Shown in pieces: positions 1-64,000 of a DNA stretch of 64,000 nt. Under the pieces are notes generated by a model. It saw only the letters and a program-made list of their open reading frames with translations. It was not told the origin of the DNA and did no database searches. The stretch's first letter is position 1, and each line of letters starts with the position of its first letter. A program made the translations under genes and the position numbers. The DNA is from Bacteroidales bacterium (GTDB taxonomy: Bacteria; Bacteroidota; Bacteroidia; Bacteroidales; P3): contig JAISGN010000012.1 in the NCBI GenBank assembly GCA_031263015.1, positions 1 through 64,000 on the forward strand, in the 5' to 3' direction.

Positions 1-2
1 AA

Positions 3-782
3 GAGACGGGCTTCGGATACTTCGGAGCAAGGTATTACTATGATTATTTGAGTATCTGGTTGAGTACCGACCCTCTGGCTGATAAGTATCCTTCGCTAAG
101 TCCGTATGTGTATTGTGCAAATAATCCTGTGATACTGATAGACCCTGATGGTAGAGATATTGACCCGTCATCAGAAAAGAATGAGAGAATACAAGAACAA
201 CGAAAGAATAATCCGGCATTTGCCAGCGTATATCAAAAGCTCAAAGAAGACCCTACAACAATATACAGATTTAGAGAAATGAGTAATGCAAAGCAAGACC
301 CTGAAAACTCTAATCGTTTAATTTTTGGAGATGTTACCTATGCGAATGATTTAGAAACAGAAACAAAAGATGGAATAGATATAAACTTTACTTATGGTAA
401 ATTAGAGGGTTACGCTGACGATAATGTTTTAATGGAAGAAACATATCATGCACTACAGTTTTTAGAAGGGAAAACAGGATTTGGTACTAATGGCACTGGA
501 GATATGTCCCCATTTTCTGTTGATTTGGATGATGAAATTGAGGCAAAAACTTGGGCTGCAAACAATACGGCATCTACTCCAGAATCAAAGAGCTTTCTTA
601 ATTCAAGCAGAGAAGATAAAATTAAATATCTACGAAACAATGGTTATACTCAAACACAAGAAAGTGCCATAAGTGCGGCAGAAACATATAGAAGAGGTAC
701 CACTCCTACACCTGTAATTAGCTATAATAAACATGGGGTAGCGACAAATTCAGGGAATTACAGATTTAGAAAACCTAAATAA
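3..782 (+). CDS. RHS repeat-associated core protein, C-terminal part (5' truncated by window)
   Basis: The reading frame is open from the first bases of the window, so this is the 3' end of a longer gene. It begins in the RHS core signature (GFGYFGARYY, then STDPLADKYPSLSPYVYC and NNPVILIDPDG), which in RHS/YD-repeat proteins marks the end of the conserved shell and the start of the variable C-terminal tip. The roughly 210-residue tip has no domain I recognise. It contains EETYHALQ (an ExxHAxQ arrangement) and, about 30 residues later, DEIEAKTWAA, which faintly recalls zincin-like metallopeptidases; that reading is inference. RHS tips are commonly secreted toxins. The next gene follows after 8 bp and could be an immunity partner. 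The identity of the core is secure; the activity of the tip is unknown. Confidence 0.85.
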   Translation, partial: ETGFGYFGARYYYDYLSIWLSTDPLADKYPSLSPYVYCANNPVILIDPDGRDIDPSSEKNERIQEQRKNNPAFASVYQKLKEDPTTIYRFREMSNAKQDPENSNRLIFGDVTYANDLETETKDGIDINFTYGKLEGYADDNVLMEETYHALQFLEGKTGFGTNGTGDMSPFSVDLDDEIEAKTWAANNTASTPESKSFLNSSREDKIKYLRNNGYTQTQESAISAAETYRRGTTPTPVISYNKHGVATNSGNYRFRKPK

Positions 783-790
783 TTATTGTT

Positions 791-1498
791 ATGAAAAAGA
801 TATTGATTTTCTTGGCAATAATTATTATTGTTGGTTGTAAAAGTAAGCATACCGGAATTATCTTAAGTGAAAAATATGAAAAGTATTTAGATAGCTTGGA
901 ATTTGAAGAATGGTGTTCAAATTTAGATGACGAAACAAAGTGGAAATCTCTTAATAGAGAAACATTTAGTAAAACATTTGAAAGAGATGGAACATTTGCA
1001 TTATGCTATTTTTTGTCATTAGATTCTATTATCAATGATACATTATCTTTTGATAAAAACAAAGAGGAATATGTACGGTATGCTCTTCTTAAAGTTAAAA
1101 TCCCTGATGGACGTTTTTATACAAAAAAGGCTTTTCGTTTTTCGACTAATAGTAGTTGTTTTAATCCAAGTAATAATGACAGTTTAACATTGCAGAGATT
1201 AAATGATGTAGAAATGACAGCCGAATATTTATACTTAAAGATACTGCCTTCTGAAATAGAAGATATACAAGATGTAATCAAGAAGAAAGAATGCGTATTG
1301 CTGTATAATATAGATTATTCGTGGTTTTATGATGATATTACCCCTAATGCTCTAATAGCATACTCATATTACAGACAAGGGCAATACGATTTAAGTAAAT
1401 TATATTCTACCGAAGATCTTTGTAAATTTTGTGATTCAATTCGTAAATATCACCCTGAACTTATTGGTAGAGGAAGAAGATTGAACAAGGTAAAGTAA
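791..1498 (+). CDS. Hypothetical lipoprotein downstream of RHS tip
   Basis: A 235-residue protein with an N-terminal hydrophobic stretch (MKKILIFLAIIIIVGC) ending in a lipobox-like IVGC, so probably a lipoprotein. The rest is hydrophilic, rich in Lys, Asp, Ser and Tyr, and matches no family I can name. It starts 8 bp after the RHS-tip gene and is probably co-transcribed with it. Genes in this position often encode immunity proteins, but nothing in this sequence shows that directly. The A+T content is as high as in the RHS tip and higher than in the housekeeping genes further right, consistent with variable accessory DNA. Confidence 0.75.
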   Translation: MKKILIFLAIIIIVGCKSKHTGIILSEKYEKYLDSLEFEEWCSNLDDETKWKSLNRETFSKTFERDGTFALCYFLSLDSIINDTLSFDKNKEEYVRYALLKVKIPDGRFYTKKAFRFSTNSSCFNPSNNDSLTLQRLNDVEMTAEYLYLKILPSEIEDIQDVIKKKECVLLYNIDYSWFYDDITPNALIAYSYYRQGQYDLSKLYSTEDLCKFCDSIRKYHPELIGRGRRLNKVK

Positions 1499-1577
1499 AT
1501 AATAACAATCATGATGAGTTGTAATTATTAGATTAGACTTTACAAAAGCAAAAAGTCCGTTCAAATCAATGAACGGA

Positions 1578-2098
1578 CTTTTGTTTGCTATAATGTACGC
1601 CATACATTGTCTTCCCACAACCTATTTTGCTACAATGTACGTCATACATTCTTTCCCCACAACTTATTTTGCTACAATGTATGCCATACATTCTTTCCCC
1701 ACAACCTATTTCATTACAATGTATGTCATACATTGTCTTCCCACAACCTATTTTGCTACAATGTACGTCATACATTGTCTTCCCACAACCTATTTTGCTA
1801 CAATGTATGCCACCTGAAGTCTTCCCACAGGTAATTTGAGACCTTCGTGTAACACATGAAGACTTCCCACAGGTAATTTGGGACTTTCGGATTTTCCCGA
1901 AGTCTTCCCACAAGTTATTTGAGACCTTCGTGTAACACATGAACTCTTCCCACAGGTAATTTGAGACCTTCGTGTAACACATGAAGACTTCCCACAGGTG
2001 TTTTGAGACCTTTGTGTAACACATGAAGTCTTCCCACAGGTGTTTTGAGACCTTTGTGTAACACATGAAGTCTTCCCACAAGTTATTTGAGACCTTCG
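1578..2098. repeat. 42-bp tandem minisatellite, about 12 units
   Basis: The anchor TTCCCACA recurs every 42 bp from about 1612 to 2080; one interval, from the unit near 1871 to the one near 1912, is 41 bp. There are two unit types. The left half carries a dyad ACAATGTATG..CATACATTGT followed by a TTCCCACAACCTATTTTG half. The right half carries TTCGTGTAACACATGAAG followed by TTCCCACAGGTAATTTGA. Each unit divides into two 21-bp halves, matching the 21-bp architecture of the other intergenic arrays. Because 42 is a multiple of three, long open frames cross the array on both strands; these are by-products, and the 41-bp unit switches them between frames. Confidence 0.95.
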
Positions 2099-2181
2099 GG
2101 AGCCACCTATTGTTATTGCTGAAAATCTCTATCATTGACATGCTCCGACCTGCGGCAAACCCGTTAATCAAACTTATTTGC

Positions 2182-2189
2182 TACCTTTG
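2182..2189 (+). promoter_or_regulatory. Putative -7 promoter element for the hydrolase-MATE pair
   Basis: TACCTTTG matches the Bacteroidota -7 consensus TAnnTTTG. It lies 35 bp before the start codon of the alpha/beta hydrolase gene and just after the minisatellite. I see no clear -33 TTTG at the usual distance. Confidence 0.65.
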
Positions 2190-2224
2190 CACTCTTAAAT
2201 CAAACAGATATAGCATTATATTAG

Positions 2225-3511
2225 ATGAGAAAAATTATATTATATTGTGTTTTTGTTATTACTTCAATTGCGGCTTCAAGTCAAAACAATGCCTATTTTG
2301 AAGGGGCAATAGAAGTGAATTTTACAAAGATGCCGCTTACCATAGAATATACTCTTTTAGATAAGGATACACTGAAACTGTACTTCGGCTCACCTTCGCA
2401 AACCAATGATTTGCTGAAAGCGACAAAGGCATATTTCAAAGGAGATTCATTGCTGTTTCAATTGAAGAAAAACAATATTGTTTATCGTGGAAAGTTCAAT
2501 GAGGCAAAGGATACGATTAATGGTGTATTCAAACAGGGATTGTTGAAAACGCCTTTGATGTTTGTGAAGCGGGATACGGCTTTTGCTTATGTTCGTCCGC
2601 AGACTCCGTTGCCGCCTTTTGCTTATGTTGTGAAGGAAGTAGAGTTTGTTAATCCCAAATTGCCTAAATATACTTTCAAAGGGACTCTCACCATGCCTAA
2701 GAGGGGGAGAAATTTCCTTTGCGTGGTGTTATTGAGCGGCAGCGGCGTGCAAAACAGAGATGAAGAGATATATGGTCATAAGCCTTTCCTTGTTATTGCC
2801 GACCATTTGGCAAAATGCGGCATTGCCACCTTTCGTTATGATGACAGAGGCTATGGAACGAATGATAAAAAATTGCTTGATGCCACTACAATGGATTATG
2901 TTGCCGATGCACAGGCTGCTATTGCTGCTGTAAAGGCAGAGGATAAGATTGATACGAACCATATTTCTCTTCTTGGGCATAGTGAGGGAGCGCTGATAGC
3001 GGAAATTATTGCGGCAAAGGACTCTTCTATCAATTGCCTGGTGTTGTTGGGTGCTCCTGCTGTTGATGGTCGCAGTTTGTTGGTCTCTCAACTAAAAGCA
3101 ATAAGTCAGGCGGACAGCATTAGCAACGATTCTATTAGTGTAATGCTGGAACAACAAACCAAATCGCTTAATGACCCTAAGTTGCCGAAGTGGCTTAAGA
3201 CTTATATTGCGATTGACCCCAAAGAATACTTGCAGGATATTACGCAGCCAGCTTTGTTCCTGTATGGCAAGAAGGATTTGCAGGTCGTTCCATCCGATAA
3301 CATACCTGTTATAAAGCAATATTTCGGCAAGAAGAAAGGGAATAATTCATATAAAATACTTGAAATGCCGGAAGACAATCATTTGTTTCAGCGTTGTGAG
3401 ACAGGTTTGCCGTCAGAGTACGGAGATATAGAAATGACTCTTGATAATGAAGTATTGTATCATATTGTTACATTCATCAGGGAAAAAGGCTCAATCAAAA
3501 GACTACATTAA
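2225..3511 (+). CDS. Secreted alpha/beta hydrolase (serine aminopeptidase S33-like)
   Basis: A 428-residue protein with a signal peptide (ending around IAASSQ). A roughly 130-residue N-terminal extension is followed by an alpha/beta-hydrolase domain. The oxyanion region is LSGSGVQNRDEE and the nucleophile elbow is GHSEGA, with an Asp in GKKDLQVVPSDN and a His in EDNHLF completing the likely triad. The arrangement matches periplasmic hydrolases of the Hydrolase_4/S33-like group (EstD-like esterases); the substrate cannot be deduced. The stop codon shares one base with the start of the MATE gene (TAATG), so the two are translationally coupled. Confidence 0.85.
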   Translation: MRKIILYCVFVITSIAASSQNNAYFEGAIEVNFTKMPLTIEYTLLDKDTLKLYFGSPSQTNDLLKATKAYFKGDSLLFQLKKNNIVYRGKFNEAKDTINGVFKQGLLKTPLMFVKRDTAFAYVRPQTPLPPFAYVVKEVEFVNPKLPKYTFKGTLTMPKRGRNFLCVVLLSGSGVQNRDEEIYGHKPFLVIADHLAKCGIATFRYDDRGYGTNDKKLLDATTMDYVADAQAAIAAVKAEDKIDTNHISLLGHSEGALIAEIIAAKDSSINCLVLLGAPAVDGRSLLVSQLKAISQADSISNDSISVMLEQQTKSLNDPKLPKWLKTYIAIDPKEYLQDITQPALFLYGKKDLQVVPSDNIPVIKQYFGKKKGNNSYKILEMPEDNHLFQRCETGLPSEYGDIEMTLDNEVLYHIVTFIREKGSIKRLH

Positions 3512-4854
3512 TGATATTAAAAAGGCACTACTACACCACTAATCTCAAACTTGCCTACCCCATAATACTATCTCTAATATGCCAAAGTTTGGTGCAGGTC
3601 GCCGACACGCTGATGGTAGGACGAATAGATGCCGTTTCGCTTGCGGCGGTGTCGTTTTCGGGAGCGATATTCAACGTTGCACTTGTGTTGGGTATAGGAA
3701 TGTCAATGGCAATTACGCCCTTGATTTCCCAATGCTATGCACAGGGCAAACACAGAAAGATTGCCGACTATCTTGCTAACGGATTGGTATTAAACATAGC
3801 GGTTTCTATAATTATAGTAGGGGTATTGCTGGCTATCATTCCGCTGTTGGACGATTTCAATCAGCCGCAGGAGATAATTCAGGCGGCAAAGCCTTATTAT
3901 ATAATAATGGTATTGAGTCTTATTCCCAATCAGATATTTTTGTGCTTCAAACAATTTCTGGAAGGCGTACAGAATACCAAAGCAGCAATGGCTGTAATTA
4001 TAAGTGCCAACGTGCTTAATATTATCCTCAACTACATATTCATCTATGGTTTTATGTCTATTCCTGCAATGGGAGTGTTCGGAGCAGGGCTATCAAGTTT
4101 TGTTTCCCGTTTGTTAATGCCCTTTGTTTTATTCGCCTTCATTCGTTTGAAGAACAGATACTATAAATACATAAAACTCATTGATGCAAATAATATTAAT
4201 CCTACCGTATCAACAAGCATTCTTCGTATAGGCATACCGATATCGGGGCAGATGACCATAGAGTGCTTCACGTTCGGTATATTGACTTTTTACTTCGGAT
4301 GGGTTTCTACTAAGGATATGGCAGCGTATCAGGTGGTGATGACAATGGTTACAATGACTTTTCATGTATGCGTGGGGTTGGCAAATGCCACGACCATTCT
4401 CGTTGGTTTTTATGCAGGCAAACACGATTGGGCTGGAGTGTCGCAATATGCCAAAACAGGTCTGCATCTTGCAATAATCTTTATGTCTTTCACCATGCTT
4501 TGCTTCATATTGTTAGGCAGAAATATCGCTGGATTGTTTTCCAACGATGCCCAAGTGATATCCATAGCGGCGAGATTATTTGTGGCGGCAGGTATGTTTC
4601 AATTGCTTGACGGCTCTCAGGCTACGCTGCTTGGTGCATTGAGAGGCTTGAAATGGGTTACACGTCCGATGTATTACGCATTTGGTTGTTATTTGCTGAT
4701 TTCACTTCCCTTGGCATACATTGCGTGTTTTGTTGTCGGTTTGCCTTCATGGAGCATACTTGCAGGTTTTTCGCTTGGGATGTTGAGCGTTGCATTGCTG
4801 TATTATAGAGAATTGTCCCATGTTCTTAAAACAAAGCTTGCTCATCATTCATAA
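3511..4854 (+). CDS. MATE family efflux transporter
   Basis: A 447-residue, highly hydrophobic protein with about 12 membrane segments and the two-bundle MATE layout. The N-terminal half has LAYPIILSLICQSLVQVADTLMVGRID, typical of MatE domains, and the second half repeats it (RIGIPISGQMTIECFTFGILTF). MATE proteins export cationic drugs or other organic molecules using Na+ or H+ gradients; the substrate is unknown here. The length is normal for the family. It overlaps the upstream hydrolase gene by one base. Confidence 0.93.
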   Translation: MILKRHYYTTNLKLAYPIILSLICQSLVQVADTLMVGRIDAVSLAAVSFSGAIFNVALVLGIGMSMAITPLISQCYAQGKHRKIADYLANGLVLNIAVSIIIVGVLLAIIPLLDDFNQPQEIIQAAKPYYIIMVLSLIPNQIFLCFKQFLEGVQNTKAAMAVIISANVLNIILNYIFIYGFMSIPAMGVFGAGLSSFVSRLLMPFVLFAFIRLKNRYYKYIKLIDANNINPTVSTSILRIGIPISGQMTIECFTFGILTFYFGWVSTKDMAAYQVVMTMVTMTFHVCVGLANATTILVGFYAGKHDWAGVSQYAKTGLHLAIIFMSFTMLCFILLGRNIAGLFSNDAQVISIAARLFVAAGMFQLLDGSQATLLGALRGLKWVTRPMYYAFGCYLLISLPLAYIACFVVGLPSWSILAGFSLGMLSVALLYYRELSHVLKTKLAHHS

Positions 4855-4932
4855 GAAATCTCATAGCGATAATGTTTAAATGTTAGTAGGGGGTGCAACA
4901 TAGGTGCGATGAGCACTTATGACAATATTTTG

Positions 4933-4940
4933 TACCTTTG
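4933..4940 (+). promoter_or_regulatory. Putative -7 promoter element for the S9 peptidase gene
   Basis: TACCTTTG matches TAnnTTTG and lies 43 bp before the start codon, in the only non-coding gap (129 bp) between the MATE and S9 genes. Confidence 0.7.
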
Positions 4941-4983
4941 CCGCTTGTTGATTTACTGGTCTTAATATAAAAATAACAAACAA

Positions 4984-7113
4984 ATGAAAAGAAAAACTAC
5001 TTTATTTATTGTGTCTTTTGCAATATTCTCCTTTGTCTTTGCACAGGGTAAGATGTTGGAAGTTAAAGACGTTCGCAACCGAGCATATTATCCTATAAAT
5101 ATTTATGCCACTAATTTCATAGGTAAAAGCGATAAGTATTACTTTACAAAGGACGGCTCTTCGCTGTGGATTGGCGACAGAGTTAATGACCCAAAAGAAA
5201 CCTTGACGCTTGCCGATATTGATGAGCATTTGTCCGCATTTAATATGCATTTTATCAATGATAACGAGTTCGTATTCTTTAACGGCACTGCTCTTTGCAA
5301 ATATAATCTGACGACAAAGACCAAAAGCATTATTACATCCATAGGTGATGATGATAAGGCTAAATTGGACGCTGTAATGACGGTAGGGGATAATATTGCT
5401 TACGTTTATAAAGATAATCTTTGGTTTGCCACTCCTGCTTCCAACACTCAGATAACGCATGACGGCAACAAAAAAGGCGGAATAGTGTATGGACAATCTG
5501 TTCATAGGAATGAATTCGGTATAAACGGCGGATTATTCTTTTCCAAATCAGGTAACAAATTAGCCTTTTATCGTATGGATGAGTCTATGGTCAAGGAATA
5601 TCCACTTGTAAATACTGCTTTGCGGGAAGCAGAAGCTGAACCGATTCGTTATCCTATGGCAGGAATGAAATCACACGAAGTTTTGGTTATGGTCTATGAT
5701 GCGATTAAGGGAACGAAACTAACTCTTAAAACACGCAAAGATGAAAGCGTTGCAGAGAAAGAGATGTATCTTACAAATATTACTTGGAGTCCTGACGAGC
5801 AAACGATATATATTCAGAAACTAAACCGCAAACAAAACCATCTTTGGCTTGAAGCATACGATGCAAACAGCGGAGAATTGAAACAAATCGTGCTTGAAGA
5901 AAAATCAAACAAGTATGTAGAACCCGAAAAGCCTATAGTATTTTTGCCGAACGATGATTCGCAATTTCTTTATTTGAGCGAAAGAGACGGATTTCAACAC
6001 TTATACATTTATAAGACTGACGGAACATTGGTTAAACAACTAACGTCGGGCAAATGGATGGTAAATGAAGTTTGTGGCTTTAATGCAAAGGGCGACGAGG
6101 TCTTTTTCTATGCTACAAAAGACTCTCCGTTGGAACAAAACCTCTATGGGGCTAATCTTAAAACAGGAAAGATAACACGCTACACCTCTTCGGCAGGCAC
6201 ACATAGCGTTGCCATAAATGCAAAAGGCGATTTGTTCATTGACAACTACTCAAACGCCGCAACCCCATCAACAACTATTTTAACGGATAAAAAGAACAAA
6301 ATAATCAAAACTCTTAATCAATCTGCCAATCCTTTGGAACAAATTGCACAACCTACTATTGAAATCGGGCAATTGAAGGCTGATGACGGCACACCTTTAT
6401 ATTATCGTATGATAAAGCCGCAAGATTTTGATTCAACAAAGAAATATCCCGTTATTGTCTATGTTTATGGCGGTCCTCACGCACAATTGATAACCAATAA
6501 CTGGATGAGCGGAGCCAATCTCTTCTTTTTATACTTGGCACAGCAGGGATACATAGTATGGACGTTGGATTCACGCGGCTCAGCCAATAGAGGATATGAA
6601 TTTGAGAGTGCAATATGGCACAATTGCGGCTCTGTGGAAGTTCAAGACCAAATGACGGGAGTGAATTATCTGAAATCATTGCCGTATATTGATGCTTCAC
6701 GTATCGGAGTTGATGGTTGGAGTTACGGAGGCTTTATGACAATAAGTTTAATGCTGAAACAGCCCGGCGTATTCAAGACAGCATCGGCAGGAGGTCCTGT
6801 TATAGATTGGAAATGGTACGAAGTAATGTATGGCGAACGCTATATGGGTACACCGGAAGATAATCCTGAGGGTTATAAAGCAGCATCGCTTTTGAATTAT
6901 GTTGATAATCTTCAAGGCAAACTGCTTGTCATTCACGGAGCGCTTGATAACACTGTCGTAATGCAGCATTCCCTTGAATTCATAAAGGCTTGCATAAAGC
7001 ACCAAAAGCAGGTTGATTATTTTATTTACCCCGATCACGAGCATAATGTAAGCGGTAAGGACAGGATTCACCTGTATCAGAAAATTTTTGACTTTCATAA
7101 AGCAAATCTCTAA
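4984..7113 (+). CDS. Dipeptidyl peptidase IV-like serine peptidase, S9 family
   Basis: A 709-residue exported protein with a signal peptide ending near FVFAQG. The N-terminal part is a DPP IV-type beta-propeller (for example SPDEQTIYIQKLNRKQNH and FLYLSERDGFQHLY). The C-terminal catalytic domain has VYGGPHAQ, nucleophile motif DGWSYGGFM (Ser near residue 580), Asp in HGALDNTVV (near 655) and His in PDHEHNVSG (near 685). Family members remove N-terminal dipeptides, typically Xaa-Pro, in the periplasm. Length and motifs are complete. It is a single-gene unit with its own promoter and a strong hairpin 38 bp after the stop. Confidence 0.93.
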   Translation: MKRKTTLFIVSFAIFSFVFAQGKMLEVKDVRNRAYYPINIYATNFIGKSDKYYFTKDGSSLWIGDRVNDPKETLTLADIDEHLSAFNMHFINDNEFVFFNGTALCKYNLTTKTKSIITSIGDDDKAKLDAVMTVGDNIAYVYKDNLWFATPASNTQITHDGNKKGGIVYGQSVHRNEFGINGGLFFSKSGNKLAFYRMDESMVKEYPLVNTALREAEAEPIRYPMAGMKSHEVLVMVYDAIKGTKLTLKTRKDESVAEKEMYLTNITWSPDEQTIYIQKLNRKQNHLWLEAYDANSGELKQIVLEEKSNKYVEPEKPIVFLPNDDSQFLYLSERDGFQHLYIYKTDGTLVKQLTSGKWMVNEVCGFNAKGDEVFFYATKDSPLEQNLYGANLKTGKITRYTSSAGTHSVAINAKGDLFIDNYSNAATPSTTILTDKKNKIIKTLNQSANPLEQIAQPTIEIGQLKADDGTPLYYRMIKPQDFDSTKKYPVIVYVYGGPHAQLITNNWMSGANLFFLYLAQQGYIVWTLDSRGSANRGYEFESAIWHNCGSVEVQDQMTGVNYLKSLPYIDASRIGVDGWSYGGFMTISLMLKQPGVFKTASAGGPVIDWKWYEVMYGERYMGTPEDNPEGYKAASLLNYVDNLQGKLLVIHGALDNTVVMQHSLEFIKACIKHQKQVDYFIYPDHEHNVSGKDRIHLYQKIFDFHKANL

Positions 7114-7150
7114 CTGTTTCGTATAGAGATTAGTTGATTTCATTAAAACA

Positions 7151-7190
7151 AAACGGCGTTTCGTGCGAATGAAACGCCGTTTTATTTTTC
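7151..7190 (+). terminator. Hairpin with U-rich tail after the S9 peptidase gene
   Basis: AAACGGCGTTT and its exact reverse complement AAACGCCGTTT are separated by 10 nt and followed by TATTTTT. This forms an 11-bp stem with a U-rich tail, like an intrinsic terminator. It is also the first two modules of a 21-bp array. Confidence 0.6.
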
Positions 7191-7234
7191 CCAAACAGCC
7201 TTTTGTTCGCACGAAACAGCCTTTTATTTTGAGA
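7151..7234. repeat. 21-bp modular array, 4 units
   Basis: Four consecutive modules start at 7151, 7172, 7193 and 7214. Their 11-bp cores are AAACGGCGTTT, AAACGCCGTTT, AAACAGCCTTT and AAACAGCCTTT, each followed by a 10-bp spacer. A fifth core, AAACGCCGTTT, stands alone at 7382 with a partial module after it. Apart from this array and the ClC promoter I see nothing in the 341-bp gap 7114-7454. Confidence 0.95.
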
Positions 7235-7442
7235 TAATGAGACTACGTTTTTGCGATGCTATGATATATTACTTTTAAGTTTGATTGCCTTGCACGGATA
7301 CGAGGTAATTTTGCGATATAATCAAGATTAACAATCTTATTTTAAGCCCTTTGCCGAATATCATCAATATATGGTTTGTCAAAACGCCGTTTCGGAAAAA
7401 TGAAGGCTTTTATGAAAATAGTAATATCTGTGAAAAAAATTG

Positions 7443-7450
7443 TAATTTTG
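7443..7450 (+). promoter_or_regulatory. Putative -7 element directly before the ClC gene (leaderless?)
   Basis: TAATTTTG matches TAnnTTTG, and its last base is only 4 nt before the ATG pair at 7455/7458. At the usual -7 spacing the transcript would begin at or inside the start codon, so the mRNA would have essentially no leader unless a later start is used. Confidence 0.55.
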
Positions 7451-7454
7451 CATT

Positions 7455-9260
7455 ATGATGTTGTTAAAGCGCATAAGATTTAAACAAGACTTGTATCAAT
7501 CATACAAAAGGCTGATGGTATGGAAATTAAAGCACGTATCGGAACGTCAGGTTATGATTGTATTGAGTTTAATCACAGGTATATTTTGCGGATTAGCCTC
7601 TGTAATTCTGAAAAATGCCGTTCATGCAACATATCTTTTGATAACCGAGCCTTTTTCCAAGTCTTCTGCCAACTTTCTCTTCCTTGCATATCCTATGATT
7701 GGGATAACGCTGACCGTTTTGATTATTAAATATTTTGTAAAGGACGATTTGGCACACGGAGTCAGCAAAGTAATGTTCGCAATCTCTAAAAGGAAGGGAC
7801 GAATGAAGCCTCATCATTGCTATTCCTCAATGCTGACGTCTTTATTCACCGTTTCGTTCGGCGGTTCTGTCGGTTTGGAGGCACCGATAGTGATAACAGG
7901 GAGCGCAATCGGCTCAAACATCGGGCGTTTCTTTAGAATGAATTACAAATGTATGCTTACATTGTTGGGATGTGGTGCTGCAGGAGCAATATCGGGCATT
8001 TTCAAGGCGCCGATTGCAGGAATATTGTTCGCATTTGAGGTTTTGATGCTGGATTTGACTATGACAACGGCTATTCCGCTGCTAATATCCACCATATCGG
8101 CTGCAATGATTTCATATTTCTTCCTTGGGCAGGACGTAGAGTTCTTTTACAAAGTTACAACGCACTTTGAATTGAATAAAATCATTCCTTATATGTTGTT
8201 AGGAATTATTTCCGCCGTGATATCTCTTTATTTCCTTAAAATAAATAAGTGGATTGCGAAAATGTTTAAGGCGATGAAGACGTGGCAAAAACTTCTTATC
8301 GGCGGCTCTGCTCTTGGTGTTATGGTCTTTCTTTTTCCGCCTCTGTTCGGAGAAGGTTATTCGGCATTGACATATCTTCTTGCGGGAGACACAGAGCGTC
8401 TTTTCAGCAGCAGCTTTTTTTATGATTACAGGGATGAAAGTTTGCTTTTCTTGGGAGTATTGCTTGCTATCATTTTCCTTAAAGCCTTTGCAACCTCTGT
8501 TACTCTTTCTTCCGGAGGAGTAGGAGGCACATTTGCGCCATCTCTTTTTATAGGCGGCTTTGTTGGTTTTTTTGTTGGGAAAGTTATCAATATGACAGGC
8601 TTAATTGTTGTTGCTGAAAGCAATTTTGCTTTGGTCGGAATGGCTGCTGTTATGGCAGGCGTTATGCATGCTCCGCTTATGTCTACATTTCTTATTGCGG
8701 AAATAACCGGTGGTTATGCTCTGTTTGCACCGCTTATGATTGCCACAACAATGGCTTATTTGGTTGTGAAGCCTCTTTCCAAATACTCAATATATACGGA
8801 AAGTCTTGCCAAGCAAGGTGTCTTAACCACACATGACAAGAATAGAAGCGCATTACAATTCCTTGACAAAAGCAAAATATTAGAATCCAATTTTATTAGG
8901 TTATATCCGGACGATAAACTAAGAGATATTGTTAAGGCTGTTGAAATCTCCAATCGTAACTTTTTCCCTGTGGTAAAGAAAGACGATACTTTTGTCGGCA
9001 TAGTTGTTTTGGACGATGTAAGACCCTTTCTTTTTAAGCCGGAATTATATAATAAATACAGCGTAACCTATTTTATGCGTTATTCACCTCATTTCATTGC
9101 CGACATCAACGATTCTATGGAACAGATAATAAGCAAATTCAAAGGCTCTGACCGTTATACTATAATTATTGTTGATAAAGGTAAATTTTTAGGTGCAATG
9201 ACGCGTGCAAATGTCTTCGCTGCTTATCAGCATTACATAGAAGAAACATCGGAAGAGTAG
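7455..9260 (+). CDS. ClC family chloride channel/antiporter with CBS domains
   Basis: A 601-residue protein. Residues of about 30-450 form a ClC membrane domain with the signatures GGSVGLEAPIV (the gating-glutamate loop, near 136), GAAGAISGIFKAPIAG and SSGGVGGTFAPSLFIGG. A cytoplasmic tail (about 465-600) carries two CBS motifs that usually bind adenine nucleotides. ClC proteins move chloride or exchange it for protons. Two ATGs lie in tandem at 7455 and 7458, and the next in-frame ATG is at 7515; because the promoter box is so close, the true start is uncertain. It converges with prmA 21 bp away. Confidence 0.93.
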   Translation: MMLLKRIRFKQDLYQSYKRLMVWKLKHVSERQVMIVLSLITGIFCGLASVILKNAVHATYLLITEPFSKSSANFLFLAYPMIGITLTVLIIKYFVKDDLAHGVSKVMFAISKRKGRMKPHHCYSSMLTSLFTVSFGGSVGLEAPIVITGSAIGSNIGRFFRMNYKCMLTLLGCGAAGAISGIFKAPIAGILFAFEVLMLDLTMTTAIPLLISTISAAMISYFFLGQDVEFFYKVTTHFELNKIIPYMLLGIISAVISLYFLKINKWIAKMFKAMKTWQKLLIGGSALGVMVFLFPPLFGEGYSALTYLLAGDTERLFSSSFFYDYRDESLLFLGVLLAIIFLKAFATSVTLSSGGVGGTFAPSLFIGGFVGFFVGKVINMTGLIVVAESNFALVGMAAVMAGVMHAPLMSTFLIAEITGGYALFAPLMIATTMAYLVVKPLSKYSIYTESLAKQGVLTTHDKNRSALQFLDKSKILESNFIRLYPDDKLRDIVKAVEISNRNFFPVVKKDDTFVGIVVLDDVRPFLFKPELYNKYSVTYFMRYSPHFIADINDSMEQIISKFKGSDRYTIIIVDKGKFLGAMTRANVFAAYQHYIEETSEE

Positions 9261-9281
9261 TTTGTGGCTGCTAATACATCA

Positions 9282-10136
9282 TTATATTTTCTCAAACACA
9301 AGTATCGCCCAAGAATTATCAAGCATTTTATCGCTGAAACGCATACCTAATGCATTGCAAGCAGCGATAAGTATCTCGCAGTCGCTGTCATAAAAACCGC
9401 TTAGAGCCAATACGCCTCCCTTTTTGAGACATCGGCAATATGTTTCCATGTTTTGCAAAAGTATATTGCGGTTTATGTTTGCCAAAAAGACATCAAAAAC
9501 CTCATTTTGCGGCTTCCAATTGTCAAGGAATACCACATTAATATCCGCATCGTTGATTTGGGCATTCTCATTAGCATTTTCCACCGCCGACAAATCATTA
9601 TCCACCGCTTCAACATAAGCAAAGCCCATCTTTTTTGCTAATATTGCCAGAACTCCTGTGCCGCATCCCATATCCATAAGCCGCTTTTCGCTTACGTTTT
9701 TCATTTTTCGCAGCAACCGAATCATTAAAGACGTTGTCGGATGGTGAGCCGTACCGAATGACATCTTAGGATATATTATTATATCGTGCTTTACGTTTTC
9801 TATTGGTTCATTAAATGGCGGTCGAACGACACAAAAATCATCAAAAAAGACCGATGGATAATTGCTTTCCCAGATTGCATTCCAGTTTTGCTGCTCTATG
9901 ACTTTTGTATTAAAGGTTACAATTGCCACATCGTCATATTGTCCGACAAATTGCTCAATATATTCCGCCAATACCTCTTTGTCAAAATCTTTTTCGCTGA
10001 TATATCCCTTAAAACCCTTATCTTCATCGGCGAAACTCTCAAATCCGATAGATAAAAGCTCGTCTTGAAGCACATCAATCGCCCAACGATTATTCTCTTT
10101 GACCGCAATATGAAAATCAACCTCTATATAATTCAT
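9282..10136 (-). CDS. prmA: Ribosomal protein L11 methyltransferase PrmA
   Basis: A 284-residue protein with the PrmA layout: an N-terminal L11-recognition domain followed by a class I SAM-dependent methyltransferase. The SAM motif I is LMDMGCGTGVLAILAKKMG, preceded by FGTAHHPTT, and the later motif is VFLANINRNILL. PrmA methylates the alpha-amino group and lysines of ribosomal protein L11. It lies 44 bp downstream of tpiA on the same strand and is probably co-transcribed with it. Confidence 0.93.
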   Translation of the reverse strand: MNYIEVDFHIAVKENNRWAIDVLQDELLSIGFESFADEDKGFKGYISEKDFDKEVLAEYIEQFVGQYDDVAIVTFNTKVIEQQNWNAIWESNYPSVFFDDFCVVRPPFNEPIENVKHDIIIYPKMSFGTAHHPTTSLMIRLLRKMKNVSEKRLMDMGCGTGVLAILAKKMGFAYVEAVDNDLSAVENANENAQINDADINVVFLDNWKPQNEVFDVFLANINRNILLQNMETYCRCLKKGGVLALSGFYDSDCEILIAACNALGMRFSDKMLDNSWAILVFEKI

Positions 10137-10180
10137 CCGAACCTTTGATTACCTATGATTTTATCAACAATAATTTCCGC

Positions 10181-10939
10181 TTATAAAGCTCTTACTATAC
10201 TGCAAAAGTCTTTCGCATTGAGGGAAGCACCTCCTATAAGACCGCCATCAATGTCCGGCATCGCAAAAAGCCCTTGTGCATTTGTGGCATTGCAGCTTCC
10301 TCCGTATAAAATACTGATACATTCTGATGTTCCTTGCCCATAGTGTTCATCAATCGTAGTTCTGATAAATTTATGTATCTCTTGGGCTTGTTCTGACGAA
10401 GCCGTTTTGCCCGTACCTATTGCCCAAACAGGTTCATAGGCAATAATAATATCCTGTATCTTGTCTTTGCTAAGATGAAACAAGCCTTCGGAAATCTGTT
10501 CCTTTATAACGTTGAAATGATTGCCGCTTTCCCTCTCTGTAAGGTTCTCTCCAACGCATACGATGGGCGTAATATCATATTCCATCAGGCGATCAATTTT
10601 TTCGGATACGTCTTTGTTGGTTTCAAAGTAGATTTTGCGCCTTTCACTATGCCCTACGATGCAATAATTGATATTCATGGCGGCAAGCATTTGAGCAGAC
10701 ACTTCACCGGTATAAGCCCCTGCCGCCTTACTGCAAACATTCTGCGCACCGACATAAAAGTCTGCTTCCTCCGCTTCATCTGTCGCCATTTCAAGATAAG
10801 GGAACGGCGGACAGATAACAACATCCCTGTCGCTCAAATCATCATCGCTCAAAATGTCCGCAACTTCGCATATAAGGTCATCGGCTTGTGAAAAGTCCAA
10901 ATTCATTTTCCAGTTTCCTGCAACAATCTTTCGTCTCAT
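10181..10939 (-). CDS. tpiA: Triosephosphate isomerase
   Basis: A 252-residue protein of standard length that interconverts dihydroxyacetone phosphate and glyceraldehyde 3-phosphate in glycolysis. The catalytic motifs are all present: the Lys in AGNWKMN at the N terminus, the His in VGHSERR, the Glu in AYEPVWAIGTG (also the flexible-loop region) and the phosphate-binding ILYGGSC and GGLIGGASL segments. It has its own promoter box upstream on the minus strand and leads the tpiA-prmA unit. Confidence 0.97.
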   Translation of the reverse strand: MRRKIVAGNWKMNLDFSQADDLICEVADILSDDDLSDRDVVICPPFPYLEMATDEAEEADFYVGAQNVCSKAAGAYTGEVSAQMLAAMNINYCIVGHSERRKIYFETNKDVSEKIDRLMEYDITPIVCVGENLTERESGNHFNVIKEQISEGLFHLSKDKIQDIIIAYEPVWAIGTGKTASSEQAQEIHKFIRTTIDEHYGQGTSECISILYGGSCNATNAQGLFAMPDIDGGLIGGASLNAKDFCSIVRAL

Positions 10940-10974
10940 ATAAATTTCGTTTAATTTTCTTGTTTTATTGTTTG

Positions 10975-10982
10975 CAAAGGTA
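10975..10982 (-). promoter_or_regulatory. Putative -7 promoter element for tpiA
   Basis: TACCTTTG on the minus strand (CAAAGGTA on plus) lies 35 bp before the tpiA start codon. Confidence 0.72.
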
Positions 10983-11046
10983 CAAAATTCATTCTATTTC
11001 ACTAATATATCGCTTTATTTTTTGCATACGATGTTCGGCTAAAATG

Positions 11047-11130
11047 AAAGGCTGTTTGGCTGCGACAAAAGGCTGTTTCATTTTAACGAAACAGCCTTCT
11101 GTAAAATTAAAACAGCCTCTCGGATTCATC
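11047..11130. repeat. 21-bp modular array, 4 units, between divergent promoters
   Basis: Modules start at 11047, 11068, 11089 and 11110, with cores AAAGGCTGTTT, AAAGGCTGTTT, AAACAGCCTTC and AAACAGCCTCT, each followed by a 10-bp spacer. Cores two and three form a near-perfect hairpin. No gene ends here: the array lies between the divergent promoters of tpiA and the PD40/OmpA gene. A degenerate GGCGGCACGCA element follows at about 11179-11189. The rest of the gap 10940-11270 holds only the two promoters. Confidence 0.95.
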
Positions 11131-11239
11131 CTGCCGCATCTTGATATGGTAAGAGCAGTACAAAGGAAAATGATGTCAGGGCGGCACGCATTAAATTATA
11201 ATTATTTTAGGTTTTTATGGACATTCAGCCAAATTTTCT

Positions 11240-11247
11240 TAACTTTG
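11240..11247 (+). promoter_or_regulatory. Putative -7 promoter element for the PD40/OmpA-rimO unit
   Basis: TAACTTTG matches TAnnTTTG and ends 23 bp before the ATG at 11271. It lies inside the longer open frame that begins at 11217, which argues for the downstream start. Confidence 0.72.
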
Positions 11248-11270
11248 CAGCCCTCAAAAGAGCGATATTA

Positions 11271-13343
11271 ATGAAATATTATCTTATAATAATTTTCTCT
11301 TTTTTTTCTTTGCTGTTGCCAAATAGTGTGTCGGCTCAGGAAAACTATGCAAAATTATACGAGAAGCAAGGTGATAAGGCGTTAGAGGCTCAATCCTACA
11401 ACGAAAGTCTTCGTCTTTACGTCATGGCACGGCGTTTTGTGAGAAATAGTCCTGACCTTGATTTCAAGATTGCTCAAAACAAAATGATGTTGTTTGAATA
11501 CGCCGAAGCCGAAGCGGAATTCAAAGATATGATTCGCAATTATGATACGATTAATCTTAATGTTCGCTATCCTAAACTCTATCTTTATCTTGCCCAAGTA
11601 GCCAAACAAAGCGGCAAACTCAACGAAGCCAACGGATATATTGAGAAATCATTGAAAGATAATCCCGATATATCTACCCGTAAGCAATTGAGGGAGGAAC
11701 AAAGGGCTATTGAATGGATAAGGAATCAGCCTCCTGCCAATCCGAATGTGCATATTAAGCCCTTCGGAGCAAATATCAACAATGGTATTGCGTCCTCCGG
11801 AGGTCAGCGATTGGACACTTTATTTATTTTTAATAAGCTTTTAAGCAATCAAAGTGCCAATGGAATGGGAGTAGTGTTTGAAAACCTTAAAATGTATGTT
11901 GATTACAGTCTTGTGGATATTGATTTCCATACGCCCTCATCTCATTTAAAATTGGATGAAATCAACGATGATAAATATAATACGGCAAATGTGTTCTATG
12001 ATACGCTGGAAAAGGTTATTTATATGACCAAAAATACCGGTGAGGGCGCAAAAGCAAACACTAAAATATACACTTCCCGCACTAAAAACGGCAAAGATTG
12101 GTCTAAACCGAAGGTTATGGATTTTTGTAAGGACGATAAGGCTAATTATACGCACCCTTTTCTTGTTTATAGCAACGGACAGAAGATTCTTTTCTTTGCT
12201 TCCGACCGTTCGGGCAGCTTTGGCGGCTATGATATTTGGGAATACAATATGCTAAACAAGTATGCAACTCCTGTAAATGCGGGAACAAGAATCAATACGC
12301 CTAAAAACGAAGTTACTCCTTTCTATGTGGATTCGTCAAGCACGCTTTTCTTTTCGTCAAACGGCAGAGCAGGCTTCGGAGGCTATGATATATATTATTC
12401 GCAACGTACAGATGGGGCGTGGAAAGAGCCGAAGAATATGCAGGAACCTTTTAATAGTCCGGCAAATGACCTTTATCCCGTCATTGTAACTCAAAACAAA
12501 GTCGGCTATCTTACTTCCAATCGTTCTAATAAGGATTTTGATTCTCTTAAAACCTGTTGTAATAGAATATTTTATTGGACTGTTGATGGCAATGCTCAAT
12601 CCGGTGAGCCTATAGCAAAAGAAAATACCGCTTATCGCAATAATAAGGAAGTTGTTTGGACGGATGGAGATGAGGATGACAGCTATGAGGATAATGAATA
12701 CAAATCGGGTGGTGAGAATTGGACAAATAATTATTCCAAATTGCTGACACAGGATTTTAACCCTGCATTTGATTTGCCTCTTGCATTGTATTTTCATAAC
12801 GATATGCCCAAAGCCGGCGCTCAATCAACGATTAGTAATATGGATTACCGCACTTCGTATCAACAATACCTTGCTTTAAGAAATTCTTATCTGCTTTCAT
12901 ATCAACAAAACGCTGATTCGGATGGAGTGAAAGAGATTGAAGCATTTTTTGATAATACTTTGCCGTACTCTTATGCTAAATTGGAATCAATGTTTGCTTA
13001 TTTGCTTAAACGTTTGCAAGCAGGGGCGTCAATAGATGTTGAGATTAGAGGTTTTTCTTCTTCGCTTTTCAATGCCAATTACAACTTTCGTCTTTCGGAA
13101 CGCAGGATTAATTCTCTGGAGCAGTTGATTGCCGAATGGAATAATGGGGCTTTGGCTCGTTTTATGGAAGAAATATCTTCCAAAGACAATCTTTCGCGTC
13201 TTAGAATAGTGCATCTGCCGCTTGGAAGCAGTTATTCCCATTCACCGAATCCGATAACACTTGAAGAAAAACGCCAATCGGTTTATAATATTCAGGCAAT
13301 GAATGAAAGGAAAATAGAAATAAAAATCATTAAAGAGCGTTAA
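11271..13343 (+). CDS. TPR-PD40-OmpA-like envelope protein (PorE-like architecture)
   Basis: A 690-residue exported protein; the signal peptide MKYYLIIIFSFFSLLLPNSVSA fixes the start at 11271 rather than the upstream in-frame codon at 11217. After the signal come TPR-like helices (about residues 25-150). Next are PD40 propeller blades (ILFFASDRSGSFGGYD near 306 and LFFSSNGRAGFGGYD near 360). The C-terminal region resembles an OmpA peptidoglycan-binding domain (IEIRGFSSSLFNANY..LSERR). In Bacteroidota, proteins with this plan, such as PorE, tie outer-membrane machinery (type IX secretion) to peptidoglycan; a T9SS role here is inference. The carboxypeptidase-regulatory domain of PorE is not evident. 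Only 5 bp separate it from rimO. Confidence 0.8.
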   Translation: MKYYLIIIFSFFSLLLPNSVSAQENYAKLYEKQGDKALEAQSYNESLRLYVMARRFVRNSPDLDFKIAQNKMMLFEYAEAEAEFKDMIRNYDTINLNVRYPKLYLYLAQVAKQSGKLNEANGYIEKSLKDNPDISTRKQLREEQRAIEWIRNQPPANPNVHIKPFGANINNGIASSGGQRLDTLFIFNKLLSNQSANGMGVVFENLKMYVDYSLVDIDFHTPSSHLKLDEINDDKYNTANVFYDTLEKVIYMTKNTGEGAKANTKIYTSRTKNGKDWSKPKVMDFCKDDKANYTHPFLVYSNGQKILFFASDRSGSFGGYDIWEYNMLNKYATPVNAGTRINTPKNEVTPFYVDSSSTLFFSSNGRAGFGGYDIYYSQRTDGAWKEPKNMQEPFNSPANDLYPVIVTQNKVGYLTSNRSNKDFDSLKTCCNRIFYWTVDGNAQSGEPIAKENTAYRNNKEVVWTDGDEDDSYEDNEYKSGGENWTNNYSKLLTQDFNPAFDLPLALYFHNDMPKAGAQSTISNMDYRTSYQQYLALRNSYLLSYQQNADSDGVKEIEAFFDNTLPYSYAKLESMFAYLLKRLQAGASIDVEIRGFSSSLFNANYNFRLSERRINSLEQLIAEWNNGALARFMEEISSKDNLSRLRIVHLPLGSSYSHSPNPITLEEKRQSVYNIQAMNERKIEIKIIKER

Positions 13344-13348
13344 ATGAA

Positions 13349-14659
13349 ATGAAAGTAAATATAATAACATTAGGTTGCTCAAAAAATCTTGTGGATTCTG
13401 AATTGCTCGGTGGCTTTTTAACACAAGCAGGGATGGAAGTGCGGTATGATGGAGAGCAAATGCCGTTTGATGTTGTTATTATCAATACTTGCGGCTTTAT
13501 TGATCAGGCAAAAGAAGAAGCAATAGACACAATACTTGCTGTATGTGAGGAAAAATCAAAAGGAAATGTGGGAAAAATTATTGCTTGCGGGTGTTTGATT
13601 AATCTTTACAAACAAGAATTACAACAGGAACTGAAAGAGGTAGATGCTTTCTTCGGTACGGCTCAACAAAAAGAGATAGCACAATATATTAATGATAATT
13701 CGCAAGATGCAAACGCTGGTGTGCGCAAATTAAGCACGCCCAGACATTATGCTTATCTTAAAATATCCGAAGGATGCGACAGAAAATGCTCCTTTTGCTC
13801 CATTCCGCTTATACGAGGCAAGCATATATCACGTCCGATTGAGGATTTGGTGGCAGAAGCTAAGGCTTTGGTAAATCAAGGTGTGAAAGAATTGATATTA
13901 ATAGCACAGGATACTACATATTATGGAGTTGATATTTACGGCAAACGGCGTCTTGGTGATTTGATACGTGAATTGGCAAAGATTGAAAGCCTTGTTTGGA
14001 TTCGTATTCAATACGCTTATCCGAATCAATTCCCGTTAGAGATTCTGGAATTAATGAAAACCGAGCCTAAACTTTGTAAATATATTGATATGCCTTTGCA
14101 GCACATTAATGATGAGGTGCTTCAATCTATGAGAAGGAACATTGACGGAAAGCAAACAAGGGCTTTGGTTGAGCAAATCAAGAAAGAAATTCCTGATATC
14201 GCATTTCGTACGACTCTTATCGCAGGATATTCCGGCGAAACCAAGCAACAATTTAATGAATTGAAGGCTTTCGTAAAACAAATGAGATTTGACCGTCTTG
14301 GAGTTTTTGAATATTCTCCGCAGGAAGGCACTGCTGCATATCTTCTGCCCGATAGTGTTTCTCAGAAGGAGAAAAGCAGGCGATTAAATGAGCTAATGGA
14401 AATGCAACAGGAGATTTCGTTAGAGATAAATCAAGCAAAAATAGGTAAGGTCTTCAATATAATTATAGATAGAGAAGAAGGAGAATATTGGATAGGCAGA
14501 ACAGAATACGATTCGCCCGAAGTAGATAATGAAGTGCTTGTTTCTAAAAAATTTAATCTTCGTATCGGCGATTTTGTCCGCTGTAAAATTACGGAAGGAG
14601 TTGAATTTGATTTAATGGCTGAGCCTGTTGATGCCTCATTATTTGATAACAAAAAATAG
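13349..14659 (+). CDS. rimO: Ribosomal protein S12 methylthiotransferase RimO
   Basis: A 436-residue radical SAM methylthiotransferase that adds a methylthio group to an Asp of ribosomal protein S12. The N-terminal UPF0004 domain carries TLGCSKNLVDSE, NTCGFI and ACGCL, whose cysteines bind the auxiliary 4Fe-4S cluster. The radical SAM motif is EGCDRKCSFCSIP (CxxxCxxC), followed by RGKHISRP and MPLQHIND. A C-terminal TRAM domain ends the protein. NLVDSE rather than the NFAE seen in MtaB distinguishes RimO. It lies 5 bp after the PD40/OmpA gene and is probably in the same operon. Confidence 0.95.
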   Translation: MKVNIITLGCSKNLVDSELLGGFLTQAGMEVRYDGEQMPFDVVIINTCGFIDQAKEEAIDTILAVCEEKSKGNVGKIIACGCLINLYKQELQQELKEVDAFFGTAQQKEIAQYINDNSQDANAGVRKLSTPRHYAYLKISEGCDRKCSFCSIPLIRGKHISRPIEDLVAEAKALVNQGVKELILIAQDTTYYGVDIYGKRRLGDLIRELAKIESLVWIRIQYAYPNQFPLEILELMKTEPKLCKYIDMPLQHINDEVLQSMRRNIDGKQTRALVEQIKKEIPDIAFRTTLIAGYSGETKQQFNELKAFVKQMRFDRLGVFEYSPQEGTAAYLLPDSVSQKEKSRRLNELMEMQQEISLEINQAKIGKVFNIIIDREEGEYWIGRTEYDSPEVDNEVLVSKKFNLRIGDFVRCKITEGVEFDLMAEPVDASLFDNKK

Positions 14660-14667
14660 TATCTTTG
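14660..14667 (+). promoter_or_regulatory. Putative -7 promoter element for the wbpB-like gene
   Basis: TATCTTTG matches TAnnTTTG and begins at the first base after the rimO stop codon, 31 bp before the start codon of the dehydrogenase gene. Confidence 0.68.
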
Positions 14668-14698
14668 CAATATTATATAGAAAAGACACAAAAGACGA

Positions 14699-15664
14699 AT
14701 GAAAAACTTTGGTATTATAGGCGTTGCAGGTTACATCGCACCAAGACACTTAAAAGCAATAAAGGAAACGGGAAATAAACTTGTTGTTGCTTTGGATAAA
14801 TCGGATACGGTAGGCATTATGGATTCTTATTTCCCAGAATGTTCTTTTTATACCGAATATGAACGCTTTGACAGGTACGTTGAAAAAATCAAAAACACAC
14901 CCGATAAAATTGATTTCTTATCCGTATGCACTCCGAACTACTTACATGACTCGCATATAAGGTTCGGTCTTCGTGCAGGTGCGGATGTGATTTGTGAAAA
15001 GCCGCTTGTGCTTAACACATGGAACATTGACGCTCTCAAAACAATGGAGCAGGAAACCGGACATAGGGTTTATAATATTCTTCAACTGCGTCTGCATCCT
15101 GCAATCATTGCTTGGAAAGATAAAATAGCCAAAGGCGACAGGCAAAAGGTCTATGATGTGGATTTAACCTACATAACATCGCGGGGAAAGTGGTATTACA
15201 CATCATGGAAGGGCAATTTGGAGAAAAGCGGTGGCGTTGCAACCAACATAGGAGTTCATTTCTATGATATGTTGTCTTGGATTTTCGGAGCGAGGCAGGA
15301 GAATATTGTGCATATATCAACACATGACAGAGTAGCAGGCTTTTTGCGATTTGAGAGAGCAAGAGTCAGATATTTTTTATCAATAAACGCTGATACATTG
15401 CCTCAATCTGCCGTTGCACAAGGTAAGAAAACGTATCGCAAAGTTGAATGCGAGGGCGAGGAGATTGAATTTAGCGACGGCTTTACCGAATTGCATACCG
15501 ACAGTTATCGCAATATTTTGGCAGGACAAGGTTTTGGTCTTGACGATGTGAGGAATTGCATAGATATTGTAAGCAATATACGCAATGCAACGCCGATAGG
15601 TTTAAAGGGAGACTATCATCCGCTTGCCGAATTGCCGCTTTCAAACCATCCTTTCAGAAAATAA
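14699..15664 (+). CDS. wbpB: UDP-N-acetylglucosaminuronate 3-dehydrogenase-like oxidoreductase (WbpB/WlbA type)
   Basis: A 321-residue Gfo/Idh/MocA-family oxidoreductase. The nucleotide-binding start IIGVAGYIAPRHLKAIKETGN, the motif CTPNYLH, the catalytic EKP in DVICEKPLV and YNILQLRLHPAI closely follow the WbpB/WlbA family. Those enzymes oxidise C3 of UDP-GlcNAc uronic acid on the way to 2,3-diacetamido-hexuronic acids in surface polysaccharides. The usual partners (WbpE aminotransferase, WbpD acetyltransferase, WbpA) are not adjacent. Instead a FemAB-like acyltransferase gene follows after one base. The family call is firm; the exact sugar is inferred. Confidence 0.75.
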   Translation: MKNFGIIGVAGYIAPRHLKAIKETGNKLVVALDKSDTVGIMDSYFPECSFYTEYERFDRYVEKIKNTPDKIDFLSVCTPNYLHDSHIRFGLRAGADVICEKPLVLNTWNIDALKTMEQETGHRVYNILQLRLHPAIIAWKDKIAKGDRQKVYDVDLTYITSRGKWYYTSWKGNLEKSGGVATNIGVHFYDMLSWIFGARQENIVHISTHDRVAGFLRFERARVRYFLSINADTLPQSAVAQGKKTYRKVECEGEEIEFSDGFTELHTDSYRNILAGQGFGLDDVRNCIDIVSNIRNATPIGLKGDYHPLAELPLSNHPFRK

Positions 15665-15665
15665 A

Positions 15666-16583
15666 ATGATAGAACTTGCTTCCGCTGATGCGTTCATAAA
15701 GAAATTTGAAATCTACGGGCGAAAAGTAACCCGTATTCCTTTGACTTATTTTTCCGGAAGCAAGGTTAATTTGCTTATGAGCAAGTGTGGTTGTCGTTGG
15801 ATTTGCCTTCCGTATATGTCAGAGGGCGTTTTGGAAACGCAGGGCGAAGAACCTCTCAATCCTCCTTTTGCTTTGTTTGAATCGGAAGACGGAAACCTGT
15901 GTGCAACTGCCAATGTAAAGTGGGAAATCAGGGATACACGGGCATACAGCAACTTTTTATACACTCAAAAGGTCAATTTCAGACTGCCTTTATGCGGTTT
16001 GCAAACGCCGGTTCTTGATTTCTTTTCGCCAAACGTAAGACGTAAAATTAAAAAAGCAGAAAATAACGGACTTATTGTGAAGTTTGGCGGCAAGCAATAC
16101 CTAAATCATTTTTATAAAGTTTATTCTCGCCGTATGCATGCAATAGGAGTGCCGCCCGTAAGCAAGACTTATCTCCGTAAGCGTTTAATCTGCGGTGATT
16201 ATTGGCTGTTTATCGTCTATAATGGCAAGACTCCAATCGGTGCGGCAAGCCTTATGAGAAATAAAGAGGGATTGATGGAAAATGAATTCTTCGCTACCGA
16301 CAGCAAAAGCAACCATTTTTACACCTCTTACCTGCTTCATTATTCTATGATGCAGTTTGCTCACGACGAACATTGCGATTATTCTCTCGGACGCAGCACT
16401 TATGAGAGCAGTGTCTATTATTATAAAATGCATTTCAAGGCTGAGCAGTATCAACTCTACTGGAGTTTCTCTTATAAGCACAAAAACATTCGCAATTACA
16501 AGATTTTGTACAGACTTTGGAAGCTTTTGCCGTATCGTTTTGTGCAATGGCTATCGCCTTTTGTCTATAGATTTATTTATTAA
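15666..16583 (+). CDS. FemAB/GNAT-like acyltransferase, probably acting on a surface glycan
   Basis: A 305-residue protein. The start at 15666 (MIELASADAFIKK) is preferred over an in-frame codon at 15624 because it lies one base after the preceding stop. It resembles the FemAB-related acyltransferases with a split GNAT fold: NVRRKIKKAENNGLIVKFGG, WLFIVYNGKTPIGAASLM and DYSLGRSTYESSVYYYKMHFK are typical. Such enzymes transfer acyl or aminoacyl groups to peptidoglycan precursors or exopolysaccharide sugars. The tight linkage to the WbpB-like dehydrogenase suggests N-acylation of the 3-amino sugar, which is inference. Confidence 0.7.
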   Translation: MIELASADAFIKKFEIYGRKVTRIPLTYFSGSKVNLLMSKCGCRWICLPYMSEGVLETQGEEPLNPPFALFESEDGNLCATANVKWEIRDTRAYSNFLYTQKVNFRLPLCGLQTPVLDFFSPNVRRKIKKAENNGLIVKFGGKQYLNHFYKVYSRRMHAIGVPPVSKTYLRKRLICGDYWLFIVYNGKTPIGAASLMRNKEGLMENEFFATDSKSNHFYTSYLLHYSMMQFAHDEHCDYSLGRSTYESSVYYYKMHFKAEQYQLYWSFSYKHKNIRNYKILYRLWKLLPYRFVQWLSPFVYRFIY

Positions 16584-16641
16584 CTGATATAACTCAAAAA
16601 AACTCAAACAATAACTACCAAACTCTAAACACTAATTTATT

Positions 16642-19632
16642 ATGAACAAGAACGAAAAGGCGTTAAAGCAGTTATCAGGGCGTCTTCATTCGCCTTTGTT
16701 GTGGGATAAAGCCACAAGAATAGCCTATTCTACCGATGCGTCGGCGTATGCTGAGATGCCGCTTGCCGTATGCCTCATTAAAGATGAACGGGATTTGCCC
16801 GTATTGATTGATTTTGCCAAAAAACATAACACAACTCTCATTCCGCGTTCGGCAGGCACGTCTTTAGCCGGACAGGTTGTAGGTTCGGGGATTGTGATTG
16901 ACGTTTCACGCTATTGGAACAAGATTTTGGAAATAAATGAGCAAGAAAGATGGGTGCGCCTTCAACCCGGCGTTGTTTTAGATGAACTTAACGCAGCCTT
17001 AAAGCCCTATTCATTGTTTTTTTCTCCCGAAACATCTACTTCCAACCGCTGTTGTGTAGGCGGAATGTTCGGAAACAATTCTTGCGGGTCTCATTCCCTG
17101 ATTTACGGCTCAACGAGGCAGCACGTTTTAGAAGCAAAGGTCATTCTGTCTAATGGTTGCAAAGCGACATTCTCAAACAAAATGACCATTGATGCCAAAG
17201 ATAAAACCGACCAAAGCCTGCAACAGGTCATTCTTCGCTACATTGCCGAACTTTATACAAGAGAAGATACTCGCCAACTCTTGGAGCGCAACTTTCCGAG
17301 CAAGGATGTTACCCGCAGAAACAACGGATATGCTCTTGATGCCTTGATTAATGAAGACGGAACATTGAATCCCATAGCCCTTCTTTGCGGAAGCGAGGGT
17401 ACATTGGCTTTTACAACCGAGTTACGCTTGGATTTGCAGCCTCTTCCAGCAAAAGAAAAGGCTCTTCTTTGCGTTCATTTTGATAAATTGCAGGATGCGT
17501 TGGAAGCAAACCTCATTGCACTGCAACATAACCCTGTTGCGATAGAACTTATTGACAGAAATATTGTTGAGGCTGCTGCAAGGAACATAACACAACGGCG
17601 TAATATGTTTTTTATTGAAGGTAAGCCGGAGGCAATACTTATCATTGAATTTTGCAAACCTACAACCGAAGAAATAGATGCTCAAATTGCCGAAACAACA
17701 GCAGCATTGAAGGCAGCGAACTTTGGTTATGCCGAGACGATTGTAAGAAATGAAGACATAAAACGCGTTTGGGATTTGCGCAAAGCAGGTCTTGGATTGC
17801 TGAGTAACGTTGTCGGCAGCCGCAAACCTGTTCCCGTCATTGAGGATACGGCGGTTGCTCCGTCTGTTTTGCCGCAATATATTGCCGAACACAAGGCTCT
17901 GCTTGATGAAATGGGGCTTTCCTGTGTTTATTATGCACATATATCGGTAGGGGAGTTGCATTTGCGTCCGGTTCTTGACCTTTCATCGGAAGAAGATGTC
18001 GTTAAATTTCGTCAGGTCGCTGATATGACGGCACGATTGGTGAAAAAATATCGCGGTTCGCTTAGCGGAGAACACGGAGACGGGCGTTTGCGGGGATGTT
18101 TCATACCTTTGATGTATGGAAACGCCGTTTATGAACTGATGAAGGCAATGAAAAATCTATGGGACCCTCATAACGTTTTCAACAAAGGAAAGATTATTGA
18201 TACGCCGTCAATGAATACGCATCTAAGGTCGCAATTCCTTTCTCCGAAACCTGACATCATTCATCCCGTACCTCAATTTAAGAAAACCTATTTTGATTTT
18301 GATTTTGCCGAAGGGCTTTTCAATAAAATAAGTCAATGCAACGGCTCGGCGGATTGCCGCAAAAGCACAATGTTCGGCGGTACTATGTGTCCGTCATTTC
18401 GTTCCTCGCATTCCGAACTTGACACTCCGCGAGCAAGAGCAAATATGCTTCGTGTGCTTTTGAGCGATAACAAAGATAAAAACCCGTTTGCATCAAAGGA
18501 AATCAAGCAAGTGCTTGATGAATGTTTGCTTTGCAAGGGCTGTAAGTCGGAATGCCCGTCCAATACCGATGTTGCGTTGCTCAAGATGGAGTTCTTGCAG
18601 CATTATTACAAGCATTACGGCTATCCTTTGCCCGTTCTGCTGATGAATGCCTTGACAACATTTCAGCGGATTGGCACTCTGTGTCCGTCAATCTACAATT
18701 GGTTTATGCAAAACAAGGCAACATCATACATTATTAAAGCAATAATGCATTTTCATCAGGAAAGAACGCTGCCCTTGCTGCATAAGAAATCTTTTATGTC
18801 GCAGTATAAAGCATTCATATCAGCGCATACCGCACCAAAGGCAGACAACAAGCCGGTGATATATCTTTTCGTTGATGAATTTACCCGTTTCCAGGATGCG
18901 AATATTGCTTTTGATGCCGTGAAACTTTTTTCCGCACTCGGCTATCGCGTTAATATCGCACCAATGAGCCAAAGCGGCAGAATAGCACTTAGCAAGGGTA
19001 TGGTAAAACGTGCCAAACGCATTGCCAAACGCAATATAAAAGCATTGGAACATCTCTTTGCTCAAGCGGATTCAAAGAATATTGTTGTTGTTGGCTTGGA
19101 ACCTTCAACCGTTCTCTCGTTCCGTGATGAGTATCCTTTGTTGTGCAGGAACGGACGCAAACTTCCGCAATCGCAAATCCTGCTTTATGATGAGTTTATA
19201 AGCAATGAAATTGACAAAGGCAACATTAACAGCGAGCAATTCAGCAATCAGTCTATGGAAATAATGCTTCATTGCCATTGTCAGCAGAAATCGCTTATCG
19301 GAAGTCAATTCACGGAAAAATGTTTGGGGCTTTTGTCGGGTGCAAACCTGCAAACAATTGATGCGGGTTGCTGTGGGATGGCAGGGAGTTTTGGTTACGA
19401 CAAACGGAACTTTGAACGTAGCAAAGCCATCGCTCATTCGGTCTTGATACCAACCCTTTGCAGTGCGTTGGAAGCCCATTCGGATGCGACAAAACCTGCT
19501 TATGTTGCGGCTGTAGGCACATCCTGCCGCGAGCAAATCAATCATTGGCTGCCTCAATCAAACATTTACGGCGTCAAAGCACCGATTCTTCATCCTATCT
19601 CTTTGCTTTCTATGCACATACGTATGTCTTAA
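16642..19632 (+). CDS. FAD-linked oxidase fused to Fe-S/CCG domain (D-lactate/glycolate dehydrogenase-like)
   Basis: A 996-residue fusion of a GlcD-like and a GlcF-like half. The N-terminal FAD_binding_4 domain shows RSAGTSLAGQVVGSG and CVGGMFGNNSCG, and the FAD-oxidase C domain shows SLSGEHGDGRLRG near residue 480. The second half has ferredoxin-type cysteine motifs (CNGSADCRKS..GGTMCPSF and CLLCKGCKSECP near 630-640) and a CCG-type motif (DAGCCGMAGSFG near 910). Relatives oxidise D-2-hydroxyacids such as D-lactate or glycolate and pass electrons to the membrane quinone pool. The substrate is undetermined. No promoter box is obvious in the 58-bp gap upstream, so it may be transcribed with the preceding pair. 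Confidence 0.88.
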   Translation: MNKNEKALKQLSGRLHSPLLWDKATRIAYSTDASAYAEMPLAVCLIKDERDLPVLIDFAKKHNTTLIPRSAGTSLAGQVVGSGIVIDVSRYWNKILEINEQERWVRLQPGVVLDELNAALKPYSLFFSPETSTSNRCCVGGMFGNNSCGSHSLIYGSTRQHVLEAKVILSNGCKATFSNKMTIDAKDKTDQSLQQVILRYIAELYTREDTRQLLERNFPSKDVTRRNNGYALDALINEDGTLNPIALLCGSEGTLAFTTELRLDLQPLPAKEKALLCVHFDKLQDALEANLIALQHNPVAIELIDRNIVEAAARNITQRRNMFFIEGKPEAILIIEFCKPTTEEIDAQIAETTAALKAANFGYAETIVRNEDIKRVWDLRKAGLGLLSNVVGSRKPVPVIEDTAVAPSVLPQYIAEHKALLDEMGLSCVYYAHISVGELHLRPVLDLSSEEDVVKFRQVADMTARLVKKYRGSLSGEHGDGRLRGCFIPLMYGNAVYELMKAMKNLWDPHNVFNKGKIIDTPSMNTHLRSQFLSPKPDIIHPVPQFKKTYFDFDFAEGLFNKISQCNGSADCRKSTMFGGTMCPSFRSSHSELDTPRARANMLRVLLSDNKDKNPFASKEIKQVLDECLLCKGCKSECPSNTDVALLKMEFLQHYYKHYGYPLPVLLMNALTTFQRIGTLCPSIYNWFMQNKATSYIIKAIMHFHQERTLPLLHKKSFMSQYKAFISAHTAPKADNKPVIYLFVDEFTRFQDANIAFDAVKLFSALGYRVNIAPMSQSGRIALSKGMVKRAKRIAKRNIKALEHLFAQADSKNIVVVGLEPSTVLSFRDEYPLLCRNGRKLPQSQILLYDEFISNEIDKGNINSEQFSNQSMEIMLHCHCQQKSLIGSQFTEKCLGLLSGANLQTIDAGCCGMAGSFGYDKRNFERSKAIAHSVLIPTLCSALEAHSDATKPAYVAAVGTSCREQINHWLPQSNIYGVKAPILHPISLLSMHIRMS

Positions 19633-19681
19633 AAACATAGACAGCCGTTCCGATAATCTTATCTCTCCTTAGGCAAAAATG

Positions 19682-19786
19682 AAACAGCCTTTGGTGAAAA
19701 TAAAACAGCGTTTCATTTTTCTAAAACAGCCTTTCGTGCGAACGAAACAGCCTTTTAGAATAATGAAATGTCGGTGCGGCACGCAC
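19682..19786. repeat. 21-bp modular array, 5 units including a GTGCGGCACGCAC module
   Basis: Modules start at 19682, 19703, 19724, 19745 and 19766. Four have AAACAGCSTTT-type cores (AAACAGCCTTT, AAACAGCGTTT, AAACAGCCTTT, AAACAGCCTTT). The fifth keeps exactly the same phase but carries AAATGTCGGTG and then CGGCACGCAC, the second word family. This shows that the two word families belong to one periodic system. The array occupies most of the gap between the FAD/Fe-S gene and the C69 dipeptidase promoter. Confidence 0.95.
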
Positions 19787-19816
19787 AAACGATGTTTGAG
19801 ATAAATAAAATAATTG

Positions 19817-19824
19817 TATCTTTG
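19817..19824 (+). promoter_or_regulatory. Putative promoter (-7 and -33) for the C69 dipeptidase operon
   Basis: TATCTTTG matches TAnnTTTG. A TTTG at 19795-19798, 18 bp upstream, fits a -33 element. The start codon of the dipeptidase gene lies 58 bp downstream. Confidence 0.75.
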
Positions 19825-19882
19825 CACCTTATTAAGTTTTGACCGAATAAAATAAAGATTAACATAATTAAAATAGCAAGCA

Positions 19883-21640
19883 ATGAACAAGAAGATTGGT
19901 TTCGCCGCGATGGCGTTTTGTTTGTTTGCCGGCAATATTGCTTTTGCCTGCACGAACTTTCTTATAACAAAAGGAGCATCAAAAGACGGCTCAACGATGA
20001 TTACTTACGCTGCCGATTCTCATACTTTGTACGGAGAATTGTATTATAACAGAGCAGCCAAATATCCTGCCGGCACAATGATACAGGTTGTTGATTGGGA
20101 CAGCGGAAGACCCCTTGTACGGATACCGCAAGTCGCTCAAACATATACAACTGTCGGCAATATGAATGAATGGGGGCTGGCAATAGGAGAAACAACCTAT
20201 GGCGGCAGATCTGAATTGGAAGATACGATGCCGGGTATTGATTACGGCTCTCTTATCTATATTTCTTTGCAACGCAGTAAGAATGCGCGCGAAGCAATAA
20301 AATGCATCACCGAATTGATGTCTCAGTATGGTTATGCCTCATCAGGGGAAAGTTTTTCAATATCCGACCCCGATGAAGTTTGGATTCTGGAACTTATTGG
20401 CAAGGGTGCGCCGGTTCTTGACAAGAAAGGTAAGGTTGATAAGAGATGGAAGCGCGGTGCGGTTTGGGTTGCAAGGCGTATTCCTGACGGATACATCAGC
20501 GGACACGCAAATCACGCCCGCATTACGCAGTTTCCTCAATACAAAAAAGGCTCTTACACCAGCATAAGCTCAAAACAGATTAACGAAATCTTTCGTCCCG
20601 AAGTTGAAGTGGTGTATTCGGAAGATGTTATCACATTCGCACGTTTGAAGGGCTACTATAACGGCACTGATGCCGACTTTTCTTTCAGCGATACTTACGC
20701 TCCGTTGGATTTTTCCGCAGCACGCGGTTGCGAGGCAAGAGTCTATGCTGCTTTTTTGCGTTGTAATAAGTCTATGATTAAATATGAGAAGTATGCAATG
20801 GGCTATGATTTGGATACAAAGAGCAGAATGCCGCTTTGGATTAAGCCTGATGCTCAGTTAAGCGTACATGACGTTATGGAATTGATGAGAGACCACTATG
20901 AAGGCACGCCTATGGATATGACAAACGACCTTGGCGCCGGTCCTTTCAAATGTCCGTACCGTTGGAGACCGATGAACTGGTCTATAGACGGCAAAGAATA
21001 CATCCATGAGAGGGCTACATCTACTCAACAGACGGGATTCTCCTTTGTTACGCAGAGTCGCAGCTGGATGCCCAACCCTGCCAAAGGTATTCTTTGGTTC
21101 GGCGTTGATGATACTTACTCTACGGTTTATGTTCCTATGTATGGCTGCCTTAATGAGGTGCCTGAGTGTTTCAAAGAGGGCAACGGCAATATGACAACCT
21201 ACTCTCCGACATCTGCTTTTTGGTTATTTAATCAGGTTACCAACTTTGCATACAGCCGTTATTGCGATATGATTGTTGATATCCGCAAACGTCAGGGCGA
21301 ATTGGAGCATGGCTTCATCAAAGACGTGGAAAATTTTGACAAAACCTTACAAAGCATCAGCGATGAGACGAAAATACGCGACAATGCGACACAATTCTCC
21401 CTCAGAGCGGCAAGAAAAACTTTTGATACTTGGAAAGACCTTAGCCAATACTTGCTTGTGAAGTACATAGACGGCAATGTAAAGAAGGAAAAGGACGGAA
21501 AGTTTGAAGAAAGTCAATATCGCAAGGGACAGAGTGTCTTTCCAAGCCAGCCTTTGTACAGAAAAGAATGGTATGATATGATTATCAAAGACCATGGCAA
21601 GGTTATAGCGGTTCCGGAAGGCACAAAAAGCTCTCATTAA
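19883..21640 (+). CDS. Secreted C69 family dipeptidase
   Basis: A 585-residue protein of the Ntn-hydrolase dipeptidase family C69 (PepD-like). A signal-like N terminus (to IAFA) precedes CTNFLITKGAS; Cys23 is the expected N-terminal nucleophile exposed by processing. Other family features are YAADSHTLYGEL, GNMNEWGLAIGETTYGGR and MRDHYEGTPMDM. It cleaves dipeptides in the periplasm. It heads a tight four-gene run with a thioesterase, purN and a metallophosphoesterase (gaps of 19, 4 and 23 bp), and has its own promoter. Confidence 0.92.
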   Translation: MNKKIGFAAMAFCLFAGNIAFACTNFLITKGASKDGSTMITYAADSHTLYGELYYNRAAKYPAGTMIQVVDWDSGRPLVRIPQVAQTYTTVGNMNEWGLAIGETTYGGRSELEDTMPGIDYGSLIYISLQRSKNAREAIKCITELMSQYGYASSGESFSISDPDEVWILELIGKGAPVLDKKGKVDKRWKRGAVWVARRIPDGYISGHANHARITQFPQYKKGSYTSISSKQINEIFRPEVEVVYSEDVITFARLKGYYNGTDADFSFSDTYAPLDFSAARGCEARVYAAFLRCNKSMIKYEKYAMGYDLDTKSRMPLWIKPDAQLSVHDVMELMRDHYEGTPMDMTNDLGAGPFKCPYRWRPMNWSIDGKEYIHERATSTQQTGFSFVTQSRSWMPNPAKGILWFGVDDTYSTVYVPMYGCLNEVPECFKEGNGNMTTYSPTSAFWLFNQVTNFAYSRYCDMIVDIRKRQGELEHGFIKDVENFDKTLQSISDETKIRDNATQFSLRAARKTFDTWKDLSQYLLVKYIDGNVKKEKDGKFEESQYRKGQSVFPSQPLYRKEWYDMIIKDHGKVIAVPEGTKSSH

Positions 21641-21659
21641 CAGATTACAGCACGGCAAA

Positions 21660-22040
21660 ATGACATTTGACATACCGCAAGGCTTGGAAAACCGCCTTGA
21701 AACAATGGTTGATGCGGCGAAAACGGCGGAAGCAGTCGGCTCAGGCTTGCTTCCCGTTTTCGCAACGCCGTCAATGATAGCCCTGATGGAAGAAACGGCT
21801 CACAGAAGTGTCGCTTCATACATCCCCAACGGCTCTACAACGGTCGGAATCCTCATAAACATACAGCATATTAAGCCAACGGCGCTCGGAAAGAAGGTTT
21901 TCTGCATCTCCAAACTTGATAAAACGGACGGCAGACGGCTTTTCTTCTCCGTAGAAGCCTATGATGAGGACGGCAAAATAGGTTTCGGCACTCACGAACG
22001 CTCTATCGTGGATACCGAACGCTTTATGGCAAAACTCTAA
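21660..22040 (+). CDS. Hotdog-fold thioesterase, fluoroacetyl-CoA thioesterase (FlK)-like
   Basis: A 126-residue single hotdog domain. The stretch FATPSMIALMEETAHRS followed by STTVGILINIQHIKPT and FGTHERSIV is characteristic of FlK-like thioesterases, which hydrolyse small acyl-CoA thioesters. The family Glu (in LMEE) and His (in QHIKPT) are present. The physiological substrate is unknown; most relatives are not fluoroacetate-specific. It sits 19 bp after the dipeptidase gene and 4 bp before purN. Confidence 0.82.
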   Translation: MTFDIPQGLENRLETMVDAAKTAEAVGSGLLPVFATPSMIALMEETAHRSVASYIPNGSTTVGILINIQHIKPTALGKKVFCISKLDKTDGRRLFFSVEAYDEDGKIGFGTHERSIVDTERFMAKL

Positions 22041-22044
22041 TCCG

Positions 22045-22614
22045 ATGATACGACTGGCACTCTTGGCTTCGGGCAACGGAAGCAATGTTCAGCAGATTGC
22101 AGAGTTCTTTTTGGACAAACCGCAATTTGAAATCGCTGTGGTGATAGTAAATAAGGCGGATGCTTTTGTTCGCAAGCGCGCCGCCAATCTTGGTTTGGAA
22201 TGTCTGTTGATTGAGAACAGGGAATTTTTATCAACCAACGCCGCACTCAAAGCCTTAGAGGACAGGAATATTGATTGGATTGTGCTTGCGGGATTCCTGC
22301 TTCGTGTTCCTGAAACCATCATTCGCCGCTATGAAAACAGGATTCTCAACATCCATCCCGCACTTCTGCCTGCTTATGGCGGAAAAGGAATGTACGGAAT
22401 GAACGTTCATCAGGCTGTTGTCGGCAATCACGAGAACAAAAGCGGCATTAGCATTCATCTTGTCAATGAAGAATACGACAAGGGCAGGATTCTGTTTCAG
22501 GCAACCTGCTATCTGACCGACAAAGAGACGCCCGAAACTTTGGCAACCAAGATTCACGCCCTTGAAAAGACCTATTTCCCATCCGTAATAGCCTCTGCCT
22601 GTTTGCAAATCTGA
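22045..22614 (+). CDS. purN: Phosphoribosylglycinamide formyltransferase
   Basis: A 189-residue folate-dependent GAR transformylase, the third step of purine synthesis. The N terminus LALLASGNGSNVQQI is the nucleotide-binding GSN segment; VLAGFLLRVP and NIHPALLPAYGGKGMYG contain the catalytic Asn-His region, and GISIHLVNEEYDKGRI follows. The length is normal. It lies 4 bp after the thioesterase gene and 23 bp before the phosphoesterase gene. Confidence 0.95.
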   Translation: MIRLALLASGNGSNVQQIAEFFLDKPQFEIAVVIVNKADAFVRKRAANLGLECLLIENREFLSTNAALKALEDRNIDWIVLAGFLLRVPETIIRRYENRILNIHPALLPAYGGKGMYGMNVHQAVVGNHENKSGISIHLVNEEYDKGRILFQATCYLTDKETPETLATKIHALEKTYFPSVIASACLQI

Positions 22615-22637
22615 TTTTAATACTACCTGATTTGCTT

Positions 22638-23750
22638 ATGTTCTTCATCATCGCTCTTTTGATTTATTTAATTGCAAATGCCTACGTCATAATACGGGCT
22701 TTGGCGGTAATTCCAACGGGCTTTGCGGCTCTTAAAACCTGCTTTGCCGTCATCCTTATCCTGTTAGCACTCTCGTTTATCGTCTCCATGCTGCCGCAAA
22801 CCGAGAAAATATGCCCCCAATGTTTGAAAATACTGCAACCAATCGGCTCTACGTGGCTTTTTTCGTTGCTTTACATAGTGCCGACTTTGATTCTGATAGA
22901 CATAATCCGCATTCTGAACCGCTATCTTCATTTTCTGCCGTTTTTAAATACGCATTCGCAGGCGGCGGGCTTGATAACGGCGGCGGCAATCGTTGTTTCG
23001 CTCATCTGCATCTTCGCTCTGGGCTACGCAAAGTTCAATAAGCCGTCCGTTGTTGAACTAAAAATCCATTCAAACAAGGATACAGCACGCTTTCCTCGCA
23101 TTTTAGCGGCATCCGACCTTCATTTCGGCTACATATTGTCAGCGAAGAGGGCGGAGGAATTTGTTAATATCATCAACGAACAGCGTCCTGACGTGGTATT
23201 GCTTTGCGGCGACATCTTCGACCGAAGTCTTAAACCGGTGGAAGCAGCAAACATTCCCGCCATCCTTCGTAAAATCAATGCTCCTTTGGGCACATACGCC
23301 GTTTTTGGCAACCATGAATACTATGGAAACCCCTCTCGTGCGGCTCAATTGCTCAAAGACGCCGGCATAACCCTCTTACGCGATTCTGTTGTGAAGATTA
23401 CCGACGACATTTGCCTCGTAGGGCGGGACGATAAGACCAATCCGCAACGCCAAAACCTCGCAAGGCTTACCGCCGATGTTGATAAGAGCAACTTTATTAT
23501 CGTCCTTGACCACCAGCCTTCCAACCTTCACGAAGCCCAAACCTCACAAGCCGACCTCCAATTGAGCGGACACACGCACGATGGTCAGATTTTCCCCATC
23601 AATCTCTTGACTCGCAGGCTCTATGAGCAGTCTTACGGCTACTATTGCAAAGGACTGACGCAGTATTACATCACTTCGGGGCTCGGACTCTGGGGTTCGC
23701 CGTATCGGATTGGGACTCGGTCGGAAGTAGTCCTGATTACCAAGCAATAA
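22638..23750 (+). CDS. Membrane-anchored calcineurin-like metallophosphoesterase (YkuE/YaeI-like)
   Basis: A 370-residue protein. Four or so N-terminal hydrophobic segments (about residues 1-140) are followed by a metallophosphoesterase domain with the full set of metal ligands: ASDLHFG, GDIFDR, GNHEYYG, LDHQPSN and SGHTHDGQIFP. Relatives such as YkuE and YaeI act on the cell envelope, for example on lipid-linked substrates. The start at ATG 22638 is preferred over a TTG two codons upstream. It is the last gene of the dipeptidase operon, and no terminator is evident before the long repeat region. Confidence 0.9.
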   Translation: MFFIIALLIYLIANAYVIIRALAVIPTGFAALKTCFAVILILLALSFIVSMLPQTEKICPQCLKILQPIGSTWLFSLLYIVPTLILIDIIRILNRYLHFLPFLNTHSQAAGLITAAAIVVSLICIFALGYAKFNKPSVVELKIHSNKDTARFPRILAASDLHFGYILSAKRAEEFVNIINEQRPDVVLLCGDIFDRSLKPVEAANIPAILRKINAPLGTYAVFGNHEYYGNPSRAAQLLKDAGITLLRDSVVKITDDICLVGRDDKTNPQRQNLARLTADVDKSNFIIVLDHQPSNLHEAQTSQADLQLSGHTHDGQIFPINLLTRRLYEQSYGYYCKGLTQYYITSGLGLWGSPYRIGTRSEVVLITKQ

Positions 23751-23799
23751 AAGGTGCGAATACGGCACTGCAATCAACGAATACCGCAACAATCTTTGG

Positions 23800-24365
23800 T
23801 TCCAACGCCATCGAATCAAATAATGTCAGTGCGACACGCACATTCGTCTCATTTTTATCAAATCCAAATGTTAAGAAATTTTGTATAAATTCTTTGAAAT
23901 CTCGTTCCAACGCCCTAAAAAGTGCGAAAAACGGCATTTTTTTCAACTTTTATTCCCCCAAAATCAAGTTTTAATCATCCAAAATCAAATTTCGTTCATC
24001 CAGAATCAAATAAGGTTGGGTGAAACATCGTATGTTTTCGGGCAAAACATCGTATGTTTCCAGTCAAAACATCGTATGTTTCGGGTAGAAACATCGTATG
24101 TTTTGCTCATCCAAATCAAATTACAGATGAACGAAAGCAAGTCCTGAGGGATTAAAAGCAAGTTTTAGGTCGTTGGAAGTTCGTTTGATGGCGTTGGAGG
24201 TTCGTTTGATGGCGATATTGTTTGAAAATAGGGTCGTATTGTTAAATTTTTTAACATTTGAAGGGCGTTTTGTTGGGCTGAAACCTCATTTGTGGGCGTT
24301 GGAACGAAATAAGGGGGGTTTGAAGGCTCTTTTTGATGCGTTGTGTTAAAAAAGTGTTAAAGCGA
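23800..24365. repeat. Large 21/22-bp modular intergenic array
   Basis: From 23800 the sequence can be read as consecutive 21-bp modules, for example starts at 23800, 23821 (TAATGTCAGTGCG word), 23842, 23863, 23884 and 23905 (TTCCAACGCC again), then AAAATCAA words at 23960, 23981 and 24002. A 22-bp sub-array follows, and after 24156 come 21-bp modules built on AAGCAAGTTTT, AAGTTCGTTTG and AGGTTCGTTTG. The word order differs from other loci but the period is kept. No gene is supported in the 772-bp gap 23751-24522; open frames across it are 7-codon periodic artefacts. Confidence 0.85.
24023..24103. repeat. Four direct copies of AAACATCGTATGTTT at 22-bp spacing
   Basis: The 15-bp word AAACATCGTATGTTT starts at 24023, 24045, 24067 and 24089, each exactly 22 bp apart. 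Its AAACAT..ATGTTT arms form a short dyad. The four copies are perfect while the 7-bp spacers vary. Confidence 0.95.
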
Positions 24366-24487
24366 AACTTACATATTCCTCTCAAAAGTCTCGTTTCGGA
24401 TGCCCGTGAGAGGAATCTGTAATTTTGAAGCTAAACTTCAACATCAATACTATCAACTTTTGTTGCCGTTGTTTCTGAAAAAAATAT

Positions 24488-24495
24488 TACTTTTG
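24488..24495 (+). promoter_or_regulatory. Putative -7 promoter element for rnfDGE-gcvP
   Basis: TACTTTTG matches TAnnTTTG and ends 27 bp before the rnfD start at 24523. It places transcription initiation between the repeat array and rnfD, so no other rnf gene precedes rnfD in the transcript. Confidence 0.72.
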
Positions 24496-24522
24496 CAACA
24501 TCTAATAAAGTATTATTTAAAT

Positions 24523-25503
24523 ATGGCAATATTAACCGTCTCAGGCTCGCCGCATATTCAATCAACAATGACGACAAACAAGATTATGTGGTCGGTAGTC
24601 TTGGCTTTGATGCCCGCATGGCTTGTCGGAATATATTTTTTCGGGCTTGCCGCCCTTTATTTGACCGTTGTAACGGTGGCTTCGTGCGTTCTGTTTGAAT
24701 GGATTATCCAAAAATACCTGATGAAAGGGGCTTTGACGATAACCGATGGCTCTGCTGTGATAACGGGTCTTCTTTTGGCTTTCAACTTACCTGCGAATAC
24801 GCCGCTGTGGATTGCAATCATTGGTAGTTTAGTGGCGATTGGCGTCGGCAAGATGTCCTTTGGCGGTTTGGGAAAGAACGTTTTCAACCCCGCATTGGTC
24901 GGAAGAGTGTTTCTGTTTCTTTCATTCCCGACTTTTATAGCTGCTTCGCAATGGGTGATGCCTCATCCTATATTTGATATTCCTTCGCCTGACGCAATTA
25001 CTGGTGCGACTCCGCTGGCTATTATGAAGCAAGGCGGCAGTCTTCCCCCGATTTGGGATATGATTATGGGCGATAAAGCCGGTAGTTTCGGAGAAGTGTC
25101 CGCTATTGCATTGATTCTGGGCGGTCTTTTCTTACTTTACAGGCGTATAATCACGTGGCACAGCCCTGTTGCTTTCATCGGCTCGGCTGTTGTCTTCACT
25201 GCGATTCTTTGGATGGTAAATCCCGATAAGTTTTTCAACCCTCTGTATCATATCTTCTCAGGAGGATTGATGCTTGGGGCGTTATTCATGGCTACGGATA
25301 TGGTTACGACTCCCGTAACGGGCAAAGGTCAGATTATATTCGGATTAGGATGCGGTATTCTGACGATTGTGTTTCGTTGTTTCGGCTCTATGCCCGAAGG
25401 AGTCTCGTTTGCGATATTGATAATGAACGCTTGCACGCCTTTAATCAACAAATTTTCCAAACCAAAGAGGTTCGGCGTCCCTGCAAATCAAACAATAAAG
25501 TAA
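24523..25503 (+). CDS. rnfD: Rnf electron transport complex subunit D
   Basis: A 326-residue polytopic membrane protein of the RnfD/NqrB family. The start at ATG 24523 (MAILTVSGSPHIQSTMTTNKIM) matches the family N terminus; an upstream frame from 24400 runs through the promoter and is rejected. The flavin-attachment motif is ITGATPLA near residue 160, where the Thr is expected to carry covalent FMN. Rnf complexes couple ferredoxin:NAD electron transfer to ion pumping across the cytoplasmic membrane. It is first in the rnfD-rnfG-rnfE run; rnfB and rnfC, which normally precede it, are absent here. Confidence 0.93.
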   Translation: MAILTVSGSPHIQSTMTTNKIMWSVVLALMPAWLVGIYFFGLAALYLTVVTVASCVLFEWIIQKYLMKGALTITDGSAVITGLLLAFNLPANTPLWIAIIGSLVAIGVGKMSFGGLGKNVFNPALVGRVFLFLSFPTFIAASQWVMPHPIFDIPSPDAITGATPLAIMKQGGSLPPIWDMIMGDKAGSFGEVSAIALILGGLFLLYRRIITWHSPVAFIGSAVVFTAILWMVNPDKFFNPLYHIFSGGLMLGALFMATDMVTTPVTGKGQIIFGLGCGILTIVFRCFGSMPEGVSFAILIMNACTPLINKFSKPKRFGVPANQTIK

Positions 25504-25505
25504 TT

Positions 25506-26108
25506 ATGGCAAAGTTAGAATCATCATTAAGAAATATGCTTTTGTCCTTAACTGCTATCTCTCTCGGGGCTTCTGCAATCCTGGCAGCGGGATATGCTAT
25601 TACGAAAGAGCCTATTGATAAGGCAGCCGCATTAAAGGAAGAGAAAGCGATAAAAGAAGTTTTGCCTGACGGGGTTTCAAGTATCGGCGAGGCGAAAGCA
25701 ATAAACATAGACGGCTTATCAGATTCCTTTCCTGTCTATCCTGCTTCAAAAGACGGGGAATTTGTTGGTGCTGCCGTGCAAACCTATTCCAATGAAGGCT
25801 ATAGCGGACGCATTACCATTATGGTGGGCTTTGACAGGAGCGGAAGCATCATTAATTATTCTGTTCTCTCCGCTGCCGAGACTCCGGGCTTAGGTGCGAA
25901 AGTTATTGATTGGTTTAAGAACGACCAAAAGCCGAAAGCCGACATCAGAGGCAAGAATCCGCAAGCCAAAAGGCTGTCGGTGTCAAAGGATGGGGGCGAA
26001 ATAGACGCTATAACAGCCTCAACGATTACTTCCCGAGCCTTTCTGCAAAGTATAAACAATGCTTATGAGGCGTTTGCCAAGTATAAAAAGGATAATAGCA
26101 TACAATAA
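25506..26108 (+). CDS. rnfG: Rnf electron transport complex subunit G
   Basis: A 200-residue protein with one N-terminal membrane anchor and a periplasmic FMN-binding domain. The domain shows AAETPGLGAK and the flavinylation motif DAITASTITSRA near residue 170, a variant of the common SGATxTS with the acceptor Thr kept. FMN is normally attached by ApbE, which is not encoded in this window. The length fits RnfG rather than the longer NqrC. It starts 2 bp after rnfD. Confidence 0.92.
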   Translation: MAKLESSLRNMLLSLTAISLGASAILAAGYAITKEPIDKAAALKEEKAIKEVLPDGVSSIGEAKAINIDGLSDSFPVYPASKDGEFVGAAVQTYSNEGYSGRITIMVGFDRSGSIINYSVLSAAETPGLGAKVIDWFKNDQKPKADIRGKNPQAKRLSVSKDGGEIDAITASTITSRAFLQSINNAYEAFAKYKKDNSIQ

Positions 26109-26146
26109 TATTATAGAAAGAGGATAAGAATAAAACAATTTGAGAA

Positions 26147-26737
26147 ATGAATAAGTTGAAAATAGCACTTAACGGAATTATAAGGGAAAATCCGATATTT
26201 GTTCTCTTGCTTGGAATGTGTCCAACGCTCGGAACAACAACCTCAGCCATCAATGGAATGGGAATGGGGCTTGCAACGACATTTGTACTCATTTGTTCCA
26301 ATATGGCGATATCAGCAATCAAGAATGTAGTTCCCGATAATGTCAGAATCCCTGCTTTCATTGTCGTCATTGCTTCTTTCGTTACGTTGCTTGAAATGGT
26401 GATGAAGGCTTATGTTCCTTCCCTTTACGAATCTCTTGGCTTATTTATACCGCTCATAGTAGTCAATTGCCTTATTCTTGCAAGAGCAGAAGCCTATGCA
26501 AGCAAGAATACCATCATCAATTCTATGTTTGACGGCGTTGGAATGGGATTGGGATTCACGATAGCCTTGACTTTGCTGGGTGCGATTAGGGAAATACTCG
26601 GTTCAGGCTCTATTTTCAACTTCAAATTCATTGGTAATAATGACGGCATACTTGTTTTTGTACTTGCGCCGGGAGCATTCATAGTGCTGGGATATCTTAT
26701 TGCTTTGGTTAATGCAATAAAAAACAGAAAGAATTAA
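26147..26737 (+). CDS. rnfE: Rnf electron transport complex subunit E
   Basis: A 196-residue protein with about six membrane segments. ENPIFVLLLGMCPTLGTTTSA and NCLILARAEAYASKN with GVGMGLGFTIAL identify RnfE rather than RnfA. Together with RnfA it forms the membrane core through which electrons cross the bilayer. In most Bacteroidota rnfA follows immediately; here gcvP follows instead, 29 bp later. It is spaced 38 bp from rnfG. Confidence 0.92.
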   Translation: MNKLKIALNGIIRENPIFVLLLGMCPTLGTTTSAINGMGMGLATTFVLICSNMAISAIKNVVPDNVRIPAFIVVIASFVTLLEMVMKAYVPSLYESLGLFIPLIVVNCLILARAEAYASKNTIINSMFDGVGMGLGFTIALTLLGAIREILGSGSIFNFKFIGNNDGILVFVLAPGAFIVLGYLIALVNAIKNRKN

Positions 26738-26766
26738 GACAACAATTTAATAAAAGATAAAGACAG

Positions 26767-29598
26767 ATGATAACAAACAATTTTGCACAACGTCATAATG
26801 GGGTACAAAATGACATTGAGATGAAAAAAATGCTTGATGTTATAGGAGTAGAGACATTAGACGAACTAATAGAGAAGACCGTTCCGCAGAAGATTCGTTT
26901 TAAAGCTAATCTTAATCTGCCGAAAGGAATGAACGAATACGAATATCTTAATCATATAAAAGCCATAGCATCTAAGAATAAGATATATAAAAGTTATATA
27001 GGACAGGGTTATTATAATACAATCTTGCCTGCTGTTTTGCAAAGAAACATTCTTGAAAATCCGGGTTGGTATACTTCTTATACTCCTTACCAAGCAGAGA
27101 TTTCTCAAGGGCGTTTAGAGGCTCTTTTCACTTTTCAGACGATGATTTCTTCAATGACTGCTTTGCCTATTGCGAATAGTTCTTTGCTTGACGAGGCTAC
27201 TTCGGCTGCGGAATGCATGCTGATGTTTTATGCTTCACGTTCGCGTCAAATGCAAAAGGATGGCATTAATAAATTCTTTGTTGATGAAAATTGTTTTGCA
27301 CAAACTATAGCGGTGTTGAATACACGTGCTTTACCAAGAGGCATTGAGATTGTTGTTGGCGATGTTAATACTACTGATTTAACGGGCTGTTTTGGTATTT
27401 TGTTGCAATATCCAAACAAAAACGGAGAGGTAATAGATTATTCAACATTTGTATCCGATGCAAAAAGCAAAGGTTTGTTCGTTGCAGTGGCAGCGGATTT
27501 ACTTTCTTTGGCTCTTTTAACTCCTCCCGGCGAATGGGGCGCTGATGCAGTATGCGGTTCTGCTCAAAGATTCGGTACTCCTATGGGATTCGGAGGTCCT
27601 TCTGCCGGATTTATGTCTTGTAAAGAGGAATTCAAACGCAATATTCCGGGAAGAATAATAGGTTTGACGATAGATGCACAAGGTAATCAGGCTTACAGAC
27701 TTGCTCTTCAAACTCGTGAGCAACATATCAAGAGAGAAAAGGCTACCTCTAACATTTGTACGGCTCAGGCTCTGGTTGCAATAATTTCTGGTCAGTATGC
27801 CGCATGGCACGGTCAGGAAGGCATAAAGGCTATTGCGGAAGACGTGCGTTGTCTTGCCGGTCTTTTGGAGAAGGAGGCTTCCGCTTATGGTTATACACAG
27901 CTAAATAAATTATTTTTTGATACGGTAAGATTTACAACTCCTGTTGCAGCAAGTAAGGTTTGTGAGTTGGCTGTTAAGAATGAGATAAATTTTAATCAGA
28001 TTGATGAGAACACTATTTCATTGAGTATAGATGAAACGACATCGTTAGAAGATATAAATAAGGTGCTGGCAGTATTTGCTGAAGCTAATGGAAAGAAAGC
28101 TACATCTGCAAAATGTAATAGATGTTGTGCCGATGCTTTGCCTTCAAATATTGCACGTAAGACCCAATTCTTACAACATGATGTTTTCAAACCTAAGTCA
28201 GAAACTCAGATGATGAGATATTTGAAGAAGTTGGAGGTAAAAGACCTTTCGTTAAACAGAGCAATGATTCCGCTTGGTTCATGTACTATGAAACTGAATG
28301 CAGCCGCAGAGATGATTCCATTTACTTGGGCAGAATTAGCCAATATTCATCCTTTTGTTCCGAAAGACCAAGCAGCAGGATATTTGGAAATTATTGAAAG
28401 AATGGAAAAGATGTTATGCGAAATAACGGGTTTTGCTCGCATATCATTACAGCCTAATTCTGGAGCGGCAGGAGAGTATGCAGGCTTGACAACAATAAGA
28501 AACTACCAAAAATCCATAGGAGAAGGACATAGAAATGTTTGTATGATACCCGCATCCGCACACGGGACAAATCCTGCTTCTGCTGCAATGGCAGGAATGA
28601 ATATTATAGTAATAAAATCCACAGAATTCGGCGAAGTAGATATTGATGACCTTAGGCAGAAAGCAGAAGATAACAAAGCCAATCTATCCTGTCTTATGAT
28701 AACATACCCTTCTACTCATGGTGTATTTGAGGAAGGAATAATAGATATAATAAAAATAATACACAAATGCGGTGGTTTAGTGTATATGGACGGTGCCAAT
28801 ATGAACGCACAAATAGGTATTACATCGCCTGGCTTTATGGGTGCGGACGTATGCCATCTGAATTTGCACAAATCTTTTGCTATGCCTCATGGAGGAGGAG
28901 GTCCGGGCGTAGGACCTATTGGCGTTAGTGCGAAACTAAAAGACTTTGTGCCTTCGCATCTTGTTGTTAATTTGTCATCAAAGGGCAGTGCAGTTGCGGC
29001 ATCGCCTTATGGCTCGGCACAATTACTCGTTATAACTTATGGATATTTGATGTTGATGGGAGAGGAGGGCTTACGCAAGGCTACCGAGTATGCCATATTG
29101 AATGCCAACTATATGAAAGCAAGATTGGAAAAGCATTACAATATATTATATACCGGTAAGCATGGAATGTGTGCCCATGAATTTATATTGGATTGCAATC
29201 AATTCTCATTGACTTCGGGTATTCAGTGTATAGATGTAGCCAAACGTCTTATGGATTATGGATTCCATGCACCTACTGTCGCTTTTCCTGTACATGGTAC
29301 GCTTATGGTTGAACCTACTGAGAGCGAACCGTTGTCGGAAATGGATAGATTGTGTGATGCATTAATACAAATAAGGGAAGACATCAGAGATATAGAGCAG
29401 GGCAAATCAGATAAGGAAAATAATGTTATCAAAAACGCTCCTCATACACAGCAAGTCGTATGCAGTGATACTTGGGACAAACCTTATTCTCGCCAGAAAG
29501 CTGCTTTTCCATTGCCGTATGATGATAAATATTGGCCTGCTTGCGGAAGAGTAGATGATGCTTATGGCGACAGAAACCTTGTTTGCACATGTCAATAG
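26767..29598 (+). CDS. gcvP: Glycine dehydrogenase (decarboxylating), P protein
   Basis: A full-length, single-chain 943-residue GcvP, the PLP-dependent decarboxylase of the glycine cleavage system. The N-terminal half has YTPYQAEISQGRLEAL. The C-terminal half carries the PLP-lysine region DVCHLNLHKSFAMPHGGGGPG and the PLP site MDGANMNAQ, preceded by SAHGTNPASAAMAG. It follows rnfE by 29 bp without an obvious promoter, so it is probably co-transcribed with the rnf genes, which is unusual. No other gcv genes are in the window. A strong terminator follows. Confidence 0.96.
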   Translation: MITNNFAQRHNGVQNDIEMKKMLDVIGVETLDELIEKTVPQKIRFKANLNLPKGMNEYEYLNHIKAIASKNKIYKSYIGQGYYNTILPAVLQRNILENPGWYTSYTPYQAEISQGRLEALFTFQTMISSMTALPIANSSLLDEATSAAECMLMFYASRSRQMQKDGINKFFVDENCFAQTIAVLNTRALPRGIEIVVGDVNTTDLTGCFGILLQYPNKNGEVIDYSTFVSDAKSKGLFVAVAADLLSLALLTPPGEWGADAVCGSAQRFGTPMGFGGPSAGFMSCKEEFKRNIPGRIIGLTIDAQGNQAYRLALQTREQHIKREKATSNICTAQALVAIISGQYAAWHGQEGIKAIAEDVRCLAGLLEKEASAYGYTQLNKLFFDTVRFTTPVAASKVCELAVKNEINFNQIDENTISLSIDETTSLEDINKVLAVFAEANGKKATSAKCNRCCADALPSNIARKTQFLQHDVFKPKSETQMMRYLKKLEVKDLSLNRAMIPLGSCTMKLNAAAEMIPFTWAELANIHPFVPKDQAAGYLEIIERMEKMLCEITGFARISLQPNSGAAGEYAGLTTIRNYQKSIGEGHRNVCMIPASAHGTNPASAAMAGMNIIVIKSTEFGEVDIDDLRQKAEDNKANLSCLMITYPSTHGVFEEGIIDIIKIIHKCGGLVYMDGANMNAQIGITSPGFMGADVCHLNLHKSFAMPHGGGGPGVGPIGVSAKLKDFVPSHLVVNLSSKGSAVAASPYGSAQLLVITYGYLMLMGEEGLRKATEYAILNANYMKARLEKHYNILYTGKHGMCAHEFILDCNQFSLTSGIQCIDVAKRLMDYGFHAPTVAFPVHGTLMVEPTESEPLSEMDRLCDALIQIREDIRDIEQGKSDKENNVIKNAPHTQQVVCSDTWDKPYSRQKAAFPLPYDDKYWPACGRVDDAYGDRNLVCTCQ

Positions 29599-29631
29599 GC
29601 TGAAAATTATTTACATAAGCAGTATTGCATT

Positions 29632-29677
29632 AAGAATTGGCTGATTTGATGATATAAAATCAGTCAATTCTTTTTTT
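29632..29677 (+). terminator. Strong intrinsic terminator after gcvP
   Basis: AAGAATTGGCTGATTT pairs with AAATCAGTCAATTCTT (16 bp, one G-T pair) around a 9-nt loop and is followed by a run of T. It lies between the convergent gcvP and mfd genes and is oriented for gcvP. Confidence 0.88.
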
Positions 29678-29687
29678 GTATGCCTCG

Positions 29688-32600
29688 TTAGAAGTTTATA
29701 AGGCTTATGGCATCGGATATTTGTTTGACATTGGAGAATGTAGCAATGAGTCTGTTACCCTCTTCTTTAAGTTTGCAGGTCGTAGGGCGTCCTTGTGCAA
29801 GTTGAAGAAAGCGACTGAAAGCATCAGTGTTGTAAAAATTACTCTTATCACTTCCTATAAAATAGATGGAAAGACGTTCGTTTTTTAAGATTAGTTTCTC
29901 CACCGATTTACTCTTAGCCATCCATCTTAAACGGACAATGTCAAACAATAATAATGTCTCTTTTGGTATCGTTCCAAAGCGGTCTTTGAGTTCCAAAGCC
30001 AAACGTTGCAAATGTTTTTCTGTCGTTATAGAATCCAATTCTTTGTAAATCTTTAGGCGTTCGGTCGTATTGGAAATATAATTGTCGGGAATTAATGCTT
30101 CCAAGTCCGTTTCTATTGTGCAATCCGTTTCAATAGTCGGATACTCTGCCTCATTTGTTACTCCTGTTTCAAGCCTTAATTCTTCTATTGCCTCATTCAA
30201 TATTTTATTATATGTTTCAAATCCCACCTCATTAATGAAGCCCGATTGCTCAGAGCCAAGCAAATTTCCGGCTCCTCGTATATCCAAATCACGCATTGCT
30301 ATGGAAAAACCGCTACCAAGAGATGTAAATTCCTCTATTGCTTTTAGGCGTTTTGATGCCTGTTCGGTTAAAATCTCCTTCTCATTGCATAGAAGGTAAC
30401 AAAAGGCTCGTCTGTTTGTACGCCCGACTCTGCCCCTTAATTGGTGCAAATCACTCAATCCATAGTTCTGTGCGTGATTTATTATAATGGTATTTGCGTT
30501 GGAAACGTCTAATCCGTTCTCAACAATGGTGGTTGATACAAGCACATCAAACTCTCCTTCAATGAAAGACAACATTATTTCTTCCAACTCTTCATTCGGC
30601 AGTTGTGAATGGGCTATTCGTACCTTTGCTTGCGGAACATTCTTCTCTACAACCTGCTTTAATTGCTCCAATCCCATAATCTTGTCATTTACAAAGAAGA
30701 CTTGTCCATTGCGATTCAACTCATATTCAATTGATTGCTTGATTAGCATCTCATCAAATGTCGCAATTTGAGTTTGAATTGGGATTCTGTTTGGCGGAGG
30801 TGTGTTTATGATTGACAAATCTCTTGCACCCATCAGCGAGAATTGCAGTGTGCGGGGAATAGGTGTAGCGGTTAATGTAAGGGTATCAACATTTACTTTT
30901 ATCTTCTTTAACTTTTCTTTGACGCTGACGCCGAATTTGTGTTCCTCATCAATGATTAGTAATCCCAAATCCTTAAACATCTCCTTTCCGTTAGCCTTTG
31001 AACCTACCAAAGCGTGAGTTCCTATTATTATATCAATCTTCCCATCCCGTAAATCGGCTAAAATCTGCTTCTTTTCCTTTGCAGAGCGAAAACGATTTAA
31101 GAAATCAATTCTCACAGGCATATCTTTGAGGCGTTCGGAGAAGGTTTTGAAATGCTGTAAAGCCAGAATGGTCGTCGGCACAAGAACTGCCGTCTGTTTG
31201 GAATCACATGCCGCTTTGAAGGCTGCCCGTATCGCTATTTCCGTCTTTCCAAATCCCACATCCCCACAAACTAATCTGTCCATAGGATAAGAACTCTCCA
31301 TATCTTTCTTTACTGCCACCGATGCCTTACGCTGGTCGGGCGTATCCTCATAAATGAATGATGCCTCCAAAGAGTTTTGCAAATAATTGTCTGCTGAGAA
31401 TGCGAAACCGGAAGAACGTTTGCGATCGGCATAAAGCAGAATTAAATCCCTTGCAATGTCTTTTACCTTGCTTTTTGTCTTCTCTTTCAGATTTTCCCAC
31501 GCCTTTGAGCCGAGCCGATGCACCTTCGGCACACTGCCTTCATTGCCTACATAGCGTGAAATCTTATGTAAGGCGTGTATGGAGACATAAAGCACATCGC
31601 CATCCTTATATATTAACCTTATACTCTCCTGTTGTCTGCCGCTTATGCCGCTTATTTTCTCCAAACCCGCAAAACGACCGACTCCATAGTCTATATGAGT
31701 AACATAATCGCCCACTTTCAAAGTGGTTAAATCCTCTATCATCAAACTCTCACGCTGTCTCGCCGCATTCTCATTAACGTTGAAATTCTTAACACGCGAG
31801 AATATCTGATGGTCGGTATATAATAAAATTTTCCTGTCGTAATCTATGAAGCCGAAAGCAAAAGAGAAGTCAATGTAATCAACAGGCAATTCATTTATTT
31901 CTTCATTCTTCTCAATGTATTGCTCAAATACCGCCTTCAAACGCTCTTCCTGCTTTTTGTCGGTAACGGAAACGAAGAGCGAAAAGCCTTTCTCGTAAAA
32001 CGAAACAAGGTTTGCAAACAGCAATTCAAGGCTTTGATTGAAATGAGGCTGCAAATCGGTGTGATAATCAAAAGAAAGAGTAGGGGAAGAGCCCGTTTGG
32101 TCGGCATTATTGTTTGCTTCTATCCGTATGAGATTGCTGTTTAATATATTATTAACAACTTTCTCGCCGACAATATCAAATTCCGCCGCTTTCTTTTGAA
32201 GTTCTGCAAATTTATCTACCCAGATTAACGCATTTATACCTTCAAAATAATCTATCAAAGTGGCGTTCGGCTCAAACAAATCTTCGTCTTTCACATTGGG
32301 AACGATTAAAAAAGACGGCTTTTCCTCAATTGATAACTGCGAAACGACATCAAATGAGCGTATGCTTTCCAAATTTTCGCCGAAGAGTTCAAGTCGGCAA
32401 GGTGAAGGCTCACTATATGAAAATATATCTATGATTCCGCCTCGCAAAGCATACTGTCCTGGTTCAAAAACAAAGTCCTGTCGTTCAAAATGCAGGTTTT
32501 CCAGTTCGTCAATCAGGAAATTAAAATCCAAAACCTGATTTTTAACCAACCTTAACGAGTTTTGCTTAACGGAAGTCTTGGCAGCAATTTTTTCAAACAA

Positions 32601-32945
32601 ACAATCATAATACGTAACCACTACATTGCAATTGCTTTCCTCTAATTCGGTCAGAGTTTGTGCCTCCATAGGATTTCCAAAGAACATCGCACCGCCCGCA
32701 TAACTCAAATCATTGTAACAGGACGCCGCTTGCTGATAATCTTTCAGGCATACGATGTGCTTAAACTCGGCAACATTACGGGCAACCGCAGATACAAAAA
32801 ACGCCAACGCACTTCCGCGCAAACCGCTTATGGCAATATTAGCGTGAGGCTTTGTTGCATCGGTTATAAAAGACTTTATATCGGGGTAATTGAGCAGAAT
32901 ATCGGTTTGATTCTTCCTTATAGTGTTGATATTGCCTTGTTCCAT
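29688..32945 (-). CDS. mfd: Transcription-repair coupling factor Mfd
   Basis: A 1085-residue SF2 ATPase that removes stalled RNA polymerase and recruits UvrA. It has UvrB-homology N-terminal modules, then the RNA-polymerase-interacting CarD-like domain (LKVGDYVTHIDYGVGRFAGLEK), then RecG-like helicase motifs. Those include RLVCGDVGFGKTEIAIRAA (Walker A), IIDEEHKFGV (DEEH box), TLTATPIPRTLQFS and QLRGRVGRT. A C-terminal TRCF domain ends the protein. The start at 32945 is directly below a promoter box. It converges with gcvP. Confidence 0.96.
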   Translation of the reverse strand: MEQGNINTIRKNQTDILLNYPDIKSFITDATKPHANIAISGLRGSALAFFVSAVARNVAEFKHIVCLKDYQQAASCYNDLSYAGGAMFFGNPMEAQTLTELEESNCNVVVTYYDCLFEKIAAKTSVKQNSLRLVKNQVLDFNFLIDELENLHFERQDFVFEPGQYALRGGIIDIFSYSEPSPCRLELFGENLESIRSFDVVSQLSIEEKPSFLIVPNVKDEDLFEPNATLIDYFEGINALIWVDKFAELQKKAAEFDIVGEKVVNNILNSNLIRIEANNNADQTGSSPTLSFDYHTDLQPHFNQSLELLFANLVSFYEKGFSLFVSVTDKKQEERLKAVFEQYIEKNEEINELPVDYIDFSFAFGFIDYDRKILLYTDHQIFSRVKNFNVNENAARQRESLMIEDLTTLKVGDYVTHIDYGVGRFAGLEKISGISGRQQESIRLIYKDGDVLYVSIHALHKISRYVGNEGSVPKVHRLGSKAWENLKEKTKSKVKDIARDLILLYADRKRSSGFAFSADNYLQNSLEASFIYEDTPDQRKASVAVKKDMESSYPMDRLVCGDVGFGKTEIAIRAAFKAACDSKQTAVLVPTTILALQHFKTFSERLKDMPVRIDFLNRFRSAKEKKQILADLRDGKIDIIIGTHALVGSKANGKEMFKDLGLLIIDEEHKFGVSVKEKLKKIKVNVDTLTLTATPIPRTLQFSLMGARDLSIINTPPPNRIPIQTQIATFDEMLIKQSIEYELNRNGQVFFVNDKIMGLEQLKQVVEKNVPQAKVRIAHSQLPNEELEEIMLSFIEGEFDVLVSTTIVENGLDVSNANTIIINHAQNYGLSDLHQLRGRVGRTNRRAFCYLLCNEKEILTEQASKRLKAIEEFTSLGSGFSIAMRDLDIRGAGNLLGSEQSGFINEVGFETYNKILNEAIEELRLETGVTNEAEYPTIETDCTIETDLEALIPDNYISNTTERLKIYKELDSITTEKHLQRLALELKDRFGTIPKETLLLFDIVRLRWMAKSKSVEKLILKNERLSIYFIGSDKSNFYNTDAFSRFLQLAQGRPTTCKLKEEGNRLIATFSNVKQISDAISLINF

Positions 32946-32950
32946 AGTTG

Positions 32951-32958
32951 CAAAATTA
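32951..32958 (-). promoter_or_regulatory. Putative -7 element directly before mfd (leaderless?)
   Basis: TAATTTTG on the minus strand (CAAAATTA on plus) ends 5 nt before the mfd start codon, so the predicted transcript begins at or next to the ATG. Confidence 0.6.
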
Positions 32959-32984
32959 TGAAAAATCTCCCAAAATCCCCCTTT

Positions 32985-33099
32985 GTGCGTGTCGCACCGA
33001 CATTATATTTTCACCAAACGCTGTTTCATTTTAACGAAAGGCTGTTTTAGAAAAATGAAACAGCGTTTTATTTTCACCAAAGGCTGTTTCATTTCGGGC
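32985..33099. repeat. 21-bp modular array between the divergent mfd and parE promoters
   Basis: Core-phase modules start at 32995 (CACCGACATTA, the reverse complement of the TAATGTCGGTG word, preceded by GTGCGTGTCG), 33016 (AAACGCTGTTT), 33037 (AAAGGCTGTTT), 33058 (AAACAGCGTTT) and 33079 (AAAGGCTGTTT). Each module is 21 bp. Cores at 33016 and 33058 are exact reverse complements. It lies between two divergent promoters where no transcript ends. Confidence 0.95.
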
Positions 33100-33200
33100 A
33101 AACAATATGTTGTCGGAATAATACGCATAATTTATGATTTTTTATGGCGTTTTGAACCCGTATTGCTTGAATGGGCGGGTATGAGATGCTGATTTTTTTA

Positions 33201-33208
33201 TACTTTTG
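33201..33208 (+). promoter_or_regulatory. Putative -7 element directly before parE (leaderless?)
   Basis: TACTTTTG ends 4 nt before the ATG at 33213. It lies within a longer in-frame open stretch from 33171, which supports the 33213 start and suggests an mRNA with essentially no leader. Confidence 0.6.
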
Positions 33209-33212
33209 CAGG

Positions 33213-35075
33213 ATGGAAAACCAGATTGCTTACACAGAAGAAAATATAAAGAGCCTTAAATGGAATGAACACATAAGACTGCGTCCCGGAATGTACATCG
33301 GGAAACTTGGAGAGGGCTCTTCTGCCGATGATGGCATATATGTTTTGCTGAAGGAGATAATTGATAATAGTATTGACGAGTTTGCTATGGGTGCGGGCAA
33401 GCAAATAGATATCACAATCAACTTTGAAACCAATATGGTGAAGGTTCGTGATTACGGACGCGGCATTCCGTTGGAGAAAGTCGTGGATTGTGTGTCTAAG
33501 ATGAACACCGGCGGCAAGTATGACAGCATTGCATTTCAGAAATCAGTGGGTATGAACGGCGTTGGCACGAAAGCGGTGAATGCTTTGAGCGAATATTTTT
33601 GTGTTCAGTCAATAAGAGACGGCAAAACCAAGATTGCAAAATTTCATGCCGGGGATTTGGTTGAGGATAACGCAATATGTATTTGCGATGAGCCGAATGG
33701 CACGATTATAGAGTTCAAACCCGACAGCGATGTGAGGCTTTTCGGCAACTTCTCTTACCTTAATGAATATGTAGAGAAGATGATTTGGAATTATGCTTAT
33801 CTTAATCGCAACCTTGCTTTGTATTATAACGGCGTAAAGTTTCAATCTCGCAACGGATTGCTGGATTTGCTCAATAATAATATGGAAGGTGAAGGTCTTT
33901 ACACGATTATTCATTTGCAGGAGAACGGTTTTGAGTTTGCTATCACGCATTCGGATAAGGTTGTCAGTGAAGAAAATTATTCTTTCGTCAATGGTCAGCA
34001 TACAACGCAGGGTGGTACTCATTTATCGGCTTTTCGTGAGGCTGTTGTAAAGGTTGCAAAAGATTTTTACCACAAAGATTTTGAGGCTTCCGACGTTCGT
34101 TCCGGTATGATTTCAGCTATTAGTTTGCGAATAGAGGAACCGGTGTTTGAAAGCCAGACTAAAACCAAGCTTGGCTCAACTAATATGAAGCCGGACGGCA
34201 GTGGTCAGGCTGTAAAGACGTTTATTATTGAGAATGTGAAGAAGGCTCTTGACGATTACTTGCATATTCATTCCGATGTGGCGGATGCTATTCTCCAAAA
34301 GATATTGCTCAACGAAAAGGAGAGAAAAGGTATGCAGAATGTGAAGAAGTTGGCAAGGGAAAGTGCAAAAAAGGTTAGCCTTACGAATAAAAAACTTCGC
34401 GATTGCAAGATTCATTATAATTCAAAGGACGAACGCCGATTGGAAACGACACTTTTCATCACGGAAGGCGACAGTGCGAGCGGTTCTATCACAAAAAGCC
34501 GTGATGTTAGCACACAAGCCGTATTTTCTTTGAGAGGTAAGCCTTATAATTGCTTCAATAAAAGCAAGGAAATAGTCTATACAAATGAGGAATTCAATCT
34601 TCTGCATAATGCACTCAATATTGATGAGGATATGGACAACCTTCGCTATAATAATATAGTGATTGCGACCGATGCTGACGTGGATGGTATGCATATTCGT
34701 ATGCTTATGATGACTTTTTTCCTGTCTTTCTTTCCCGAATTGGTGAAAACGGGGCACGTTTATATACTTCAAACTCCTTTATTCAGGGTTAGAAACAAGA
34801 AAAAGACGCTTTATTGCTATTCGGAGCAAGAAAGGCTGAACGCAATTAAAGAATTGGGGGCTTCTTCCGAGATAACGCGCTTCAAAGGTTTGGGAGAAAT
34901 TTCTCCTGATGAGTTTTCAAATTTCATAGGTAAGGATATAAGATTGGAACCTGTGCTTTTGAACAAAGAAAGCGGCATAAAAGAAGTGTTAAGGTTTTAT
35001 ATGGGGGACAACACTCCCGAAAGGCAGGAATTTATCATTGAGAATCTGCGTTACGAAGAAGCAATTAATGAATAG
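33213..35075 (+). CDS. parE: DNA topoisomerase IV subunit B
   Basis: A 620-residue type IIA topoisomerase ATPase subunit. Starting at 33213 gives [34 protein letters not shown] motifs are [19 protein letters not shown] and [14 protein letters not shown]; the TOPRIM region shows [12 protein letters not shown] and [17 protein letters not shown]. The length and the [10 protein letters not shown] wording match ParE of Bacteroidota better than GyrB. The usual partner parC is not adjacent; lipB starts 1 bp after the stop. Confidence 0.9.
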
Positions 35076-35076
35076 T

Positions 35077-35763
35077 ATGGCTGAAATAATTTATGAGAAC
35101 TGGGGAACGATAGATTATGCCGCTGCTTTTGACAGGCAAACCGACATTTTTAATCGTAAATTGCAACAAAAATTAGACGGAAACCATCAAACCGAAAATT
35201 ATTTGGTCTTTTGCCAGCATCCGCACGTCTATACGCTGGGCAAAAACGGCAAGGCAAATAATTTACTCGTTGATACGGGGTTTCTGAATAAGATTTCCGC
35301 TACGTATTATAAGACAAACAGGGGAGGAGACATTACCTACCACGGCTATGGTCAGATTGTGGGCTATCCGATTTTGGATTTGGAGCAGTTTCATCTTGGT
35401 TTAAAGGATTATATCTTCCTTATGGAGCAGTGCATTATTGATTTGATGGCGGAATACGGCATTTTGTGCGGACGATTGCAAGGAGCAACGGGAGTGTGGC
35501 TTGATTCCGACACGACCAAAGCCCGCAAAATATGTGCCATTGGCGTAAAAGCGTCCCGCAATATCACAATGCACGGCTTTGCTCTTAACGTTAATACCGA
35601 CCTTTCTTACTTTCATTATATTAATCCTTGCGGCTTTGCCGACAAAACGGCGACTTCTATGCACAAAGAGTTGAATGCCGAGATTGATATCAAAGAAGTT
35701 GAGGACAGATTGCAGCAAAAATTTATTGCAATGCTGCAAGAGCAAAATAATCCTTCGTTTTAA
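35077..35763 (+). CDS. lipB: Octanoyl-[acyl-carrier-protein]-protein N-octanoyltransferase
   Basis: A 228-residue LipB that moves octanoyl groups from ACP to lipoyl domains, the first step of endogenous lipoate synthesis. Motifs are NRGGDITYHGYGQIVGYPI, the catalytic Lys in RKICAIGVKASR and the Cys in INPCGF. The start at 35077 (MAEIIYENW) lies one base after the parE stop; other in-frame starts at 35038 and 35068 overlap parE. GcvH, a lipoylated protein of the glycine cleavage system, is a plausible target but is not encoded here. Confidence 0.94.
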   Translation: MAEIIYENWGTIDYAAAFDRQTDIFNRKLQQKLDGNHQTENYLVFCQHPHVYTLGKNGKANNLLVDTGFLNKISATYYKTNRGGDITYHGYGQIVGYPILDLEQFHLGLKDYIFLMEQCIIDLMAEYGILCGRLQGATGVWLDSDTTKARKICAIGVKASRNITMHGFALNVNTDLSYFHYINPCGFADKTATSMHKELNAEIDIKEVEDRLQQKFIAMLQEQNNPSF

Positions 35764-35791
35764 TAAATTTATATCTGATATCAATAAAATA

Positions 35792-35833
35792 AAAGGCTGT
35801 TTGATTTTTACCAAATAGCCTTTCGTTAATATA
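35792..35833. repeat. 21-bp modular array, 2 units; hairpin between convergent genes
   Basis: Cores AAAGGCTGTTT (35792) and AAATAGCCTTT (35813) are 21 bp apart and pair through an 11-bp stem with one G-T pair and a 10-nt loop. The hairpin lies 29 bp after lipB and downstream of the convergent araC-type gene, where it may act as a bidirectional terminator. Confidence 0.85.
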
Positions 35834-35882
35834 TTATAATGTATTGTTGTAGTGATGCTTCCTTTTGTGTCGGCAAGACGAC

Positions 35883-36791
35883 TTAATCGCCTATCTTATT
35901 GCGATTATGTAATTGTTTTCTGAATTGAGAAGGCGTTAAATGCAGGAATTCTTTGCAGAAAACGGTCAAGTGTCCCGGTGAAGAGAAACCTAAATCCTTC
36001 GCAATGTTCGCAATATTTACGTGTTTGTCCGAAAGACGGATAATAACCTGCTGAAGCCTCTTTTTTTGCATCCATTTATATGGAGTTTCGTGGAAATTCT
36101 GTGCAAATAAGCGGTTAAATCTCGCAAGCGAATAGCCACATAAATCAGCCAATTCTTTAATGTTGTCAGTGCGATGATAGTATTGTAACACCAAATGCTT
36201 AAATTCCATATCTTCTCCTAAGATAGGCGCGAACAAATTGCCAATTTCTTCTTTTGTGTAGTAGAATCTTAATAAGAAAAGGAACTTATTGAACTCCTCA
36301 TTGTGGAAATGCTTGCAATAAACGCCGTCTGCTATAAGTTTAGACAGCAAATTAAGAAAAGAGAAAAGGCTTTTCTTTATCGGTAAAACAGGGTTGTATG
36401 CCTCATTATCTTTGTTGTAAGGAGCCTCAATACTCTCTAAACTCATTCTTTCGCAAGTATCAATAACCGCATTGATAGGTTTGTTAAAACTATTGGTTAA
36501 TACAAATGCTTTTGACTCTGCTATGATTTTACAAGGCAAAGATGACGGAAGGAAAAACATTGATTCCTTTTCAACAAAGATATCTCTGTCGTTATACCTT
36601 AATGTAATGCTCCCGTTTAAAAGAAAGCAAATGGTATTATAACCTTTTCCAAAATCCGTACAAAGCACGTCGTCTCTATTCAGATCATAATATTTAAACC
36701 CAATGTTATAATCCGATACCCAATTACTGCACACCGCATGTTCTTCATAAGACATGATGATGTTTTTGTTTCTTGTTCTTTCCATATTCAT
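35883..36791 (-). CDS. AraC family transcriptional regulator
   Basis: A 302-residue protein with an N-terminal cupin-like sensor region (about residues 15-150, e.g. ICFLLNGSITLRYNDRDIFVEKESMFFLP) and a C-terminal AraC double helix-turn-helix (NIKELADLCGYSLARFNRLFAQNFHETPYKWM and VNIANIAKDLGFSSPGHLTVFCKEFLHLTPSQFRKQL). The effector and targets are unknown. It is encoded 30 bp downstream of aspS on the same strand. ATG codons at 36791, 36785 and 36755 are all possible starts. Confidence 0.92.
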   Translation of the reverse strand: MNMERTRNKNIIMSYEEHAVCSNWVSDYNIGFKYYDLNRDDVLCTDFGKGYNTICFLLNGSITLRYNDRDIFVEKESMFFLPSSLPCKIIAESKAFVLTNSFNKPINAVIDTCERMSLESIEAPYNKDNEAYNPVLPIKKSLFSFLNLLSKLIADGVYCKHFHNEEFNKFLFLLRFYYTKEEIGNLFAPILGEDMEFKHLVLQYYHRTDNIKELADLCGYSLARFNRLFAQNFHETPYKWMQKKRLQQVIIRLSDKHVNIANIAKDLGFSSPGHLTVFCKEFLHLTPSQFRKQLHNRNKIGD

Positions 36792-36821
36792 TTATAATAC
36801 TTGTTATTTTTGTTTGAAAAT

Positions 36822-38570
36822 TTATTTTAAGCTTATTTTTAATTCATTTAGTTGTGCATCCGAAATATTGGAAGGTGCATTTAACATAACATCTCTACCG
36901 TTATTGTTCTTCGGAAAGGCAATAAAATCACGTATAGAGTCTATACCGCTAAATACGGCGCAGATTCTGTCAAAACCAAACGCTATTCCGCCGTGAGGAG
37001 GTGCGCCATACTCAAAAGCATCCAGCAAAAACCCAAATTGATGCTTTGCTTCATCTTCACTAAAACCAAGAGTCTTGAACATATTGTTTTGCATTGTTCT
37101 TTCGTGAATACGTATTGAACCGCCTCCAAGTTCAACTCCATTTACTACAAGGTCGTAAGCATTAGCTCTTACTTCGGATGGAGAGGTTGAAAGTTTCGGA
37201 TAATCTTTCGGTTTTGGTGCAGTAAAAGGATGATGCATTGCATAATAACGCCCGGTCTCCTCATCCCATTCCAGAAGTGGGAAATCAATAACCCAAAGCG
37301 GAGCAAAGACATCACTATTACGAAGATTCATTCTGCTACCCATTTCCAATCGCAAGGCACATAAGGCAGAACGTGTCTTCATCTTTTCTCCTGCGAGAAT
37401 CAAGATAAGGTCTCCTTTTTCAGCATTGAACTTTTGTAATATGGATTTCAAATTTTCCTGTGAATAAAACTTATCAACGGAAGATTTTATCACATCTGCT
37501 CCATCCGTATCACCATATTTTATATATGCTAAGCCAGATGCTCCGACCTGAGGACGCTTTACAAAATCTGTAAGCTCATCTAATTGCTTGCGTGAGTAGC
37601 CTGCGCAACCTTTTACGCAGATTCCTACAACCAATTCCGCATTATCAAAGACGCTAAAGCCATTTCCTTTCGCCACATCATTAAGTTCTACAAATCGCAT
37701 ACCAAAACGAATATCAGGCTTGTCGCATCCGTAAAATTTCATAGCCTCATCCCAAGTCATACGTGGGAAAGCATCAAATTGAAGGTTCTTTTCCTTTAAA
37801 AAAAGGTACTTTATCAAACCTTCAAACATCGTTAGCACATCTTCTTGCTCAACAAAAGACATCTCACAGTCCAATTGCGTAAATTCAGGTTGCCTGTCGG
37901 CACGCAGGTCCTCGTCTCTAAAACATCTAACCAACTGAAAATATTTATCAAAGCCTGCAACCATAAGCAATTGCTTGAAAGTCTGAGGCGATTGCGGCAA
38001 AGCATAAAATTCTCCTGTGTTCATACGGGAAGGAACAACGAAATCCCTTGCGCCTTCTGGCGTAGATTTAACCAGAAACGGCGTTTCAATTTCCATAAAC
38101 CCGTTATCGTTCATATAATTTCTTATAAGAATGGAAAGCCTATGGCGAAGAGCAAGATTTTCCTTCAAAACATTCCGCCGCAAGTCCAGATAACGATAAC
38201 GCATTCTCAATTCATCACCGCCATCGGTGTTATCCTCAATGGTAAATGGCGGAGTTTTCGATTTATTTAATACCTTAATATTATGAACCTCTATTTCTAT
38301 GTCGCCGGTAGGCATTTTAGGATTTTTACTGCTTCTTTCCCTGACAATGCCATCAACTTGCAATACATACTCTCTGCCAAGCGACCGGGCAAAATCACAT
38401 AGCGTTTGATTGGAATCATCTAAAGTCAGTTGGGTTATTCCATATCTGTCTCTGAGATCAATGAACGTCATCCCCCCTAAGTCTCTTGAGCGATGCAACC
38501 AGCCACAAAGCACTACTTTTTGCCCTATATTATCTATTCTTAATTCGTTACAACTATGCGTTCTCAACAT
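36822..38570 (-). CDS. aspS: Aspartyl-tRNA synthetase
   Basis: A 582-residue class II synthetase of the bacterial type. An OB-fold anticodon domain ([26 protein letters not shown]) is followed by class II motif 2 ([27 protein letters not shown]), a GAD insertion and motif 3 ([16 protein letters not shown]). The start at 38570 (MLRTHSC) is chosen because the longer frame from 38594 would include the promoter box. An AraC-type gene follows in the same direction. Confidence 0.96.
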
Positions 38571-38591
38571 AAATTTAATCGTTTGGAAGTG

Positions 38592-38599
38592 CAAAGTTA
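38592..38599 (-). promoter_or_regulatory. Putative -7 promoter element for aspS
   Basis: TAACTTTG on the minus strand (CAAAGTTA on plus) lies 21 bp before the aspS start codon at 38570. Confidence 0.7.
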
Positions 38600-38812
38600 C
38601 AAAAAATAAATAAATATGCTATATTTTACTACAAGAATTTTTTGTTTATTAGTACGGTTTTTATATTTTACCTTTAGGCTGTAATGATATCAAATTAAAT
38701 TTTAGCATATTAGGATTACATAAAATCAAGATTAAAATATAATTATAGCAGGGCTTATTCGGTTTTTATATAAAAAGGTATCGTTAGCCCAATACCGGCT
38801 TACGTCCGAACG

Positions 38813-38896
38813 AAAGGCTGTTTAAATTTTACGAAACAGCCTTTCGTCAGAACGAAACAGCCTTTCATTTGCACGAAACAACCTCTTGTCAGAACG
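38813..38896. repeat. 21-bp modular array, 4 units, between divergent promoters
   Basis: Modules start at 38813 (AAAGGCTGTTT), 38834 (AAACAGCCTTT), 38855 (AAACAGCCTTT) and 38876 (AAACAACCTCT). The first two form a perfect 11-bp hairpin. Spacers end in CG. The array lies between the aspS and lipoprotein promoters, where no transcript ends. In the rest of the 433-bp gap 38571-39003 I see only AT-rich sequence and the two promoters. Confidence 0.95.
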
Positions 38897-38955
38897 AAAG
38901 CGTGAATAATTATGACAATATCTGTGCTTGTAGAAATTAAACAAAATTAAAAGTG

Positions 38956-38963
38956 TATCTTTG
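38956..38963 (+). promoter_or_regulatory. Putative -7 promoter element for the lipoprotein-GH25-dehydrogenase operon
   Basis: TATCTTTG matches TAnnTTTG and lies 40 bp before the start codon of the lipoprotein gene. Confidence 0.7.
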
Positions 38964-39003
38964 CAGCGTTTATGCGACATAAATCAAATAAAGTAGAATT
39001 AAA

Positions 39004-39477
39004 ATGAAGTTGAAATTGATTGTAATCCTGTTAGTTGCTGGCGTAATGCTGTCTGCTTGCGGGAAAAAGAAGGAAGATGCAAAGAAATCAGGGTTAAAAC
39101 CAACCGGAGTGAGGACAGAATACACTCTTGCCGAACAACCTTCTATTCCTGAGGGATTTGCGTTGAATGGAATAAGGTTAAACGATACCACAAACAACGT
39201 TCGTGTTCTGGCTTTCTCGCTTCAGCCGACTAAAAAGGAGATTAAAACAAATTTAAAGCCAACCTATGAAAAGATAGAGCAGATTGTGAAGCGTACTTTG
39301 CCGAAAGTGAAAAATGAACCCCGCATTAAGGGACAGCAAAACTATCTTTATATTCAGGTTAAGTCGTTTGAGCAGGTTAAAGACTCTCTTAAATGTGTCT
39401 ATTTGATTAAAGAAAAATTCATATCCTCAAAAGATACCATTTCTTATTTTGATTCGGTCATCTACAAAGCCCAATAA
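39004..39477 (+). CDS. Hypothetical lipoprotein
   Basis: A 157-residue protein with a signal sequence and lipobox (VMLSAC) followed by a Lys-rich linker (GKKKEDAKK). The mature part matches no family that I recognise. It is the first gene of a run of three with overlapping stops and starts: its stop shares a base with the GH25 start, and GH25 overlaps the dehydrogenase gene. The context suggests an envelope function but gives nothing more specific. Confidence 0.8.
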   Translation: MKLKLIVILLVAGVMLSACGKKKEDAKKSGLKPTGVRTEYTLAEQPSIPEGFALNGIRLNDTTNNVRVLAFSLQPTKKEIKTNLKPTYEKIEQIVKRTLPKVKNEPRIKGQQNYLYIQVKSFEQVKDSLKCVYLIKEKFISSKDTISYFDSVIYKAQ

Positions 39478-40241
39478 TGGTGAGCAAAAAGCGTAAGAAA
39501 CGCATTGTAATCTGGTCTGCCGTTGCGGTAATAGTGCTTCTGGTCGGTTATGTGGCATTTGATTATTGTATAGACTATTATAGAACTTATTATGCTTGCG
39601 GCGGTGTGAAAATAAACTATTATGATTATCCTGTTCGGGGCATTGATGTATCGGCACATCAAGGAAAAATAAACTGGAAGCAGGTTGCCGACTCCGATAT
39701 CAGGTTTGCATTTGTAAAAGCGACCGAAGGAACGGATTTTATTGATGGAAAAATGCGCACAAACCTTGTTGAAGCAAAACGAAACGGCATTATTGTCGGC
39801 GCTTATCACTTTTTCAGGTTCTCAAAAGGAGGAAAGGAGCAAGCGGAACTCTTTATTAAGAACGTGAAACCTGATATGATAGATTTGCCTCCTGTTATTG
39901 ATGTGGAAATGTCTTATGGTAATTTTATCTCTTCATTTAATAAAGACAAGGTACGAAGTGAGATATTTATTTTTCTTCGTGCGATTGAAAAGGAATATGG
40001 TAAGACACCTATTATATATACTAACCGCAAAACATGGACAGATATTCTTTCTGCCGACTTTGATGATTATCCAGTATGGCTTTGTAAGCTTTGTTCGGAA
40101 CCAACGATTAAATGGACTTTCTGGCAATATTCTCATCAGGGAAGTGTTTCCGGAATAGACAAAGAAGTAGATATGAATACGTTTTGCGGTAATTATAACC
40201 AGTTTGTTGATTACGTTACAGGTAATTCCGATAAAAAATGA
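39477..40241 (+). CDS. Membrane-anchored GH25 lysozyme-family muramidase
   Basis: A 254-residue protein with a basic N terminus, one membrane segment (IVIWSAVAVIVLLVGYVAF) and a glycoside hydrolase family 25 domain. GIDVSAHQGKINWKQV, FAFVKATEGTDF, GAYHFFRF and VIDVEM provide the acidic active-site residues, and WQYSHQGSVSGIDKEVDMN closes the fold. GH25 enzymes cleave MurNAc-GlcNAc bonds in peptidoglycan. Its start overlaps the previous stop by one base, and its end overlaps the next start by 4 bp (ATGA). Confidence 0.92.
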   Translation: MVSKKRKKRIVIWSAVAVIVLLVGYVAFDYCIDYYRTYYACGGVKINYYDYPVRGIDVSAHQGKINWKQVADSDIRFAFVKATEGTDFIDGKMRTNLVEAKRNGIIVGAYHFFRFSKGGKEQAELFIKNVKPDMIDLPPVIDVEMSYGNFISSFNKDKVRSEIFIFLRAIEKEYGKTPIIYTNRKTWTDILSADFDDYPVWLCKLCSEPTIKWTFWQYSHQGSVSGIDKEVDMNTFCGNYNQFVDYVTGNSDKK

Positions 40242-41185
40242 AAATTCTTTTAATAGACAGAGCCGAAAGCAATTTGGCTGAAAATTTTTGCAAAGCAGGT
40301 TATGATTTTGTCTCACTTCCCGATATTCAAAGGGCGGAACTTCTTGACAAAATAGCCGATTATGATGCGCTAATCGTGAGAAGCAAAACGCAAATAGACA
40401 AAGAAGTGATTGATAAGGCTGTTTCACTTAAAGCAATCGGCAGATTAGGGGCGGGAATGGAAGCAATAAATACCGAATATGCACAAAAAAAAGGAATAAA
40501 GTGCTTTAATTCTCCCGAAGGTAACAGAGATGCTGTCGGCGAACACGCTTTGGGAATGTTGTTGGCTCTTTTTGATAATATATGCCGAGCAAATAATGAA
40601 GTGAAACAGGGATTGTGGCGGCGGAAAGAAAATATGGGTATTGAGATAAAGGGAAAAACAGTCGGCATTATAGGCTTTGGTAATATGGGTTCTGCTTTTG
40701 CCAAACGGCTTATGGGCTTTGAGTGTAATATTATCGCATATGATAAATATAAAACAGGCTTTGGTAATGATTATATCAAAGAAGAATCGTTGGAAAGGCT
40801 GTTTGAAAAAGCGCAAATACTATCTCTGCATGTTCCTTTGACGGAAGAAACTGCTTATATGGGGAATGAGTCGTTTTTTAATAGTTTTTCACATCCTTTT
40901 TATTTGATTAACACCTCGCGCGGTAGGGTTGTGCGGACGCGAGATTTGGTTTCTGCCATGCGAAACGGCAAAATATTGGGAGCAGCCCTTGATGTGCTTG
41001 AATATGAGGGCTTAAATAATGAATATAATGCCGATTCGGCAATCACGGATGAGATAAACTTTCTGCGAAAAGCCGATAACGTTGTTCTAACTCCGCATGT
41101 AGCCGGTTGGAGCATAGAAAGCGAATATCGTCATGCGGAAGTATTGAGTGCAAAGATGATTTCATACCTTGATTCCTTGCAATAA
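40238..41185 (+). CDS. D-2-hydroxyacid dehydrogenase (phosphoglycerate dehydrogenase-like)
   Basis: A 315-residue NAD-dependent 2-hydroxyacid dehydrogenase. The Rossmann motif is VGIIGFGNMGSAF. The catalytic residues are the Arg in NTSRGRVV, the Glu in LDVLEYEG and the His in LTPHVAGWS. It lacks the C-terminal ACT or ASB domains of long SerA enzymes. The substrate is therefore uncertain: 3-phosphoglycerate, D-lactate or another 2-hydroxyacid. It overlaps the GH25 gene by 4 bp. Confidence 0.87.
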   Translation: MKILLIDRAESNLAENFCKAGYDFVSLPDIQRAELLDKIADYDALIVRSKTQIDKEVIDKAVSLKAIGRLGAGMEAINTEYAQKKGIKCFNSPEGNRDAVGEHALGMLLALFDNICRANNEVKQGLWRRKENMGIEIKGKTVGIIGFGNMGSAFAKRLMGFECNIIAYDKYKTGFGNDYIKEESLERLFEKAQILSLHVPLTEETAYMGNESFFNSFSHPFYLINTSRGRVVRTRDLVSAMRNGKILGAALDVLEYEGLNNEYNADSAITDEINFLRKADNVVLTPHVAGWSIESEYRHAEVLSAKMISYLDSLQ

Positions 41186-41308
41186 CAGCATCCTTTTCTG
41201 CTCTTATTATTCTTTTCTAATGACTAAATGGCATATTTTATGCTATTTTGTCTCTATATCTTCGTTGGCATAGAATTTGATTTGCTTTGCGCAAAATACA
41301 ATAAGACT

Positions 41309-43372
41309 ATGGAACAAAATAACAATAAATTAGAAGCATTAAATGCGTATGCACGCAATCTTAATGAGGAGGCAAAAAGCGGAAAGTTAGACCCGGTTAT
41401 CGGAAGAGATGAAGAAATACGGCGTGTCTTGCAGATACTTTCACGAAGAACCAAAAACAATCCTGTTCTCGTTGGAGAACCCGGCGTAGGTAAGACAGCA
41501 ATAGCCGAAGGTTTGGCTCAAAGAATATATCGTAAGGATGTACCGGAAAATCTTAAAGACAGAGTGGTTTATTCCCTTGATATGGGGGCGTTAGTTGCGG
41601 GAGCAAAATACAAAGGTGAGTTTGAGGAACGATTAAAAGCCGTAATAAATGATGTAGTCGGCTCAGACGGAGAGGTAATCTTGTTTATAGACGAAATACA
41701 TACGCTCGTAGGGGCTGGCGGCGGCGAAGGAGCAATGGATGCTGCTAATATACTCAAACCTGCTCTTGCAAGAGGAGAATTAAGAGCGATAGGAGCGACT
41801 ACATTGCAGGAATACCAAAAATATTTTGAGAAAGATAAGGCATTGGAACGCCGTTTCCAAATGGTTTTGGTTGATGAGCCTTCGGTAGCTGATACTATCT
41901 CTATATTGAGAGGGCTTAAGGAAAGATACGAAGTACATCACCACGTAAGGATAAAAGATGCGGCTATCGTGGCAGCAGCAGAAATGTCGGCAAGATATAT
42001 TACCAACAGATTCTTACCTGACAAGGCTATTGATTTGCTTGATGAGGCTGCGGCAAAACTTCGTATGGAAATAGATTCTTCGCCTGAAGAATTGGATGAA
42101 GTGCAGAGGCGTTTGACTCAATTAGAGATTGAGCGAGTGGCTATCAAGAAAGAAAATGACGAAAAGAAAGTTGCCGAGCTCACAAAGGAGATTGATGAAC
42201 TTACAACCAAGAGAAACGATTTGCAACAGAAGTGGCAATCTGAAAAGAACTTGGTTGATGCCATTCAGGACGAGGTTCGCAAGATTGAAACATACAAAAA
42301 GCAGGCTCAAGACGCCGAAATGGCTGGCGATTACGGCAAAGTAGCGGAATTGCGTTATGGAAAAATTAAATCTGCCGAGAAATCATTGGAAGATTATCAG
42401 CAAAAACTTAAATCAATGCAAGGTTCGCAGGCACTTTTGACCGAAGAAGTGGATTATAATCATATTGCGGAGGTTGTTTCTCGCTGGACGGGAATACCGA
42501 TTGCGCGTATGATGCAGAGCGAGAAAGAAAAATTGCTGCATCTTGAAGATAAATTAAAAGAAAGAGTTATAGGACAAGACGCAGCCATTGAAGCGGTGTC
42601 GGATGCCATAAGAAGAAGCCGTTCGGGCTTGGCAGACGCAAAACGACCTATCGGTTCGTTCATTTTTCTCGGCACAACAGGAGTCGGAAAGACTGAATTG
42701 GCAAAAGCATTGGCTGAATTACTTTTTGATGATGAGAACTTGATGGTACGAATTGATATGAGCGAATATCAAGAGCGGCATACAGTGTCGCGATTGATAG
42801 GAGCGCCTCCCGGATATGTAGGTTATGAGGAATCAGGTCAATTAACGGAAGCCGTAAGACGCAAACCCTATTCAATAGTTCTTCTGGACGAAATAGAAAA
42901 AGCACATCCCGACATATTCAACATTCTTTTGCAGGTGTTGGAAGATGGTCGTCTGACGGATAATAAAGGTCGTGTGGTGGATTTCAAAAACACTATTATA
43001 ATAATGACTTCAAACGCTACGCAAGAACAACTTAAGACTCTTATGAGACCTGAATTTATTAATCGTATTGATGAAATCATAACCTTTAACTCTCTGTCCA
43101 TTGAGCAGGTACGCAAGATAGTTGAATTGCAGCTGCGTTTGCTCACGGCAAATCTTAAAGACAAGAATATAAACCTCAATTACACGCCGGCGGCTGTTGA
43201 TATCCTTACGGACAATGGCTTTGACCCTGAATTAGGAGCAAGACCTGTCAAAAGAGCAATTCAAAAGATGGTCGTCAATCCTCTTTCCATTGCCTTGATA
43301 AATGGTTCTGTTGCAGCCCAATCGGATATTACGCTGGACGGAAGAGATGGGGAGATTGTTTTCTCAATGTAG
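41309..43372 (+). CDS. clpB: ClpB-type disaggregase lacking the N-terminal domain
   Basis: A 687-residue Hsp100 ATPase with both AAA+ modules: Walker [10 protein letters not shown] near residue 55, Walker [10 protein letters not shown], second Walker [10 protein letters not shown] near 453 and Walker [15 protein letters not shown] coiled-coil M domain lies between them (about 290-400), so it is ClpB rather than ClpA or ClpC. Two oddities stand out. The protein begins almost directly at [11 protein letters not shown], without the roughly 145-residue Clp_N domain, and none is encoded upstream. In module two the segment between IIMTSN and [10 protein letters not shown] is only about 10 residues, some 20 shorter than in E. 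coli ClpB. The start at 41309 fits the short form; an in-frame codon at 41228 adds only 27 hydrophobic residues. Confidence 0.9.
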
Positions 43373-43423
43373 GATGTCGGTAAAAGAGATTTCTTAAAAA
43401 TATTATCTGACAATATTAAAATA

Positions 43424-43507
43424 AAAGGCTGTTTCGTGTTGATGAAACAGCCTTTTATTTTTACCAAACTTGGTTTTATTTCAGGCAAATCAGGTATGCT
43501 GATAATC
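43424..43507. repeat. 21-bp modular array, 4 units; hairpin between convergent clpB and secA
   Basis: Modules start at 43424 (AAAGGCTGTTT), 43445 (AAACAGCCTTT), 43466 (AAACTTGGTTT) and 43487. The first two pair perfectly (11 bp, 10-nt loop) and are followed by TATTTTT, so they may terminate clpB transcription and also shield secA. Confidence 0.93.
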
Positions 43508-43575
43508 AGATGTATATCTGTGCGATTGGATTTTAGTTTTGAGTGTTTTATCTCTGAATACCTGCCGCCAAGAGA

Positions 43576-46500
43576 TTAGTTTAGATTATTTCCATGACAA
43601 TTCTTGTACTTCTTACCGCTTCCGCAAGGACAAAGGTCATTCCTCCCGACTTTCTTTTCAACATGCACCGGCTGTATCTTTTGTGGTTCGGACGGATTGT
43701 TTGCTTTTAGTTCCTCGCGAGATGTTTTGGTGTTGCCGTGATTGGTAGTCGGTGCTTGTGTTTCTTTGATGTTGTCGGCTATTGGCAAGGATGCACGACA
43801 TAAAAAGGTTGTTATATCGCGATTAATCTCGTTTATCATCTTTTCAAACAAGCCAAAGGATTCCAATTTGTATATAAGCAATGGGTCTTTCTGCTCATAA
43901 GAAGCATTTTGTACCGATTGTTTCAAATCATCCAACTCTCTGAGATTTTCTTTCCAAGCATTATCAATGAAATATAAGGTAACGCTCTTTGCAACGGACA
44001 AACTAATTTCTTTTCCCGCTGTTTGATAAGAACGTTCAATAGGTGCAATGGCATTAAGGGTCTTTACACCGTCTGTAATTGGGAAAGCGATATTTTCATA
44101 TACGAAATTCTTGCTCTCATATATGTTTTTAACAAAAGGAAAGGCTTGTTGAGCAATTTTATCCATTCTTTCCTTGTAATGATTATATATCTGCTGATGT
44201 AATTCATCTACAATATCAGTGTTTCTGTTGTTGAGAAATTCTTTTTCGGTTATTTTAGCCTCAGTTCCGCATAATTTGATGAATTCAAGGCAAAAATCAT
44301 TGTAATTGTTTTTCATCTCGCCGACTAAATACTCCAAAGTATCGTACATCATGTTTGATATGTCTATTTCTAATTTATCTCCGTATAGAGCATTACGGCG
44401 TTTGGTGTAAATGACAGTACGTTGGTTGTTCATAACATCATCATATTCCAGCAACCTTTTACGTATGCCGAAATTATTTTCTTCAACCTTTCGCTGCGCC
44501 CTTTCTATGCTTTTGGTCATCATTGAATGCTGAATGACTTCTCCTTCTTTTATGCCGAGCCTGTCCATCATTTTGACCATTCTGTCGGAACCGAACAATC
44601 TCATAAGATGATCTTCAAGAGAGACAAAGAATTGGCTGCTACCGGGATCTCCTTGTCGTCCCGCACGACCTCGTAACTGCCTATCAACACGACGAGATTC
44701 ATGTCTCTCTGTGCCGATAATTGCCAAACCACCTGCTTCCTTTACACCATCTCCAAGTTTTATGTCTGTACCACGACCTGCCATATTTGTTGCAATAGTA
44801 ACTGTTTTAGCCCTTCCTGCTTCCGCAACAATATCTGCTTCTTTCTTATGGAGTTTTGCATTGAGTACATTGTGCGGAATATGGCGTAGTTTTAGCATTT
44901 TGCTCAATAATTCGGATGTTTCTACCGATGTTGTGCCGACAAGTACAGGGCGATTTTGGTTTATAAGGTTTTCTATCTCGTTTATGACGGCTGCAAATTT
45001 TTCTCTCTTGGTTTTGTAGATTAAATCTTCATTGTCCTTTCGTATTACGGAACGATTGGTCGGTATTGTAACAACATCCAATTTGTAAATATTCCAAAGT
45101 TCTCCTGCTTCCGTTTCTGCCGTACCTGTCATACCTGCAAGTTTTTTGTACATACGGAAATAGTTCTGCAATGTGATAGTTGCATAAGTTTGAGTAGCGG
45201 CTTCAACCTTTACTTTCTCTTTTGCTTCTATTGCCTGATGCAATCCATCCGAGTAACGCCTGCCTTCCATTATACGACCAGTCTGTTCATCTACTATTTT
45301 GACCTGATTGTTTATCACAATATACTCTACGTTGTTTTCAAACATAGCGTATGCCTTCAAAAGTTGATTAATTGTATGCACTCTGTCGGATTGAACGGCA
45401 TAGTTTTGCATTATTTCATCTTTTTTGGCTGCTTTATCGCTTGGAGTTAAGTCTTGCTTTTCCAGTTCAGCTATTTCAGAGCCTACATCAGGTAATAGAT
45501 ACATTTTAGGATTCTCTCCCAATTTGGAAAGGAAATCAATACCTTTTTCTGTAAGTTCTATTGAATTTAGCTGTTCGCTAATTACAAAGTAAAGTTCATC
45601 ATCTATCTTGTACATCTCTTTACTCTGATCTTGCATAAACTTGTTTTCCGTTTTAAGCATCAATGCTTTCATTCCTGTTTCGGAAAGGAATTTGATTAAA
45701 GCCTTATTTTTAGGTAATCCGTGATGAGCTCTCAATAATAGCATACCTCCTTGCAACTCTTCTTCCGATGTATGATTTTCATGTAAGGCTTTTTTTGCAT
45801 CTGCCAAGATTTGAGTTACAAGTAATCTTTGTGCATTGTATAATTTCTCAATAATAGGGCAGAAATGTTCAAATTCTTGGTCATCTCCTTTGGGTGTAGG
45901 TCCTGAAATAATTAATGGTGTTCTTGCATCATCAATCAAGACGCTATCAACCTCATCCACTATGGCGTAATTATGTTTTCGCTGTACTATTTCTGAGGTA
46001 TTGCTACACATATTGTCTCTAAGGTAGTCAAAACCGAACTCATTGTTTGTGCCATACGTAATATCAGCCTGATAAGCTTTGCGACGAGAAGCGGAAGACG
46101 GCTCATGCTTATCAATGCAATCAACACTTAGTCCGTGAAACTCAAATAACATTCCCATCCATTCAGAATCTCTTTTTGCCAAATAGTCATTAACAGTTAC
46201 AATATGCACACCTTTCCCAGGCAAAGCATTAAGATAGATAGGTAAGGTAGCGACTAATGTTTTTCCTTCACCTGTTGCCATTTCTGCAATTTTACCTTCA
46301 TGAAGTACAGTGCCACCGATTAATTGTACATCATAATGAACCATATCCCATTTAATCAATGAGCCACCAGCAAGCCATTCATTGTCAAAGAATACTTTAT
46401 CTCCCTGTATATGCACGCAGTCTCTACGTGTCGCTAATTCTCTGTCAAAATCCGTAGCAGTTGCTTCTACTTTGCTGTTCTCACAAAATCGGCGAGCAGT

Positions 46501-46851
46501 TTCTTTTACAACCGAAAATGCTTCGGGTAAAATGTCGTTAAGGACTTTTTGTGTTTTGGTATAAATATTTTCTTCAATTTCTTCAATACGTTCATAAATA
46601 CGTTGTTTATCTTCAATCGGCATATCAAGATTTTCATCCATCTGCTTTTTCATCCGATTTACTTCTGATTCCTCATCAGCAATAGCAGTCTGAATCTTTT
46701 CCTTAAATTCACGAGTTTTTGCCCTCAATTCATCATTTGAGAGATTTTTTATCTTATCGTAAGCGGCAAGAGTTTCTTCCAATTTAGGACGAAGCTCCTT
46801 CATGTCTTTGTCACTTTTATTTCCAAATAATTTTGTCAAAAATGTTGCCAT
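43576..46851 (-). CDS. secA: Preprotein translocase ATPase SecA
   Basis: A 1091-residue SecA of the long Bacteroidota type, the motor that drives preproteins through SecYEG. Nucleotide-binding motifs are [14 protein letters not shown] and [24 protein letters not shown]-motor motifs in NBD2 include [12 protein letters not shown] and [16 protein letters not shown]. The C terminus carries the zinc-binding SEC-C motif [18 protein letters not shown], which contacts SecB or ribosomes. It lies 19 bp downstream of the O-antigen ligase gene on the same strand with no evident promoter, so it may share that transcript. Confidence 0.97.
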
Positions 46852-46870
46852 AATTCTATATATTTTTATG

Positions 46871-48400
46871 TTATTTACTAATAATATTATTTTGCGTTAA
46901 TAAATTATCATTTTCTTTTTTGTTTCTGCATTTTATATCAAGTATTACAATTGCGGCGGTGAAAGCCCAAAATGGCACAGCCAGTTTATCCGTATCTAAA
47001 AAGTTATTTAGAAAGCCATGAAAATAGTACGTAATGAGAGAAAGTGTTAATGATAATGATAGACCGCTAATAACCTTGTTGGTAGAACGCCGATATGTTC
47101 TTATACCTATAAATATTGTAGTGCCGAAGATACATATTATACTAACCAAACCAATAACTCCCATTTCAGCAAGCGAGCCTAAATATTCGCTATGAGCATT
47201 GCCGAGTGTTCCGAAATCGGTTGAAATACTTGTTATTTGCCATGATTTTTGGTAAGCGGCGTATTTAAACTGATAAGTTCCTGCTCCGAAGCCGAAAACC
47301 GGCTTTTGATTGAACATTCTCAAAGCACATGACCATCTGTTAATTCGTTCTACATTACTGTCATCAGTAGATATATTGCTCATAGAGGTAATATGTTCAA
47401 TAATTTTGCCGGAAGAATCCTGTGAATTTTGATTTAATCGTTGTAAAATCACATCCCATCCTGTGAAAATCAGCAATCCTCCTACGGAAATTACTAAAAG
47501 TAAATTTCTGAGTTTAATTTTCATCTTTATTATTATCCATACACCAAGTGCAAATACCATGCTTAACCACGCTGCTCTTGAATACGAAAGAATAAGTGCT
47601 GTTATCAATACCGCAGACATAAAAATAAAAAAGATTTTTGACCATTTATTCTTCGTTGCACTCTTTGAAAACGCATAAAATAGACTAATAGGAATAAAAA
47701 GAGAAATAATAGCACCATAAGCAGTATGATCATTATAAAAAGGCTGCATTACAAAGTGTGCGGCGTTATAGTTAAATTCCATGTTTATAAAGTTTATTGT
47801 GCTATAAAGAATAACCATTAAAAGTGAAATAGAGTAGCAGATAACGAAAGTTCGTATATTTTTCAGATTTTGAAAAAACGGCAGGGCAATGAAAAACATA
47901 GGAAGAATAAACCAAAGCCTTGATACGATAAATTTGAAACTTATTAATGGTTCTGTGCTAAATGGAGAACTGATTAACGCCCATCCGATATATACATATA
48001 TACAAATAGAAATAGGATGCTTGACATAACTGAGACTATACTTTCCTGTAAATAGAACCATCCAAATAAAAGCCAGCATCATTACAATCATTATCGGTTC
48101 TGAAGGCATAGAAAGCGTAAAGCCATTTTTATTCAGCACTAAATCTATACTAAAAGGCGTTAGCAGAGCAATGAGTAGAAGTCCTTTTGTGAAGTTATAT
48201 TTTAAGAAAATCAAACATAAAAATGCTAAAGGGATGAAAGCATAAAAATAATACTCATCAAGAATGAATCCAATTCCGCCTCCAATAAAAGCAACGCAAA
48301 TAACAGCAATAGATATATAGGTCTTACAATTATCAGAAAGACCTTTCCACCATTGTAAAATTGGTTTTATTGATTGCTTTATAAGGTTAGCACCAATCAT
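46871..48400 (-). CDS. O-antigen ligase/polymerase family membrane protein
   Basis: A 509-residue protein with about 12 membrane segments and a Wzy_C/O-antigen ligase signature: the large periplasmic loop contains [21 protein letters not shown] and [20 protein letters not shown], with the conserved Arg and His positions of the WaaL/Wzy fold. It polymerises or transfers surface polysaccharide. Whether it is a ligase or a polymerase cannot be decided from sequence. Its start shares a base with the stop of the upstream chain-length regulator gene (TAATG). Confidence 0.85.
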
Positions 48401-49410
48401 TATTGAGCCTTTATAGCCTTTACCTTATCTCTTATAACCAAAATGCCTATTGATAACAATGTACAGCACAAAGCAGCAAATAAAGTAATGAGAGTACGTT
48501 TTGGTTTGTCTTTAAAATATTCCGGATACGCATATTCCGATACAAATTCGGTCGGTATGTTGGCGTTAGCGTCTATTTTAGCCTTTTCCAACTGCTCATT
48601 CCAAACTCTAAGTGATATCTGTTTGTATTCAATCTGCAATCTAAGGTTTGCAATTTGCATTCCGCCGTTTTGGAAGTTCTCATAACGCTTTTCTAATCTT
48701 GCTATAGCCGCTGTATTGCCTGCCGCAACCTGTTTAGCCATTTCCTGCGCCCAACGTTCTATTTCAATATCGGGATCAAATATTCCATACTGCTTACTCA
48801 ACAAAGATACTGAGTCTGAAAGTATCTTTATGTTATTCTCAAATGCAGATTTGGATTTTTCAATAGCCACACAAATGGAATCCATTTTTGCTTTTTTCAT
48901 AGATGTTCTCAATGCAGTTAAACGCTCTACAATATAATTTGCCATGTCAGCAGCATACTTTGGGTCGGTATCCCAAACCATTATTTTGATACCAAGATTC
49001 TCCGTTCTTTTTACTTTAATTCTGTTATATAGTTTGCGACCCAATCTGTCGTTTAGGTCTTCTCCTTCTGCCTTAATACCGTAATGATTCTTCAAATCAA
49101 ACTTTGAAATAACATCACTCATTATTTTGCCAGACGTAAGCAATTCTAAAGTGTGTTCAACCTCTTTTTCAGTGCCGAAATTAAGAGGATCTGCAACATC
49201 CATATTTGATAAAATACCTTTTGATATTGAGTTGGAATCGGCGGAAAGCAAGGTTACTTGTGATTTGTAAAGATTCGGGAAAAAGAAAGTTATACACCCG
49301 GTAACTATTGCCGAGCAAACAAATACTATTGCCAATACTTTCCAGTATTTAAGTATGAATCGTATGGATTCTCCCAAATTAAATTCGTTCATTTCGTTAT
49401 CTGATTGCAT
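48400..49410 (-). CDS. Wzz-family polysaccharide chain-length determinant protein
   Basis: A 336-residue protein with the polysaccharide co-polymerase plan. An N-terminal membrane segment (VLAIVFVCSAIVTGCITFFFP) is followed by a long periplasmic helical region (about residues 60-290) and a second membrane segment near the C terminus (TLITLFAALCCTLLSIGILVI). It probably sets the modal length of the polymer made with the adjacent ligase/polymerase. No tyrosine-kinase domain is fused. ATGs at 49410 and 49392 are both possible starts. It leads the wzz-ligase-secA run. Confidence 0.85.
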   Translation of the reverse strand: MQSDNEMNEFNLGESIRFILKYWKVLAIVFVCSAIVTGCITFFFPNLYKSQVTLLSADSNSISKGILSNMDVADPLNFGTEKEVEHTLELLTSGKIMSDVISKFDLKNHYGIKAEGEDLNDRLGRKLYNRIKVKRTENLGIKIMVWDTDPKYAADMANYIVERLTALRTSMKKAKMDSICVAIEKSKSAFENNIKILSDSVSLLSKQYGIFDPDIEIERWAQEMAKQVAAGNTAAIARLEKRYENFQNGGMQIANLRLQIEYKQISLRVWNEQLEKAKIDANANIPTEFVSEYAYPEYFKDKPKRTLITLFAALCCTLLSIGILVIRDKVKAIKAQ

Positions 49411-49445
49411 TTTCTAAAAAAAATATTTGGTTTATATGAGGTTTG

Positions 49446-49453
49446 CAAAAGTA
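49446..49453 (-). promoter_or_regulatory. Putative -7 promoter element for wzz-ligase-secA
   Basis: TACTTTTG on the minus strand (CAAAAGTA on plus) lies 35 bp before the first possible Wzz start. It is the only promoter-like box upstream of the three-gene run. Confidence 0.65.
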
Positions 49454-49493
49454 CATTTTTTTTTCTAATTAATCTTGATTAAATACTTTTTGC

Positions 49494-49501
49494 TAAATTT
49501 G
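49494..49501 (+). promoter_or_regulatory. Putative -7 promoter element for the M24 peptidase gene
   Basis: TAAATTTG matches TAnnTTTG and lies 63 bp before the start codon, divergent from the wzz promoter. Confidence 0.6.
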
Positions 49502-49564
49502 CAGCAATCAAACATCTAAATCTTAGTAAAGATAGAATAAATCAAAGATTAAATAAAATAAACT

Positions 49565-50956
49565 ATGTTCAAGAAAGGAATTTATCAAAAAAGACGTAAG
49601 CAATTGGCAATAGACGTTGCGGAAGGCTTGATTTTAATAGTCGGAAACACAGATGCCGCCTTTAATTATCCTAACAATACTTATACATTTCGGCAAGATA
49701 GCACATTCAGATACTTTTTTGCTCACAATTTACAGGATTTGGTTGGAGTGATTGATTGTAATAGCGGTGAGGAATATCTCTTCGGAGAAGACGTATCAAT
49801 GGATGATATAATCTGGACAGGTCCCGTGCCGTCAATGCGAGATAGGGCTGATGAGATTGGCGTGAAAAATGTCGGTACATTGAAGAACCTTGCCGATATG
49901 ATTAACGAAGCGATTGATAAAAGAAGGAAAATACACTATGTAACGCCATATCGTGCAAGAACAATCAATTATTTGTCCGAATTAGTGCATATAAAAAAAG
50001 ATTATGTTACCGCTTACTCATCGGTAGAACTTATGAAGGCTATCATTAAGCAGCGTTCCGTTAAGTCGGAAGAGGAAATAGCCGAAATAGAAAATGCTAT
50101 CGGTACGGCATATCAAATGCATACCACGATGATGCGTATGTCTGCAAAAGTGGGTATTTACGAATATGAGATAGCAGGAGCAATGGAGGGCTTGGCATTG
50201 GCAGGTGGCGGACCTGTATCTTTCCCTGTCATCCTTACAACGCACGGAGAAATCTTGCATGGGCACGACCACAGCCTGCAATTAAAGGTTGGCAGAATGG
50301 TTGTGTCGGATGCAGGTAGCGAAAACCCAATGGGATATTGCAGTGATATAACTCGCAGCGTTCCTGTGGGAGGAAAATTTGACCAAAGGCAGAAGGATAT
50401 TTATCAGGCAGTGTTAGATGCTCAGTTACTTGTGCCTTCATTAATACGTCCTAATGTTCCGTACAGCCAAATTCATATTGCCGCTGTTACAAAGATAGCA
50501 GAGGGATTAAAAAATCTTGGTTTGATAAAAGGCAACGTTGATGATGCGGTAAAGGAAGGCGTGATGGGTTTGTTTATGCCTCACGGTCTTGGTCATATGA
50601 TGGGACTTGACGTTCATGATATGGAGAATTACGGCGAGAATTACGTAGGTTACGATAGAAAATATAAGCGTTCATCGCAGTTTGGCTTGGCATCATTACG
50701 CTTAGGCAGGGAATTGGAGGAAGGATTCGTTATTACCAATGAACCGGGATGCTATTTCATTCCTGCTCTTATTGACCAATGGCGAAGCGAAGGCAAATGT
50801 GCCGAGTTTATTAATTACGATAATGTTGATAAATACAAGGATTTCGGAGGTATAAGGATAGAAGACGACATTCTTGTTACCAAAAGCGGATGCAGAACGC
50901 TCGGAAAAGCCATTCCGAAGACCATTTCGGAAATAGAAACCATTATGGGACAATAA
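49565..50956 (+). CDS. pepP: Xaa-Pro aminopeptidase, M24 family
   Basis: A 463-residue metallopeptidase with an N-terminal aminopeptidase-P domain (about residues 1-150) and a pita-bread M24 domain. Metal ligands are the two Asp in VSDAGSENPMGYCSDITRS, the His in HGLGHMMGLDVHD, the Glu in ITNEPGCYF and the Glu in GGIRIEDDILVT. It removes an N-terminal residue preceding proline. No signal peptide is seen, so it is probably cytoplasmic. It is a single gene with a clear terminator. Confidence 0.92.
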   Translation: MFKKGIYQKRRKQLAIDVAEGLILIVGNTDAAFNYPNNTYTFRQDSTFRYFFAHNLQDLVGVIDCNSGEEYLFGEDVSMDDIIWTGPVPSMRDRADEIGVKNVGTLKNLADMINEAIDKRRKIHYVTPYRARTINYLSELVHIKKDYVTAYSSVELMKAIIKQRSVKSEEEIAEIENAIGTAYQMHTTMMRMSAKVGIYEYEIAGAMEGLALAGGGPVSFPVILTTHGEILHGHDHSLQLKVGRMVVSDAGSENPMGYCSDITRSVPVGGKFDQRQKDIYQAVLDAQLLVPSLIRPNVPYSQIHIAAVTKIAEGLKNLGLIKGNVDDAVKEGVMGLFMPHGLGHMMGLDVHDMENYGENYVGYDRKYKRSSQFGLASLRLGRELEEGFVITNEPGCYFIPALIDQWRSEGKCAEFINYDNVDKYKDFGGIRIEDDILVTKSGCRTLGKAIPKTISEIETIMGQ

Positions 50957-50979
50957 CTAATGTTAATAATATTTGATTG

Positions 50980-51007
50980 GGTCGGCGTTTCGGTGCCGAC
51001 CTTTTTT
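50980..51007 (+). terminator. Intrinsic terminator after the M24 peptidase gene
   Basis: GGTCGGC and GCCGACC form a 7-bp GC-rich stem around an 8-nt loop and are followed by TTTTTT, 23 bp after the stop codon. Confidence 0.85.
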
Positions 51008-51042
51008 GTTTCGCTTTTATAAGGTTTGATATCGCTGAAATG

Positions 51043-51189
51043 AAAGGCTGTTTGGTTAAAATAAAACAGCCTTTCATTTTAACCAAACAGCCTTCGGTGT
51101 AAATGAAACAGTGTTTGATAAAAATATAATGTCAGTGCGACACGCACAAGCAGCCTTTTAGGAAAACATAATGTCGGATTAATCTCTGT
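51043..51189. repeat. 21-bp modular array, 7 units with two word families
   Basis: Modules start every 21 bp at 51043, 51064, 51085, 51106, 51127, 51148 and 51169. Cores run AAAGGCTGTTT, AAACAGCCTTT, AAACAGCCTTC, AAACAGTGTTT, TAATGTCAGTG (continuing CGACACGCAC), AAGCAGCCTTT and TAATGTCGGAT. The two word families alternate without loss of phase. It lies between the convergent M24 peptidase and aminotransferase genes, after a separate GC-rich terminator, so it is not needed to end the M24 transcript. Confidence 0.95.
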
Positions 51190-51226
51190 GTGAGACACAC
51201 CGATACGCACAAACAGGGTAGGGGGA

Positions 51227-52429
51227 TTACAAAGTGTCAAAAGCAGCAATTATTCTTTGGCATGCCTGGTCCATTTGTTCGTAAGTGATGGTTAAAGGGG
51301 GCTTTATGCTCAATGCTCCGCTGTTAAAAAGATGTGTTCCTGTGATTATGCCGTTGCGAAACATTGCAATAAGAATTTCTTGCCAGCGTTCGGGCTGCTG
51401 TAACGCAATAGAACAGAAAAGACCTTTGCCTTTTACACTTTTAATCTGCGGATGCACCAATTTATTACGAAGATATAGCCCCTTGTTTTCAACATCGTCA
51501 ATTATTTTTTCTTTGGTTAAAGTCTCCAAAACGGCACTTGCCGCCGCACAACTCAAAGGATGTCCGCCGAAAGTGCTGGCATGACCGATTAAAGGGTGAT
51601 GATTGTCCAGCGAATCCATAATTGCACGGCTGCCTACAAAGCCTCCTATCGGCATTCCGCCGCCCATGGATTTTGCTATGCAGATTACGTCCGGCACAAT
51701 GTCGTAATGTTCAAAGGCAAACAACTTTCCCGTGCGACCAAAGCCCGTTTGAATTTCATCAAGTATGAGAACAGCCCCGACTTCCTTTGTTCTATGCCGC
51801 AATTTCTTTATAAAATCATTTTCAGGTAAGGTTACGCTGCAACCAACGGGCATTATCTCAGCCACAACGCAAGCAGTATTTTCCGTAATCTTCATTAAAT
51901 CCTCTTCATCGTTGAATCTAATCTGCCGACACTGCGGAAGAAGCGGCTCAAACGGCTTTCTGAATTTTTCTTCGCTCATCATACTCACGCCAACCGTTGT
52001 AGAACCGTGATAAGAGTTGGTAAAAGAGATGATTTCCTTTCGTTTTGTAAATATTTTTGCTGCTTTAACCGCACCCTCTATTGCTTCCGAGCCGCTATTG
52101 ACAATGAATATCTTGTCCAAACCCTCAGGCAATACATCAATAAGGGCTTTGGCATATTTATATTGAGGACTCTGCACAAATTCTCCATAAACCATTACGT
52201 GCATATAGCGTTCCATCTGGTCTTTGACTGCTTTCATAACGGCAGGATGACGATGCCCGATATTTGCAACGCAGATTCCCGACAGCATATCAATGTATTG
52301 CTTGCCGCTTGTGTCATAAACGTAAATTCCTTCGGCACTTTGCACGTCTATCATTATGTTGTCAATCTCGCCGACTTGCGCTACGTACTGCCGAAAAGCG
52401 TTTGGCGTTAATGAATAGTGGTTTTGCAT
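51227..52429 (-). CDS. Class III (ornithine/acetylornithine-type) PLP aminotransferase
   Basis: A 400-residue fold-type I aminotransferase of class III. Motifs are FIVNSGSEAIEGAVKAAK, SYHGSTTVGVSMM, LILDEIQTGFGRTG (PLP Asp) and the PLP lysine in CIAKSMGGGMPIGG. Substrate specificity (acetylornithine, ornithine, 4-aminobutyrate or other) cannot be assigned. It is the third gene of a minus-strand run with pgk and an SDR gene, 6 bp after the SDR stop. No arginine-pathway genes are nearby. Confidence 0.88.
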   Translation of the reverse strand: MQNHYSLTPNAFRQYVAQVGEIDNIMIDVQSAEGIYVYDTSGKQYIDMLSGICVANIGHRHPAVMKAVKDQMERYMHVMVYGEFVQSPQYKYAKALIDVLPEGLDKIFIVNSGSEAIEGAVKAAKIFTKRKEIISFTNSYHGSTTVGVSMMSEEKFRKPFEPLLPQCRQIRFNDEEDLMKITENTACVVAEIMPVGCSVTLPENDFIKKLRHRTKEVGAVLILDEIQTGFGRTGKLFAFEHYDIVPDVICIAKSMGGGMPIGGFVGSRAIMDSLDNHHPLIGHASTFGGHPLSCAAASAVLETLTKEKIIDDVENKGLYLRNKLVHPQIKSVKGKGLFCSIALQQPERWQEILIAMFRNGIITGTHLFNSGALSIKPPLTITYEQMDQACQRIIAAFDTL

Positions 52430-52435
52430 TTTTGA

Positions 52436-53188
52436 TTACTCTTTATGAAATATTGTTGCAGTGGCTTGCGCCGTCGGCATCAGAACCAAATCATTTATAT
52501 TGACATTCGGCGGCAGCGTTGTGCAATAAACGATTGTTGAAGCAACGTCTTCGGCTGTCAAAGGCTCAAATCCCTTGTAGGTAGATGCCGCTTTATCCTC
52601 ATCACCCTTGAATCTGACGATGGAAAACTCCGTTTCAACGGCACCGGGGCAGATATTGGTAACCTTAATGCCGAAAGGAACGGCGTCAATCCTTATACTT
52701 TGCGACAGAGCATTGACCGCAGACTTGGAAGCGCAATAAACACCGCCGCCTGCATAGACTTCCTTGCCCGCAATGGAGCAAATATTGACTATATGTCCCC
52801 TTTTACGCTTGCACATTAAAGGAAGAACGTTGCGAGTAACGTAAAGCAGACCCTTGATGTTGGTATCAATCATCCGTTCCCAATCATCAAAAGAACCTTC
52901 CTGCAAAGGCTCTTTGCCGACAGCCAGTCCGGCGTTGTTGATTAAGATATCAATCTCCTGCCATTTGCTATCAAGGCTTCCAAGTGCCGCTTCGACTTCA
53001 TCTTTGTTGCGAACGTCAAAACATAAAGCCATAACATCTATATCATATTTGCTTTCCAGCATATCTTTAAGGCGTAAGAGTCTGTCGTTTCTTCGTCCTG
53101 TGATTATAAGACTGTATTTCAGTTTTGCGAAAGCCTCTGCTGTTGCTTTGCCTATTCCTGATGTTGCACCGGTAACAAGTACTATCAT
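52436..53188 (-). CDS. Short-chain dehydrogenase/reductase (YdfG-like)
   Basis: A 250-residue classical SDR. The cofactor motif is VTGATSGIGKATAEAF, with GRRNDRL after strand 2 suggesting NADP preference. NNAGLAVG and ICSIAGKEVYAGGGVYCASKSAV give the Ser-Tyr-Lys catalytic set, and ICPGAVETEFS follows. It resembles YdfG-type 3-hydroxy acid/L-allo-threonine dehydrogenases, but the substrate is not established. It lies between pgk (19-bp gap) and the aminotransferase gene (6-bp gap). Confidence 0.88.
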   Translation of the reverse strand: MIVLVTGATSGIGKATAEAFAKLKYSLIITGRRNDRLLRLKDMLESKYDIDVMALCFDVRNKDEVEAALGSLDSKWQEIDILINNAGLAVGKEPLQEGSFDDWERMIDTNIKGLLYVTRNVLPLMCKRKRGHIVNICSIAGKEVYAGGGVYCASKSAVNALSQSIRIDAVPFGIKVTNICPGAVETEFSIVRFKGDEDKAASTYKGFEPLTAEDVASTIVYCTTLPPNVNINDLVLMPTAQATATIFHKE

Positions 53189-53207
53189 TTTATATTCGCA
53201 TTATATT

Positions 53208-54404
53208 CTATTTTAATATCGCATCGATGCCCGGTAACGTGCCTTGCTCAATATATTCCAGCATTGCACCGCCGCCTGTTGAGACATAAGACACCCGTTC
53301 TCCGAGATTGAACAAATGTATCGCCGCAACGGAATCGCCACCGCCTATTGTAGAGAACGCACCTTTGTCAGTAGCATCGGCAACTGCGAGAGCAACATTT
53401 TTAGTGCCTGTTGCAAAGTTATCCATCTCAAAGACACCCATCGGACCGTTCCAAAGAATGGTCTGACTCTTCATAATAACGTCCTGATACAAAGCAGAAG
53501 TTTTCTCTCCTATGTCCATACCCATCCAATCGGAAGGAATATCATCCGCACTCACCGTTTTGCGGTTTGCATCGTTGGCAAAGCGGTCGGCAATCACCAC
53601 ATCAACGGGCAGCAACAGGCTTACATTTTTTGCTTTTGCCTTTTCCATAATCCGTTTTGCCTCTTCAATGCAATCATCCTCGCAAAGAGAGCTGCCAATC
53701 GTCTTTTGCTGTGCTTTAAGGAAAGTAAAAACCATACCTCCGCCTATAAGAATGTTGTCCGATTTGTCAATAAGGGATTCAAGTATGTTTATCTTGGACG
53801 AAATCTTCGCTCCGCCGATGACAGACGTGAAAGGACGCCCTGCATTCCTCATAAGACGCTGCAGATTCGTTACCTCGTGCTCCATTAAGTAGCCAAAATA
53901 GCGATGATTTGGGAAAAAATGAGCCAGAGTGCAAGTAGAAACGTGATTTCTGTGCGAAGCAGCGAACGCATCGTTGATATAGCAGTCGCCAAGAGCCGCA
54001 ATCTTTTCGGCAAAATCAACATCGCCTTTTGTCTCCTGAGGATAGAAGCGAATGTTTTCAAGCAACATCACATCTCCATCCTGCAAAGAGTTTATCATAT
54101 CCAGCACTTCGTTGTCAAAAAGCAACTTCTGTGTGAATGCAACCTTCTTTCCCAGCATTTTTTCCACGTATCCGACAATCGGTTTGAGGGAATAATCTTC
54201 TTCAAAGCCGCCTTGTTTCGGTCTTCCGAAGTGTGCCATCATTATTACCTTACCTCCGTCTGCTATAAGTTTCTTTATAGTGGGCAGAGACTCAACAATA
54301 CGGGAATCATCCGTGATTTGCTTGTTTTTATCCAAAGGAACGTTGAAATCAACCCTTATAAGGACCTTCTTGCCTTTGAAATTAATATCGTTAATGCTCG
54401 TCAT
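53208..54404 (-). CDS. pgk: Phosphoglycerate kinase
   Basis: A 398-residue glycolytic enzyme of normal length that makes ATP from 1,3-bisphosphoglycerate. Motifs are VLIRVDFNVPLDKN, MAHFGRPKQG, LLENIRFYPQE, SVIGGAKISSKI, ILWNGPMGVFE and STIGGGDSVAA. It leads the pgk-SDR-aminotransferase run and has its own promoter box. Confidence 0.97.
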   Translation of the reverse strand: MTSINDINFKGKKVLIRVDFNVPLDKNKQITDDSRIVESLPTIKKLIADGGKVIMMAHFGRPKQGGFEEDYSLKPIVGYVEKMLGKKVAFTQKLLFDNEVLDMINSLQDGDVMLLENIRFYPQETKGDVDFAEKIAALGDCYINDAFAASHRNHVSTCTLAHFFPNHRYFGYLMEHEVTNLQRLMRNAGRPFTSVIGGAKISSKINILESLIDKSDNILIGGGMVFTFLKAQQKTIGSSLCEDDCIEEAKRIMEKAKAKNVSLLLPVDVVIADRFANDANRKTVSADDIPSDWMGMDIGEKTSALYQDVIMKSQTILWNGPMGVFEMDNFATGTKNVALAVADATDKGAFSTIGGGDSVAAIHLFNLGERVSYVSTGGGAMLEYIEQGTLPGIDAILK

Positions 54405-54433
54405 AATTTTATATTCGTTTGTTTTAAAGGCGG

Positions 54434-54441
54434 CAAAGGTA
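54434..54441 (-). promoter_or_regulatory. Putative -7 promoter element for pgk
   Basis: TACCTTTG on the minus strand (CAAAGGTA on plus) lies 29 bp before the pgk start codon. Confidence 0.72.
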
Positions 54442-54480
54442 CAAAAAATTACTTATTTAGTTCGTTTTATATTAACAAAA

Positions 54481-55175
54481 GCAAATATTGGTGCTGCAAA
54501 ACGCCCTTCCAACGCCGCGAAAGTGCGTTTCTGTGCGATGTTTTTTGCTTCCGCCGCAATGAAATCAAATAATATCGGGGCGAAAGGAAGGAAAAACTTA
54601 CAGATTCCTTGCAAGACCCCCCGCAAATGAACTTTACAATTTTTTGTATAAGTTTCCAAAATCGTCATCTCAAATTCCAAAAACGCCATACGAAGCCCGT
54701 AGAGCCACGAACGCCCTTCGGTTGGACAAAAGTGCCGTCTTGAAAATTTGAAGAGACGTTTTTTTAGGGCATAATCAGCATCCGCAACCGCCAACAAATG
54801 CTTTATTCACAGGGAATTTGCTTTAAAAGTAGCAAAATTTGACTTCAAAATCACGAAACTTGCTTTCGTAACGCTGAAACTTGACTTCAGAACGCTGGAA
54901 TTTGATTATAGAATTCTAAAGCTTGATTTCAGAGTTCTAAAGCTTGATTTCGTGTGAATGAAAGCAAGGAATATTTTGGCAAAACGGCGAAAAACCGCCT
55001 TCAAAACTGCTAAAAAACCCCCGTTTTTAAGCCCTTATTTCTGAAAAACGGCGTTTTGAGGCGTTGAAATGAGGTTGAATTTTTTCTGTAAGTTGCTTTT
55101 GTGAGTTTTTTCTGTAATTTCAGGGCGTTGAAAGGTGCGAATCGCACGATATTACTTGATATTGTGGCGTTGGAA
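54481..55175. repeat. Large modular intergenic array containing inverted-repeat copy 1
   Basis: The 779-bp gap 54405-55183 holds no supported gene. From 54481 modules of 21 bp can be laid out (54481, 54502, 54523, 54544, 54565). From about 54820 to 55000 there is a regular run with cores AATTTGCTTTA, AATTTGACTTC, AACTTGCTTTC, AACTTGACTTC, AATTTGATTAT, AGCTTGATTTC and AGCTTGATTTC, each with a 10-bp spacer. Positions 54599-55120 are repeated in inverted orientation at 62658-63202. Confidence 0.88.
54599..55120 (-). repeat. Long inverted repeat, copy 1 (about 522 bp)
   Basis: The reverse complement of this stretch aligns along its whole length with 62658-63202. A 60-bp block (54601-54660) is identical; the next two 60-bp blocks have three and four mismatches. 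Relative to copy 2 it lacks one 21-bp module carrying GTGCGACACGCAC. The proximal 200 bp (about 54600-54800) are the best-conserved part. Confidence 0.93.
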
Positions 55176-55183
55176 GGGGATTT

Positions 55184-55717
55184 CTACTCCGTCAAACGAA
55201 TGGATGCGAAGACGCAATAGTTAATGATGTCAAGGTAATTGGCGTCTGCTCCCTCGCTTACGAGCACCTGCCCGCTGTTGTCCTCAATTTGTTTGAGCCG
55301 AAGTATCTTTACGAGTATCAAATCGGTGATTGAGGATATTCTCATTTGACGCCACGACTCGGAATAGTCGTGATTCTTCTTTGTCATCAAGTCTTTCGCC
55401 TGCAAAACGAACTTATCGTAGAGTTCTGCGGCTTTTGAAAACTCCAAAGAGCCGTCCTGACCCGTGCCGAGTTCGTTTTGTATGAGCGCAATGACCGAAT
55501 AATTCAATATTCCCGCAAATTCGCTCAATATATCGTCCTCTACAAGTTGTATGCCCGTGTTTTCAATGGTGCGAATGCGGTTTGCCTTGATGAAAATCTG
55601 GTCTGTGAGCGACGAAAGCCTGAATATGCGCCACGAAGCCCCATAATCTTTTAATTTTGCAGTGAATAATGAGCGGCATTTCCTTATTACATCATCGTAT
55701 TGTTTGCTTGTATCCAT
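55184..55717 (-). CDS. DUF1599 / nucleotide modification-associated domain protein
   Basis: A 177-residue protein made of two similar halves: FTAKLKDYGASWRIFRLSSLTDQIFIKANRIRTIE (about 17-51) and LMTKKNHDYSESWRQMRISSITDLILVKILRLKQIE (about 112-147). Each holds the KxxDYxxSWR signature of DUF1599 (PF07659), a family linked by others to nucleotide modification but without an established biochemical role here. It is divergent from folP, an arrangement I associate with many Bacteroidota. No promoter box is evident on its own strand. Confidence 0.85.
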   Translation of the reverse strand: MDTSKQYDDVIRKCRSLFTAKLKDYGASWRIFRLSSLTDQIFIKANRIRTIENTGIQLVEDDILSEFAGILNYSVIALIQNELGTGQDGSLEFSKAAELYDKFVLQAKDLMTKKNHDYSESWRQMRISSITDLILVKILRLKQIEDNSGQVLVSEGADANYLDIINYCVFASIRLTE

Positions 55718-55734
55718 TTTTTATTACTTTTGCA

Positions 55735-55742
55735 GTGGTTTA
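55735..55742 (+). promoter_or_regulatory. Putative -7 promoter element for folP-diadenylate cyclase-HATPase
   Basis: TACTTTTG matches TAnnTTTG and lies 59 bp before the chosen folP ATG at 55802. Confidence 0.65.
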
Positions 55743-55801
55743 AATATGATTTTACTAAATTGATTTAATGCTTCAAATTGACGGACAAAGGTATAAAATT
55801 T

Positions 55802-56647
55802 ATGAAACATCACATCTTTAACTTGAAAGGACGCTTGCTGACTATCAATCAGCCTTTGGTGATGGGCATCGTTAATTTGACGGAAGACTCCTTTTATGAC
55901 GGCGGGGCATATCTTGATTTTGATGCGGCGATGCGGCGTTGCGAGCAGGTGATTGCAGAGGGCGGCGACATAATTGACTTAGGTGCTTGCTCAACACGTC
56001 CTAATGCTGAACTAATATCGGCAGAGGAGGAAACGAAACGCCTTTTGCCCGTGATAAAAGCAGTGAAGAGCAGATTCCCTCAAAGTATTATTTCCGTGGA
56101 TACTGTTTGGAGCGATGTGGTACGGGCTACCGTTGAAGCGGGAGCAGATATTATAAACGACATATCAGGAGGGCAATTTGACAAAGGTCTTTTTGAGGCG
56201 GTATCTCGCTGCAATGTGCCGTACATCCTTTGTCATACCCCCGCAACACCTGATAAAATGCAGCAGAATGCTCATTATGATAATTTGGTGCTTGACATCT
56301 GCAAGTACTTTTCTGATAAGATAGCGGTATTAAGGGATTTGGGAGTGCGGGATATTGTTCTTGACCTCGGCTTTGGCTTTGGTAAAACGTTGGAACATAA
56401 TTATGAGTTGCTCAAACGCCAAAAGGAGTTTGAGGTATTTGATTTGCCGATACTTACAGGCATATCTCGCAAAACCATGATTTGGAAACCGCTCGCTGTA
56501 ACGCCGCAAGAGGCTCTTAACGGCACGACATTTCTTCACGCTTTCGCACTTCAAAACGGTGCTTCAATCATTCGTGCCCACGATGTGAAGCAAGCGTGCG
56601 AGTGTGTGAAGCTTTACTCATTATATAATAAGGAATATAACAACTAA
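55802..56647 (+). CDS. folP: Dihydropteroate synthase
   Basis: A 281-residue DHPS of folate synthesis, joining p-aminobenzoate to the pterin pyrophosphate. Motifs are VMGIVNLTEDSFYDGG, IIDLGACSTRPNA, SVDTVWSDVVRATVEAGADIINDISGG, LGFGFGKTLEHNYELL, TGISRKTMIW and the terminal RAHDV. The ATG at 55802 (MKHHIFNLKG) is preferred over an in-frame TTG at 55778. It is followed after 4 bp by the diadenylate cyclase gene. Confidence 0.95.
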   Translation: MKHHIFNLKGRLLTINQPLVMGIVNLTEDSFYDGGAYLDFDAAMRRCEQVIAEGGDIIDLGACSTRPNAELISAEEETKRLLPVIKAVKSRFPQSIISVDTVWSDVVRATVEAGADIINDISGGQFDKGLFEAVSRCNVPYILCHTPATPDKMQQNAHYDNLVLDICKYFSDKIAVLRDLGVRDIVLDLGFGFGKTLEHNYELLKRQKEFEVFDLPILTGISRKTMIWKPLAVTPQEALNGTTFLHAFALQNGASIIRAHDVKQACECVKLYSLYNKEYNN

Positions 56648-56651
56648 AATT

Positions 56652-57452
56652 ATGATACTGACAACAATTTTCCCATTTCACAACTTTAGAGACTTCATTG
56701 ACGTAATTCTTGTGGTGTTTATCTTTTTCGGAATCTACAAACTGATTAAGGGAACGACCGCTCGTAGTATTTTTATCGGCGTTATAGCGATTTATATCTT
56801 CTGGAAAGTAGTTTCTTATTTGAAATTACAGTATTTAAGTGAGATTATGGGGGGCTTTATCTCGGTAGGAATCATCGCAATGATTATAATATTTCAGCCG
56901 GAGATAAGAGCGTTCCTCAATATGATAGGTTCAAAGATACTTGTTAAGCGAAGATACAAATGGTTGTTCAGAAAAGCAAAGCCGACTAAGGTTCGCAATC
57001 TGGATACTACTGCTTTGGTGCAGGCTTGCGGGCATATGTCGCATTCTTTCTGCGGAGCGTTGATTGTTATCTGCCGAACAGACAAATTAGAAGAAGTTAT
57101 AATGTCGGGAGAAGCCTTTGAGGCACAGATAAACGCTCAATTGATTGAAACAATCTTTTTTAAGAATACGCCCTTACACGATGGGGCGCTGATAATTGAC
57201 GGCAACAGAGTAAGGGCTGCTCGTTGCATTTTGCCGGTTAGCCATAGTAAGGAAATACCTGTTAATTACGGCTTGCGGCATCGGTCTGCTGTCGGCATAA
57301 CAGAAGATTCCGATGCCGTAGCAGTTATTGTCAGTGAGCAGACAGGACGTATCTCTATTGCCGAAGCAGGTATTATAACGGAGAATGTAACTCTTACCGC
57401 CCTGCAAGAGTATTTGGACAAAACCTTTAATCCTAATTTTACACAGGAATAA
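56652..57452 (+). CDS. dacA: Membrane diadenylate cyclase (CdaA/DacA type)
   Basis: A 266-residue protein with about three N-terminal membrane segments and a DAC domain that makes cyclic di-AMP from two ATP. Catalytic motifs are PLHDGALIIDGNRV (DGA, near residue 177) and YGLRHRSAVGITE (RHR, near 211-213). The downstream partner of Firmicutes cdaA operons (cdaR, glmM) is absent; folP precedes it and an orphan HATPase gene follows after 13 bp. Confidence 0.95.
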   Translation: MILTTIFPFHNFRDFIDVILVVFIFFGIYKLIKGTTARSIFIGVIAIYIFWKVVSYLKLQYLSEIMGGFISVGIIAMIIIFQPEIRAFLNMIGSKILVKRRYKWLFRKAKPTKVRNLDTTALVQACGHMSHSFCGALIVICRTDKLEEVIMSGEAFEAQINAQLIETIFFKNTPLHDGALIIDGNRVRAARCILPVSHSKEIPVNYGLRHRSAVGITEDSDAVAVIVSEQTGRISIAEAGIITENVTLTALQEYLDKTFNPNFTQE

Positions 57453-57465
57453 GATAATACGGCGT

Positions 57466-58014
57466 ATGAAAGACTTATCAATGCACGTTTTGGACTTATT
57501 GGCGAATTCTACCGTTGTTGGCAGCACACGAATTGACCTCAACGTGAAGGATAGTCTCAAAGAAAATGTTTATTCCTTTGAAATAATAGACAACGGCAAA
57601 GGAATGTCGCCGTCATTGTTGGCAAAAGTAACCGATCCCTACACAACAACACGCTCAACCCGCAAAGTAGGTTTGGGATTGCCGCTTGTGAAGATGAATT
57701 GTGAGCAATGCAATGGAGGCTTTGACTTAAAGAGCGAATTGGGAGCAGGTACTGTTTTACGCTTTTGGTTTGAGCATAACAATATTGACAGACCTCCGTT
57801 GGGCGATTTGGCGGATGCGATTGTTTTTACGGCGGCTATGAATGAGCAAATAAGGTTTGTATATACGCATACGACCGATGATGGGACTTATGTCTTTGAT
57901 ACCGATGAGATAAAGAGCGTTCTGGATGGTATGAGCCTGAATAATGCCGATATAATCAAGGCTCTGCGGGATATGATCAACGAAAATTTAAAGGAAATCA
58001 AGGCTAATCAATAG
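57466..58014 (+). CDS. Stand-alone HATPase_c ATP-binding protein
   Basis: A 182-residue protein with a GHKL ATPase domain: N box HVLDLLANSTVVGS, G1 box IDNGKGMSP, G2 region TRKVGLGLPLVKMNCEQCNGGFDLKSELGAGTVLRFWF. No dimerisation/phosphoacceptor domain and no membrane segment are present, so it is not a complete histidine kinase. The C-terminal 60 residues are unassigned. It could be a serine kinase or anti-sigma-like regulator. It lies 13 bp after the diadenylate cyclase gene and is probably in the folP operon. Confidence 0.82.
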   Translation: MKDLSMHVLDLLANSTVVGSTRIDLNVKDSLKENVYSFEIIDNGKGMSPSLLAKVTDPYTTTRSTRKVGLGLPLVKMNCEQCNGGFDLKSELGAGTVLRFWFEHNNIDRPPLGDLADAIVFTAAMNEQIRFVYTHTTDDGTYVFDTDEIKSVLDGMSLNNADIIKALRDMINENLKEIKANQ

Positions 58015-58018
58015 CAAA

Positions 58019-58264
58019 TCAAAGTTCGTCCAACAGATTCTTGTTAATCTCAAGAATGGAATGCTGTTTGTCTTTTTCGCAAGGCGTATTCATATCTTTC
58101 TTACCGCACAAGCATCCTTGTCTTTCGCCCGTGTAAGGGTCGCAAGAGGCACATGAGCGTTTGAATTCGCCGTTTTTTTTCAACAAAATCTTGATTCCCA
58201 ATCCTGCAAAGCAAAGAAGCAAAACGGCAAGCACCATTATAAACACAAGAAACAATGTTTTCAT
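58019..58264 (-). CDS. Small cysteine-rich membrane protein
   Basis: An 81-residue protein with one N-terminal membrane helix (LFLVFIMVLAVLLLCFAGLGI) and a short soluble tail with five cysteines (CASC, GCLCG and one C later), a possible metal or disulfide site. I do not recognise a family. It begins 2 bp after the dtd stop and is probably the last gene of the rsgA-dtd unit; tight coupling and a clear membrane helix make it a credible gene. It converges with the HATPase gene 4 bp away. Confidence 0.72.
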   Translation of the reverse strand: MKTLFLVFIMVLAVLLLCFAGLGIKILLKKNGEFKRSCASCDPYTGERQGCLCGKKDMNTPCEKDKQHSILEINKNLLDEL

Positions 58265-58266
58265 AT

Positions 58267-58713
58267 TTAGAAACGAAGTTTTGAATCAATAATTATTGTA
58301 ACCGGTCCGTCATTAGCAATATTTACCAGCATATCTGCACCGAAACATCCCGTTTTTACATCAATAGAATACTCGGAAATGAAGTATTGCACAAATTTAT
58401 CGTACATCGGTTCGGATATTTCACGCTTTGCCGCCAGCAAATACGTAGGTCGGTTGCCTTTTTTAGTAGAAGCGTGAAGTGTAAAGTTACTTACTATCAT
58501 TAATTCGGCATTTACGTCCGACAAAGAGAGATTCATGACGCCGTTTTCGTCAAATATGCGCATATTAACAATCTTTTGTGCCAACCAAACAATGTCTTCC
58601 TGTGTGTCTGCTTCCTCTACCGATACCAAAACGACCAATCCTTTGCCGATTTGGGCTTTTTGCTCGCCCACAATGACCTCTGCCTGTTTTACTCTTTGAA
58701 TCACGGCTCTCAT
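58267..58713 (-). CDS. dtd: D-aminoacyl-tRNA deacylase
   Basis: A 148-residue DTD that frees tRNAs charged with D-amino acids. Family motifs are MRAVIQRVKQAEVIV at the N terminus, VSNFTLHASTKKGNRP (the SxFTL motif appears as SNFTL) and the C-terminal NDGPVTI, corresponding to the cross-subunit NxGPVT/Gly-cisPro motif. It overlaps the end of rsgA by 4 bp. Confidence 0.94.
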   Translation of the reverse strand: MRAVIQRVKQAEVIVGEQKAQIGKGLVVLVSVEEADTQEDIVWLAQKIVNMRIFDENGVMNLSLSDVNAELMIVSNFTLHASTKKGNRPTYLLAAKREISEPMYDKFVQYFISEYSIDVKTGCFGADMLVNIANDGPVTIIIDSKLRF

Positions 58714-59621
58714 AAGTAGTCCTCCATCATTTTTAAGTAACTATCATATCTTTCAGGTGCTATTTCCTCATTTTCCAACGCCTTTATAACTGCACAATGC
58801 GGCTCATGCAGATGAGTACAGTTGGCAAACCTGCAATCTTTTAAGCGACTGCGAAATTCAGGAAAGAACATAGCAAGTTCTTCCTTCTTTATAGCCGTCA
58901 GACCGAAGGCTTTGATGCCGGGAGTGTCTATTACGGCGGTATAATCGTTGAGAAAAAGCATTTTAGAAAAGGTTGTAGTGTGTTTTCCCTTTTGATAAGT
59001 GTCGGAAATGTTGCCTTCTTTAAGATTGAACGAAGGATTGAGGGCATTAAGCAAAGCAGACTTGCCGACACCTGAGTTTCCGGAAAACAGAGAGGTCTTT
59101 CCGTTTAATTCTTCTCTCAATTCGTCAATACCTTCTTTGGTATGAGCCGACAGAAACCTTACTTCATAACCCGCTTGTGAATAGATATATTTCAGAATTA
59201 AAGCATCCTCAATTTCTTTCGGCGTAAGTATGTCTTTTTTATTAATGATAATCGTAACAGGAACACCAAACGCTTCGGAGGAAACAAGAAAGCGGTCAAT
59301 GAAAGAAAATAACGTTACGGGATTTGATACATTTACGATGAGATAACTGCAATCCACATTTGCCGCAATTATATGTATGCTCTTGGAAAGCTTAGTTGAT
59401 TGCCTGACAACATAATTTCGCCGCTCCATTACCTTGATTACCGACCCTGAACCTGTCTTTGAGTCGTATATTATCTCAACATAATCGCCTACTGCAACGG
59501 GATTGGTGGAAGAAATGTCTTTCTGACGCAATTTTCCTTGCAAAATACAACTTATATCGCCATATTCCTTAGTCTTTACCAACGAATGATAACCTCTTGT
59601 CTCAATTACTTTTCCCGTCAT
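58710..59621 (-). CDS. rsgA: Ribosome small-subunit-dependent GTPase RsgA
   Basis: A 303-residue circularly permuted GTPase that helps 30S subunit maturation. Motif order is G4 (IINKKD) before G1 (FSGNSGVGKSALLNAL, near residue 180) and G3 (DTPGIKAFGL), as expected for RsgA. An OB-fold precedes, and a zinc-binding C..C.H..C set (CRFANCTHLHEPHC) ends the protein. It lies directly after the tRNA-His terminator on the same strand and overlaps dtd by 4 bp. Confidence 0.95.
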   Translation of the reverse strand: MTGKVIETRGYHSLVKTKEYGDISCILQGKLRQKDISSTNPVAVGDYVEIIYDSKTGSGSVIKVMERRNYVVRQSTKLSKSIHIIAANVDCSYLIVNVSNPVTLFSFIDRFLVSSEAFGVPVTIIINKKDILTPKEIEDALILKYIYSQAGYEVRFLSAHTKEGIDELREELNGKTSLFSGNSGVGKSALLNALNPSFNLKEGNISDTYQKGKHTTTFSKMLFLNDYTAVIDTPGIKAFGLTAIKKEELAMFFPEFRSRLKDCRFANCTHLHEPHCAVIKALENEEIAPERYDSYLKMMEDYL

Positions 59622-59634
59622 CTTGATATATAAA

Positions 59635-59665
59635 GAAAAAGGACTAATTCATTACCAATTAGTCC
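59635..59665 (-). terminator. Intrinsic terminator of tRNA-His
   Basis: On the minus strand GGACTAATT and AATTAGTCC form a perfect 9-bp stem with a 7-nt loop followed by TTTTTC. It lies just beyond the tRNA 3' end and 14 nt before the rsgA start. Confidence 0.85.
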
Positions 59666-59676
59666 CCTTATATTTG

Positions 59677-59751
59677 GGTGGAAGATGGGACTCGAACCCA
59701 CGACCCTCAGAACCACAATCTGATGCTCTAACCAGCTGAGCTACATCCACC
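59677..59751 (-). tRNA. tRNA-His (anticodon GTG)
   Basis: A full cloverleaf on the minus strand: acceptor GTGGATG/CTTCCAC (one T-T mismatch), D arm GCTC..GAGC, anticodon stem TCAGA/TCTGA with loop TTGTGGT (anticodon GTG), and T arm with GGTTCGAGTCC. An encoded extra 5' G opposite discriminator C fits the tRNA-His identity G-1:C73. CCA is not encoded. Confidence 0.96.
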
Positions 59752-59763
59752 GTTTTAGGGCTG

Positions 59764-59771
59764 CAAAAGTA
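59764..59771 (-). promoter_or_regulatory. Promoter of tRNA-His (-7 and -33)
   Basis: TACTTTTG on the minus strand (CAAAAGTA on plus) lies 12 bp before the tRNA 5' end. A TTTG on the minus strand (CAAA at 59792-59795) 20 bp upstream fits the -33 element. Confidence 0.78.
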
Positions 59772-59867
59772 CAACCTTTTTTTGGAATATGCAAATAAAA
59801 CGCTCTTCAACCTTAAAAGGTGCGTGGTTTGCTTTTTTACATTGCAATAATGTTTGCAAGTATAGAA

Positions 59868-62384
59868 TTAACCGCACTTACTCCAGCCGCAAGAGTTGCA
59901 TTGCTTGCAACCATTGGTGAATATAATTTTTTCTCCGCAAGTAGGACATGTTTCTCCTTCAATAATAATGCCGTCTTTTATGTAATTCTTTAACGCACGT
60001 ACTATACCATTTTTCCATGTGTTGATAGTATCGGTATCAAGGTTGAGTTTAGAGATAAGATCTATTACATTAGGAATAGGCATGCCGTGTCTAAGAATAC
60101 CTGATATGAGTTTAGCATAATTCCAGTACTCTTTCTTGAACAAACGTGAGAGACCCTCAAACTGTACGTTGTATCCGTCGGCATCTTTGTATTGAAAATC
60201 ATAACGAGCTGGCTTATCCTTTTCCTTAACTCTGACAACCCATCCCTTTGTTACCTTATCCGACAGTGCAGGGAAGGAGTCCGCCTTACCACTGAATATT
60301 TCATAAGGGCGTCCGTTGTAAATACCGACCACAGCCACCCATTTCTCATTTTCATTGTTGAATCTGATGACGTCAGCCTCCAATTTGGCGGGACGTTTCG
60401 GTGCATTAGTTTCCTTAAAGGTGGAATCGGATTTTTTTGTGCTTAATACGGAATTGCGTGAGCCGTCTCTATAAATAGTCATGCCCTTACAACCGCTTTC
60501 CCATGCCGTTTGATAAATTTCTTTGACTATTTTCTCACTTGTTTTCTCGGGAAGATTGACCGTAACTGAGATAGAATGATCCACCCACTTCTGAATAGCA
60601 CCCTGCATCTTTACTTTGCTCACCCAATCTATGCAATCCGATGTAGCGTTATAGTAAGGCGATTTCTTAATTATTTCCTGTAATTGTTCGTCTGTTGCAT
60701 TCGTCAAGTCAAAACCATTCATCGTTGCCCATAATTCAAACTTATGATGAAGCACTCTGTACGTTTCCCAAGCCTGACCGTTGTTATCCGTGAAGGCAAC
60801 CTTGGCAGAAGTGTCATGAGGGTTGATTTTCTTGTTGCGATAGTAGAAAATCTGAAATGCAGGCTCTATTCCGGAAGAAGTTTGCGAACAAATGCTTACA
60901 CTACCTGTCGGAGCAATGGTCAGAAGTGCTATATTGCGTCTGCCGAACTTCACCATATCCTCATACAACTTATTATCGGCGGATTTTAAACGCATAATAA
61001 ACGGATTCTTTTCTTCCAAAGCAGCATCAAAAATAGGGAACGCTCCTCTGTCTTTTGCCATCATAACGGAAGAACGATATGCCGAACAAGCCAAAGCTTT
61101 TTGTACCTCAACGGCAAAGGCAGTTGCTTCATCGGAACCATACCTTAAGCCCATAGCAGCAAGCATATCTCCTTCGGCAGTGATGCCAAAACCAGTTCTT
61201 CTGCCTTCTAAGCATTTCATTTTGATGTTTAGCCATAGGTTTTTCTCAACTCGCTTTATGTCTTCGCCCTCAGGGTCACTTTCAATCTTCGCAAGAATCT
61301 TATCAATCTTCTCAAGCTCCAAATCAATTAAGTCATCCATCAGTTTTTGTCCCATTTCAACGTGAGATTTGAAGAGTTCAAAGTCAAATTCCGCCTCTTT
61401 GGTGAACGGATTCCTTACGTATGAGAAAAGATTTATTGCTAACAGCCTGCAAGAATCATAAGCGCATAAAGGTATTTCGCCGCAAGGATTGGTTGAAATG
61501 GTCTTAAAACCGAACGAATCATAACAATCGGGTACGGATTCCCTTATAATAGTATCCCAAAACAGCACTCCCGGTTCCGCAGACAGCCAAGCATTATGAA
61601 TAATCTTTTCCCATAGCTTCCCGGCATCAATTTTCTTGGTAACGATAGGCTGTTTGCTATTCACAGGGAACTGTTGCACGTAAGGCTTACCGCTAATAAC
61701 ACATCGCATAAACTCATCATCAATCTTCACAGAGACGTTTGCGCCGGTTATTTTGTCCTTTGCCGTTTTTGCATCAATGAAATCTTCAACGTCAGGGTGC
61801 TTTACGGATATTGAAAGCATCAAGGCGCCGCGTCTTCCGCCCTGTGCCACTTCGTTTGTAGTGTTTGAGTACCTCTCCATGAAAGGAACAATGCCGGTAG
61901 AGGACAAAGCAGAATTTTTAACGGGCGATTCCTTAGGACGAATGTGCGAAAGGTCGTGTCCGACTCCCCCTCTGCGCTTCATTAACTGCACTTGCTCTTC
62001 GTCAATCTTCAGAATACCGCCGTAAGAGTCGCTTTCGCCGTTATTACCTATCACAAAACAATTTGATAATGAGACAATCTGAAAATTATTGCCTATTCCG
62101 CTCATCGGACTTCCCTGAGGAATGATATATTTGAAGTCTTTGAACAATTCATACAGCGTTTGCTCGTCCAGAGGGTTCTTATACTTTGCCTCAATCCTTG
62201 CGAACTCTCTTGCCAAACGCCGATGCATATCGTCGGGATTTAGTTCATAGACATTATTATTATCTCTTAATGCATACTTATCAATCCATACTCCCGCAGC
62301 CATTGCATCCCCGTGAAAGTAATCAAGGCTTGACTTTGTTACATCAGCCAAATCCTTTGCCATAAGGTAGTTATCTTGTTCCAT
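59868..62384 (-). CDS. nrdJ: Adenosylcobalamin-dependent ribonucleotide reductase (class II)
   Basis: An 838-residue class II reductase that makes deoxynucleotides with vitamin B12 instead of oxygen. Motifs are SLSNCFVIGN (first redox Cys), ISTNPCGEIPLCAYDSC (active-site Cys/Glu) and LTIAPTGSVSICSQTSSGIEP. A C-terminal cysteine tail CPTCGEK..CKQCNSCGWSKCG probably serves as the redox shuttle or zinc site. No NrdB or NrdG is adjacent. It has its own promoter and is not obviously preceded by a cobalamin riboswitch. Confidence 0.95.
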   Translation of the reverse strand: MEQDNYLMAKDLADVTKSSLDYFHGDAMAAGVWIDKYALRDNNNVYELNPDDMHRRLAREFARIEAKYKNPLDEQTLYELFKDFKYIIPQGSPMSGIGNNFQIVSLSNCFVIGNNGESDSYGGILKIDEEQVQLMKRRGGVGHDLSHIRPKESPVKNSALSSTGIVPFMERYSNTTNEVAQGGRRGALMLSISVKHPDVEDFIDAKTAKDKITGANVSVKIDDEFMRCVISGKPYVQQFPVNSKQPIVTKKIDAGKLWEKIIHNAWLSAEPGVLFWDTIIRESVPDCYDSFGFKTISTNPCGEIPLCAYDSCRLLAINLFSYVRNPFTKEAEFDFELFKSHVEMGQKLMDDLIDLELEKIDKILAKIESDPEGEDIKRVEKNLWLNIKMKCLEGRRTGFGITAEGDMLAAMGLRYGSDEATAFAVEVQKALACSAYRSSVMMAKDRGAFPIFDAALEEKNPFIMRLKSADNKLYEDMVKFGRRNIALLTIAPTGSVSICSQTSSGIEPAFQIFYYRNKKINPHDTSAKVAFTDNNGQAWETYRVLHHKFELWATMNGFDLTNATDEQLQEIIKKSPYYNATSDCIDWVSKVKMQGAIQKWVDHSISVTVNLPEKTSEKIVKEIYQTAWESGCKGMTIYRDGSRNSVLSTKKSDSTFKETNAPKRPAKLEADVIRFNNENEKWVAVVGIYNGRPYEIFSGKADSFPALSDKVTKGWVVRVKEKDKPARYDFQYKDADGYNVQFEGLSRLFKKEYWNYAKLISGILRHGMPIPNVIDLISKLNLDTDTINTWKNGIVRALKNYIKDGIIIEGETCPTCGEKIIFTNGCKQCNSCGWSKCG

Positions 62385-62424
62385 CGTTTTAGTTGTATTT
62401 GTTTGAATTAAGGAATCCGAGCAG

Positions 62425-62432
62425 CAAAATTA
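62425..62432 (-). promoter_or_regulatory. Putative -7 promoter element for nrdJ
   Basis: TAATTTTG on the minus strand (CAAAATTA on plus) lies 40 bp before the nrdJ start codon. Confidence 0.65.
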
Positions 62433-62657
62433 CCTTTCCGTTTTTCAAAAAGAACATCCGAAGCAAAGAAGTTTTGCACAAAATTTGTTGAAAACTTATA
62501 AGACCCCAATCAAGCCAAACTATATCAATATGTTTTGTCAAAACGTTAATTTTTTTTAAGATTTCGGCGTTTGCAAATCTCATTTTATTTTTGTACATAG
62601 GGCTTTCGCCGCAAGGATATCAAATATCGTTATCGCCTGATAAAGAAGCGTTAAGAT

Positions 62658-63202
62658 AAAATTACAGAAAAAACTCACAAAAGCAACTTACAGAAAAAAT
62701 TCAACCTCGTTTCAACGCCTCAAAACGCCGTTTTTCAAAAATAAGGGCTTAAAAAAGGGCATTTTTTAGCAGTTTTGAAGGCGGTTTTTCGCCGTTTTGC
62801 CAAAATATTCCTTCCTTCCGTTCCCACGAAATCAAGCTTTAGAACTCTATAATCAAGCTTTAGAATTCTATAATCAAATTACAGCGTTCTGAAAGCAAGT
62901 TTCAGCGTTCCGAAAGCAAATAATGTCTGTGCGACACGCACTTTCAGGATTTTGAAGTCAAATTTTAGGGTTTTTAAAGCAAATTCCCTGTGAATAAGGC
63001 TTTTGAATGCGGTTGCGGATGCTGATTATGCTCAGAAAAAACGTCTCTTCAAATTTTTAAGACGGCACTTTTGTCCAACCGAAGGTCGTTCGTGGCTCTA
63101 CGGGCTTCGTATGGCGTTTTTGGAATTTGCGATGGCGATTTTGGAAACTTATACAAAAAATTGTAAAGTTCATTTGCGGGGGGTCTTGCAAGGAATCTGT
63201 AA
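62658..63202 (+). repeat. Long inverted repeat, copy 2 (about 545 bp)
   Basis: This is the reverse-complement partner of 54599-55120. It begins with AAATTACAGAAAAAACTC and ends at AGGAATCTGTAA. Between GAAAGCAA and GATTTTGAAG it has 28 bp where copy 1 has 7, a gain of exactly 21 bp that carries GTGCGACACGCAC. Runs of CAAGCTTTAGAA-type words at 21-bp spacing are visible around 62830-62900. Confidence 0.93.
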
Positions 63203-63410
63203 TTTTATATGGCGTTTCGTTCGGACGTTATTTGATGGCATTGCGGCGGAAGCAAATAATATCGGTGCGATACGCACTTTCGCACCGATATTATTTGTTG
63301 TATTGGCAATGAAAGCAAATAATATTGTGGCGGAAGCAAAAAATATCGGTGTGATACGCACTATTGTCGGTATGATACGCACTTATACGGCGTTGGCACT
63401 TGATATTGTA
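63203..63410. repeat. 21-bp modular array beyond copy 2
   Basis: Consecutive 21-bp modules can be read from about 63239 to 63400. They include ATATCGGTGCGATACGCAC, its reverse form (GCACCGATATTATTTG), GGCGGAAGCAAA (twice) and ATATCGGTGTGATACGCAC. The GTGCGnnnCGCAC dyad is present. The gap 62385-63475 contains only the nrdJ promoter, the long repeat, this array and the mtaB promoter. Confidence 0.88.
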
Positions 63411-63442
63411 AGTATGAAATGAGTATTTAGGAGTTTTTTGCT

Positions 63443-63450
63443 TACTTTTG
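63443..63450 (+). promoter_or_regulatory. Putative -7 promoter element for mtaB
   Basis: TACTTTTG matches TAnnTTTG and lies 25 bp before the mtaB ATG at 63476. Confidence 0.7.
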
Positions 63451-63475
63451 CCGTCCTCAAAGATGCATAAACATA

Positions 63476-64000
63476 ATGCCGAATCAGAAAAAAATCGCCT
63501 TTAACACCTTAGGATGCAAACTAAACTTCGCAGAAAGTTCGGATTTAGCAAGGAAATTCGCCGCAAAAGGCTATTTGCAGACCGGCTTTCACGATTTCGC
63601 TGACGTGTATGTTGTCAATACCTGCTCCGTTACGCAGATTGCCGAAAAGAAATGCAGGAATGCCATCCGCCAAGCCTCACATCTGAATCCCAATGCGGTG
63701 ATTGCCGTCATCGGATGCTTCGCTCAGTTGCGTCCGGAGCAGATTGCGGACATTGAAGGCGTGGATATAATTCTGGGAAATGAGGATAAGGGGCGGTTGA
63801 TTGAGATTGTGGAAAATTATAATAAAGGTTCGCTCTCGCCCTGCGAAGCAAAAACGGCATTGATAAGCGATATCGGTAAGGCGGAATCAACTTCGGTTTC
63901 GTTCTCATCAGATGACAGAACCCGCTGTTTTGTGAAGGTGCAGGACGGATGCAACTATTATTGCTCCTATTGCACGATTCCGTTCGCCAGAGGCAGGAGT
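63476..64000 (+). CDS. mtaB: tRNA t6A37 methylthiotransferase MtaB, N-terminal part (3' cut by window)
   Basis: The first 175 codons of a radical SAM methylthiotransferase run off the window end. KKIAFNTLGCKLNFAESSDL, VVNTCSVT and VIGCFAQ are the three-cysteine UPF0004 domain; the radical SAM motif QDGCNYYCSYCTIPFARG follows near residues 160-175. LNFAE after the first Cys fits MtaB, which converts t6A37 to ms2t6A37 in tRNA, rather than RimO, also encoded in this window. It has its own promoter. Confidence 0.9.
   Translation, partial: MPNQKKIAFNTLGCKLNFAESSDLARKFAAKGYLQTGFHDFADVYVVNTCSVTQIAEKKCRNAIRQASHLNPNAVIAVIGCFAQLRPEQIADIEGVDIILGNEDKGRLIEIVENYNKGSLSPCEAKTALISDIGKAESTSVSFSSDDRTRCFVKVQDGCNYYCSYCTIPFARGRS

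What the first reader, a model, noticed from the sequence alone, without database searches (positions are those of the whole stretch)
1578..2098. 42-bp minisatellite built from two 21-bp halves, with one 41-bp phase-shift unit
About 12 tandem units repeat at 42 bp, twice the period of the other arrays, and each has one dyad half (ACAATGTATG..CATACATTGT) and one constant TTCCCACA half. Two unit subtypes occupy separate ends of the array. A single 41-bp interval (near 1871 to 1912) breaks the frame, which changes the peptide repeat in the minus-strand open frame from HLWEDFMCYTKVS-type to QITCGKT-type. It lies right after an RHS toxin tip, a rapidly exchanging locus.
Basis: seen in the sequence. 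Interest (0 to 1): 0.55.

Follow-up and report, generated by a model that had tools for sequence, protein, structure and literature searches.

The report
Toxin-cassette end repeat, 42-bp units
In an unnamed Bacteroidales bacterium, a two-part 42-base tandem repeat marks the end of toxin-immunity gene cassettes, and its length fits a striking habit of this genome: tandem repeats and base composition keep step with whole turns of the DNA helix.

Summary
The array is real: 12 units at 1584-2098 (five A, one A/B junction, six B, one of them 41 bp). It is not coding. The same genome holds 12 such arrays, never with B before A. All 3 Rhs cores found are followed by one, and six arrays share the terminator just before them although the DNA further upstream is unrelated. 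None was found in 40 relatives or, by exact patterns or BLAST, in genome contigs, plasmids, phages or IMG/VR. Most likely it is the 3' homology arm of exchangeable toxin-immunity cassettes; exchange is inferred, not seen. Its length fits a wider habit: 91 of 94 tandem arrays in 464 kb of this genome have periods near 21 bp or multiples. With arrays masked, A/T content follows a 10.54-bp helical comb with a half-life near 500 bp, through genes and spacers. It is clear in two of three congeners, faint in a third and in the family, not clear beyond. Cassettes lack most of it. My paper searches showed no such long coherence in print.

The parts
3..782 (+). 3' end of an rhs gene: Rhs-associated core, then a variable tip; the contig (C23) begins inside it
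   Evidence: TIGR03696 E 1.2e-11 over residues 1-50; genome hit G000:C23:3-152; no Pfam family for the frame
791..1498 (+). 235-aa gene in the immunity position, lipoprotein-like N-terminus by eye
   Evidence: ORF; no Pfam or NCBIfam match; role inferred from position only
1511..1583 (+). leader plus terminator; its last 33-86 bp equivalents are shared by six array places
   Evidence: terminator-like stem 1551-1582, 13 pairs
1584..1799 (.). A block: five 42-bp units, dyad ACAATGTAYGYCATACATTGT plus CTTCCCACAACCTATTTTGCT or near variants; dyad halves start at 1590, 1632, 1674, 1716, 1758
1800..1820 (.). A/B junction half-unit (left half of an A dyad, right half of a B-type dyad); typed in 9 of 12 arrays
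1821..2098 (.). B block: dyad halves at 1842 (B1), 1884-1903 (B2, 20 nt, gives the 41-bp interval), 1925, 1967, 2009, 2051 (B1), with constant halves of the form CTTCCCACARGTNWTTTGRGA
1566..2171 (-). 201-codon open frame across the array; judged spurious
   Evidence: no Pfam match
2225..3511 (+). alpha/beta hydrolase gene, first gene after the array
   Evidence: Pfam Hydrolase_4 E 4.4e-14
23943..24214 (.). example of the 21-22 bp intergenic arrays of this genome (others at 19676-19755, 33007-33094, 38799-38900, 54835-54951, 62830-62921)

Best explanation
The array is the repeated 3' boundary of exchangeable Rhs toxin-immunity cassettes in one Bacteroidales species. A payload (variable tip plus immunity-like gene) is bracketed by two sequences repeated in the genome: the Rhs core on its 5' side and a terminator plus 42-bp array on its 3' side. 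Shown: this bracketing at the three Rhs cores, the terminator-array block shared by six places without further similarity upstream, the fixed A-then-B order, and unit-number differences between copies. Inferred: homologous recombination between Rhs cores and between arrays swaps, stacks and deletes payloads; slippage or unequal crossing-over changes unit number; and a unit of 42 bp fits a genome in which tandem repeats grow in steps of two helical turns (21 bp).
For: 12 array places in the genome; all 3 Rhs cores found are followed by an array 1.1-1.4 kb downstream. Six places (W, C10, C15, C21a, C21b, C9d) share 33-86 bp that end at the array (within 1 base), with no further blastn similarity upstream among them. 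A short sequence that by eye reads as Rhs repeat follows the array at C21a, C9c and C24, in part at C9a, and is shared among them. The genes I read as rpoN and lptG, which here border cassettes with arrays, occur in 3 of 3 congeners without the array. Cassette DNA is poor in the host's 10.54-bp comb: 25 windows, mean power 0.55 against 2.10 in AT-matched windows, p 2.5e-4.
Against: No recombination event was observed and no second strain was available. The 5' side is not decisive at 3 of 12 places: C8 (39 bp held), C10 (237 bp held), C24 (a divergent gene instead of a cassette gene). 'Immunity' is inferred; most of these small genes match no family, and the Rhs reading of the post-array fragments is by eye, not by a profile. 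Congeners and family members have Rhs cores without this array, so it is not needed for Rhs cassettes as such. Gene order around the two border genes differs in congeners, so no clean empty site was obtained. The C9d gene is not comb-free (windows of 1.7 and 3.2).
Confidence: 0.5

Rival explanations
1. Passive passenger: a neutral minisatellite that arose once beside an Rhs cassette and was copied along when cassettes duplicated or moved; it does nothing.
For: Found in one species only. Within dyad types, changes on one side are not matched on the other (A: 150 pairs against 152.9 in shuffles; B1: 119 against 118.4), so the dyads look unselected. Relatives have Rhs cores without it.
Against: The terminator-array block is shared by six places whose DNA further upstream is unrelated, which suggests reshuffling against payloads.
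Confidence: 0.32
2. Binding array, insulator or transcription-end structure: dyads spaced four helical turns apart present a protein's sites on one face of the DNA, or fold in RNA, and shield the next gene.
For: Unrelated dyads in the same register: 275 of 369 pairs against 198.8 (sd 12.9, maximum 246 in 2000 shuffles) when right halves are dealt out across types; the strands fold better than shuffles (RNA z -3.98 and -4.94, DNA -4.83).
Against: No covariation within types; good folding follows from repeated palindromes; a terminator-like stem lies upstream, so the array is probably little transcribed from the cassette (inferred).
Confidence: 0.1
3. Non-autonomous transposable element of the BrickBuilt (MITE) or REP/BIME kind.
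For: Dispersed, intergenic, found in one species, A units palindromic.
Against: No RAYT transposase family (PF01797) in 4 of 4 genus genomes; most places lie at cassettes; right-hand flanks differ among most loci; unit 42 bp, not 23 nt.
Confidence: 0.05
4. The minus-strand frame encodes a repeat protein.
For: 201 codons open; in the B1 units the synonymous share in one minus frame exceeds expectation (0.36 against 0.20).
Against: Two other frames of the B1 units show an excess as well (0.40 against 0.28, 0.39 against 0.26), and in the A units the minus frame that is used lies below expectation (0.08 against 0.21); 41-bp units break the frame; no Pfam match.
Confidence: 0.01

Closest known systems
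Rhs main/orphan toxin-immunity cassettes (Koskiniemi et al. 2014, PMC3967940; abstract and passages seen)
   Same: Displaced rhs tip fragments with linked immunity genes downstream of an rhs gene; homologous recombination proposed as the way of rearrangement
   Different: There recombination is between main rhs and orphan fragment; the passages I saw mention no repeat array at the 3' end. Here a terminator plus minisatellite forms a second shared boundary
BrickBuilt minisatellite-MITE of Porphyromonas gingivalis (PMC4596501; abstract and passages seen)
   Same: Bacteroidales, intergenic, dispersed (19 copies in one strain), species-restricted tandem repeat with changes of unit number
   Different: 23-nt units with leader and tail ending in inverted repeats; here 42-bp two-part units at cassette ends
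REP/BIME elements with RAYT transposases (recalled, no paper seen)
   Same: Intergenic palindromic repeats
   Different: No Y1_Tnp in the genus genomes held
Genome-wide ~10-11 bp helical periodicity (PMC4132750, PMC3431218, PMC3940949: passages; PMC7537859: abstract, passages, sections 14 and 18)
   Same: A/T periodic near the helical pitch, strongest at third codon positions, in coding and intergenic DNA
   Different: PMC4132750 speaks of signals of about 100 bp length; here the half-life is about 500 bp, with a 21-bp alternation

Membership tests
Minisatellite / VNTR | Head-to-tail units of 10-100 bp | tested here: met
Minisatellite / VNTR | Unit number varies between strains | not testable with these tools
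   One genome per species; variation among 12 arrays of one genome seen instead
Rhs toxin-immunity cassette | Rhs core with a variable tip and a small downstream gene | tested here: met
   3 of 3 Rhs cores; one tip matches Peptidase_M91, E 7.5e-14
Rhs toxin-immunity cassette | Immunity function of the small genes | not testable with these tools
   Most match no family
BrickBuilt MITE | 23-nt repeat unit | tested here: not met
   42/41 bp
BrickBuilt MITE | Leader and tail with terminal inverted repeats | tested here: inconclusive
   Left flank shared by six places, right flank by few; inverted ends were not searched for
REP/BIME | RAYT transposase (Y1_Tnp, PF01797) in the genome | tested here: not met
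   0 of 4 genus genomes
Prokaryotic helical sequence periodicity | Periodic A/T with period 9.5-11.5 bp, strongest at codon position 3 | tested here: met
   10.52-10.56 bp; lag-21 excess mainly at position 3
Prokaryotic helical sequence periodicity | Signal length about 100 bp | tested here: not met
   Half-life about 502 bp; above 40 of 40 nulls at lags 2000-4000
Histone- or HU-based fibre as cause of the comb | Histone-fold gene, or HU expansion that follows the comb | tested here: not met
   PF00808 in 0 of 25 genomes; PF00216 counts 4-13 in the genus, 1-29 in the others

The most novel reading that the evidence does not exclude
Chromosomes of this genus are written on a helical grid: A/T content alternates with a 10.54-bp period that stays in phase over hundreds of bases to a few kilobases, across gene borders and both strands, presumably because DNA is held in a long regular nucleoprotein structure, or because mutation or selection follows such a structure. 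Additions to non-coding DNA then persist mainly when they are whole numbers of two-turn steps, which would explain why nearly every tandem repeat, this 42-bp array included, has a period of 21 bp or a multiple. Imported toxin cassettes stand out as gaps in the grid, and the array is the phase-neutral seam at their 3' edge.
Probability: 0.35. Interest if true: 0.88.

Novelty: new variant of a known kind. Interest (0 to 1): 0.62.

Why it matters
Taken alone, the array is a species-specific minisatellite at the end of toxin cassettes: it offers a concrete second crossover site for cassette exchange. Taken with its genome, it points to unusually long-ranged helical order in bacterial DNA. That order would make two open questions testable: why many genomes carry helical periodicity at all, and whether such periodicity marks and hinders foreign DNA, as proposed in PMC7537859 (section 18).

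Tried and rejected
Coding repeat peptide: rejected. Known RNA: at gathering scores Rfam gave only a tRNA in the window. RAYT/REP: no Y1_Tnp. Phage, plasmid or IMG/VR carriage: no match (the last two are exact patterns). 'All 21-bp arrays are palindromic', my first impression from congeners: rejected, 12 of 84 at p<=0.05 where about 4 are expected. Compensatory change inside dyad types: not found. 'Indels in this genus come only in 21-bp steps': not supported in proteins, 105 gaps of which 55 are 1 aa, 4 are 7 aa and 1 is 14 aa. Histone fold or HU expansion behind the comb: not supported. Comb phase through the 42-bp arrays: not decisive, since the flanks of most are comb-poor. One shuffle gave a large value at lags 4000-8000, so I used 40 nulls; at those lags the excess is only 1.7-fold. 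The cassette/comb contrast was first computed without AT matching (p 8e-11); comb power falls with AT content, so the AT-matched test is the one to use. The E. coli control (50 kb) did not show even its published 11-bp period clearly, so absence in small samples is no proof of absence; 60-kb subsamples of the own genome do show the comb. Match z-scores assume independent positions and overstate certainty; the model comparison is in-sample.

Full report
WHAT IS THERE. The array is confirmed at 1584-2098. Typed by unit it reads A A A A A J B1 B2 B1 B1 B1 B1, all spacings 42 bp except one of 41. A units hold the dyad ACAATGTAYGYCATACATTGT; J joins the left half of an A dyad to the right half of a B-type dyad; B units hold other dyads at the same place in the unit. 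The second half of each unit begins CTTCCCACA or a near variant. The 41-bp interval is the B2 subtype, whose dyad half is 20 nt long; it recurs with 41-bp spacing in three other arrays, so it is not a single phase accident.

NOT CODING. A 201-codon minus frame is open, as can happen when a unit length is divisible by 3. Synonymous excess in the B1 units appears in three frames, not one, and is reversed in the A units for the minus frame that is used. Neither Pfam nor Rfam at gathering scores recognises the stretch.

THE SAME ARRAY ELSEWHERE IN THE GENOME. BLAST over the own genome gave 15 rows; I group them into 12 places. Anchor counting gives 112 units and typing 109: 46 A, 9 J, 44 B1, 9 B2, 1 B3 (one odd unit at C9a was not typed). 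Pattern searches hit these places only, apart from two hits with 2 mismatches (all hits are in these places). In 12 of 12 no B precedes an A, though C4 has only A units and C24 only B units. A units range from 0 to 10, B units from 0 to 11. C9d also has one spacing of 43. Several places lie at or near contig ends (C4, C8, C10, C24), so some arrays may be cut. No match was found in 40 relatives at E 0.001, in genome contigs (one genome for each of 84,980 species) by one exact pattern, in plasmids or phages by blastn or in IMG/VR by two exact patterns; records of the own genome may be left out there. The nearest named relative of the adjacent hydrolase is a Bacteroidales MAG, Md513_bin13, 60% identical in the best segment.

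CASSETTE ENDS. The genome has three matches to the Rhs-associated core; each is followed by a variable tip, a small gene and an array 1.1-1.4 kb downstream. One tip matches Peptidase_M91. Of the other nine places, six (C9b, C9c, C21a, C21b, C15, C9d) have a small frame on the array's 5' side, most without a family match; C10 has 237 bp held, C8 39 bp, and C24 a divergent gene instead. At C21a, C9c and C24, and in part at C9a, the array is directly followed by a shared sequence that by eye reads as Rhs repeat; no profile confirmed this. Six places share the last 33-86 bp before the array, terminator included, and no blastn similarity further upstream. The border genes that I read as rpoN and lptG (names from reading, not from a family search) are present in the three congeners without the array; tblastx found no match to the cassette gene beside rpoN, and only short matches in the lptG comparisons. 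I therefore read the terminator-array block as a common 3' end of exchangeable payloads, with the Rhs core as the common 5' end. This gives homologous recombination two anchors. The exchange is inferred.

DYADS. Watson-Crick pairs of 9: A 7.50, B1 6.39 plus 1.39 G-T, J 2.44. Across types the dyads are far above shuffles (275 of 369; shuffled mean 198.8, maximum 246 of 2000); within types there is no covariation. So dyads are present, but nothing shows that selection on structure maintains them. Fold z-scores of -4 to -5 follow from repeated palindromes.

THE 21-BP HABIT. In 20 stretches of 20 kb plus the window (464 kb), 91 of 94 non-overlapping tandem arrays have a period of 20-22 bp or near a multiple of 21-22; two rows are the array itself, and the period-105 row looks like a protein repeat. 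In congeners the counts are 7 of 8, 12 of 12 and 8 of 11; in nine other genomes of the family 6 of 21; in five genomes of other families 0 of 5 (samples of 10-68 kb each). Units are of many sequences: the top ten 5-mers explain 22% of the lag-21 excess. One congener has its own dispersed 44-bp family.

THE COMB. Intergenic DNA matches itself at lag 21 in 0.359 of positions against about 0.27 at most lags, with peaks at 42, 63, 84, 105, 126 and 147 and none at 10, 11, 31, 32, 52 or 53. Genes show it too: +0.028 over 319 reading frames, 88% of them positive, with +0.0625 at third codon positions against +0.014 and +0.011. A 21-state cyclic model fits genes about 4,000 log units better, in-sample, than 18-, 24- or 27-state models. 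In A/T-versus-G/C terms the main component is 10.52-10.56 bp, found also between different genes, on opposite strands (clear at lags 300-900, weak at 5-300) and between genes and spacers. With tandem arrays masked it exceeds 40 of 40 block-shuffled nulls in five lag bands: 3.8-fold at 10-300, 21-fold at 300-900, 7.9-fold at 900-2000, 3.4-fold at 2000-4000, 1.7-fold at 4000-8000. Half-life is about 502 bp. Congener G002 shows it to 4 kb (0 of 40 nulls reach it in the first four bands), G003 to 900 bp (0 of 40 in two bands), G001 faintly (2-3 of 40 nulls reach it in three bands). Nine other family genomes pooled are faint: 1.4-fold (2 of 40), 1.7-fold (0 of 40), 1.0, 1.6-fold (0 of 40) and 0.9, so a weak form in the family is not excluded. 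Five genomes of other families pooled give 1.0-1.4-fold (3-18 of 40), and 50 kb of E. coli at 10.6-11.6 bp give 0.7-1.3-fold (4-39 of 40). The comb runs through ordinary arrays in phase with their flanks about as well as through other DNA.

CASSETTES ARE POOR IN THE COMB. 420-bp windows of other DNA have mean power 3.59 (n = 1086; white noise 1) and windows of nine cassette regions 0.55 (n = 25); the C9d gene is an exception (1.7 and 3.2). Power falls with AT content. Against AT-matched windows the means are 0.55 and 2.10, signed-rank p 2.5e-4; against 182 windows with AT of at least 0.65, p 1.1e-5. This fits import of the payloads. Some native-looking stretches are comb-poor too, one of them at window 3361-5880.

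KNOWN AND NEW. Helical periodicity, its preference for third codon positions and its possible role as a barrier to foreign DNA are in print (PMC4132750, PMC3431218, PMC3940949: passages; PMC7537859: abstract, passages and two sections). PMC4132750 describes signals of about 100 bp. The listings of my searches of the held library showed me no report of kilobase coherence, of tandem repeats held to 21 bp across a genome, or of a minisatellite at Rhs cassette ends; subscription papers are mostly not held. The cause of the comb is unknown: no histone fold (0 of 25 genomes) and no HU pattern matching its distribution. The prediction that protein indels come in 7-residue steps failed (4 of 105 gaps are 7 aa and 1 is 14 aa), so selection against out-of-step indels inside genes is not shown.

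VERDICT. The finding is a non-coding, two-block minisatellite, seen in one species, that marks toxin-cassette ends: in itself a variant of known repeat biology and of moderate interest. Its 42-bp length fits a two-turn habit of the genus, which with the long-range comb is the more surprising observation.

Noticed in passing
L097-L116 (own genome, 400 kb) and window: A/T content follows a 10.54-bp comb with a half-life near 500 bp across genes, spacers and strands; also in congeners G002 and G003, faint in G001 and in the rest of the family.
   Followed up: yes
window 19676-19755, 23943-24214, 33007-33094, 38799-38900, 54835-54951, 62830-62921: Intergenic arrays of period 21-22 bp (one also 42) with varied unit sequences, part of the 91-of-94 count.
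   Followed up: yes
G002 loci L051:7210-7323, L054:9236-9437, L094:2962-3230, L095:2231-2609, L096:2761-2941: A congener has its own dispersed 22/44-bp family built on AACCTAGGTTTC, 45 exact pattern hits, at many places without an Rhs core.
   Followed up: partly
L099:13915, L111:3043, L114:6854 (own genome) and L090:3604 (G003): A 22-bp array family with GGTATATACC occurs in the own genome and in congener G003.
   Followed up: no
G004 and G015 contigs, e.g. L061-L064: Two genomes of another genus of the family hold 29 and 28 Rhs-core matches, many 1.2-1.5 kb apart in tandem, like long rows of orphan tips.
   Followed up: partly
own contigs C4, C8, C9, C10, C23, C24: Several contigs begin or end in or near Rhs cores or these arrays, so assembly breaks may hide further loci.
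   Followed up: no
L106:8401-10920, L116:8821-11340, window 3361-5880: Stretches of 2.5 kb with comb power below the noise mean of 1; possibly further imported DNA.
   Followed up: no
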